Shown one piece after another: positions 1 to 34,444 of a stretch of DNA of 34,444 nucleotides. Numbering within the stretch: position 1 is the stretch's first letter; each line of letters starts with the position of its first letter. The notes beneath the pieces are model-generated. The model was not told the origin of the DNA, did not search any database, and saw only the letters and a program-made list of their open reading frames with translations. The position numbers and the translations under genes are program-made. This DNA comes from Verrucomicrobiales bacterium (GTDB lineage: Bacteria; Verrucomicrobiota; Verrucomicrobiia; Limisphaerales; UBA9464): contig JAEUHD010000083.1 in assembly GCA_016793645.1 (NCBI GenBank), forward strand, positions 1-34,444, read 5' to 3'.

Positions 1-581
1 GTGAAGAGCTCCTCCTTGTGGGGCAACAACAAGTCGAGGCAGCGGTAAAGGGTGTCATCCTGTGCGACCCGGGCATCCACCCCGAGCAGGTCGGCCAAGG
101 CGGTCGTGCCGAACCAATGCCGGTGCAGGCGCCATTCTGAACCGGGGGAGAGCAGCCGATAGATCGTGAGGGTGCGCAGAACCTTTTCCCAGTCGGTGCC
201 CTCCCGGCTGGGAGGCAGACGCGAGGCAAAGAACCCATCCAGTCCGAGTCGTTGCCACAGATCGTCCGCCAGCCAACAGGCGCCCCACTGACGCGGATGC
301 TCGAGTCGGAGGCTCTCCAGACGCACCTGGATCGCCTCAGTACCCCCGGCCGGCGGAACGCGGTCCGCAGGGAACAGCGCAATCTGGCGATGCTGCCCTT
401 GGTCCTCGTCGAACACGGCGATGGACTTCTCCCACGCCAGGCGCTGGGAGTCATTGATCTCCCCCAGATACAAAACGTGCCGCTGGGCGACTCTCCCGTC
501 CGAGTAACGCTGACTCTCGACGATCGACCAGGAGCGATGCTCTTTGCCGTCCTTGCGCCGTGTGCTGCACTTCAGGAACAC
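1..581 (-). CDS. Transposase, IS1634-like (IS4 superfamily), N-terminal part, cut by window edge
   Basis: Reading the minus strand from 581 gives 193 uninterrupted codons that run off the left edge. The translation opens with 'STRRKDGKEHRSWSIVES', continues with 'QRHVLYLGEINDSQRLAWEK', and later has 'GSEWRLHRHWFG' and 'DDTLYRCLDLLLPHKEELF'. I recognise these as the N-terminal region of IS1634-type transposases, which carry out cut-and-paste transposition with a DDE nuclease. The catalytic residues lie further downstream and are not visible here. An in-frame TAA lies at 591-593, so the start is GTG at 581 or TTG at 590; no ribosome binding site decides between them. The frame is intact as far as it can be seen, so the element may be active. 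Family assignment is by recall of the motifs, not by alignment. Confidence 0.8.
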   Translation of the reverse strand, partial: MFLKCSTRRKDGKEHRSWSIVESQRYSDGRVAQRHVLYLGEINDSQRLAWEKSIAVFDEDQGQHRQIALFPADRVPPAGGTEAIQVRLESLRLEHPRQWGACWLADDLWQRLGLDGFFASRLPPSREGTDWEKVLRTLTIYRLLSPGSEWRLHRHWFGTTALADLLGVDARVAQDDTLYRCLDLLLPHKEELF

Positions 582-983
582 AAACGGCAAATTACCAGCC
601 GCCAGCGCACGCGAACAGGGGGTGGGTCGCCACTACACGCACTTTTCGCGGTTTCTCAAACCCACCTCCCCACATCTTCAAGCAGTTACAGAAGCCAGAG
701 CGCCGGAAAATTCAAAATTCCCCCTCCAGTAGCGGAAGTCGGGTTAGCCTGTGGGTCTGTAGTGCAGGCTTCAGCCTGTAGTTCGGTGGTGCCATGGCGG
801 CCGTTGGGCGGGGAGCGGTCTGAAGGCCGGACGACCCGCAGGGGCGGTGTCGGGATGCGCCTCTGGATCCCCGGGTGGCGTTCCAATTCTTGCCCTGGAG
901 CGGGGACTTCGATTCACTCCGCCGCCGGCTGTGGCGGAAAACCAGCCGGGTGGGACCAGGGTCCCGCCAAGATCAAACCGCAC
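582..983. other. Intergenic region between transposase and luxE-like gene
   Basis: No convincing gene lies here. The part nearest the transposase, about 600-660, should contain the outer end of the insertion sequence, but the terminal inverted repeat cannot be fixed without the other end. Positions 759 to about 862 hold a palindromic interspersed repeat that recurs near 9.8 kb and 12.7 kb. The frame of the downstream luxE-like gene happens to stay open through this stretch back to 252. It there crosses the transposase in antisense, so that extension is not taken as coding. Confidence 0.6.
759..862. repeat. Interspersed palindromic repeat, copy 1
   Basis: The left arm at 759-779 contains GTGCAGGCTTCAGCCTG, itself an imperfect palindrome. 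It is followed about 40 bases later by an inverted partner, TCTGAAGGCCGGACGAC, and a tail ACCCGCAGGGGCGGTGTCGG. Nearly the same arms and tail occur in the same order at 12686-12790, and the arms recur twice at 9789-9911. The spacing and the intergenic positions suggest a REP/BIME-like or MITE-like element. No REP-associated transposase is seen in the window. Confidence 0.75.
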
Positions 984-2129
984 GTGCACGACAGTCTCTT
1001 TCAATTCGCCGCCGACCTCCGCGCCGCCTTGGGCGGCGGGTCGTCCGATCTACTCCGGAGTCCCGCGGCGGCTGGGGAGGATGCCTTCGGACGCTGGGCG
1101 CTGCGTCTTTGGCGTCTTCAGGTGGAGGGGAGTCGGGACCTGGCCCGGGACCTCGTCGGGCGCGGACTGGATCCGGACGAAATCCGGGACTGGAGAGGGA
1201 TTCCACCGATGCCGGCGGTTGCCTTCAAGGAGTTCGAACTTTCCAGCATTCCCCGGAAGCGACGGACGCGGGTATTCCACTCCAGCGGTACCACCGGGCA
1301 GACCCCGAGCCGCCATCATCACTGTCCGGAATCCCTGAAGGTCTACGAGGCCTCGCTGTGGCCCTGGTTCCGGCGGCATCTTCTTCCGGAGATGGAGGTC
1401 GGGCATGGCGGTGAGGCGCCCCGGGTGTTGTCCCTGACGCCGCCGGCGATTGCGGCGCCTCAATCCTCGCTGGCCTACATGCTCGACGTGATCGTTCGGG
1501 CCACGGCTTCGGACGTGGATGTCGGGACGCGTTTTTTTGGTGCCCTGGACCCCGAGGGATCCTGGCAGGTCGATGCAGGCCGGCTTTTGGACGTGCTCCA
1601 GGCCGCCACGGCCCTGGGGATCCGTGTGCTGCTGGCCGGAACGGCGTTCAACTTCGTGCACTTCATCGACCATTTGGACGGGATCGGACGCCGGCTTTCG
1701 CTGCCGGCGGGCTCCCGAATCATGGAAACCGGCGGATACAAGGGCCGATCACGGGTGCTGACCCGGCCCGAGTTGCACGCGGCATTAACCGAACGACTGG
1801 GGGTCGCTCCCGAGTGGATTGTTGGCGAATATGGCATGAGCGAGCTGAGTTCGCAGGCCTATGACACGATTGCCGGATCGGGAAGTGCACGGTGCCTGCG
1901 GTTCCCCCCGTGGGCGCGGGCCGTCGTGGTCTCGCCTGAGAATGGAAGGGAGGTTGGGGAAGGGGGGACAGGATTGGTCCGGATCCTCGACCTCGCCAAC
2001 GTATGGTCGGTGCTCTGCCTCCAGACTGCGGATCTGGCCGTGCGTCGCGGGGAGGGGTTCGATCTGGTGGGCCGGCTTCCGGGGGCTGAACCCCGGGGTT
2101 GTTCCCTGCAATCCGTCGGGGGACACTGA
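984..2129 (+). CDS. LuxE-like acyl-protein synthetase (AMP-forming fatty acid activation)
   Basis: The product is 381 residues from GTG at 984. Members of the LuxE family (PF04443) activate a fatty acid with ATP, hold it as an acyl-enzyme and pass it to the LuxC reductase. The visible family marks are an adenylate-forming loop 'HSSGTTGQTP' (glycines near residues 102-105), a following 'SLKVYEASLWPWF' segment, and 'GEYGMSELSSQ' from about residue 281, which matches the conserved LuxE block. It is four bases upstream of a LuxC-like gene, so the two are almost certainly co-transcribed. The start is uncertain: the frame is open further upstream, but that stretch is a repeat and then the antisense of the transposase; no Shine-Dalgarno sequence is present. 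The acyl chain and product are unknown. Related proteins are also annotated as acyl-protein synthetases in non-luminous bacteria. Confidence 0.85.
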   Translation: MHDSLFQFAADLRAALGGGSSDLLRSPAAAGEDAFGRWALRLWRLQVEGSRDLARDLVGRGLDPDEIRDWRGIPPMPAVAFKEFELSSIPRKRRTRVFHSSGTTGQTPSRHHHCPESLKVYEASLWPWFRRHLLPEMEVGHGGEAPRVLSLTPPAIAAPQSSLAYMLDVIVRATASDVDVGTRFFGALDPEGSWQVDAGRLLDVLQAATALGIRVLLAGTAFNFVHFIDHLDGIGRRLSLPAGSRIMETGGYKGRSRVLTRPELHAALTERLGVAPEWIVGEYGMSELSSQAYDTIAGSGSARCLRFPPWARAVVVSPENGREVGEGGTGLVRILDLANVWSVLCLQTADLAVRRGEGFDLVGRLPGAEPRGCSLQSVGGH

Positions 2130-2133
2130 CGCC

Positions 2134-3561
2134 ATGAACCTCCCGCACCTGTTTCTCGCGGACATGCCGCCCGAGGCGGTTCTGACCCCGGCGCTGATTC
2201 GCGACGCCTGCATTGCCGTGAAGCGCAATCGGGCGGCGTGGCTCCGGACGAGGCCCACCCAGGAGTTGGTGGAACTCCTCGCCTACTGCGGGGAGCGGTG
2301 GCTGACGCCGGAGAATGGATTCCGTCGCCTGGCGCTCGCGCATGGCGCCCGCGAACTCGGATTCAGTGCGGCGTCCATGGCCCGGGGACTCGACGGATTC
2401 TTTCGCCTGCTCACGGTGGAATCCCTGAACGGCCTGCTGACCCAGGATCTGGGGGATGCCCGTCGGATGGATGAATTTTGCGGGACCGCGGGTGAACTGC
2501 GCCAGGGACGCACGGCCCTGGCGCGTGGACCGGAGCTGATGGTTCACTTCGTGGCGGGAAACCTGCCGAACTCCGCGTTGACCTCCCTGGTCCTGGGCGT
2601 GCTGACGAAATCCGCGCAGTTCCTCAAGTTGTCGTCCCGGGGCGGAATCGTACCCCGGCTGCTGGCGCACTCCCTGGCCGATCTTGAGCCGAAGCTGGGA
2701 GGGTGCCTGGAGATGGCGTCCTGGCACGGCGGCACGCCGGATCTTGAGGAGGCGTTGCTGCATCAGGCGGACAGCGTGGTCGTCCAGGGCTCGGATGAAA
2801 CCGTATCTGCGGTTCGCGCGCGGGTTCCGTCCGGGGCCCGCCTGGTGTCCTACGGTCACCGGCTCAGTTTTGGATTTGTGGGGGCCGACGCGCTGTCCGG
2901 CTACGGCGCCCGCAAATCCGCGGCGCGTGCGGCTGCGGACATCGCCGCCTGGAACCAGCTGGGATGCCTGTCGCCCCACGTGTTGTATGTGGAGGAGCGG
3001 GGCTCGGTTTCGCCGGAGGGTTTTGCCGCGATGCTGGCCGAGGCACTGGCGGAACGGGAGGCGGCGGAGCCCCGTGGCGCGTTGTCCCCTGAGGAGTCCG
3101 GGGAAATTGCCAGTCGGCGGGCCCTGCATGAGGTCCGGGCCCGGCGCCATCTCGCGGAACGGGAGGGCGCCGAGACCGCCCCCCGCGGGCCGTTTTTCGA
3201 ACCTCCCGGCCAGGGGACCCAGGTTTGGACGAGCGAAGGATCGACGGCCTGGACGGTGGTGTATGAGGACGACCTGGGCTTCCGGGTCTCCTGCCTCAAC
3301 CGGTTTGTCTATGTGAAGCCGTGTGCCGATCTGCAGCGAGCCCTGCAGGCGGCGGAAGTGGTTCACGGCCGTGTCAGCACCGTGGGGATCGCGGCAAGCG
3401 AGGGGCGGATGCAGGAGCTGGCGCTCCTCCTCGCCCGATGGGGCGTGACGCGGGTATGTCCGCTCGGCCGCATGCAGGAACCTCCGCTGGCATGGCGCCA
3501 CGATGGACGGCCCGCGCTGGCGGACCTGGTTTCGTGGACCGACCTGGAACTCGGAAGCTGA
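2134..3561 (+). CDS. LuxC-like acyl-CoA reductase (NADPH-dependent fatty acyl reductase)
   Basis: The product is 475 residues and starts with ATG four bases after the luxE-like stop. LuxC-family enzymes (PF05893, aldehyde dehydrogenase fold) reduce an acyl thioester to a fatty aldehyde. The segment '[15 protein letters not shown]' places a cysteine at residue 278 in the position of the family's acyl-accepting cysteine. '[19 protein letters not shown]' (about residue 140) and '[17 protein letters not shown]' fit the nucleotide-binding half. A G-rich run GGGGGAC lies about 13 bases before the start and is one of the few possible ribosome binding sites in the window. With the upstream gene it would form a complete free-acid to aldehyde reductase. 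No LuxD thioesterase and no LuxA/B luciferase are in the window, so light production is not implied. Confidence 0.87.
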
Positions 3562-3605
3562 ACCTGTCCAACCCAATTCCCCGGATCAACGAACCCAATT
3601 TGAGC

Positions 3606-3965
3606 ATGGAACTTCGACGGACATTTCAGTTTGAAGCTGCGCACCGATTGCCGAACGTGGCTTCGGGCCACAAGTGTGCCCGGCTGCATGGACACAGTTT
3701 CCAGGCGGAGATCGTGGTGGAGGGCCCCCTGGATCCGCGGCTGGGCTGGGTGATGGATTACGCCGAAATCAAGGCGGCCTTTGCGCCCTTGTACCAGCAG
3801 TTGGACCACAACTACCTCAACGAAATCCCGGGACTGGAGAATCCCACCAGCGAGCGGTTGGCGGAATGGATCTGGGCGCGCTTGAAGCCCGCGCTGCCCC
3901 TGCTCTCGGAGGTGGTGGTCGCCGAAACCTGCACGGCGAAGTGCGTTTTCCGTGGCCCGGCCTGA
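3606..3965 (+). CDS. queD: 6-carboxy-5,6,7,8-tetrahydropterin synthase QueD
   Basis: This 119-residue protein of the PTPS/QueD family converts 7,8-dihydroneopterin triphosphate to 6-carboxytetrahydropterin, an early step to queuosine and other deazapurines. His13, His28 and His30 ('RLHGHSF') are the expected zinc ligands. Cys24, in the CxxxHGH arrangement, is the catalytic cysteine typical of QueD rather than of PTPS-III variants. '[12 protein letters not shown]' and a C-terminal '[11 protein letters not shown]' supply the remaining conserved acids. Length is normal for the family. The chosen ATG at 3606 gives the standard N-terminus '[15 protein letters not shown]'; the upstream extension of the frame overlaps luxC and is rejected. 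The gene lies 44 bases after luxC. No queC, queE or queF is nearby. Confidence 0.93.
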
Positions 3966-4017
3966 TGCCGTCGGGCTGTCCGCTTGCGGGACCCGGGGCA
4001 ACGCAGGCGGCCGGCGT

Positions 4018-4043
4018 CCGGGTGGACCGGGCGGTCCACCCGG
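4018..4043. terminator. Bidirectional terminator-like hairpin between queD and xylA
   Basis: An 11-bp perfect stem, CCGGGTGGACC (4018-4028) with GGTCCACCCGG (4033-4043), closes a GGGC loop. It sits in the 95-bp gap between two convergent stop codons (queD 3965, xylA 4061). No T-run follows on either strand, so termination is inferred from position and stem strength only. Confidence 0.5.
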
Positions 4044-4060
4044 GACGCTGACTCCGCGAC

Positions 4061-5377
4061 TCAGATGTACTCGTTGAAGATGGCCTCGAGGAGCTCCTGG
4101 CGGCCGCTCTCGAGATCCCGAACCTCACCCAGCGCAAGGGCGTGCCGTTCGCAATCGGCAAAGGTCGCCTTGCCCGCTTCAATCTTCGCGCCGATCCCCT
4201 CGTCCCAGCTCCGATAGCGGTTCTTGACGAAGGCATCGAGGCGACCGTCGGCCCGGACGCGGGCTGCGATCTTGAGGCCCCGGGCGAAGGTGTCCATGCC
4301 CGCGATGTGCGCGTAGAAAAGATCCTCCGGGGTGAAGCTTTCGCGGCGCACCTTGGCGTCGAAGTTGACGCCGCCCCGGGTGAACCCTCCGTACTTCAGG
4401 ACCGTGAGCATGGTCCTCGACGTCAGGTAGAGATCGGTGGGGAACTGGTCGGTGTCCCACCCGAGGAAGTAATCCCCCATGTTGGCATCGATCGACCCGA
4501 GGGCCCCGGCCGAGCCGGCGACCTCGAGTTCGTGCTCCATGGTATGTCCCGCCAGCCAGGCGTGGTTGACCTCGATGTTGAGCTGGAAGTGCTCGAGGAG
4601 GTCGTATTCGCGGAGGAAGTTGAGACACGCCGCCGCGTCGGAGTCGTACTGGTGGCGCGTCGGTTCCTTGGGCTTGGGTTCAATCCAGAAGGGGCCCTTG
4701 AATCCGATCTTCTTCTTGTAGGCCACCGCCATGTGCATGAACCGGGCGAGGTGATCCATCTCGCGCTTCAGGTCGGTGTTGATCAGGGAGGAGTAGCCCT
4801 CGCGGCCGCCCCAGAACACGTAGCCCTCGCCCCCGAGTTCGTGGGTCCACTCCAGCGCCTTCTTGACCTGGGCGGCGGCGAAGCAGAAGACGTCGGCACT
4901 GCAACTGGTGGCGGCGCCATGCATGTAGCGGGGATGGACGAAGTTCTGGGCCGTGCCCCACAACAGCCGGATGCCGGTGTCGTGTTGAAGCTTCTTCAGT
5001 TCACGTCCGACGGCATCCAGTTGCGTGTTGGCGTCCTTGAGGGACTTGCCGTGCGCGGCGAGGTCGCGGTCGTGGAAGGCGTAGAACGGGATGCCGAGCT
5101 TGCCGGCAAACTCGAAGAAGGCATGGGCCCTGGCGATGGCCTCCCGGGTATTGCATTCCCCGGTGTTCCAGGTCCGCCGGGCGGTCCCCCACCCGAACAT
5201 GTCGGCGCCGGTGCCGCGCATGGTGTGCCAGTAGACCGCGGCAAACCGGAGGTGGTCCCGCAGGGTCTTGCCTTCAACCACTTCGTCGGGATTGTAGTGC
5301 TTGAACGAGAGGGGGTCCTTGGAGTCAGGGCCTTCGAACCGGATGGTGCCGATTTTCGGAAAGAATTGCTTCGCCAT
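4061..5377 (-). CDS. xylA: Xylose isomerase
   Basis: The product is 438 residues, the usual length of class II xylose isomerases. It interconverts D-xylose and D-xylulose (and glucose and fructose) with two divalent metals in a cytoplasmic TIM-barrel tetramer. The N-terminus '[18 protein letters not shown]', the catalytic-histidine segment 'FYAFHDRDL', '[18 protein letters not shown]', '[14 protein letters not shown]' and the metal-binding '[17 protein letters not shown]' and '[19 protein letters not shown]' are all intact. It is the last gene of the minus-strand carbohydrate group, 60 bases after the exported isomerase-like gene. No xylulokinase or xylose transporter is in view. The start codon is preceded by a pyrimidine-rich stretch with no Shine-Dalgarno sequence. 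Confidence 0.97.
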
Positions 5378-5437
5378 ACAAGGTAAAGGGGCGGGAACGC
5401 TAAGGGAGCCCGTGGGGACGGGGAAGGATGAATTCGA

Positions 5438-6523
5438 TCAGGCTCGGGTGCCGAGGCCGACGACATTCCGCAGGTAGTCCAGGCTTCGGGCAAGTTCGGT
5501 TTCCTGGCGCTGGCGATCATTGAGTCCATCGGCGGGAACGGGCTTGCCACGCTTGGCCAGCGCCAGGAAGCGGGCGAACTCCGCGCCGGATTTGTTGGGA
5601 AACGCGGTCCAGAACTCGGCCTCCAGGTAGGGGAACTCGACCGCGAACCCGCCGATCGTCTCCACGTTGACCGCGACCCCGGGGCACAGCTGCCCGAACC
5701 GTTCGAAGTACTTCTTCTGATCCACACAGCCGCCGTCGCCCATGGCGGTCCACTGCACCTTGCACCCCTTCTCGGTCTCCCAGATGGCGGAGTCGCGGAG
5801 GCTGGTGGCCACGGCGTAGGGCCCCAGTTTCTCGAGGGAATCCATGGGGTCCTCCAGCGTCCAGGCCGCATTGCCGGAATCCAAGTTGACCCCCACGAAG
5901 TCGCGTCCCGCCGCCTCCACGAGGCGGATGAGTTCCAGCGCCGTCATGTCGCCGGCGTGATTTTCCACGGCAATCTTCACGCCCGAATCGAGGGCCTGGG
6001 ATTTCCGGGATTTCAGGACGGCGACGGTGTCGGCAATGCGAGCGTCGATGCCGCCCGGGGTCCTTCGATCCTCCCGGCTGCCCAGCACCACGCGGAACAC
6101 GGGGGAACCGGCGGCCTGCGCCAGCCGGATTCCGAGGGAGAGGTGTTCCTCCGCCGTTCCCCAGTCCTTCTTGAACGTCTTGGAGGTGGGGCAGATGCTC
6201 CAGGATCCGAGCAGGAGGCCAAGGCCATGGTCCGCGGCGTACTTCCTGAGGTCGGAGGCGTTGTCGGTGGTGAGGGAACCCAGGGCGGGGAGGTCGGTGA
6301 TGAACAGCGTGTCGAGTCGGAGCTTTGCGGCATAGTCCACCAGGTCCCGGCCCTTCAATCCGAGGGCGCGGACCGCGAAATTGTCCATCCCGAGCCGGAT
6401 GGGTTTTCCATTCTTGTCGAGGAGCCTCGGTGCCGGGCTTTCAGCGGCGGTCAGGCGGGTGGCGGAGGCCGAGGCCAGGAGGGCGGCGGTGGTCGAGCGG
6501 GCGAGGAATTCGCGGCGATTCAT
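5438..6523 (-). CDS. Exported sugar phosphate isomerase/epimerase-like TIM-barrel protein
   Basis: The product is 361 residues from ATG at 6523. The start 'MNRREFLARSTTAALLASA' is a twin-arginine-type signal (RREFL followed by a hydrophobic stretch and an Ala-rich cleavage region), so the folded protein is probably exported by Tat. The mature part fits the xylose isomerase-like/AP endonuclease 2 TIM barrel (PF01261): 'VKIAVENHAGDM' and 'VGVNLDSGNAAW' carry acidic metal ligands, and 'VNVETIGGF' near the end supplies another. Such proteins are abundant in Verrucomicrobia and Planctomycetes and many act on oxidised or phosphorylated sugars, but the substrate cannot be read from sequence. It lies directly upstream of xylA, and the two may be co-transcribed. 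A longer frame starting at 6583 would hide the signal peptide and is not used. Confidence 0.85.
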   Translation of the reverse strand: MNRREFLARSTTAALLASASATRLTAAESPAPRLLDKNGKPIRLGMDNFAVRALGLKGRDLVDYAAKLRLDTLFITDLPALGSLTTDNASDLRKYAADHGLGLLLGSWSICPTSKTFKKDWGTAEEHLSLGIRLAQAAGSPVFRVVLGSREDRRTPGGIDARIADTVAVLKSRKSQALDSGVKIAVENHAGDMTALELIRLVEAAGRDFVGVNLDSGNAAWTLEDPMDSLEKLGPYAVATSLRDSAIWETEKGCKVQWTAMGDGGCVDQKKYFERFGQLCPGVAVNVETIGGFAVEFPYLEAEFWTAFPNKSGAEFARFLALAKRGKPVPADGLNDRQRQETELARSLDYLRNVVGLGTRA

Positions 6524-6637
6524 AGGTGACGCGGTGGGGAGAATCCCGTCTCCCCTTCGAAACATCAAAGCCGAAATCCCCATGGGGTGCGGGGGGGGAC
6601 GGCTCCTGCCGACCCGGTGGCTTCGCGCGCAGCAGGG

Positions 6638-7303
6638 TCAGGATTCCGGTTCCGGAGTTCCCACCGGACGCCGCCGCAGCGGGGAGGTTTTCCAGTCGTA
6701 TCGGATGGACAGCACCCGGAGGACGAAGATCAGGACGCAGGCGAGCAGGCCCGAAAGCCCTCCCGGCCACGGAGTCCACAGGCGGAGCAGGACAAATGCG
6801 GTGCACCCGAGCGCCGCGACGAGCGCGTAGAATTGGCTGGGTTTGAAGAGAATGGGTTCCTCCCGGACCAGGACGTCCCGGAGCAATCCTCCACCGACGG
6901 CATTCACGGTCCCGATGAAGATGGCGGCGGGGATCGGAAGGGAGTCATGGAGCGCCATCTGCGTTCCGACGATGGCGTAGGCGGCGAGACCCACCGCGTC
7001 GAGCAGGTTGAAGACGACGTCGAACCGGTCGAGATGACCGTCCACCAGCGCCCCGACGAGCGAGGCGGCGAGGACCAGCGGCAGATAATGCCAGTCCCGC
7101 ATGGAAAGGGGTGCCTCGCCTCCGAGGAAGATCCCGTCCCGGAGCAGGGCTCCTCCGAGTCCCGCCACGAAGGCCAGGACGAAGACGCCGACGATGTCAT
7201 AGTCCCTCCGCCGCGCGGAGACCGCCCCGGTCAGGGCGAGGACAAACGTGGCCGTGTAGTGAAAGGACGTCGGCAGTTCGAAGTCGGCCACCCGGAGGTT
7301 CAT
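6638..7303 (-). CDS. TRIC/UPF0126 family membrane protein (putative cation channel)
   Basis: The product is 221 residues and almost entirely hydrophobic, with about seven membrane segments in two similar halves. Each half carries the family signature: 'AGLGGALLRDGIFLG' near residue 50 and 'AVGGGLLRDVLVREEP' near residue 135. This is the UPF0126 (YicG-like) fold, also called the bacterial trimeric intracellular cation channel family. Some homologues form potassium-permeable trimers; the physiological role in bacteria is not settled. The start is 5 bases after the stop of the GH31 gene, which implies co-transcription. The exported isomerase gene follows after 114 bases. The C-terminal tail is Arg/Pro rich and cytoplasmic by the positive-inside rule. 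Confidence 0.9.
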   Translation of the reverse strand: MNLRVADFELPTSFHYTATFVLALTGAVSARRRDYDIVGVFVLAFVAGLGGALLRDGIFLGGEAPLSMRDWHYLPLVLAASLVGALVDGHLDRFDVVFNLLDAVGLAAYAIVGTQMALHDSLPIPAAIFIGTVNAVGGGLLRDVLVREEPILFKPSQFYALVAALGCTAFVLLRLWTPWPGGLSGLLACVLIFVLRVLSIRYDWKTSPLRRRPVGTPEPES

Positions 7304-7308
7304 GGAGG

Positions 7309-9687
7309 TCAGTCGACGGAGCTTAATTCCGCGGTGATGACCCCGGGGTGGTTTGGAATGTCGGCCACGAAGAGGCCGGTGTCCTCAATCCACGAACCGC
7401 CGGCCTTCCGACCGTCCAACCGAAACGTCGTGGCTTTGCGCACGTTCCGGATCACCAATCGCCAGGTGTCGACCGCGGAGGGGAAGCCGCCCTGGGCGGC
7501 GCCAATTTCGAGATGGAAGGTTCGTCCCCGCGTCCGGCTCGACAGGGTCCGACGATGGCTGAATCCGGACAGGTACGCGTTGGAACGCCCGTCGTCCTCA
7601 TACCAGAGCTGTTCACCAGGGGAACCGGGCCAGCATTGGAGAAGCACGGTGTCGTCAGCAGCCGCATCCACGTGCTGCCGGGTCTCCACCAGGGGCAGGA
7701 TGGCGCCCGAGCGAACGAACAGCGGAATCGCCTCCAGGGGGGCCTCGGCGGTGATGTGGGTCCCGCCGGTGTGCCGTGCGCCCGTCCAAAAATCGAACCA
7801 GATGTCGTTGGGCAGGTAGACGGATCGGGCCCGCGCCCCCTGGCGCAGGATCGGGGCGACCATGAGGTCCCGTCCGAGCAGGAACTGGTCCCCGCATGCG
7901 ACGGCCACAGGATCGTTCTGATAATGCCAGAAAAGGGGGCGCATGATCGGCGTTCCCCGGTCCCGCGCCTCGGCGAACCGCCCGTAGAGGTAGGGCAGGA
8001 TCTGGTAACGCAATTGGAGAAACCGGCGGGAGATGGCCTCAACCTCGGCTCCGAGCGCCCACGGCTCCTGGGGGATCGTCCCGAGGTTGGTGTGGTTCCG
8101 GAGAAACGGGGTGAAGGTCGCGAACTGAAGCCAGCGGATGAACAGCTCCGGGGTGGTGTTCTCCAGGAATCCGCCAACATCCCCGCCGCAGAAGGGCACC
8201 CCGCTGACCGAAAGATTCAGCAGCATTTGGACGGCGTCGTTGAGGTGATCCCAGTTCGAGGAGTTGTCCCCCGTCCAGACCAGGGCATGGCGCTGGATTC
8301 CGGCATATCCGGCCCGGGTAATGACAAACGGGCGATCCTCCGGGCGATGCGCGAGCGCTCCATCCCGGGAGGCCCGGGCCATCTGCATTCCGTAGAGGTT
8401 GTGGACCTCCACGTGCCTGCGGGGTCCGAAGTCCGTGCGATGACGCGCCGACGGGTGCAACGTCTTGTCTGGGCGCGCAAAATTAGCGGGCTCGTTCATG
8501 TCGTTCCAGAACCCGGCCACCCCGAGGTCCTGGAGTGCGGCCTGTTCGCGTCCCCACCACGTCCGGGTCCGTGCATTGAGGAAATCCGGAAACCGGGCCA
8601 CGCCGGGCCAGACCTTGCCGAGGAAGTCGCGGGAGCCCCGGGGATCCTTCACGAAGGCGTCTTCCTGAACGCCGCGTTTGAGGACGCCGAACTGGCGATC
8701 GTTCTTCACCCCGGGGTCGACGATCGTCACCACCTTGAAGCCCTGCAGGGAGAGTTCCTTCACCAGAGCGGATGGCTTCGGAAATGTCTTCCCGAACGTG
8801 AACACCCGATAGCCGTCCATGTGATGGATGTCGAGATACAGGACGTCGCACGGGAGTTGGCGTTTCCGGAACTCGCGCGCGATCTCGCGGACGCGGTCCG
8901 CGGTCTCATAACTGTACCGGCATTGCTGGTAGCCGAGGCCCCATCGTGGCGGCAGGGGCATCTGGCCGGTCAGTTGGGTGTAGCGGGACACGACATCGGA
9001 CACGGCGGGACCCAGAAAGAGGTAAAGGTCGAATTCCCCCGAATCCGCCGTCATTTGCCAGACATCGAGACGGGTCTGCCCGAGATCCCAGCGCTGGCGG
9101 GCAGGGTTGTCCCAGAAGAGTCCCGCCGCGCGGCCATGCCGGAGGGAGATGGCGAACGGGATGGAAACGTACAGTTGCTTCAGGGCCGGGTGAATGGCGG
9201 GCGCATGGCCGAGAACGTCGATATTCCAGAAGTCACGGATCAGGCCCCGACGATCAAAGGCGCCGGTCGCCTCGCCGAGCCCGAAGAGCGATTCCCCTTC
9301 CTGGAGGGAAAGGGACACGCTCGCCTTCCTTCTTGAGAAGGACGTGGCACCGGCGGCCGCGGAAAACAGCGTGAGACCGTGGGGATCGGTGATCTGCCAG
9401 GCCCCATCCTTCAACGAAAGCGAGAGAGTTCCCGCGCTGGAGGCGAAGGAAATGCGGTTGCGTCCGGAGCCAATTCGAATCGCAGGCGGAGGGCCGTCGA
9501 AGGGAAGCACGGCCCAGGAGGGAGTCGAGGGCAGGCGTTTTCCGCGGACGACACGCAGGCGGAAGAGATCCGGGGCGAGGGCGGAAATGCCGACGGTGAA
9601 TCCGGAGCCGCGCAGCGTGACGGAGGCTTCATCCCGGGCTGTGACCTGAAGGTCCTTCACGGTCACCGGAGTGGGGGATTTGGGCAT
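7309..9687 (-). CDS. Glycoside hydrolase family 31, alpha-glucosidase type
   Basis: The product is 792 residues and contains a full GH31 enzyme. An N-terminal beta-sandwich ('SLFGLGEATGAFDRRG') leads into the barrel ('PLPPRWGLGYQQCRYSYE'). The nucleophile loop is 'GFWNDMNEPANF' with Asp396. The acid/base is Asp474 in 'VWTGDNSSNWDHL', followed by 'SGVPFCGGDVGGF'. The WNDMNEP form is that of alpha-glucosidases rather than YicI-type alpha-xylosidases (KTDFGERIP), so the adjacency of xylA should not be read as evidence for xyloside cleavage. There is no signal peptide at the chosen ATG (9687), suggesting cytoplasmic hydrolysis of imported alpha-glucosides. The frame extends upstream to 9753, but those codons look non-coding. 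It is first in a minus-strand group with the TRIC protein, the isomerase-like protein and xylA. Confidence 0.93.
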   Translation of the reverse strand: MPKSPTPVTVKDLQVTARDEASVTLRGSGFTVGISALAPDLFRLRVVRGKRLPSTPSWAVLPFDGPPPAIRIGSGRNRISFASSAGTLSLSLKDGAWQITDPHGLTLFSAAAGATSFSRRKASVSLSLQEGESLFGLGEATGAFDRRGLIRDFWNIDVLGHAPAIHPALKQLYVSIPFAISLRHGRAAGLFWDNPARQRWDLGQTRLDVWQMTADSGEFDLYLFLGPAVSDVVSRYTQLTGQMPLPPRWGLGYQQCRYSYETADRVREIAREFRKRQLPCDVLYLDIHHMDGYRVFTFGKTFPKPSALVKELSLQGFKVVTIVDPGVKNDRQFGVLKRGVQEDAFVKDPRGSRDFLGKVWPGVARFPDFLNARTRTWWGREQAALQDLGVAGFWNDMNEPANFARPDKTLHPSARHRTDFGPRRHVEVHNLYGMQMARASRDGALAHRPEDRPFVITRAGYAGIQRHALVWTGDNSSNWDHLNDAVQMLLNLSVSGVPFCGGDVGGFLENTTPELFIRWLQFATFTPFLRNHTNLGTIPQEPWALGAEVEAISRRFLQLRYQILPYLYGRFAEARDRGTPIMRPLFWHYQNDPVAVACGDQFLLGRDLMVAPILRQGARARSVYLPNDIWFDFWTGARHTGGTHITAEAPLEAIPLFVRSGAILPLVETRQHVDAAADDTVLLQCWPGSPGEQLWYEDDGRSNAYLSGFSHRRTLSSRTRGRTFHLEIGAAQGGFPSAVDTWRLVIRNVRKATTFRLDGRKAGGSWIEDTGLFVADIPNHPGVITAELSSVD

Positions 9688-9788
9688 GAGGGTGGGGTGG
9701 GGGGACTCGTGAGCCGACGGGGCGACCCTACGAAGGGCTCTGCAATCCGGCAAGGCGGCGGCCGGGTCGGCCCAGACCGCGGAGGGGG

Positions 9789-9911
9789 ACAGGCTAAAGC
9801 CTGGACTACGAACGGCTCGTTGGTAGTGCAGCCTTCAGGCTGTCTGCGGGGGGCACAGGCTAAAGCCTGGACTACGAACGGCTCGCTGGTAGCGCAGCCT
9901 TCAGGCGGTCG
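9789..9911. repeat. Interspersed palindromic repeat, two tandem 66-bp units
   Basis: Two near-identical units begin at 9789 and 9855. Each has a left arm ACAGGCTAAAGCCTGGACTA and an inverted right arm GTAGYGCAGCCTTCAGGC separated by about 15 bases (CGAACGGCTCG...), so each can fold as a hairpin with arms that are themselves palindromic. The arms are the same family as the repeats at 759-862 and 12659-12790. The units lie between the divergent GH31 and phosphatase genes. Confidence 0.8.
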
Positions 9912-9967
9912 GCCCCTGGAGATTCTGGTGGCTCGCGTTGGGAGACGATCCGTGGCAGTAGACCGGT

Positions 9968-11407
9968 GTGTTCCGGAAGCAATGTCGGACGGCGTTGGGG
10001 TGGCTGGGGATTCTGGGGGTCCTGGCCTTCCGCAGTTTTTCGTTGGCGGCCGAACCGCCCACGTTTGCGGAATGGCGCGCGGCCTGCGAACGCCTTCCGT
10101 CGAATCGCACATTGGGAGTGAGACGGCCGCCGCGGGATCTGCTTCCGCTACCCACGTTCGCTCCGGTGGATGCCGCGCTGGACCGGTTTTTCTCGGGGTC
10201 GACCAATGGCCCCCTGGCGCCGGCCGCCGCCTGGGTGGGCACGCCTCCCCGACGCGACGAGTTTTTCGATTGCACACGCGGATGGTTTGCCCCGCCTTCA
10301 ATTCCGTTCGAGCCCTTTGCCGAGAAGCTGGTCCTGCCGCCGGGCGAACGCGCCGTGCTGATGGGTGACCTGCATGGGGATATCCGCTCTTTGCTGGCCG
10401 TCCTCTCCCGGTGGGGTGAGAAGAAATGGCTGGATGGATTCAACGTCCGGGAACCCGGATTGCACCTGGTCTTCCTGGGCGACTACACCGACCGCGGACA
10501 GTACGGCGTCGAGGTGATCTACACGCTGCTGCGGTTGAAGGAGGCGAATCCGGACCGGGTGCACCTCGTGCGCGGCAACCATGAGGACTACAGCCTGGTG
10601 TCCCGATACGGATTTCTTGCGGAGGGGGAATCCAAGTACGGATCCGGATTTCACGCGGCCCGGATTCTGAGGGCCTACGACTTCCTTCCCGTGGTCCTGT
10701 ACCTGGGAACCACCGGGGACTATCTCCAGTTGTGCCATGGCGGCATGGAGCCCGGGTACGACCCCTCGGCGTTGCTGGCTGCCGAGGGCAGTCCGCGGTT
10801 CCAGAGGCTGGGCCCGCTGCAGCAGGCCGCGTATCTGCGGGCGCATCCCGCGTGGCTGGCCTCGGATCCGGCCTCGGCCGCCGCCGCCCGCTCGGAGTTG
10901 CGGGACTTCGTTCCTGTGGCGCCCACGGGTCCGTCCGTCCTCGGATTCATGTGGAACGACTTCACGGTCTTCGCCGACGAACCGGCCTTCGTTCACAATC
11001 CCGAGCGGGCGTACGTGTATGGACGCGCGGCGGTGGCGGGGATTCTGGAGGGGATCAACCGCGGGGGGCCGAAACTGCACGGGGTGATTCGTGCCCACCA
11101 GCATTCATCGGCGCCGAATCCACTCATGCGTCGGCTCATGGCCGGACGCGGTGCGTTCCGGCATTGGCAGGAAACGAACACCCCTGCGGCCGCAGGGGCG
11201 ACCCCCGCGGAATTGGCGGCGAGGCTCGGGCTCTCCGGTGAATACCGGATTCCCGAAAACTCGGTGTGGACCCTGAACGTGGCACCCGACAGCGTTTATG
11301 GCAGCGGCTGCGGATTCACCTTCGCCGCATTTACCGTGCTTCAGACCGCCGCCCGGTTCGAAGACTGGCGGCTGACGGTCGAGGCCGTCGATGTCCCCGG
11401 GCTCTGA
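9968..11407 (+). CDS. Exported PPP-family metallophosphatase
   Basis: The product is 479 residues from GTG at 9968. A signal peptide is clear: basic 'RKQCR', a hydrophobic core 'GWLGILGVLAF', and a likely cleavage after 'SLAAE' near residue 29. The catalytic domain has the PPP-type signatures in order: GDLHGD (133-138), GDYTDRG (171-177) and RGNHED (202-207). A 'LCHGGMEPGYD' motif (near 256) and a C-terminal 'IRAHQHSS' histidine supply the remaining metal ligands. PPP enzymes use two metals to hydrolyse phosphoserine/threonine or small phosphate esters. Here the enzyme would act outside the cytoplasm, which is uncommon for the Ser/Thr type. The gene is convergent with the aminotransferase (7 bases between stops). 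Substrate is unknown. Confidence 0.88.
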   Translation: MFRKQCRTALGWLGILGVLAFRSFSLAAEPPTFAEWRAACERLPSNRTLGVRRPPRDLLPLPTFAPVDAALDRFFSGSTNGPLAPAAAWVGTPPRRDEFFDCTRGWFAPPSIPFEPFAEKLVLPPGERAVLMGDLHGDIRSLLAVLSRWGEKKWLDGFNVREPGLHLVFLGDYTDRGQYGVEVIYTLLRLKEANPDRVHLVRGNHEDYSLVSRYGFLAEGESKYGSGFHAARILRAYDFLPVVLYLGTTGDYLQLCHGGMEPGYDPSALLAAEGSPRFQRLGPLQQAAYLRAHPAWLASDPASAAAARSELRDFVPVAPTGPSVLGFMWNDFTVFADEPAFVHNPERAYVYGRAAVAGILEGINRGGPKLHGVIRAHQHSSAPNPLMRRLMAGRGAFRHWQETNTPAAAGATPAELAARLGLSGEYRIPENSVWTLNVAPDSVYGSGCGFTFAAFTVLQTAARFEDWRLTVEAVDVPGL

Positions 11408-11414
11408 ACCCCGC

Positions 11415-12587
11415 CTACTTCAGTCCGCGAACGAAGCGGTCGAGACGGTCGAGTCCCTTCTCAATGTTTGCCATGCCGGTGGCGTAGCTGAGTCGGATGT
11501 AATCATCCGCGCCGAACGCGATTCCCGGGACGGCCGCGACCTTCTCCTGATCCAGCAGGCGGGCGCAGAAATCCGCCGACTTGAGTCCGGTGCCGCTGAT
11601 GTTGGGGAACAGGTAGAACGCGCCCCGGCTGTTCACGCAGGTGACGCCCGGGATGGAATTCAGCTTCTGCCAGGCGTAGGTGCGGCGGCGCGCATATTCG
11701 GCGAGCCAGCGCGGCAGGTGATCCTGGGGACCCGTCAATGCCGCCACGCCGCCCTTTTGCGCGAAGGAGCAGGGATTGCTCGTGCTGTGCGACTGGACCG
11801 CGTCGATGGCCTTGGCGATCGGTTCCGGTGCCGCGAGGAACCCGAGGCGCCATCCGGTCATGCTCCAGGCTTTCGCAAATCCGTGGACGATCACCGTGTT
11901 CGCCTGGTGGGCCGGGCTCAGGCTGGCGACGGAGCGGTGGGTCGCACCATCGTAGAGCAGGTGTTCGTAGATCTCGTCGCTCATGATGAGCACGCCCTTC
12001 TCCACGCAGATGTCCCCGAGCACGCGGATTTCCTCCGGGGAATACACGGACCCCGTCGGGTTGCTCGGCGAGTTCAGGATGAACAGCCGGGACCGCGGGG
12101 TGATCGCGGCGCGGAGTTGTTCGGGCGTCACCTTGAATTCCGTCCGGTCGGTGGTCGGCAGGATGACCGGGGTGGCTCCGGCCAGCTTCACCATTTCGGG
12201 ATAGCTCAGCCAGTACGGGGACGGAATCAACACCTCGTCGCCCTCCTGGCAGGTGGCCAGAATGACGTTGTAGCAGGAGTGCTTGCCGCCGTTGCTGACG
12301 ATGATCTGCGAGGGCTTGTAGGTCAGCCCGTTCTCGCGCTGGAACTTGTCGGCGATCGCCTGGCGAAGTTCCGGGATCCCGGAGCTGGGGGTGTACTTGG
12401 TGAAGCCGTCCGCCAGCGCCTTGGCGGCGGCGTCCTTGATGTGCTGGGGCGTGTCGAAATCGGGTTCGCCCGCGCCGAACCCGACGACGTCGAGTCCCTC
12501 GGCCTTCATCTGCTTGGCCTTGGAATCAATGGCCAGGGTGACGGACGGGGACAGCGATGCGGCGCGGCGCGCGATGGGTAGTTGCAT
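11415..12587 (-). CDS. Pyridoxal phosphate-dependent class I aminotransferase, aspartate aminotransferase type
   Basis: The product is 390 residues from ATG at 12587. The N-terminus 'LSPSVTLAIDSKAKQMK' and 'GFGAGEPDFDTPQHIKDAA' are the hallmark of the AspB/AAT-I gamma subgroup. Further motifs are 'SNGGKHSCYNV', 'NSPSNPTGSVY', 'IMSDEIYEHLLYDG' and the PLP-binding lysine Lys239 in 'GFAKAWSMTGWRLGF'; the arginine of that block and 'IRLSYATGMANIEKGL' bind the cofactor phosphate and substrate carboxylate. Likely reaction: L-aspartate + 2-oxoglutarate to oxaloacetate + L-glutamate, in the cytoplasm. Prephenate or other keto acids remain possible substrates. The frame extends to 12809 through a repeat array and is trimmed to the conserved start. 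Confidence 0.93.
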   Translation of the reverse strand: MQLPIARRAASLSPSVTLAIDSKAKQMKAEGLDVVGFGAGEPDFDTPQHIKDAAAKALADGFTKYTPSSGIPELRQAIADKFQRENGLTYKPSQIIVSNGGKHSCYNVILATCQEGDEVLIPSPYWLSYPEMVKLAGATPVILPTTDRTEFKVTPEQLRAAITPRSRLFILNSPSNPTGSVYSPEEIRVLGDICVEKGVLIMSDEIYEHLLYDGATHRSVASLSPAHQANTVIVHGFAKAWSMTGWRLGFLAAPEPIAKAIDAVQSHSTSNPCSFAQKGGVAALTGPQDHLPRWLAEYARRRTYAWQKLNSIPGVTCVNSRGAFYLFPNISGTGLKSADFCARLLDQEKVAAVPGIAFGADDYIRLSYATGMANIEKGLDRLDRFVRGLK

Positions 12588-12658
12588 ACGAGAGCGCGCA
12601 GAAGTTGGGGAAGGGAGCCCCAGAGGCAAGCGGAACTTGCGGGCGCGCCTCCCGGTTT

Positions 12659-12790
12659 GTAGTCCCGGCTTCAGCCTATGGGTTCGTAGTGCAGGCTTCA
12701 GCCTGTGAGCTTGTAGTGCAGGCTTCAGCCTGTCGTTCCGGGAGGGGCCTGAAGACCGGACTACCCGCAGGGGCCGTGTCGGAATGCGCC
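12659..12790. repeat. Interspersed palindromic repeat, three tandem 27-bp units plus inverted partner
   Basis: Units start at 12659, 12686 and 12713. The last two share the core GTGCAGGCTTCAGCCTGT exactly; the first has changes (GTCCCGGCTTCAGCCTAT). An inverted partner, CCTGAAGACCGGACTAC, follows near 12748-12764 and then the tail CCCGCAGGGGCCGTGTCGG, which matches copy 1 near 838-854. The array lies just upstream of the aminotransferase start and 70 bases from tRNA-Ser. The 27-bp expansion is the only place in the window where the arm itself is tandemly repeated. Confidence 0.85.
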
Positions 12791-12860
12791 CCCACCGCCC
12801 CTTCGGCAAACCCGGAGCTTGCCTCCGGCGCGGCTGCTTGCTTCATTTCGCGTCCCGGCG

Positions 12861-12950
12861 GGAAGGGTGGCTGAGTGGTTAAAGGCACCTGACTCGAAAT
12901 CAGGAGATGGGGCAACCCATCCGGGGGTTCGAATCCCTCCCCTTCCGCCA
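12861..12950 (+). tRNA. tRNA-Ser (anticodon CGA)
   Basis: The acceptor stem GGAAGGG (12861-12867) pairs perfectly with CCCTTCC (12940-12946), followed by discriminator G and an encoded CCA. The anticodon stem CCTGA/TCAGG flanks the loop CTCGAAA, with CGA at 12895-12897 reading UCG. A long variable arm (GATGGGGCAACCCATC region) marks a class II tRNA, as expected for serine. The T arm has GGGGG, TTCGAAT and CCCTC. Confidence 0.97.
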
Positions 12951-12995
12951 CATCCCAAACCGTGGTCTCCCGCAAGCCGAAAGACCTGTCTTAAC

Positions 12996-13406
12996 ATGAG
13001 CTTGCGTAGGCCAGTCTGGGTCGTCGGGGGAGTGTTTGCCCTGCTCGTGTTTTTGGTCCTCGTTGTCGTCAAGGTCGCAGGTAGACTCGGGCCGGAGTGT
13101 GTCAACGATGTCCGCCAGGTGGTAGATTCGCCCGATGGGAGGAAGAAGATCGTCGTGTTCTCCAGGAATTGCGGCGCCACGACGGGTTTCAGTACCCAGG
13201 TGTCCATTCTGGAATCGATGCAGACGTTGCCTGACCAAGGCGGAAACGCCTTCATTGCGGACAAGGGCACCGCCAAAGTTTCGTGGAAGGCCAATGGGGA
13301 TATCCTGGTCCTTCTGGACCCCGGCGTGAGGGTGTTCAAGAAGGAACGGACTGTCTCGGGGGTCTCGATCGAGTACCGTGATCAGCGAAAAGATCCGGAA
13401 CCATGA
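12996..13406 (+). CDS. Small membrane-anchored protein of unknown function
   Basis: The product is 136 residues. Residues 8-28 form one strongly hydrophobic segment (VWVVGGVFALLVFLVLVVV) after a basic 'SLRRP', so the protein is an N-terminally anchored bitopic protein or uncleaved export substrate with its body outside. Two cysteines at 35 and 59 could form a disulfide. 'DSPDGRKKIVVFSRNCGATTGFS' type sequence recurs in small hypothetical proteins of many bacteria (I recall resemblance to DUF5412-like proteins but cannot confirm it). It starts 45 bases after tRNA-Ser. Codon choice looks less GC-biased than its neighbours, so transfer next to the tRNA is possible. Convergent with the secreted protein gene. 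Confidence 0.7.
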   Translation: MSLRRPVWVVGGVFALLVFLVLVVVKVAGRLGPECVNDVRQVVDSPDGRKKIVVFSRNCGATTGFSTQVSILESMQTLPDQGGNAFIADKGTAKVSWKANGDILVLLDPGVRVFKKERTVSGVSIEYRDQRKDPEP

Positions 13407-13520
13407 AGGTTCGTGGACCGACTTCTCCGAATTGGGACTAACCAGCCACGTCGTCCACCGGTGGATGGGATTCCCTTTCCGCCTCGATCGCTGGAGGGCA
13501 TTCGCCGATCCGCAGGGCCA

Positions 13521-14276
13521 CTATTCCTCCTGAATGGCCACCCATCCCGCATCTCCTTCAGGGAGGGGAACCGACGCGGAGGTCTCAGTCCCGCCCGATT
13601 CGAGATTTGCGGACAGGGCATTGAAGGGGCCTGACAAGACGCTGGCGTACAGGATGGAGTAGGTTCGTCCCGGACGGGAGGTCCACGTCAGGGCGAGTTC
13701 CTGGGTTCCGGGATCAAATTGGAACGAGGAGATGGTCGGTGCTGGCGCACCGATCAGGCGGAGATGTTCAAAGGTGATGGTGTAGGTGCCCTTGTAGGCG
13801 CCGGGGTCATCCTGCAGGTGGAAGAAATCGAGGGAGGACAGGTCCAACCCAGGAACCGTTCCCGGGTTCGAAATCGAGGTTGGCGAATTCAACGCCACCT
13901 TCAGGATCCGTCGGCCGATGGAGCGCCCGTACCAAGCATAGTTGGCAAAGGTCCCGTCGGCGTCCACCAGCGAAACAATGGGGCCGGAAACCGGAGTCCC
14001 GGCAGGAACGTCGCCGCTCAACGTGACCGTGAGTTCAAGGGTGGTCTCACCCGACGCATCGAGGTTGGGGTTGATGTTCTTGAATCCGCTTCCGTAACCC
14101 GAATCGGTGATCGAGTAGGACTCCGGACCGGAATCCACCACGGCGTCCGACCAGGCAAACAATCCGTCCAGATTGAAGTCGTCAAAGGTCGCAATGACTG
14201 TTTCCGCGACGATTGGGAACGGAACGACGGTGAGTACGGGGATGAGGAGCGCGAGCGGTGGGCGGAGATTTTGCAT
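13521..14276 (-). CDS. Secreted protein of unknown function, Verrucomicrobia-type C-terminal module
   Basis: The product is 251 residues from ATG at 14276. A typical Sec signal peptide ('QNLRPPLALLIPVLTVV') is followed by a probable cleavage after 'IVAE'. The mature part is rich in Ser, Thr, Gly and Asp and reads as beta-sandwich: 'ATFDDFNLDG', 'TLELTVTLSGDVPAG', 'FFHLQDDPGAYKGTYTITFEHLRL'. The last 70 residues ('ISSFQFDPGTQELALTWTSRPG' region) resemble the repeated domain seen at the C-terminus of many secreted verrucomicrobial proteins. No PEP-CTERM anchor follows. A carbohydrate-binding role is conceivable but not shown. A longer start at 14339 is rejected because it buries the signal peptide. 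Confidence 0.7.
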   Translation of the reverse strand: MQNLRPPLALLIPVLTVVPFPIVAETVIATFDDFNLDGLFAWSDAVVDSGPESYSITDSGYGSGFKNINPNLDASGETTLELTVTLSGDVPAGTPVSGPIVSLVDADGTFANYAWYGRSIGRRILKVALNSPTSISNPGTVPGLDLSSLDFFHLQDDPGAYKGTYTITFEHLRLIGAPAPTISSFQFDPGTQELALTWTSRPGRTYSILYASVLSGPFNALSANLESGGTETSASVPLPEGDAGWVAIQEE

Positions 14277-14509
14277 GGAAGCCGTCCAAAGGTGGTGAGT
14301 GGGGCGCGGGAGGGCAATGACGGAACAGGGAGGAAGCACAACGTGAGGAAGGATTTTCGTCCGACGGCGGCCAAGGGAGGGGCCCCCTCAAGGGCGACGA
14401 TGCCGGGTCGTCGGTGGGGAGTTCGTCTTTTTGATGGCCGAAGGAGTCCGGCGTCGCGATCCTCCTGGCGTGCGTGGCCGCTTCCCGGCCGCCCGGGTTG
14501 CCCCTCCCT
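14277..14509. other. Divergent intergenic region
   Basis: This 233-bp stretch separates the divergent secreted-protein and GH15-like genes and should hold both promoters. I see no RNA gene, repeat or convincing small ORF, and no confident -35/-10 pair. Confidence 0.4.
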
Positions 14510-15784
14510 ATGAAGACGGACTCAGCCATTCCATTCCGCGAACTCCCCATCTCCGAACGCGTCCGCATGTCGTATCAGATCCTGGAGCGCCTGCGCCGGC
14601 CCAATGGCGGGTACATTGCGAGCCCGTATTCGGCGGAGGATGGATCCGGGGACGCCTACAACGTGTACTGGATCCGGGACATCATGTTCGCCACCTACGC
14701 CAACGAGTATCTCGGCTGCTTCGACAAGATGGTCGAGAGCTTCCGGTTGGTGATGGACATCTTCAAGCGGTACCACCTCCGGATCATCAAGGCGTCCATT
14801 GTGAAGCCTCACGTCCTGCACCAGCGCGGCGGCTTCATGCCCGCGCGGGTTCACCCGACCACGCTGGAGACGATCACCGACGACTGGGGGCACCATCAGC
14901 TCGATGTCTTCGGGTTGTTCATGTACAAGACCGGGGATCTCATCAAAAAGGGGTACGGATTCCGGTTCACCGCGGAGGACTTCACGCTCATCAGCCATAT
15001 CCGGAACTACATCTTCAACATGGGTTTTGAGCCCGATTTCGGGGTGTGGGAGGAGGGGCCCGAGGCGCATTCCAGCAGTTTCGGGGCGGTGCTGGGCGGG
15101 TTGATGATGTGGTTTGACCAGGGGTTTTACGATTACAAGTACCGGCAGAAAATCGACATCAGCCACCTGGTTCCGGTGAGCGAGCGGATGATTGCCGACG
15201 GGTATGCGGCCCTGACCCCGCTCCTGCCGCGCGAGTCCGACAGTCGTCCGTATGATCTCGCCCAACTCAGCCTGATCTGGCCCTACAACATCATCGACTA
15301 TGAGACCAAGTTGACCGTGCTTCGGAATATCGAGACGCATCTTCTGGGCAAGCGGGGCGTGCGCCGATATCCGGGGGACGTTTACTGTGGGAAGGGACTG
15401 GTTCCCCACGGCGGGGAGTCCGCGGAATGGCCGCTGGGACTGGCCTGGTTGGCGATCTGCTATGCCAAGCTGGCGGAGCATGGGCGGGATCAGCGTCTCG
15501 ACCGTCAACCGGTGTACCTCGACTGGCCCGAGAGGACGGAATACTTCCGGAAGGCGGTGGCCTATTTCCGTCAGTTGGAATCCGTGATGACGCCGGAGGG
15601 ATACGTTCCTGAAATGTATGTCGGGGAGTCCCTGGGGCATAATACGCCGCTGGCGTGGGCCCAAAGCTTCCACATCATTTCGGCGCAGATGCTGCTGAAT
15701 CTGACCCACAAGCATCCGGACCACTTCCGCATCCCAGCCGAGATCCGGAATGGGGTGGGAAGTGGTGGTTCAGGGCTCCCGTGA
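14510..15784 (+). CDS. GH15-like (glucoamylase/glucodextranase type) hydrolase
   Basis: The product is 424 residues from ATG at 14510, the size of a lone (alpha/alpha)6 barrel. 'NVYWIRDIMFATYANEYLG' near residue 60 corresponds to the WxRD block of GH15 enzymes. 'VWEEGPEAHSSSFGAVLGG' (Glu181/Glu182) resembles the catalytic-acid region, and 'MYVGESLGHNTPLAWAQ' near the end (Glu373) the catalytic-base region. There is no signal peptide, so it probably acts in the cytoplasm on alpha-glucans or alpha-glucosides. The first 12 codons of the open frame (from 14474) lie in non-coding sequence. Phosphorylase-kinase-like non-catalytic relatives share the fold, so activity is likely but not certain. Confidence 0.8.
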   Translation: MKTDSAIPFRELPISERVRMSYQILERLRRPNGGYIASPYSAEDGSGDAYNVYWIRDIMFATYANEYLGCFDKMVESFRLVMDIFKRYHLRIIKASIVKPHVLHQRGGFMPARVHPTTLETITDDWGHHQLDVFGLFMYKTGDLIKKGYGFRFTAEDFTLISHIRNYIFNMGFEPDFGVWEEGPEAHSSSFGAVLGGLMMWFDQGFYDYKYRQKIDISHLVPVSERMIADGYAALTPLLPRESDSRPYDLAQLSLIWPYNIIDYETKLTVLRNIETHLLGKRGVRRYPGDVYCGKGLVPHGGESAEWPLGLAWLAICYAKLAEHGRDQRLDRQPVYLDWPERTEYFRKAVAYFRQLESVMTPEGYVPEMYVGESLGHNTPLAWAQSFHIISAQMLLNLTHKHPDHFRIPAEIRNGVGSGGSGLP

Positions 15785-15790
15785 CGCGCA

Positions 15791-15952
15791 GTGCCGCGAT
15801 CCGTCGAGACCGGGCGTCCGGAAGCCTCGGCCGATGAAATCCTGCTGGAGGTCCGTCGAATTCGGTCGAGCCTGCCGGGACGGGACTTTGTGAAAGACTT
15901 CAGGCGGTGGACCACGGCACCTCGTTCGGATCGGCTCCGGATCGGGAGATGA
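15791..15952 (+). CDS. Small 53-residue ORF, possible antitoxin-like or remnant protein
   Basis: A GTG-started frame follows the GH15-like stop after 6 bases and ends at TGA 15950-15952. It encodes 53 residues including 'EASADEILLEVRRIRSSL' and 'RDFVKDFRRW'. The D-E-I-x-x-E-V-R-R-I-R pattern, predicted to be a charged amphipathic helix, resembles small proteins common in Proteobacteria and Planctomycetes that often sit by themselves or in toxin-antitoxin-like pairs. No toxin gene is next to it. It could also be a decayed remnant. There is no ribosome binding site, but translational coupling to the upstream gene is plausible. Function unknown. Confidence 0.4.
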   Translation: MPRSVETGRPEASADEILLEVRRIRSSLPGRDFVKDFRRWTTAPRSDRLRIGR

Positions 15953-15977
15953 ACCTTCAGGTCGAACCGTTCATGGA

Positions 15978-18185
15978 CTATACGGATGTCTCCGGTTCAA
16001 AGGGTGGGGAGATACTTCTGATCATCCCCGCCATTCCGGGCAAAACGGAATCTGCGGGGGAGTGTGGCCCAATATGGGCGACGGCCAGCACGGACTCCGC
16101 CTGCGCCGGGTCGTTCAGGCAAAGGACGCCGGATCGGATCTTCGGGATGGGCTCGCCCCCGAGCACCAACGGAAATTGCTGCGCCAGCAGGGTCGCGTAG
16201 GGCAGGAATCCGGGGCATCCGGCGGCCGTGGCGGTCGCCTGGGAGAGCAGGCGGAACACACCGGCACATCCCGGTGCCGCCTGGCGCAGGATTTCCAGGG
16301 TCACCCGGCCCATGGTGAAGCGGGGATTGATCTCCACGATCGGCTTCAGGCGGCAGCGTCCGTCGGAACTCCGATAGACAAAGGCATCCACCCCGAGCGG
16401 ACCTGAATGTCCCAGGGATCGAAGCCTTGGCTCGAGCTGTTCTGCGAGGACGGCGTAGAGGCGTCCGATGCGTCCATTGAGAGCGCCCGGCTCCGGCAGG
16501 AGGCGAAGCACCTCCTCGGGCGGCTTGCGATGGTGCTTTGGACCGGCCCAGTTCGCCCGGAATCGACCGGCGTCATCATTGAGGAGGCCGGTGAATCCGA
16601 TCAGTCGGAGTCCCTGGGGTCCGAGTTCCATCTGGACGGAAAAGTCCACCCGCCGGTCCAGCCACGGTTCAACGACCACCCCGTGTCCGAGGGCCAGGGC
16701 ACGACGCAACCAGCGTCGCTGAGCATCCGTGGGGGCGTCGTCGGCGAGGCGCAGCACGTTGCGCCCGGCGAGTCCGAAGGGTTCCTTGATGACGATGCGC
16801 GGGTACCCGGTTTCGCGGAGTTGTTCGCGTCGTTTGAGGACCTCCTCCTCGGATCCAACGACCGAACCCACCACCTCGGTGGGACACAACCAATCGTCCC
16901 GGGCGACCCCCGGGGAAACTTCCCGGGCGATGGTGTCCCATTCCCGAAGAAACTCCTTCAGGAATGCCGCGCTCCACGCCTTGGAATACAGGTCGCCTCG
17001 ACGGGGATCAAAGGCGGCGGGACATCCCTTGGCGGGGCCCGTCAACTGGGGATGCAAGGGAGCCAGCAGCTCCGCGCTGTCCGGAGACCAGGCCCACGGT
17101 CGGAAGCTCCCGATCTTCCGTTCCAGGAGCGGATCTCCGGGACGGAGCCGTCCGTGTTCGAGCATCACGAACTCGGGGAGGGCAAAACCCGCATCCTTGA
17201 TCGAGCTGAGAAACGCAACGGAAGGCGGGCGCTCCACCAGGACCACATCGTCCTGGCGGGCGAGAAACTGGGGCAGGTTGGAAAGGTCCCGCGCAAGTTG
17301 TGCGGCGGGACCGGAAGGTACGAAGCCGGGGCCACGGCCGACGAATTCCTCGGCGAACGGATTGAAGACAAAGATCCCCGGGGTCCGGCCCTTGGACGCG
17401 CTATGGACGTTGAGGTTGGCGATGAATCCGGAATCCAGACCCGCCGCGCGTCGGCCCTCCGCGTTGAAACCAATCCCCCGCGCCCGGGTGGGCGACAAGG
17501 GGAACCGGAGTTGGCGACAGAAGGCGTCCCAATCGTTGTCCCGGGGATCCTTCCAACGCCGGAACCATTTGAGGCCATGGGCCACGTGCGCGATTTCGTC
17601 CCGATAGATTCCGTCCAGCAACCGGGCCGTTTCCGCATCGCCAGCTTCGGTGAACCGATGGGCGAAGTGCCGGCAGAAGTCGAGGTTGGCCTGTTCAAAG
17701 GTCAGGCTGAGACTCGTGACGAAGTCCAGAGGGGACGCCATGGGCGACACGACACGCCAGAAGTAGCCGCTGACCGGGAGTTCCCCGAACTCGATGCCGC
17801 AGTCGCGCATCCGCCGGAGGTACATGCGGGTGTGTTCCTGTTCATCCCGAAGGGTCTGGGCCACGCCGCGGCGGAAGGCGGGCGGGGCATCGGGGAACCG
17901 CAGGAGCACGAGGGCCATGAGTTCCGTGGCGAGAAGTTCGTGGTTGCAGAAGAAGTGGAGCAGGCGTCCACGCTCGCGATCCTCGTGGAGCCGGTGGTCC
18001 GGCGGAACTTCGCTTCCCGCTCCGGTCCCGGTGGGTTTGAAGGCCAGTCCGTTCGGACGTCCGGGTGCCCCCGGAGTCGAAAGCGCAGGCCCCGGCCTTT
18101 CATCCGTGAGTGTCCCCGGGCAGTGAAGCTTCTCCTCCAGCGTCCGGGCAAACAGCACCGATTCAGCGAAATCCCGCAGTTCCAT
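15978..18185 (-). CDS. DUF455 ferritin-like domain fused to ATP-grasp domain
   Basis: The product is 735 residues with two parts. Residues 1 to about 245 match the DUF455 ferritin-like family: 'ELRDFAESVLFARTLEEKL', then four-helix segments with the expected metal-ligand acids and histidines, Glu83/Glu88 in 'HELLATELM', Glu115/His118 in 'DEQEHTRMY', Glu164 in 'FEQANLDF' and Glu197/His200 in 'YRDEIAHVAHGL'. Residues about 250-735 form an ATP-grasp enzyme: 'PRIVIKEPFGLAGRNVLRL' carries the ATP-binding Lys467 and the glycine loop, 'GHGVVVEPWLD' follows, and 'VEINPRFTMGR' (Glu618, Asn620) supplies magnesium ligands. ATP-grasp enzymes join a carboxylate to an amine or other nucleophile through an acyl phosphate. 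The diiron part would oxidise or hydroxylate something, so the protein may make and modify one small molecule. Substrate unknown. Convergent with the GH15-like gene. Confidence 0.85.
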   Translation of the reverse strand: MELRDFAESVLFARTLEEKLHCPGTLTDERPGPALSTPGAPGRPNGLAFKPTGTGAGSEVPPDHRLHEDRERGRLLHFFCNHELLATELMALVLLRFPDAPPAFRRGVAQTLRDEQEHTRMYLRRMRDCGIEFGELPVSGYFWRVVSPMASPLDFVTSLSLTFEQANLDFCRHFAHRFTEAGDAETARLLDGIYRDEIAHVAHGLKWFRRWKDPRDNDWDAFCRQLRFPLSPTRARGIGFNAEGRRAAGLDSGFIANLNVHSASKGRTPGIFVFNPFAEEFVGRGPGFVPSGPAAQLARDLSNLPQFLARQDDVVLVERPPSVAFLSSIKDAGFALPEFVMLEHGRLRPGDPLLERKIGSFRPWAWSPDSAELLAPLHPQLTGPAKGCPAAFDPRRGDLYSKAWSAAFLKEFLREWDTIAREVSPGVARDDWLCPTEVVGSVVGSEEEVLKRREQLRETGYPRIVIKEPFGLAGRNVLRLADDAPTDAQRRWLRRALALGHGVVVEPWLDRRVDFSVQMELGPQGLRLIGFTGLLNDDAGRFRANWAGPKHHRKPPEEVLRLLPEPGALNGRIGRLYAVLAEQLEPRLRSLGHSGPLGVDAFVYRSSDGRCRLKPIVEINPRFTMGRVTLEILRQAAPGCAGVFRLLSQATATAAGCPGFLPYATLLAQQFPLVLGGEPIPKIRSGVLCLNDPAQAESVLAVAHIGPHSPADSVLPGMAGMIRSISPPFEPETSV

Positions 18186-18251
18186 CCGTCAGGCCAGGAA
18201 GGCTGCCCGAGTGTGGGGGATTTGTGGATAGGGAAGTGGGGGGGAGGGGGG

Positions 18252-18308
18252 CAGTGTTCAGTGTTCAGTGCCCGCGCCGACCACTGACGACTGACCACTG
18301 ACCACTGA
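18252..18308. repeat. Inverted array of CAGTGTT/CACTGAC heptamers
   Basis: CAGTGTTCAGTGTTCAGTG at 18252-18270 is followed, after CCCGCGCCGAC, by a run of CACTGAC-type heptamers (CACTGAC GACTGAC CACTGAC CACTGAC). The right run is the inverted complement of the left with few mismatches, so the whole can fold into a long hairpin with slippage. It lies in the divergent region between the DUF455 fusion and nusB, next to a G-rich run. Confidence 0.75.
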
Positions 18309-18384
18309 CCCATGCCCCCCATCCCCTTTCCCTTCCCAACAAACCCCTTTGCACGATCCCCGGTTGGCCCGCATGATGGATCCC

Positions 18385-18900
18385 ATGCGGAAACGCCGTG
18401 AGGCTCGGGAACGGGCCATCCAGTTCCTGTTTCAATGTGACTTGAATCCGCCGGAGGATCTCCCGGCGGCGTTGAACCAATTCTGGGATTCCCATCGGCT
18501 GCATCTGCAGCAGGATCGGAATCCGGGTCCGACCTGGGGTCAGCCGGTGGAGGTGCCGCCGCCGGGCGCCGAGGAAATGGGCATGCGGCTGTTTGCCGAC
18601 GGACTGATCCAGGGGGCCCTGGAGCATAAGGTTGAGGCGGACGACGTGATCCAGAAATTCACCAAGAACTGGGAATTGCACCGGATTGCCGCCGTGGACC
18701 GCACGATCCTGCGACTCGCCATCTACGAGATGATGCATCGCGAGGACATTCCGCCCGTGGTCAGCATCAACGAGGCGGTGGACCTGGCGAAGAAGTTCTC
18801 GACCGAGCAGAGTGGCAAGTTTGTGAACGGGATCCTGGACAAGGTGAAGTCCAGCATCCTCCGGCCGGCTCGCACTGCCAAGGCGGCGTCGGAAGCCTGA
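18385..18900 (+). CDS. nusB: Transcription antitermination factor NusB
   Basis: The product is 171 residues from ATG at 18385 (other in-frame starts at 18373, 18376 and TTG 18349 add up to 12 residues). NusB binds boxA RNA with S10/NusE in rRNA antitermination. 'RREARERAIQFLFQCDL' is the arginine-rich RNA-binding helix. 'DRTILRLAIYEMMHREDIPPVV', 'SINEAVDLAKKFS' and 'SGKFVNGILDKVKSSI' are the conserved core. Compared with about 140 residues in E. coli, there is an insertion of roughly 25 residues between the second and third helices ('DSHRLHLQQDRNPGPTWGQP'), probably a flexible loop. It is the first gene of a plus-strand housekeeping run. Confidence 0.93.
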   Translation: MRKRREARERAIQFLFQCDLNPPEDLPAALNQFWDSHRLHLQQDRNPGPTWGQPVEVPPPGAEEMGMRLFADGLIQGALEHKVEADDVIQKFTKNWELHRIAAVDRTILRLAIYEMMHREDIPPVVSINEAVDLAKKFSTEQSGKFVNGILDKVKSSILRPARTAKAASEA

Positions 18901-18936
18901 GGGCCCGGCAACCGCTGAATTCCGATCGACGACCCC

Positions 18937-19767
18937 ATGGTGGCCGACCTGCATCTTCACACCTTCTTTTCGGATGGCACCTATTCCCCCGAGGAGTTGG
19001 CCGGGCATGCGGCGGCGCAGGCGCTGTCGGCCGTGGCCCTGACGGATCATGATTCGGTGGAAGGCTGTCCCCGCATGGCGGCCGCCTGTGCGGCGCGCGG
19101 TATTGAATTCATCCCCGGTGCGGAACTGACCGCGGAGCTGAACGGACGGGAGTTCCACATCCTGGGCTACTGGATGGATGTCCGGTCGCCCCTGCTTCAG
19201 GAACGTCTCACCGGGTTCCAGGCGGCGCGTCGGCAGCGCATCGTGGAAATGGTGGAACGACTGAACCGCCGTGGCGTGGCCCTGCGTGCGGAGCAGGTGT
19301 TTGAACTTTCCAATTGCTCCGCGCCCGGGCGTCCCCACGTCGCCCGGGCCCTGGTCGCGGCGGGATGCTGCTCCAGCTACGATGACGCCTTCGACCGGTA
19401 TCTGAAGAAGGGGCGGCCCGGCTGGGTTCCCAAGGCGGCGATGCCGGCGGCACCGACCATCGAGTTGATCCACGCGGCGGGGGGCGTTGCCGTCCTGGCG
19501 CACCCGGGCCTTTACCGTGCGGACGAGATGATTCCCACGCTGGCGGCGGCCGGATTGGATGGACTTGAGTGCTGGCACACCCGGCATTCCGTGACGTCCT
19601 CGGAGAGCTACGCCCGCGTTGCGGAGCGTCTGGGGTTGGTGCCGACCGGGGGCAGTGATTGCCACGGGATGGCCAAGGGGGAGCCGCTCATCGGGCGGAT
19701 CCGGCTTCCCTATGACCGGGTCACCGCATTGAAGTCGCGGTGTCCGGCATCCGCAGTCGCCGCCTGA
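18937..19767 (+). CDS. PHP-domain phosphoesterase (RNase AM / nucleoside bisphosphate phosphatase type)
   Basis: The product is 276 residues. The PHP active site is complete: 'DLHLHTFFSDGTYSPEE' (His6, His8, Asp13), 'TDHDSVEG' (Asp37, His38, Asp39), 'PGAELTAE' (Glu63), 'REFHILGY' (His74), 'GRPHVARAL', 'VLAHPGLYR' and 'TGGSDCHG'. This arrangement is that of the YciV/TrpH group, which uses three metals to trim short RNAs or hydrolyse 3',5'-nucleoside bisphosphates. Some members were earlier called TrpH. It lies 36 bases after nusB and 19 before ftsY, so the three are probably one transcript. No Shine-Dalgarno sequence is seen. Confidence 0.9.
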   Translation: MVADLHLHTFFSDGTYSPEELAGHAAAQALSAVALTDHDSVEGCPRMAAACAARGIEFIPGAELTAELNGREFHILGYWMDVRSPLLQERLTGFQAARRQRIVEMVERLNRRGVALRAEQVFELSNCSAPGRPHVARALVAAGCCSSYDDAFDRYLKKGRPGWVPKAAMPAAPTIELIHAAGGVAVLAHPGLYRADEMIPTLAAAGLDGLECWHTRHSVTSSESYARVAERLGLVPTGGSDCHGMAKGEPLIGRIRLPYDRVTALKSRCPASAVAA

Positions 19768-19786
19768 AACCCTGATCCAAAGTTCC

Positions 19787-20701
19787 GTGGGATTCTTCGA
19801 CAAACTCAAGTCCGCCTTCAGCCGCACGACGGCGACCCTGTCGCACGAGATCAAGCGCATCGTCACCCGCTCACCGCGATTGACGGCGGAGAACCTGGAG
19901 GAGCTCGAGGCGGCCCTGTTGCGTGCGGACCTGGGGTTTGCCATGACGCAGCAGATTCTCGGCGCGGCCCGGACCGCGTTTGAGACGCAGGGGAAGTCCG
20001 GGATGGATTTCATCGGGATCGCCGCCTCCGAGGTGACCCGGGCGCTGGGCGAGTCCACGGGCGGACTGACCGCCCGTCCGGAAGGCCTCACCGTGGTGTC
20101 CGTCGTGGGCGTGAACGGCACGGGCAAGACCACCACCTGTGCGAAGCTGGCGTCCCTCATGCAGCAGCGGGGGGAGCCGGCCTTGTTGGCGGCCTGTGAC
20201 ACCTTTCGCGCGGCGGCGACGGAGCAGCTGAAGCTCTGGGGCGGGCGATTGAACGTCCCGGTCATCGCGGGTGCGGATCAGGCGGATCCCGCCTCGGTGG
20301 CCCATGACGCCGTGAGCGCGGGATTGTCCCGGGGCGCCCGGTGGCTGTTTGTGGACACGGCGGGCCGGCTGCACACCAAGAACAACCTGATGGCGGAATT
20401 GCAGAAGGTGCACCGCGTGATGGGCAAGCGACTGCCGGGGGCGCCGCATGAAGTGCTGCTGGTTCTGGACGGCTCGACGGGATTGAACGCGTTGAACCAG
20501 GCGCGGGAGTTTCACAAGTCGGTCACGTTGACCGGACTGGTGATCACCAAGCTCGACGGCACCAGCAAGGGGGGCGCGGTGGTGGCCATCCAGAGGGAGT
20601 TGGGGATTCCCGTGAAGTTTATCGGGGTCGGGGAGCAGCCGGAGGATCTCCAGGCCTTCAATGCCCGGGAGTTCGCCGATGCCCTGTTTGAGGCGAGGTA
20701 G
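19787..20701 (+). CDS. ftsY: Signal recognition particle receptor FtsY
   Basis: The product is 304 residues from GTG at 19787. It is the membrane-associated SRP GTPase that docks ribosome-SRP complexes at the translocon. The helical N domain ('LTAENLEELEAALLRADLG') precedes the G domain with P-loop 'GVNGTGKTTTCAKLA' (108-115), 'DTFRAAATEQL', 'DTAGRLHTKNNLM' and the guanine-binding 'TKLDGTSKGG'. 'GVGEQPEDLQAFNAREFADALF' closes the protein as in other FtsY proteins. The acidic A domain of E. coli FtsY is absent; only a short amphipathic leader 'GFFDKLKSAFSR' remains, as in many other bacteria. The ribD gene starts 3 bases after the stop. Confidence 0.96.
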   Translation: MGFFDKLKSAFSRTTATLSHEIKRIVTRSPRLTAENLEELEAALLRADLGFAMTQQILGAARTAFETQGKSGMDFIGIAASEVTRALGESTGGLTARPEGLTVVSVVGVNGTGKTTTCAKLASLMQQRGEPALLAACDTFRAAATEQLKLWGGRLNVPVIAGADQADPASVAHDAVSAGLSRGARWLFVDTAGRLHTKNNLMAELQKVHRVMGKRLPGAPHEVLLVLDGSTGLNALNQAREFHKSVTLTGLVITKLDGTSKGGAVVAIQRELGIPVKFIGVGEQPEDLQAFNAREFADALFEAR

Positions 20702-20704
20702 TGT

Positions 20705-21832
20705 GTGACCGACGTGTCCTGCATGCGGCGGGCCCTGGCGCTGGCCCGGAGGGCGTTGGGTGAAACCTCGCCAAACCCCATGGTCGGGGCCGTGCTCGTG
20801 CGGGGGGGGAGAATCCTGGGCGAGGGATGGCATCACCGGGCGGGAGGGGCGCATGCGGAAATCGAGGCGATGCGGGACGCGGAGCAGCGGGGGGAACGAA
20901 TCCGGGGGGCGACCCTGTACGTCACCCTGGAACCGTGTTCAACCCAGGGCCGGACCCCCCCCTGCACGGAGGCAATCCTGCGCCGTGGCATTCGAAAGGT
21001 GGTCGTCGCGGCCTCGGATCCGAATCCGAAGCATGCCGGCCGGGGATTCCAACTCCTCCGGGACCAGGGAGTCGAGGTGGTGGAGGGGATCCTCGCGGAG
21101 GACGCCACCCGGTTGAACGGGGGATTCAATCACTGGATTCAAACCGGGCGCCCGCTCGTCACCCTGAAGGTGGCGATGAGCCTTGATGGACGGATCGCGA
21201 CCGAGACCGGGGAGTCGAAGTGGCTGACCGGACCCCGGGCCCGAGCCCGGGTCCAGGGCCTGCGCCGGGCCCACGACGCCATCCTGGTCGGGATTGGAAC
21301 CGTGTTGGCGGATGATCCATCGCTCACCCTGCGGGAGCCTGGTCGGTCCGGATGCCGGCTCCGGGTCATTCTCGATACGCGCGCCCGGATTCCGGCCGGA
21401 TCGAAGGTGCTGACCGACGCCTTCCGGGACCGGACGGTGGTGGTGGTCGGGCGCGGGGCTCCGGCGCGCCGATTAAAGGAGCTCGCACGCCACGTGGACG
21501 TCTGGGTGGCACCCCTGCGCCGGGGAAGGGTTTCGCTGCCGTGGTTGATCCGCCGCCTGGGGCATCGCGAGGTGACCAGCCTGCTGGTGGAGGGCGGTGG
21601 GGAGGTGCATGCGACGTTCCTCCGGGAGCGCCTCGCCCATCGGGTGGCCCTGTTTTACGCGCCGAAGATTCTCCTGGGATGGAACGCCCCACGGGCCGTC
21701 GGCGGGGTGGGATTCGGTTCCCGCGCCTCCATGCCGGAACTGGACGACCTGAAGTGGACCCGTGTCGGGCTGGATTTGCTGTTGGAGGCCCGCATTGCCT
21801 ATCCTTCCCCCCGTCCGCGGGGTGGCGGGTGA
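20705..21832 (+). CDS. ribD: Bifunctional riboflavin deaminase/reductase RibD
   Basis: The product is 375 residues from GTG at 20705. The N-terminal deaminase (about 1-145) has the zinc site His50-Ala-Glu52 in 'GGAHAEIEAM' and Cys78/Cys87 in 'LEPCSTQGRTPPC'. The C-terminal reductase (about 147-366) starts with 'VTLKVAMSLDGRIAT' and includes 'LLVEGGGEVHATFL'. Together they convert the pyrimidine intermediate made from GTP by cyclohydrolase II to 5-amino-6-ribitylamino-uracil phosphate. The start follows ftsY almost directly, and ribE follows after 22 bases. No FMN riboswitch precedes it: the upstream sequence is ftsY coding sequence. Confidence 0.95.
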   Translation: MTDVSCMRRALALARRALGETSPNPMVGAVLVRGGRILGEGWHHRAGGAHAEIEAMRDAEQRGERIRGATLYVTLEPCSTQGRTPPCTEAILRRGIRKVVVAASDPNPKHAGRGFQLLRDQGVEVVEGILAEDATRLNGGFNHWIQTGRPLVTLKVAMSLDGRIATETGESKWLTGPRARARVQGLRRAHDAILVGIGTVLADDPSLTLREPGRSGCRLRVILDTRARIPAGSKVLTDAFRDRTVVVVGRGAPARRLKELARHVDVWVAPLRRGRVSLPWLIRRLGHREVTSLLVEGGGEVHATFLRERLAHRVALFYAPKILLGWNAPRAVGGVGFGSRASMPELDDLKWTRVGLDLLLEARIAYPSPRPRGGG

Positions 21833-21854
21833 TCCTCCCATTCCCCTTCTCGCC

Positions 21855-22484
21855 ATGTTTACTGGAATCGTTGAGGAGACAGGAACTGTTCACGCCATCC
21901 GGAGAGCCACCGAGTCCATCCGACTTGAAGTCGCCGCCCGGATTGCAGGGAAGGGGGTTGCCCTCGGGGACAGCGTGGCGGTCAATGGCTGCTGTCTCAC
22001 CGTGGTGGCGCGCCGCTCCGTTCGAGGACGGGCGCTCCTGTCCTTTGATCTGCTCCAGGAAACCTGGGATCGGACGAACCTTTCCTCGTTGGTGCCGGGG
22101 GCGCGGGTCAATCTGGAGCGATCCCTTGCCGTGGGGGCGCGACTGGGCGGGCACTTTGTGACGGGGCATGTGGATGACACCGGGACCATCACCCGCTGGG
22201 AACGGCGCGGATCGGACCACGTCCTGGAGGTGGCGGCGCCCAAGTCCGTGCGGCCGTTCCTGCTGTTCAAGGGCTCCATCGCGGTGGATGGCATCAGTCT
22301 CACGGTGGCGGCGGTGACGCGGTCGGGATTCCGTGTCTGGATCATTCCCCACACGCGGGAAGTGACGGCACTGTCGGAACGCTCGGTGGGGGATCGGGTG
22401 AATCTTGAGGCGGATCTGCTGGGCAAGTACGTCGCGCACCTGATGCCCAGGGCCGGACGCCGGTCTGTTCGCCGCCGCGGCTGA
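21855..22484 (+). CDS. ribE: Riboflavin synthase alpha subunit
   Basis: The product is 209 residues and has the internal duplication of the family: 'MFTGIVEETGTVHAI' opens the first barrel and 'GGHFVTGHVDDTGTITRW' begins the second. 'VNGCCLTV' and 'VDGISLTV' are the paired ligand-binding motifs. Two molecules of 6,7-dimethyl-8-ribityllumazine are dismutated to riboflavin in the trimeric enzyme. The ATG at 21855 follows a pyrimidine run with no Shine-Dalgarno sequence. ribH and ribBA are not in the window, so the pathway is completed elsewhere. Some annotations call this gene ribC or ribE. Confidence 0.96.
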   Translation: MFTGIVEETGTVHAIRRATESIRLEVAARIAGKGVALGDSVAVNGCCLTVVARRSVRGRALLSFDLLQETWDRTNLSSLVPGARVNLERSLAVGARLGGHFVTGHVDDTGTITRWERRGSDHVLEVAAPKSVRPFLLFKGSIAVDGISLTVAAVTRSGFRVWIIPHTREVTALSERSVGDRVNLEADLLGKYVAHLMPRAGRRSVRRRG

Positions 22485-22557
22485 TGGCCGGGACGGTCGG
22501 GAGGGGGGTGACGGATGCATTTGCCGTCCGGGATCGGGATGGTACGGTGCCGCCTCC

Positions 22558-23412
22558 GTGAGACGTTCCACTTCCCCTGACCCCATCGCTCGTTCACCGC
22601 GGGCGCCGGCAGCCCGCCGCCGACCGCCGGCAGCCGCCGGGCTCACCGACAAGCAGAACGAGCCCGATCATCGCCAGCTTCGGATCGACAAGGTGGGCGT
22701 CCGCGGGCTTCGGTTTCCGGCGCGGGTGCGGGACAAGAACGCGGAGTCGGTGCAGAACACGGTCGCCACCGTCGGCCTGTTTGTGGATCTGCCCCATGAA
22801 TTCAAGGGGACCCACATGAGCCGGTTCGTCGAGGCCCTGAACGCGCACGGGGGATTCATCCACATTGAGAGCATCCCGGTGATCCTGCGCGACCTCCAGG
22901 AACGCCTCCACGCCCAGAATGCACACCTGGAACTGGAGTTCCCATTCTTCCTCCAAAAGCGCGCCCCGGTTTCGAAAAAGCCGGGGGTGATGGACTACAC
23001 CGTCCGGTTTGAGGCGGCCATGATGGGGAAGGAGTATGATTTCGTCCTGACCGTGAAGTGCAACGTGACGACGTTGTGTCCGTGCTCGAAGGCCATTGCC
23101 CGGTACGGAGCCCACAACCAGCGCGGGGAGGTGACCGTGCAGGTGCGGACCGCGGACACATTCTGGATCGAGGACCTGATCGCGTTGATCGAATCCTGCG
23201 GCAGCAGCGAGATGTATTCGCTGCTCAAGCGGGAGGACGAGAAGGCGGTGACCGAGCGCGCCTATGAGAATCCGGTTTTCGTTGAGGACCTCGTTCGGGC
23301 CGTCGCGGTGAAGCTCAAGGCGCGTCCCGGCATGACCTGGTACAAGGTGGAGGCGGAGAACTACGAGAGCATCCACAACCACAACGCCTACGCCTGCATC
23401 GAGCACGGCTGA
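22558..23412 (+). CDS. folE2: GTP cyclohydrolase FolE2 (type IB)
   Basis: The product is 284 residues from GTG at 22558. It converts GTP to 7,8-dihydroneopterin triphosphate, the precursor of folate and of the QueD substrate. 'QNTVATVGLFVDLPHEFKGTH' begins the core. 'TTLCPCSKAIARYGAHNQRG' holds the conserved Cys174 and nearby His, and 'SCGSSEMYSLLKREDEK' with 'TERAYENPVFVEDLVR' supplies Glu and Asp ligands. The FolE2 type works with metals other than zinc. The first 30 or so residues are Arg/Pro/Ala rich and not conserved; the true start could lie downstream, but no alternative ATG or GTG fits well before 'TDKQNEPDHRQ'. Confidence 0.93.
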   Translation: MRRSTSPDPIARSPRAPAARRRPPAAAGLTDKQNEPDHRQLRIDKVGVRGLRFPARVRDKNAESVQNTVATVGLFVDLPHEFKGTHMSRFVEALNAHGGFIHIESIPVILRDLQERLHAQNAHLELEFPFFLQKRAPVSKKPGVMDYTVRFEAAMMGKEYDFVLTVKCNVTTLCPCSKAIARYGAHNQRGEVTVQVRTADTFWIEDLIALIESCGSSEMYSLLKREDEKAVTERAYENPVFVEDLVRAVAVKLKARPGMTWYKVEAENYESIHNHNAYACIEHG

Positions 23413-23440
23413 TGCGGCTGGGTACGGTCCGGATACCTCG

Positions 23441-24442
23441 ATGAAACGACGCGAACCGGCTCCGCTTCCCTCAACGCGGCCCCCGCTGGACCGCATGATG
23501 CAGATCCATTCCGTCCTGCAGCAGGGGGGCTATCCCAACTGTTCCACGCTGGCGCGGCACCTGGAGGTGTGTTCCAAGACGGTTCAGCGGGATCTTGAGT
23601 TCATGCGGGATCGCCTGAATCTGCCGCTGGAGTATGACGCGATGCACAAGGGGTATCGCTACACCGAGGACGTCGAATCCTTCCCGACCCTCCGGATCAC
23701 GGAGGGGGAACTCTTCGCGCTGATGGTGGCGGAAAAGGCGTTGCAGCAGTATCGCGGGACGCCGTTTGAGGCACGTCTCGTCGGGGCCCTGCGAAAGCTG
23801 GAACAGGCGCTTCCGGACGCCGTCTCCCTGAATCTTTCCCAATGGGAGCAGGCGGTGACGTTTCGGACGACGGCGGAGCCATTGGTGAACGTTCCCCCGA
23901 TTCTCGAGGCCCTGACGCGGGCGGCGCAGAAGCGCGAGCGCCTGCGCATCCGGTATCGAAAACCGGGCTCCCGTGATGCCGAGGAGCGGGAGGTGGACCC
24001 CTACCAGCTCGCGAACGTGGATGGGGACTGGTACCTGTTCGCGTTTGATCACCTGCGCAAGGCGATCCGGCGCTTTGTTCCCGCCCGGATCACCACGGTG
24101 GAATCCGTGGGGGAGACTTTTGAGCGTCCGGCGAAGTTCGAACTCGAGAAACTGCTCCGGGACAGCTTTGGCGTTCACTCGCGCGAGGGTGAGTTTAGGG
24201 TGGTGCTGCGGTTTGATGAGAAGGTTGCCGACTACCTTCGGGAGAAGAAGTGGCACAATTCCCAGCGGCTCGTGGAGTTGCCGGGAGGTGGCGTCGAGAT
24301 GCATCTCGAACTCGGAAGCCTCCAGGAGGTCCAGCGCTGGGTGCTGGGCTGGGGAGGGGCGGTGCGCGTGGTCGCGCCGCCGGAACTGGCGGACGCCGTC
24401 CGGAGGTCGGCGGAGCAGATCCTGTCCGGTGGCCGGACCTGA
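23441..24442 (+). CDS. WYL-domain transcriptional regulator
   Basis: The product is 333 residues. The N-terminal HTH (about residues 17-65, 'MMQIHSVLQQGGYPNCSTLARHLEVCSKTVQRDL') is of the HTH_11/DeoR-like type. 'FPTLRITEGELFALM' leads into the central helical part. The WYL domain has 'RIRYRKPGSRDAEEREVDPYQLANVDGDWYLFAFDH', where W-Y-L is exact. A WCX-type C-terminal extension ('VVLRFDEKVADYLREKKWH') follows. WYL regulators often respond to nucleic-acid ligands or stress and control DNA-damage or defence genes, but no such genes are adjacent here. It follows folE2 by 28 bases and precedes purH by 146. Confidence 0.92.
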   Translation: MKRREPAPLPSTRPPLDRMMQIHSVLQQGGYPNCSTLARHLEVCSKTVQRDLEFMRDRLNLPLEYDAMHKGYRYTEDVESFPTLRITEGELFALMVAEKALQQYRGTPFEARLVGALRKLEQALPDAVSLNLSQWEQAVTFRTTAEPLVNVPPILEALTRAAQKRERLRIRYRKPGSRDAEEREVDPYQLANVDGDWYLFAFDHLRKAIRRFVPARITTVESVGETFERPAKFELEKLLRDSFGVHSREGEFRVVLRFDEKVADYLREKKWHNSQRLVELPGGGVEMHLELGSLQEVQRWVLGWGGAVRVVAPPELADAVRRSAEQILSGGRT

Positions 24443-24588
24443 TCGAGGCGGTGCCGGGGCGGCTCCGCGGGACTCCGGATGGGGCCGGTTCCCCGGGTTC
24501 CCCCGGCGGCCTGCTCAAAGGATCGTGATCCGACGCGAGAAGGTCGTTGACGGTGTGGGTGCGGCTTGTCGAGCCTCCGCGGTTTCGT

Positions 24589-26148
24589 ATGCCGAAAATC
24601 GTCCGCGCCCTCCTCTCCGTTTCCGACAAGTCCGGCCTGGTGCCCTTTGCCCGAATCCTGGCCGAAGCCGGGGTGGAATTGATCTCCACGGGCGGGACAG
24701 CCAAGGCACTCCGGGCCGAAGGACTCCCGGTGATCGAGCTCAGCGACTACACGGGGTTCCCCGAGATGCTCGATGGCCGGGTGAAGACGCTTCACCCGAA
24801 GGTGCATGGCGGACTGCTGCATTTGCGGGACAATGCGGAGCATGTGGCGACGACCGAACGGCACGGGATCCCGCCCATCGACCTGGTGGTGGTGAACCTG
24901 TATCCCTTTGAGCAGACGGTGGCGCGTCCCGGGGTGTCCCTGCACGAGGCGATTGAGAACATCGACATCGGGGGGCCCTCGATGCTGCGGAGTGCCTCCA
25001 AGAATCATGAGTTTGTGACGGTGGTGGTCGATCCCGCGGATTACGACCGCGTGGGGGCGCAGGTTCGCGCCACCGGCAACACCACGTTGGAACTGAGGCG
25101 GGAACTGGCCGCCAAGGTCTTCGCCCGCACCGCGGCGTACGACGCGGCCATCGCCCAGCACCTCTCCGGTGCCTTCGGCCTTGCCGCACCCGCGCCGTCG
25201 GGTCCCCCGGAGACGCTCACCCTGCGTGCCGGCCGGTCCCAGCAGTTGCGCTACGGGGAGAATCCCCACCAGAAGGCCGCGTTGTACGGCCGGTTTTCGG
25301 AGTACTACGCGCAGCTCCATGGAAAGGAGCTTTCCTACAACAACATTCTCGATCTAACGGCCGCGGTGTCCTTGATCACGGAGTTCTCGGGGGAGGCGCC
25401 CACGCTCGCGATCCTGAAACACACGAATCCCTGTGGCGTGGGTCAGGGTGCAAACTTGCGGGAAGCCTGGGATCGCGCCTACGCGACGGACCGGCAGGCT
25501 CCATTCGGGGGCATCATTGCCGTCAACCAGCCGCTCGACCGGGCCTGCGCCGAGGCGATCGCCGAGATCTTCAGCGAGGTGATCGTGGCACCCGAGTTCG
25601 CGCCGGATGCCCTGGAGCTTCTGCGTCAGAAAAAGAACCTTCGCCTGCTCCAGGTGCGGGGAAATCCGGCTTCCGCGTCCCCGGTGGACATCCGGAGTGT
25701 CGGGGCGGATTCCTTCCTTTGGCAGGAGCGGGACCTTCGGGTGACGTCGGCGTCCGACTTGAAGGTGGTCACCCGCCGTTCGCCGTCCCCGGACGAACTC
25801 CGGGCCATGCTGTTCGGGTGGCGCGTGGTGAAGCACCTGAAGTCGAATGCGATTGCGTATGCGGGACCCGATCGCACGCTCGGCATCGGTGCGGGACAGA
25901 TGAGTCGCGTGGATTCCAGCCGGATCGCCGTCTGGAAGGCCGGCGAAGCGGGACTGGACTTGAAGGGGAGCGTCGTGTGTTCGGACGCGTTCTTCCCGTT
26001 TCCCGACGGGTTGATTGCCGCCGCCGAGGCCGGGGCGACGGCGGCCATTCAGCCTGGCGGATCCGTCCGCGACGCCGAGGTGGTTGCCGCTGCGGATGCC
26101 CGGGGAATGGCGATGGTGTTCACCGGACACCGCCACTTCCGCCATTGA
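24589..26148 (+). CDS. purH: Bifunctional AICAR transformylase/IMP cyclohydrolase PurH
   Basis: The product is 519 residues from ATG at 24589. It performs the last two purine steps: formylation of AICAR with 10-formyl-tetrahydrofolate and closure to IMP. The N-terminal cyclohydrolase has '[15 protein letters not shown]', '[12 protein letters not shown]', '[15 protein letters not shown]' and '[16 protein letters not shown]'. The transformylase has '[15 protein letters not shown]', the catalytic '[10 protein letters not shown]' (Lys-His), '[10 protein letters not shown]' and '[10 protein letters not shown]'. The length is normal and no residue looks missing. Folate dependence links it to the nearby folE2. 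A longer start at 24547 is not supported. Confidence 0.97.
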
Positions 26149-26154
26149 CGGGCG

Positions 26155-26175
26155 GGACGCCGGGAAGAGGCGTCC
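26155..26175. terminator. Terminator-like hairpin between purH and CarD-like gene
   Basis: A 7-bp perfect stem, GGACGCC (26155-26161) with GGCGTCC (26169-26175), closes a GGGAAGA loop inside the 30-bp gap between two convergent stops. There is no T-run, so the call is by position and pairing. Confidence 0.45.
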
Positions 26176-26178
26176 GAA

Positions 26179-26709
26179 TCAGAACTGGGATTCCTTCTCC
26201 TTGAACAGAATGTTGAAGGTGGTGAGGGACCCGTAGATGCGTGTCAGGTATTGCTGCCAGTCGAACTTTTCCGCACTGGTCAGGGCCTCGCTCGCGTTGA
26301 TCTTTTGCTCCAGCACCCGGAGGTTGTTCCGGATCATGACGATCTTGTGGAAGAACTGCTCGAGTTCGACCTCCTTGGTCGCGAGGGTGGGATCATGCGG
26401 GTGGAGGACCAGTTTTCCCGACTTCCACCGAGGCGCGAGCTCCCGGACGGCGGAATCGGGCTTTTCGAGTCCCAGCCGGTCCACGAGGGAATCCACGGTC
26501 CGTCCGATCAGGTCCTCCAGGGGCAGCGTCAAGGCGGTCAGGGACGCCTGGGGCTCCGCGGGGACCAGTCCGGCGGCTTCCGGATCGAGCGGGCGGCGTC
26601 CGTCATTGAACAGGACCTCCGTCCCGTGTTCGGTGACCGCCTTCACCGTTCCCGGGCCGTGTTGGGGGTGGATCACGGCCATGCCCACATGCAGTTCAGA
26701 AAGCTTCAT
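26179..26709 (-). CDS. Hypothetical protein with CarD/Tudor-like N-terminus
   Basis: The product is 176 residues from ATG at 26709. The N-terminal 45 residues ('[20 protein letters not shown]', then '[20 protein letters not shown]') look like the small beta-barrel that opens CarD/Mfd-type RNA-polymerase-interacting proteins: basic, with the 'G-x-x-V-x-H-P-x-H-G-x-G' turn. The rest is a long helical region, '[26 protein letters not shown]' with '[19 protein letters not shown]', likely coiled. CarD proper has a different helical C-terminus, so this is not a clear CarD. It is divergent from the pseudopilin gene. The upstream frame extension to 26889 overlaps that gene and is rejected. Confidence 0.7.
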
Positions 26710-26818
26710 GGGCGGATTCGAACCGCGGGCCGCGGACCCGGCGAGCGAAATCGTCCCGGGATCCGGACTCGACGGGCCGGACGGCCTGGGGTAGTGAGGA
26801 ATCACCGTCCCGGCATCC

Positions 26819-27562
26819 ATGAATCCATCCAGCGCACCCTGTCGGCGGGCCTTCACGCTGATCGAGCTCCTCGTGGTGATCGCCATCATTGCGATCCTGG
26901 CGGGAATGCTTCTCCCGGCGCTCGGGAACGCACGGGAGCGCGCCTACCGGACGGCGTGTGTCGCGAACAACAAGCAGCTGGCGGTGGCGATGCAGATGTA
27001 TGCCAACGACAGTCTGGACTACATGCCCTGGCCCAATTGGGGAAACAACCTGGGCCCCGGCTGGCTCTATCAGCCGACGTCCGGGCGGGCTCCGGATCCC
27101 CTGCGGACGAACGACATCAAGTTCATTGAGGCGGGATTGTACTGGCCCTATCTGCGCGTGCGGAAGGTCTACAACTGTCCCCTGGATCGTACGAACCACG
27201 TCTCGTGGCAGAAGCGTGCGCAGCGGGTGTCCAGCTACATCATGAACGGGGCGGTGTGCGGATTCGACCGCCTCGGGGGCAACCGGACGTACAAGCTGGG
27301 CGCGTTCAGTCCCGCCGCCTATGCGATGTGGGAGCCGGAGATCAAGAACTACGGCGGGGTTTGGGGGCCGAATCCCGGGCATGACGCGAGCCAGTATCCG
27401 AATGAGGACGAGGGGGTGGGGCGCCGTCACAAGAAGGGCGCGGTGATCACCGGATTCAGCGGGCAGGTGCATTTCATCCGGTTCGAGGACTTCCAGCGCG
27501 AGCAGCGGTTCAACAAACCCGGCCTGCTCTGGTGCGTGCCGGGCAGTCCCACGGGCCAGTAG
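26819..27562 (+). CDS. Prepilin-like protein with type II secretion/pilin N-terminal cleavage motif
   Basis: The product is 247 residues. '[20 protein letters not shown]' is a prepilin peptidase site: a basic leader, Ala before Phe, Glu at +5 and a hydrophobic helix. The body continues '[38 protein letters not shown]', the form seen in the large pseudopilin families of Verrucomicrobia, Lentisphaerae and Planctomycetes (DUF1559-like). The C-terminal '[20 protein letters not shown]' resembles the H-x-G-G-x-x-x-F-x-D-G-H-V region of those proteins in degenerate form. These proteins occur in tens of copies per genome and are not tied to a specific secretion locus; no other secretion gene is nearby. 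Confidence 0.88.
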
Positions 27563-27602
27563 GCGGTCCGGCGCGGCCGGGGGTGGGAACTTGTTTGGTG
27601 CG

Positions 27603-27631
27603 TTGCATCCGGACGCGGTCTCCGCCATAAA
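27603..27631 (+). promoter_or_regulatory. Weak sigma-70-like promoter candidate for the 57-residue protein
   Basis: TTGCAT (27603-27608) and CATAAA (27626-27631) are spaced 17 bases apart and end 20 bases before the ATG at 27652. The sequence GCGTTGCAT recurs at 27851-27859, in front of the oxidoreductase gene. Both matches to consensus are partial, so this is only a candidate. Confidence 0.25.
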
Positions 27632-27651
27632 CTCCCCCCGACGTTCCCACC

Positions 27652-27825
27652 ATGTGGTTTGGAAAGCCCCGAAATCCGGAAGAACACCGCTACTACCTGC
27701 TGCCGGGGCAGGGCCGGAGCAACCGGCGCAAGCGGCGGCAGCAGTTGATCGCCGCCCTCATCACGGGGGCGATTTTTGCCGCGGGGATCGCGTCCCTGAT
27801 GTGGATCATGAACGAGCGCCGGTGA
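27652..27825 (+). CDS. 57-residue single-span membrane protein of unknown function
   Basis: ATG at 27652 to TGA at 27825. The N-terminal half is polar and basic ('FGKPRNPEEHRYYLLPGQGR', then 'SNRRKRRQQ'), and the C-terminal half is one membrane helix ('LIAALITGAIFAAGIASLMW') ending in 'IMNERR'. The positive-inside rule puts the N-terminus in the cytoplasm. It is not obviously a signal peptide, because the helix is at the end. The pseudopilin stop is 89 bases upstream, and the oxidoreductase gene starts 63 bases downstream. An inverted repeat, GGTGGGAAC/GTTCCCACC (27582-27590, 27643-27651), ends exactly before the ATG. The function is unknown. Confidence 0.65.
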   Translation: MWFGKPRNPEEHRYYLLPGQGRSNRRKRRQQLIAALITGAIFAAGIASLMWIMNERR

Positions 27826-27888
27826 CCAGCGGCTGATCGGGAACTTCAAAGCGTTGCATCGGTCCTCCGAAGTCGCACCCTTGGGCAC

Positions 27889-30213
27889 GTGAACCACCGT
27901 GTCGAATCCGGAGCCGTCGGGCGTCTCCTCAACCTGGTTCCCTTCGGACTGGGCCACACGAAGCCGAAGCATTTTCGGGACATGTTCCGGATCGCGTGGC
28001 GCAACCGGGATAATGCGGGCTACGCCTGGAAGGTGCTGAGCCGGGGCGTCTGCGATGGATGCGCCCTCGGGGTGGCGGGGCTCCATGACTGGACCATCGA
28101 CGGCATTCACCTGTGCATGACGCGGTTGAATCTGCTTCGGCTGAACACCATGCCGGCGTTCGATCCCTCCCTGTTGTCCGATGTGGACCTGCTCCGGAAG
28201 CGGCTCGCGGATTCGCAGGATCCGGTGCCGGGGCGGTGCCGTCCGGAGTCCCTGGGGCAGGGCTGTTCGGGCTGGGACAACGCGCAACTTCGGGAACTCG
28301 GCCGGCTTGCCCATCCGATGCTGCGTCGGAAGGGGGACGCGGGGTTCCGCCGGATTTCCTGGGACGAGGCCAACGCCCTCCTCGGGCGCCGGCTTCGGGA
28401 GGCCCCGCCGCAACGGACCGCCTTCTTTGTCACCGCCCGCGGCGTAACGAATGAGGTGTACTACGTGGCGCAGAAGGTCGCCCGGTTCCTGGGGACCAAC
28501 CACGTGGACAACGCCGCACGCCTTTGCCATGCGCCGAGCACGGGGGCTATGAAGCACGCGCTGGGGTATGCGGCGAGCACCTGCAGCTATGCGGACTGGT
28601 ACGGCACGGACCTGATCGTGTTTTTTGGGTCCAATCCGGCGAACGACCAGCCGGTCACCACCAAGTACCTGCACGAAGCCCGCGCGAAGGGGACCCGGGT
28701 GGTTCTGGTGAATCCCTATCTGGAACCCGGCATGAAGCGCTACTGGGTGCCGAGTTCCACGCGCAGTGCCCTCTTTGGGACCGGTCTTGCCGACTGGTGG
28801 TTCCCCGTCACCCAGGGGGGCGATACGGCCTTCATCTACGGGGTGCTGAAATGTCTGATCGCCGAGGGCGGGTTGAATGAGGATTTCATCCGCGACTACA
28901 CCCGCGGCTGGGAGGCGCTGCGGACGGAATGCGACCAGCATCGGTTCGAGGACCTGGAACGGGCGTCCGGTCTTCCCCGCAGTTCGATGCAGGAGTTTGC
29001 CGCACTGTTGCGGGGAGCCCGCAATGCCGTGTTTGTCTGGAGCATGGGCATCACCCAGCACGCCACGGGCGGGGATGGAGTGTCCATGGTGCTCAATCTG
29101 GGACTCGCCCGCGGCTATGTGGGGCGTCCGAAGAACGGGCTCATGCCCATCCGGGGACACAGTTCGGTGCAGGGGGGTGCCGAAATGGGATGCTATTCCA
29201 CCGCGCTTCCGGGCGGACGCGAGGTCACTCCGGAGAACTGCGGCGCGCTTTCCGAAACCTACGGCTTTCCGGTCCCCCAGTGGCCCGGAATGAACGCGGT
29301 GGAGATGGTCGCGGCCTGCGGAAAGGGAGCCCTCGACGTCCTGTATTGCGTGGGTGGCAATTTCCTCCGGACGTTGCCGGATCCGGACGAGGTTGCCCGG
29401 GCCATGGCGCGGGTCCCGTTCCGGGTGCATCAGGACATCCTGCTGACCGACCAAATGTTCATTGAACCCGAGGGTGAGGTGATGCTGTTGCCCGCGAAGA
29501 CCCGGTATGAACAGGACGGGGGAGGCATTGAGACGACGACGGAGCGGCGGGTGGCGTTCACGCCGGAGATTCCCCGCGACGTGGGTGAGGCGCGCGCCGA
29601 ATGGAGGATCCTCCGGGATGCCGCGGCAGCGGCGTGGCCGGAGCGTGCCGACCGGCTCGGGTGCGAATCGGGACCCGCGATCCGCTCGGAGATCGCCCGG
29701 GTGGTTCCCTTCTATGCCGGTTGTGAGCGTCTGGAGAAGACCGGGGACGCCATCCAATGGGGCGGACCCCGGCTGTGTGATGACGGTCGCTTTGGCACTC
29801 CGGATGGACGCGCCCATTTCAAGACCATCGCGGTGCCTGCGTTCCGGCCTGGGGAGGGAAGCCTGGGAGTTCCCGATGGCGGTGCCGGGGAAACCTTCGT
29901 GGTTTCGACCCGGCGGGGAAAACAGTTCAACACCCTGATCTACGACACGGTTGACCCGCTGACCGGCGCGGGGCGCAACGCCGTGTTCATCCACCCCGAG
30001 GACGCCGCCCGGCTGGGATTCTCCGGGGGCGATCGGATCCGGCTGGTCAACCTGGTCGGCCATTACGAAGGAGTCGTATTCCCGGCTGCGATAGCGCCCG
30101 GGAATCTCCAGGTGCACTGGCCCGAAGGGAATGTGTTGATTGCCTCGGGGAAGGTGGACCCGAATTCCGGGGTTCCGGATTACAACGCGGTGGTCCGGAT
30201 TGAGCGGCCGTGA
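27889..30213 (+). CDS. FdhF/YdeP-type molybdopterin oxidoreductase
   Basis: The product is 774 residues from GTG at 27889, close to the length of E. coli YdeP. It belongs to the molybdopterin-dependent formate dehydrogenase-like family. Near the N-terminus 'GVCDGCALG' gives Cys55 and Cys58, and Cys76 follows in 'HLCMTRL'; a classical C-x2-C-x3-C-x25-C cluster site is therefore not complete, as in YdeP. 'ARLCHAPSTGAMKHALGYAA' matches the active-site region. 'GTDLIVFFGSNPANDQP', 'PIRGHSSVQGGAEMG' and the C-terminal 'RRGKQFNTLIYD' and 'DVVVRIERP'-like end fit the bis-MGD-binding domains. No Tat signal is seen, so it is cytoplasmic. The fdhD sulfurtransferase often next to such genes is not in view. 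Substrate unknown (YdeP-type proteins are linked to acid resistance in E. coli). Confidence 0.88.
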   Translation: MNHRVESGAVGRLLNLVPFGLGHTKPKHFRDMFRIAWRNRDNAGYAWKVLSRGVCDGCALGVAGLHDWTIDGIHLCMTRLNLLRLNTMPAFDPSLLSDVDLLRKRLADSQDPVPGRCRPESLGQGCSGWDNAQLRELGRLAHPMLRRKGDAGFRRISWDEANALLGRRLREAPPQRTAFFVTARGVTNEVYYVAQKVARFLGTNHVDNAARLCHAPSTGAMKHALGYAASTCSYADWYGTDLIVFFGSNPANDQPVTTKYLHEARAKGTRVVLVNPYLEPGMKRYWVPSSTRSALFGTGLADWWFPVTQGGDTAFIYGVLKCLIAEGGLNEDFIRDYTRGWEALRTECDQHRFEDLERASGLPRSSMQEFAALLRGARNAVFVWSMGITQHATGGDGVSMVLNLGLARGYVGRPKNGLMPIRGHSSVQGGAEMGCYSTALPGGREVTPENCGALSETYGFPVPQWPGMNAVEMVAACGKGALDVLYCVGGNFLRTLPDPDEVARAMARVPFRVHQDILLTDQMFIEPEGEVMLLPAKTRYEQDGGGIETTTERRVAFTPEIPRDVGEARAEWRILRDAAAAAWPERADRLGCESGPAIRSEIARVVPFYAGCERLEKTGDAIQWGGPRLCDDGRFGTPDGRAHFKTIAVPAFRPGEGSLGVPDGGAGETFVVSTRRGKQFNTLIYDTVDPLTGAGRNAVFIHPEDAARLGFSGGDRIRLVNLVGHYEGVVFPAAIAPGNLQVHWPEGNVLIASGKVDPNSGVPDYNAVVRIERP

Positions 30214-30291
30214 GGCGGGGTTCGGAAGGCCAAGAATTCGACGTGACAAGGTTGTCGGGAGGGTGGGATCCGGGCAGGATTTGGTCCGTCA

Positions 30292-31371
30292 ATGGACTCT
30301 CGCCTGCTTGCTGCAATCGTTCTGGCCGTCGTCACCGCCGGTTGCCGGAAATCCGGAGGGAACAGTTCGGCCGCCGCGGCCAAGGCCGGTGGGATGGGCA
30401 TCCAGGTGGTCGCCGTTCCCGCCCTGAAGCGCCCGGTGAACGAGTCGGTGTCCCTGGTGGGCACGGTCGTTCCGAACGAGATGATCGAGGTGAAGGCCGA
30501 GACGGATGGCACCGTGGGGGAGATCCGTTTCAAGGAAGGGGAGCGCGTGGCCCAGGGGGACCTGCTGGTGGCGCTCGACGACACCAAGGCCGCCGCCCAG
30601 TTGAAGGAGGCGGAATCGCGACTCACCCTCGCCCGGACTTCCTTCGCGCGCGTGGAACAGCTCTACAAGGACCGCCTGATCGCCCAGTCCGAATATGACG
30701 CGGCGTCCGCGGAGTCGGCTGAGAAGGCCGCCATTGTGGACGTGAAACGGCGCGAACTGAGGGACACCCGGGTGATCGCGCCGTTTGCGGGCATCACCGG
30801 GGCGCGCCTCGTGAGTCCGGGACAGGTCATCAGCAAGAACACGCGTCTGACGTGGCTGGTGGACCTGGACACCGTGAAGGTCGAGGTTGAGGTGCCGGAA
30901 CGGTACCTGAGCCAGTTGAAGGTGGGACAGCCCGTGGAATTCCGGGTGGCGGCGTTTCCCAAGGATTCGTTCAAGGGCGAGATCTACTTCATCTCACCCC
31001 AGTTGGATCCGGGCAATCGCACCGCCCTGGTCAAGGCGCGGATTCCGAACGGCGACGCGAAGCTGCGCGGCGGGATGTTCGCCAGTCTGGACCTTGGCCT
31101 TCAGTTGCGCGATGCGGCCCTGGTGATTCCCGAGCCGGCCATCATCAACAATGGGGACGCCACCTTCGTCTTTGTCGTGACGCCGACAAACACCGCCGCA
31201 CTCAAGCCGGTGAAAATCGGACTCCGCCTTTCCGGGTCGGTCGAAGTCCTGGACGGCATGGTCGAGGGGGAGCGGGTGGTGGTTGAGGGCATCCAGAAAC
31301 TTCGGCCGGGAGTCCCGGTGACCACCGGGGACCCGGCGGCCGCCGCACCCTACCTGGAGGCCCGTCCGTGA
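30292..31371 (+). CDS. RND efflux periplasmic adaptor (membrane fusion) lipoprotein
   Basis: The product is 359 residues. 'AIVLAVVTAGCRKSGG' is a lipoprotein signal with Cys18 at the lipidation site. The body has the biotinyl-lipoyl-like halves ('VEVKAETDGTVGEIRFKEGE' region and 'VIAPFAGITGARLVSPGQVI'), a helical hairpin ('LKEAESRLTLARTSFARVEQLYKDRL', 'SEYDAASAESAEKAA') and the beta-barrel ('VKVEVEVPERYLSQLKVGQP'). It links an inner-membrane RND pump to an outer-membrane channel. Its stop overlaps the pump start by 3 bases (GTGA), so the two are translationally coupled. The TolC-type partner would lie beyond the window, or elsewhere. Confidence 0.95.
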   Translation: MDSRLLAAIVLAVVTAGCRKSGGNSSAAAAKAGGMGIQVVAVPALKRPVNESVSLVGTVVPNEMIEVKAETDGTVGEIRFKEGERVAQGDLLVALDDTKAAAQLKEAESRLTLARTSFARVEQLYKDRLIAQSEYDAASAESAEKAAIVDVKRRELRDTRVIAPFAGITGARLVSPGQVISKNTRLTWLVDLDTVKVEVEVPERYLSQLKVGQPVEFRVAAFPKDSFKGEIYFISPQLDPGNRTALVKARIPNGDAKLRGGMFASLDLGLQLRDAALVIPEPAIINNGDATFVFVVTPTNTAALKPVKIGLRLSGSVEVLDGMVEGERVVVEGIQKLRPGVPVTTGDPAAAAPYLEARP

Positions 31372-34300
31372 TTCTTTCCCGCCTGTCCATCCAGCGTCCG
31401 GTCTTCGCGACGATGATGAATCTCGCGCTGATCCTCTTTGGATTGATCGGACTTTCCCGCCTGCCGGTCCGCGAGCTTCCGGACATTGATCCTCCCATCA
31501 TTTCCGTCACGACGGTGTACCCCGGCGCCAACGCGCAGGTGGTTGAAACCGAAGTCACCGAGCGCCTGGAGGAGGCGTGCAACAACATTTCGGGAATCAA
31601 GACGCTCCGCTCCGAGAGCCGCGAGGGCGTGAGCAACATCTCGATCGAGTTCGACCTGTCGCGGGACATCGATGTGGCGGCGCAGGATGTCCGGGATCGC
31701 GTCTCCCGGGTGCGGGGGCGACTTCCGGAGGACATCCGGGAGCCCATCGTGTCGAAGCAGGACTCCGACGCGCAACCCATCCTCTGGATCGCCCTGAACA
31801 GCGACCGCTATTCGCCCCTGGACCTGACCACGCTGGCGGAACGGCAGCTCAAGCCGCGCTTCCAGGGGATCGAGGGGGTGTCGTCCATCACCATGGGCGG
31901 CGAGAAACGCTTCGCCATGCGCCTCTGGCTCGACTCCGAGAAGATGGCCGCCCGCGGTGTCACCGTGCTGGATGTCCAGCGCGCCCTGCGCCAGCAGAAT
32001 GTGGAACTTCCCAGCGGACGGGTGGAGAACCTCGACCGGGAGATGACCATCATGACGCGGGGCGAACTCAAGACCGCGGACGAGTTCAACCAGCTCGTGG
32101 TCCGGGCGGACGGCGCCAACCTCATTCGCCTCCGCGACGTCGGCCGGGCCGAGGCGGGAGTTGAGGACTACCGGACGATCGCCCGCGCCCGCGGCAAACC
32201 CTGCATCTTCATGGGCATTGTGAAGCAGGCGAAGGCCAACACGGTGTCGGTGGCCCAGCGCGCCCGGGCGGAGTTGGCGAGCCTCCAGCCCACCCTCCCG
32301 GTGGGTTGCGAGATGTGGGTGGCCTTCGACAGCAGCGTGTTTGTGGAACGTTCCATCGCGGAGGTCTGGGAGACCCTGGCGCTGGCGTTTGTCCTGGTGA
32401 TCCTGATCATCTTTGTGTTCCTGAGGAACGTCCGGTCCACCCTGATTCCGGCGGTCGCCATCCCGGTTTCCATCGTCGGCACATTCGCCCTGCTCTACCT
32501 GTTCGGGTATTCGATCAACATCCTGACCATGCTGGCCCTCGTGCTCAGCATCGGTGTGGTGGTGGATGATGCCATCGTGGTCCTGGAGGCGATCTACCGC
32601 CACATCGAGGAGGGCATGCCCCCGCTGCAGGCGGCCTTCAAGGCGATGGAGGAAATCAGCTATGCCGTCATCGCGATCACACTGTCCCTCGTGGCCGTGT
32701 TTGCGCCGCTGGCCTTCCAGAAGAGCACGACAGGACGCCTGTTCATCGAGTTTGCGGTCGCAGTGGCCGGGTCCGTCGTCATTTCCGCATTCGTCGCGTT
32801 GACCCTGTCCCCGGCCATGGCGTCCCGCCTGCTGAAGCCGATCCATGGACTGAAGCACGGGCCGATCTTCCTGTTCTTCGAGCGGGTGCTGGACGGCATG
32901 GCGTCCGTGTATTCGCGGGGCCTTCGCTGGGCGCTCGGTCACCGCGTGACGATGGTGGGGGTGACCCTCGTCACCATGGTGCTGATGGTGCTCGCGTATC
33001 GGGGCCTGGAGCAGGACTTCCTGCCCCAGGAGGACAAGAGCCGGCTGTTTGCCCTCGTCATCACCCCGAATGGTTCCACGAGCGAATTCACGGACCGCCA
33101 GTTGCGCAAGGCCGAGGCGGTGATCCGGTCGGTCCCCGAGGTGGCCAGCTATGGCGCCATGGTGGCCCCGGGATTCAACGGGCCGGGCCAGGCGAGCTTC
33201 GGCATCGTGTTCGTGACGTTCAAGGACCGCACCTTGAGGAAGCGTTCCGTGCAGGAGATTGTCAACGGTCCGGGCGGGGTGGCGCAGCGGCTGTTCGCCG
33301 AGGTGGAGGGCGGACTGGCCATCGCGAACCTTCCCAAGGCCATCGAGGTCAGCTTCAACAGCTCCCCGTTTGAACTGGTGCTGCAGAACCAGAATCTGGA
33401 GGCCCTCGATGTCACGGCCAACGCCTTCGCCAACCGGCTTCGCGGACTCACCAACGCCTCCGGTCAACCCCTCCTGTCCAACGTCCGGGTCAGCTATGAG
33501 GTCAACAAGCCGGAACTCCGGGTGGGGGTGGATCGCAGCCGCGCCGCAGCCCTCGGCGTCAGCATCGAGGATGTCTCGCGCACGCTTCAGATCCTGTTTG
33601 GAGGACTGGACCTCAGCCGGATTAAGGTGGAGGGGAAGGAGTATGAGGTCATTGCCCAGTTGTCCCGGGAGTCCCGGCTGCGTCCCAACGACCTCGACCG
33701 CATCTTCGTCCGCAGCGCGACGGGCGGCCTGATCCAGTTGAGCTCCCTCGTCACCCGCAGCGAGGGTGCGGCACCGAACGCGATCAACCACTACGGCCGG
33801 CTCCGCTGCGCCAGCATCACCGCGTCGCCGGGGTCGGTTCCGATCGGCACGGTGGTCAAGGAGGTGGACCAGATCGTGCGGCAGGAGATTCCTCCCGGAT
33901 TCCTCTACGCATGGGAAGGGGATGCCAGGAACCTGGCGGACGCCACGACCGAGATCTGGTGGGTGCTTGGCCTCGCGGGGATCATCGTTTACATGACCCT
34001 TGCGGCGCAGTTCGAAAGCCTGATCCATCCCCTGACCGTCATGCTCGCGTTGCCGCTGGCGTTCGTTGGCGCCTTTGGCGCGCTGTGGCTGTTGGATTGG
34101 CTGGGCAAGATCGGGGTGATTCCCCCGATTCCGGCCATGAATTTCAATTTGTTCAGCCAGATTGGATTGGTCCTCCTGGTGGGATTGGTGACCAAGAACT
34201 CCATCCTGCTGGTGGAGTACGCCAACCAGCAGGTCTCCAAGGGCGTGACCGCCCACGATGCGATGGTGCAGTCCGGGTTCGTGCGGTTGCGTCCGATCCT

Positions 34301-34444
34301 GATGACGGCCTTTTCGACGGTCGCGGGCATCCTGCCCATCGCGATCGGCTTCGGAGCCGGGGCGGAAAGCCGGCGTCCGATGGGCGTCGCGGTGGTCGGG
34401 GGCATGCTGACCAGCACCTTCCTGACCCTCTTCGTCATTCCCGT
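31368..34444 (+). CDS. RND efflux pump permease (HAE-1/AcrB type), 3' end cut by window edge
   Basis: From GTG at 31368 the frame is open to the edge, 1025 codons. A GGAGG lies 7 bases before the start, one of the few clear ribosome binding sites here. 'LSIQRPVFATMMNLAL' is the first membrane segment. 'LSIGVVVDDAIVVLEAIYRH' has the proton-relay Asp400-Asp401 (AcrB Asp407/408), and 'GLVTKNSILLVEYANQQ' has Lys943 (AcrB Lys940). 'PILMTAFSTVAGILPIAIGFGAG' and 'RPMGVAVVGGMLTSTFLTLFVIPV' are near the normal C-terminus, so only some 20-40 residues are missing. The HAE-1 family exports drugs, detergents and other amphiphiles; the substrate is not predictable from sequence. Confidence 0.96.
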   Translation, partial: MILSRLSIQRPVFATMMNLALILFGLIGLSRLPVRELPDIDPPIISVTTVYPGANAQVVETEVTERLEEACNNISGIKTLRSESREGVSNISIEFDLSRDIDVAAQDVRDRVSRVRGRLPEDIREPIVSKQDSDAQPILWIALNSDRYSPLDLTTLAERQLKPRFQGIEGVSSITMGGEKRFAMRLWLDSEKMAARGVTVLDVQRALRQQNVELPSGRVENLDREMTIMTRGELKTADEFNQLVVRADGANLIRLRDVGRAEAGVEDYRTIARARGKPCIFMGIVKQAKANTVSVAQRARAELASLQPTLPVGCEMWVAFDSSVFVERSIAEVWETLALAFVLVILIIFVFLRNVRSTLIPAVAIPVSIVGTFALLYLFGYSINILTMLALVLSIGVVVDDAIVVLEAIYRHIEEGMPPLQAAFKAMEEISYAVIAITLSLVAVFAPLAFQKSTTGRLFIEFAVAVAGSVVISAFVALTLSPAMASRLLKPIHGLKHGPIFLFFERVLDGMASVYSRGLRWALGHRVTMVGVTLVTMVLMVLAYRGLEQDFLPQEDKSRLFALVITPNGSTSEFTDRQLRKAEAVIRSVPEVASYGAMVAPGFNGPGQASFGIVFVTFKDRTLRKRSVQEIVNGPGGVAQRLFAEVEGGLAIANLPKAIEVSFNSSPFELVLQNQNLEALDVTANAFANRLRGLTNASGQPLLSNVRVSYEVNKPELRVGVDRSRAAALGVSIEDVSRTLQILFGGLDLSRIKVEGKEYEVIAQLSRESRLRPNDLDRIFVRSATGGLIQLSSLVTRSEGAAPNAINHYGRLRCASITASPGSVPIGTVVKEVDQIVRQEIPPGFLYAWEGDARNLADATTEIWWVLGLAGIIVYMTLAAQFESLIHPLTVMLALPLAFVGAFGALWLLDWLGKIGVIPPIPAMNFNLFSQIGLVLLVGLVTKNSILLVEYANQQVSKGVTAHDAMVQSGFVRLRPILMTAFSTVAGILPIAIGFGAGAESRRPMGVAVVGGMLTSTFLTLFVIP

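Follow-up and report, generated by a model that had tools for sequence, protein, structure and literature searches.

DUF455 (PF04305, COG2833) is a widespread ferritin-like family of unknown function, best known in stand-alone form. The N-terminal domain of the protein described here (residues 1-262) belongs to it by profile match, with all diiron ligands kept, and is fused to, or in other genomes paired with, an ATP-grasp ligase; this partner with a peptide-ligase fold makes DUF455 a testable enzyme. For the C-terminal domain, the best fold match is PGM1 (3wvq/3wvr), the pheganomycin peptide ligase, which sits in an antibiotic cluster (PMC8939145). Unlike our protein, PGM1 has no diiron domain, and no such cluster surrounds the present gene. 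LdmS (SAOUHSC_02373, 7r8p), an L-aspartate--L-methionine ligase, and BesA (8yi6) also share the fold; both are single-domain ligases with 14-16% sequence identity to the protein. Comparable logic is found in predicted systems that join an ATP-grasp peptide ligase to haem-oxygenase-type diiron or cupin oxygenases (PMC2922099): there too, a peptide ligase is combined with a helical diiron oxygenase whose substrate is an amino acid or peptide. In those systems, however, the diiron protein is haem-oxygenase-like and not ferritin-like, the genes are separate, and the operons are larger, with cupin and Rieske partners. On the oxygenase side, MiaE and the cyanobacterial aldehyde-deformylating oxygenase (ADO) have the ferritin-like diiron fold in common with DUF455 (about 185 residues of ADO aligned, Z about 14), but they have no sequence family link to it, act on other substrates and lack a ligase partner.

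In the literature searched, outside which most subscription journals lie, we found no description of a DUF455 and ATP-grasp pair or fusion; queries for COG2833, PF04305 and ATP-grasp with ferritin-like returned nothing useful. The accessible portions of the literature mentioning DUF455 yielded no published function. A first-pass annotation of this DNA had recognised no characterised protein with the arrangement, and our search likewise found no characterised homologue carrying both domains. Both kinds of domain are thus known, while the pair and the fusion appear to be undescribed.

We use "window" for the whole 34,444-nucleotide stretch of DNA analysed. The single two-domain protein announced by the first-pass annotation is indeed encoded there by one open reading frame on the minus strand (Table 1). 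On the plus strand a stop interrupts the corresponding frame, and the antisense frames overlapping the gene are of the kind freely produced by a 65% GC genome. Differences from the nearest homologue (65% identity) are distributed as 187/166/369 over codon positions 1/2/3 in 711 codons, which indicates purifying selection in the frame of the fusion gene. It is apparently its own transcription unit, with nusB diverging about 160 bp upstream. The diverging housekeeping row comprises nusB, a PHP phosphoesterase (nucleoside bisphosphate phosphatase-like), ftsY and ribD (18349-21832, plus strand).

Table 1 Features of the fusion gene in the window.
Feature	Position	Strand	Basis
Whole gene, DUF455-ATP-grasp fusion, 735 aa	15978..18185	minus	ATG 18185, stop 15978
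N-terminal DUF455 / ferritin-like domain, residues 1-262	17400..18185	minus	Pfam match 40-255, fold
Predicted diiron ligands E83, E115, H118, E164, E197, H200 (and conserved E88)	17586..17939	minus	Conservation
C-terminal ATP-grasp domain, residues about 265-715	16041..17393	minus	Model alignment to PGM1
ATP-grasp catalytic residues K467, E506-P507, D600, E618, N620, R622	16320..16787	minus	Conservation

The Pfam DUF455 profile matches the protein at 153.3 bits, where the cut-off is 34.3 (E=1.1e-44). Modelled alone (pLDDT 94.1, pTM 0.92), this domain folds into four long helices (69-96, 102-128, 152-180 and 184-211), a bundle with the two E/ExxH half-sites typical of ferritin-like proteins: E83 with E115-H118, and E164 with E197-H200. 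The metal-binding pattern proposed in the first-pass annotation is found at these positions and is invariant: each of the six residues is kept in 139-140 of 139-140 scored DUF455 sequences, a set that includes three unpaired sequences, from plasmid records. H82, N167, D169 and W207 of the bundle are conserved as well, as is E88. When residues 67-214 of the model are aligned with residues 2-144 of E. coli bacterioferritin (4cvr), the offset implies that E83, E164, E197 and H200 correspond to E18, E94, E127 and H130, a mapping by offset and not by coordinates. In bacterioferritin these four residues are metal ligands.

Comparison with solved folds placed a Dps-like protein, an aldehyde-deformylating oxygenase and bacterioferritin side by side, all at Z about 14. 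Since the scores hardly separate aldehyde-deformylating oxygenases from Dps and the storage ferritins, the fold leaves the chemistry of DUF455 unfixed: in the model the ferritin-like fold is clear, and fold scores do not discriminate its sub-family. Foldseek matches were weak and broad (best E 0.06). A sequence search of solved structures returned no DUF455 relative with a significant match, and the MiaE profile is absent among the Pfam and NCBIfam matches of the protein, so that its likeness to MiaE is one of fold only.

The C-terminal half gives no ATP-grasp profile match above cut-off in Pfam or NCBIfam; it matches DUF3182 with no better than E=0.04. Homologues show weak ATP-grasp_3 matches, and one (L041) scores above cut-off for DUF3182. 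Against the LdmS model (NF047900), L055 gives E=3.5e-5 and the best homologue reaches 22.7 bits where the equivalog cut-off is 475 bits; the window protein itself does not match that model and is not assigned to LdmS. The ligase-family profile matches 7r8p weakly (E=0.005). As the superfamily is not defined by a profile match, we base the assignment on the fold and the active site. In the full-length AlphaFold model built with 33 sequences (pLDDT 90.7, pTM 0.89), residues 269-719 superpose on PGM1 (3wvr) with Z 27.3 and 3.1 A over 375 residues (16% identity), followed by a Streptomyces ligase (8ynd, Z 24.9), BesA (23.8) and LdmS (22.9). Ranks 1-7 all belong to the PGM1/BesA/LdmS peptide-ligase group (Z 22.6-27.3), and PurK comes next at 19.2; by its matches to PGM1 and to PurK, GAR synthetase and biotin carboxylase (Z 15-19), the model has the ATP-grasp fold with its pre-ATP-grasp domain. 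On the evidence of the model, the C-terminal half has the peptide or amino-acid ligase fold of the PGM1/BesA/LdmS group.

The active site is conserved accordingly, with a lysine for ATP and acidic and asparagine Mg ligands in place. K467 is lysine in 136 and arginine in 2 of 138 sequences, D600 and R622 are kept in 139 of 139, E618 is glutamate in 130 and aspartate in 9, and N620 is kept in 138 of 139. Of Lys467 and Glu618-Ile-Asn620, named in the first-pass annotation, K467, E618 and N620 are nearly invariant among the homologues examined, and D600 and R622 are so as well.

Among the window's relatives, a full-length match occurs in 30 of 58 genomes (its own included) and pieces in 7 more. 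Most of the 37 named-record loci, chiefly from Verrucomicrobiota and Latescibacterota, hold the fusion, a few being ligase-only, split or partial. Fusions are present in 21 of 64 Latescibacterota genomes; in a phylum with records labelled Proteobacteria, 40 of 58 genomes match, most of them fused. One MAG record labelled Gemmatimonas phototrophica (L035) has a DUF455 domain identical to that of L142 in the Latescibacterota set, and its title or bin looks wrong.

We drew even samples from the phyla of L057 (labelled Planctomycetota) and L051 (labelled Myxococcales). The planctomycete sample gave 6 "fused", 21 adjacent, 8 apart, 4 DUF455-only and 3 ligase-only genomes, of which the "fused" G266 has a stop between the domains and is really two adjacent genes, and G333, whose DUF455 is cut by a contig end, was reclassed as adjacent. 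The myxococcal sample gave 18 fused, 24 adjacent, 14 apart, 2 DUF455-only and no ligase-only genomes, with L177, L180 and L194 counted as adjacent and proving on closer reading to be one open frame. L057, a candidate for a single odd fused frame, turned out to be two overlapping genes. The specificity of the profile is seen in the planctomycete sample, where 104 of the 149 genomes show no match whatever. The view of one odd fusion protein thus gives way to that of a broader unit, encoded by two separate genes, adjacent or far apart, in most members of both samples.

The two domains co-occur far beyond chance outside fused genomes, even where the genes are separated. Of 143 unfused Planctomycetota genomes, 33 have DUF455, 32 the ligase and 29 both (P=1e-22), and of 95 unfused Myxococcota genomes, 40 have DUF455, 38 the ligase and 38 both (P=1.6e-24), these P values being nominal hypergeometric ones that treat genomes as independent and ignore shared ancestry. 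Adjacent pairs stand in the 4-bp stop/start register in 24 of 41 cases, 11 of them with ATG (ATGA, as in L057), against a chance expectation that we estimate at roughly 25%; since a start arises in this register wherever a TGA stop follows A, G or T, the overlap alone is weak evidence. In a quick-method tree of 122 DUF455 domains, most fused forms fall in one 61-row set (SH-aLRT 96), separate fusions (L177/L180, L194) are nested among unfused myxococcal pairs, and the fewest fusion-state changes number four. If the two domains share a reaction, they should fuse repeatedly, overlap as genes and be retained even when separated, and all three are seen: whether fused, adjacent or merely co-occurring, DUF455 and the ATP-grasp ligase are kept as a unit in near-obligate pairing.

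The ligase is kept without DUF455 in three loci (L053, L055 and L077). Ligase-only cases in Bacteroidota include Mangrovibacterium (L055), in whose genome DUF455 was not found. Parabacteroides distasonis, a strict anaerobe, carries the ligase as well (its genome lay outside the DUF455 search). The ligase gene at L053 9869-11416 belongs to the Latescibacterota genome G253 and lies behind an amidohydrolase-like gene, in a locus with several neighbour genes in common with fused Latescibacterota loci. This genome lacks both DUF455 and COX1, and the DUF455 half appears to have been lost there.

If DUF455 uses O2, its carriers should be aerobes, for which we took COX1 as a haem-copper oxidase marker. 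Of 36 planctomycete genomes with the pair, 35 had COX1, against 116 of all 149 in the sample (P=4e-4); among Latescibacterota the figures were 21 of 21 fused genomes and 46 of all 64 (P=1.7e-4). Phylogeny and genome size both confound this association. G587 is a counter-case, with COX1 and a ligase piece only, possibly fragmentary. Among the window's relatives all but one have COX1, fusion or not; being near-universal, the marker is uninformative there.

No third partner gene or biosynthetic cluster is conserved in the 37 named-record, 40 planctomycete and 40 myxococcal loci. Their neighbours are lineage-local only, and none of these genes names a pathway. The pair spans four named phyla or more, besides one with an uncertain name, and in some families most genomes have it; it also stands by itself. 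This breadth and self-sufficiency suggest a generally useful metabolite or modification, not a strain-specific natural product. Taken together, the data point to a widespread aerobic two-step reaction, apparently undescribed.

We propose, as the reading that on balance we hold to be probable, a self-contained two-domain unit: its ligase would couple a carboxylate with an amine, and its diiron domain would oxidise the substrate or the product. The ATP-grasp domain would bind Mg-ATP through K467, E506, D600, E618, N620 and R622, activate the carboxylate, presumably as an acyl phosphate, and then join it to the amine. In DUF455, E83, E115, H118, E164, E197 and H200 are predicted to hold two metal ions, probably iron, with which the bundle may oxidise a substrate or product shared with the ligase, using O2 or H2O2. 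Our guess is that ligation comes first, because the ligase survives alone and DUF455 of this branch is rare without it; the reverse order is conceivable. The first-pass suggestion of an oxidase-like diiron domain working beside a ligase gains from the completeness of both domains, their retention as a unit, the peptide-ligase fold and the conserved diiron site, and its oxidising half is kept here as a conditional one. More tentatively, and with rather less confidence than in the unit itself, we suggest that DUF455 and ATP-grasp form an undescribed phylum-crossing pathway of two steps that needs no other dedicated genes: an amide-linked small molecule would be made and oxidised. In aerobic members of Verrucomicrobiota, Planctomycetota, Myxococcota, Latescibacterota and other groups, the product might serve as a signal, an antioxidant or a peptide-like cofactor.

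DUF455 might instead reduce peroxide or handle iron, as erythrin- or Dps-like proteins do, and work with or protect an antioxidant peptide that the ATP-grasp half produces. Dps, bacterioferritin and rubrerythrin are among its structural matches, the carrier genomes are aerobic, and a peroxiredoxin gene directly precedes stand-alone alphaproteobacterial DUF455 in Sinorhizobium and Sphingomonas (L074 5183-6495, L076 4426-5702), the genes overlapping in Sphingomonas. These DUF455 proteins, however, form a distant branch (about 30% identity), unpaired on the records seen; peroxiredoxin never recurs beside paired forms in the loci examined, and the conserved H82, N167, D169 and W207 look more like those of a substrate-acting enzyme. 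We regard this explanation as unlikely, though the best placed of the alternatives.

Somewhat less likely again is a role in macromolecule modification: the ATP-grasp domain would add an amino acid to a tRNA base or protein terminus, like RimK, and DUF455 would hydroxylate, like MiaE. As a housekeeping modification predicts, the pair is not accompanied by genes for transport or a pathway; conservation extends across a whole family, and the MiaE-type hydroxylase 2itb is found among the ferritin-like matches of the Foldseek search. Yet MiaE is unremarkable among those matches, the nearest ATP-grasp folds are small-molecule and peptide ligases, and the nusB/ftsY/ribD flank of the window is not a conserved neighbourhood of the fusion.

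We think it improbable that the domains are linked only physically, DUF455 serving to regulate the ligase, as a sensor of O2 or iron, or to make it oligomerise. The three loci with ATP-grasp alone do indicate that the ligase can act without DUF455. Against this reading, about 140 sequences retain every one of the six metal ligands as well as several residues nearby, and the genomes with the genes apart keep both, non-adjacent. A false join of two unrelated genes through a frameshift or assembly error, the artefact against which the first-pass annotation had cautioned, is practically ruled out by more than 60 open fused frames of this architecture from many separate assemblies (with records labelled Verrucomicrobiae bacterium DG1235, Coraliomargarita and Roseibacillus among the carriers), set against a single in-frame stop within the matched stretch in 2 of the first 20 homologues.

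We rejected a defence or phage origin (no PADLOC match, no meaningful PHROG match). The LuxC-type acyl-CoA reductase of the window (1861-3561, plus strand; Pfam E=1.8e-62, but well short of the cut-off for the NCBIfam LuxC equivalog) lies 13 kb away and was discarded as a partner, being unlinked in homologues. The window also encodes a xylose isomerase (NCBIfam equivalog, above cut-off) beside a second xylose-isomerase-like TIM barrel (4061-6583, minus strand).

Several local associations were recorded. A TauE-type exporter precedes four verrucomicrobial fusion genes, and a gene for a kelch/cadherin-like protein lies behind Latescibacterota fusion genes. In one myxococcal clade (L157, L160, L162, L164, L170), a 5'-deoxyadenosine deaminase gene is found 3-27 bp upstream of stand-alone DUF455; the L162 neighbour matches NF005557 with 565 bits against a cut-off of 522. 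A link of this adjacency to the salvage of radical-SAM by-products is possible.

Finally, a separate DUF455-like bundle family of about 440-540 aa, distinct from the fusion family, is represented by L072 1399-2721 (minus strand) and also found in G001-G003, G075, G117, G145, G148 and G179. Several genomes from the window's class carry it, and it is present in the window's own genus. The L072 gene lies between creatininase-like and phytanoyl-CoA-dioxygenase-like genes, as read from their translations.
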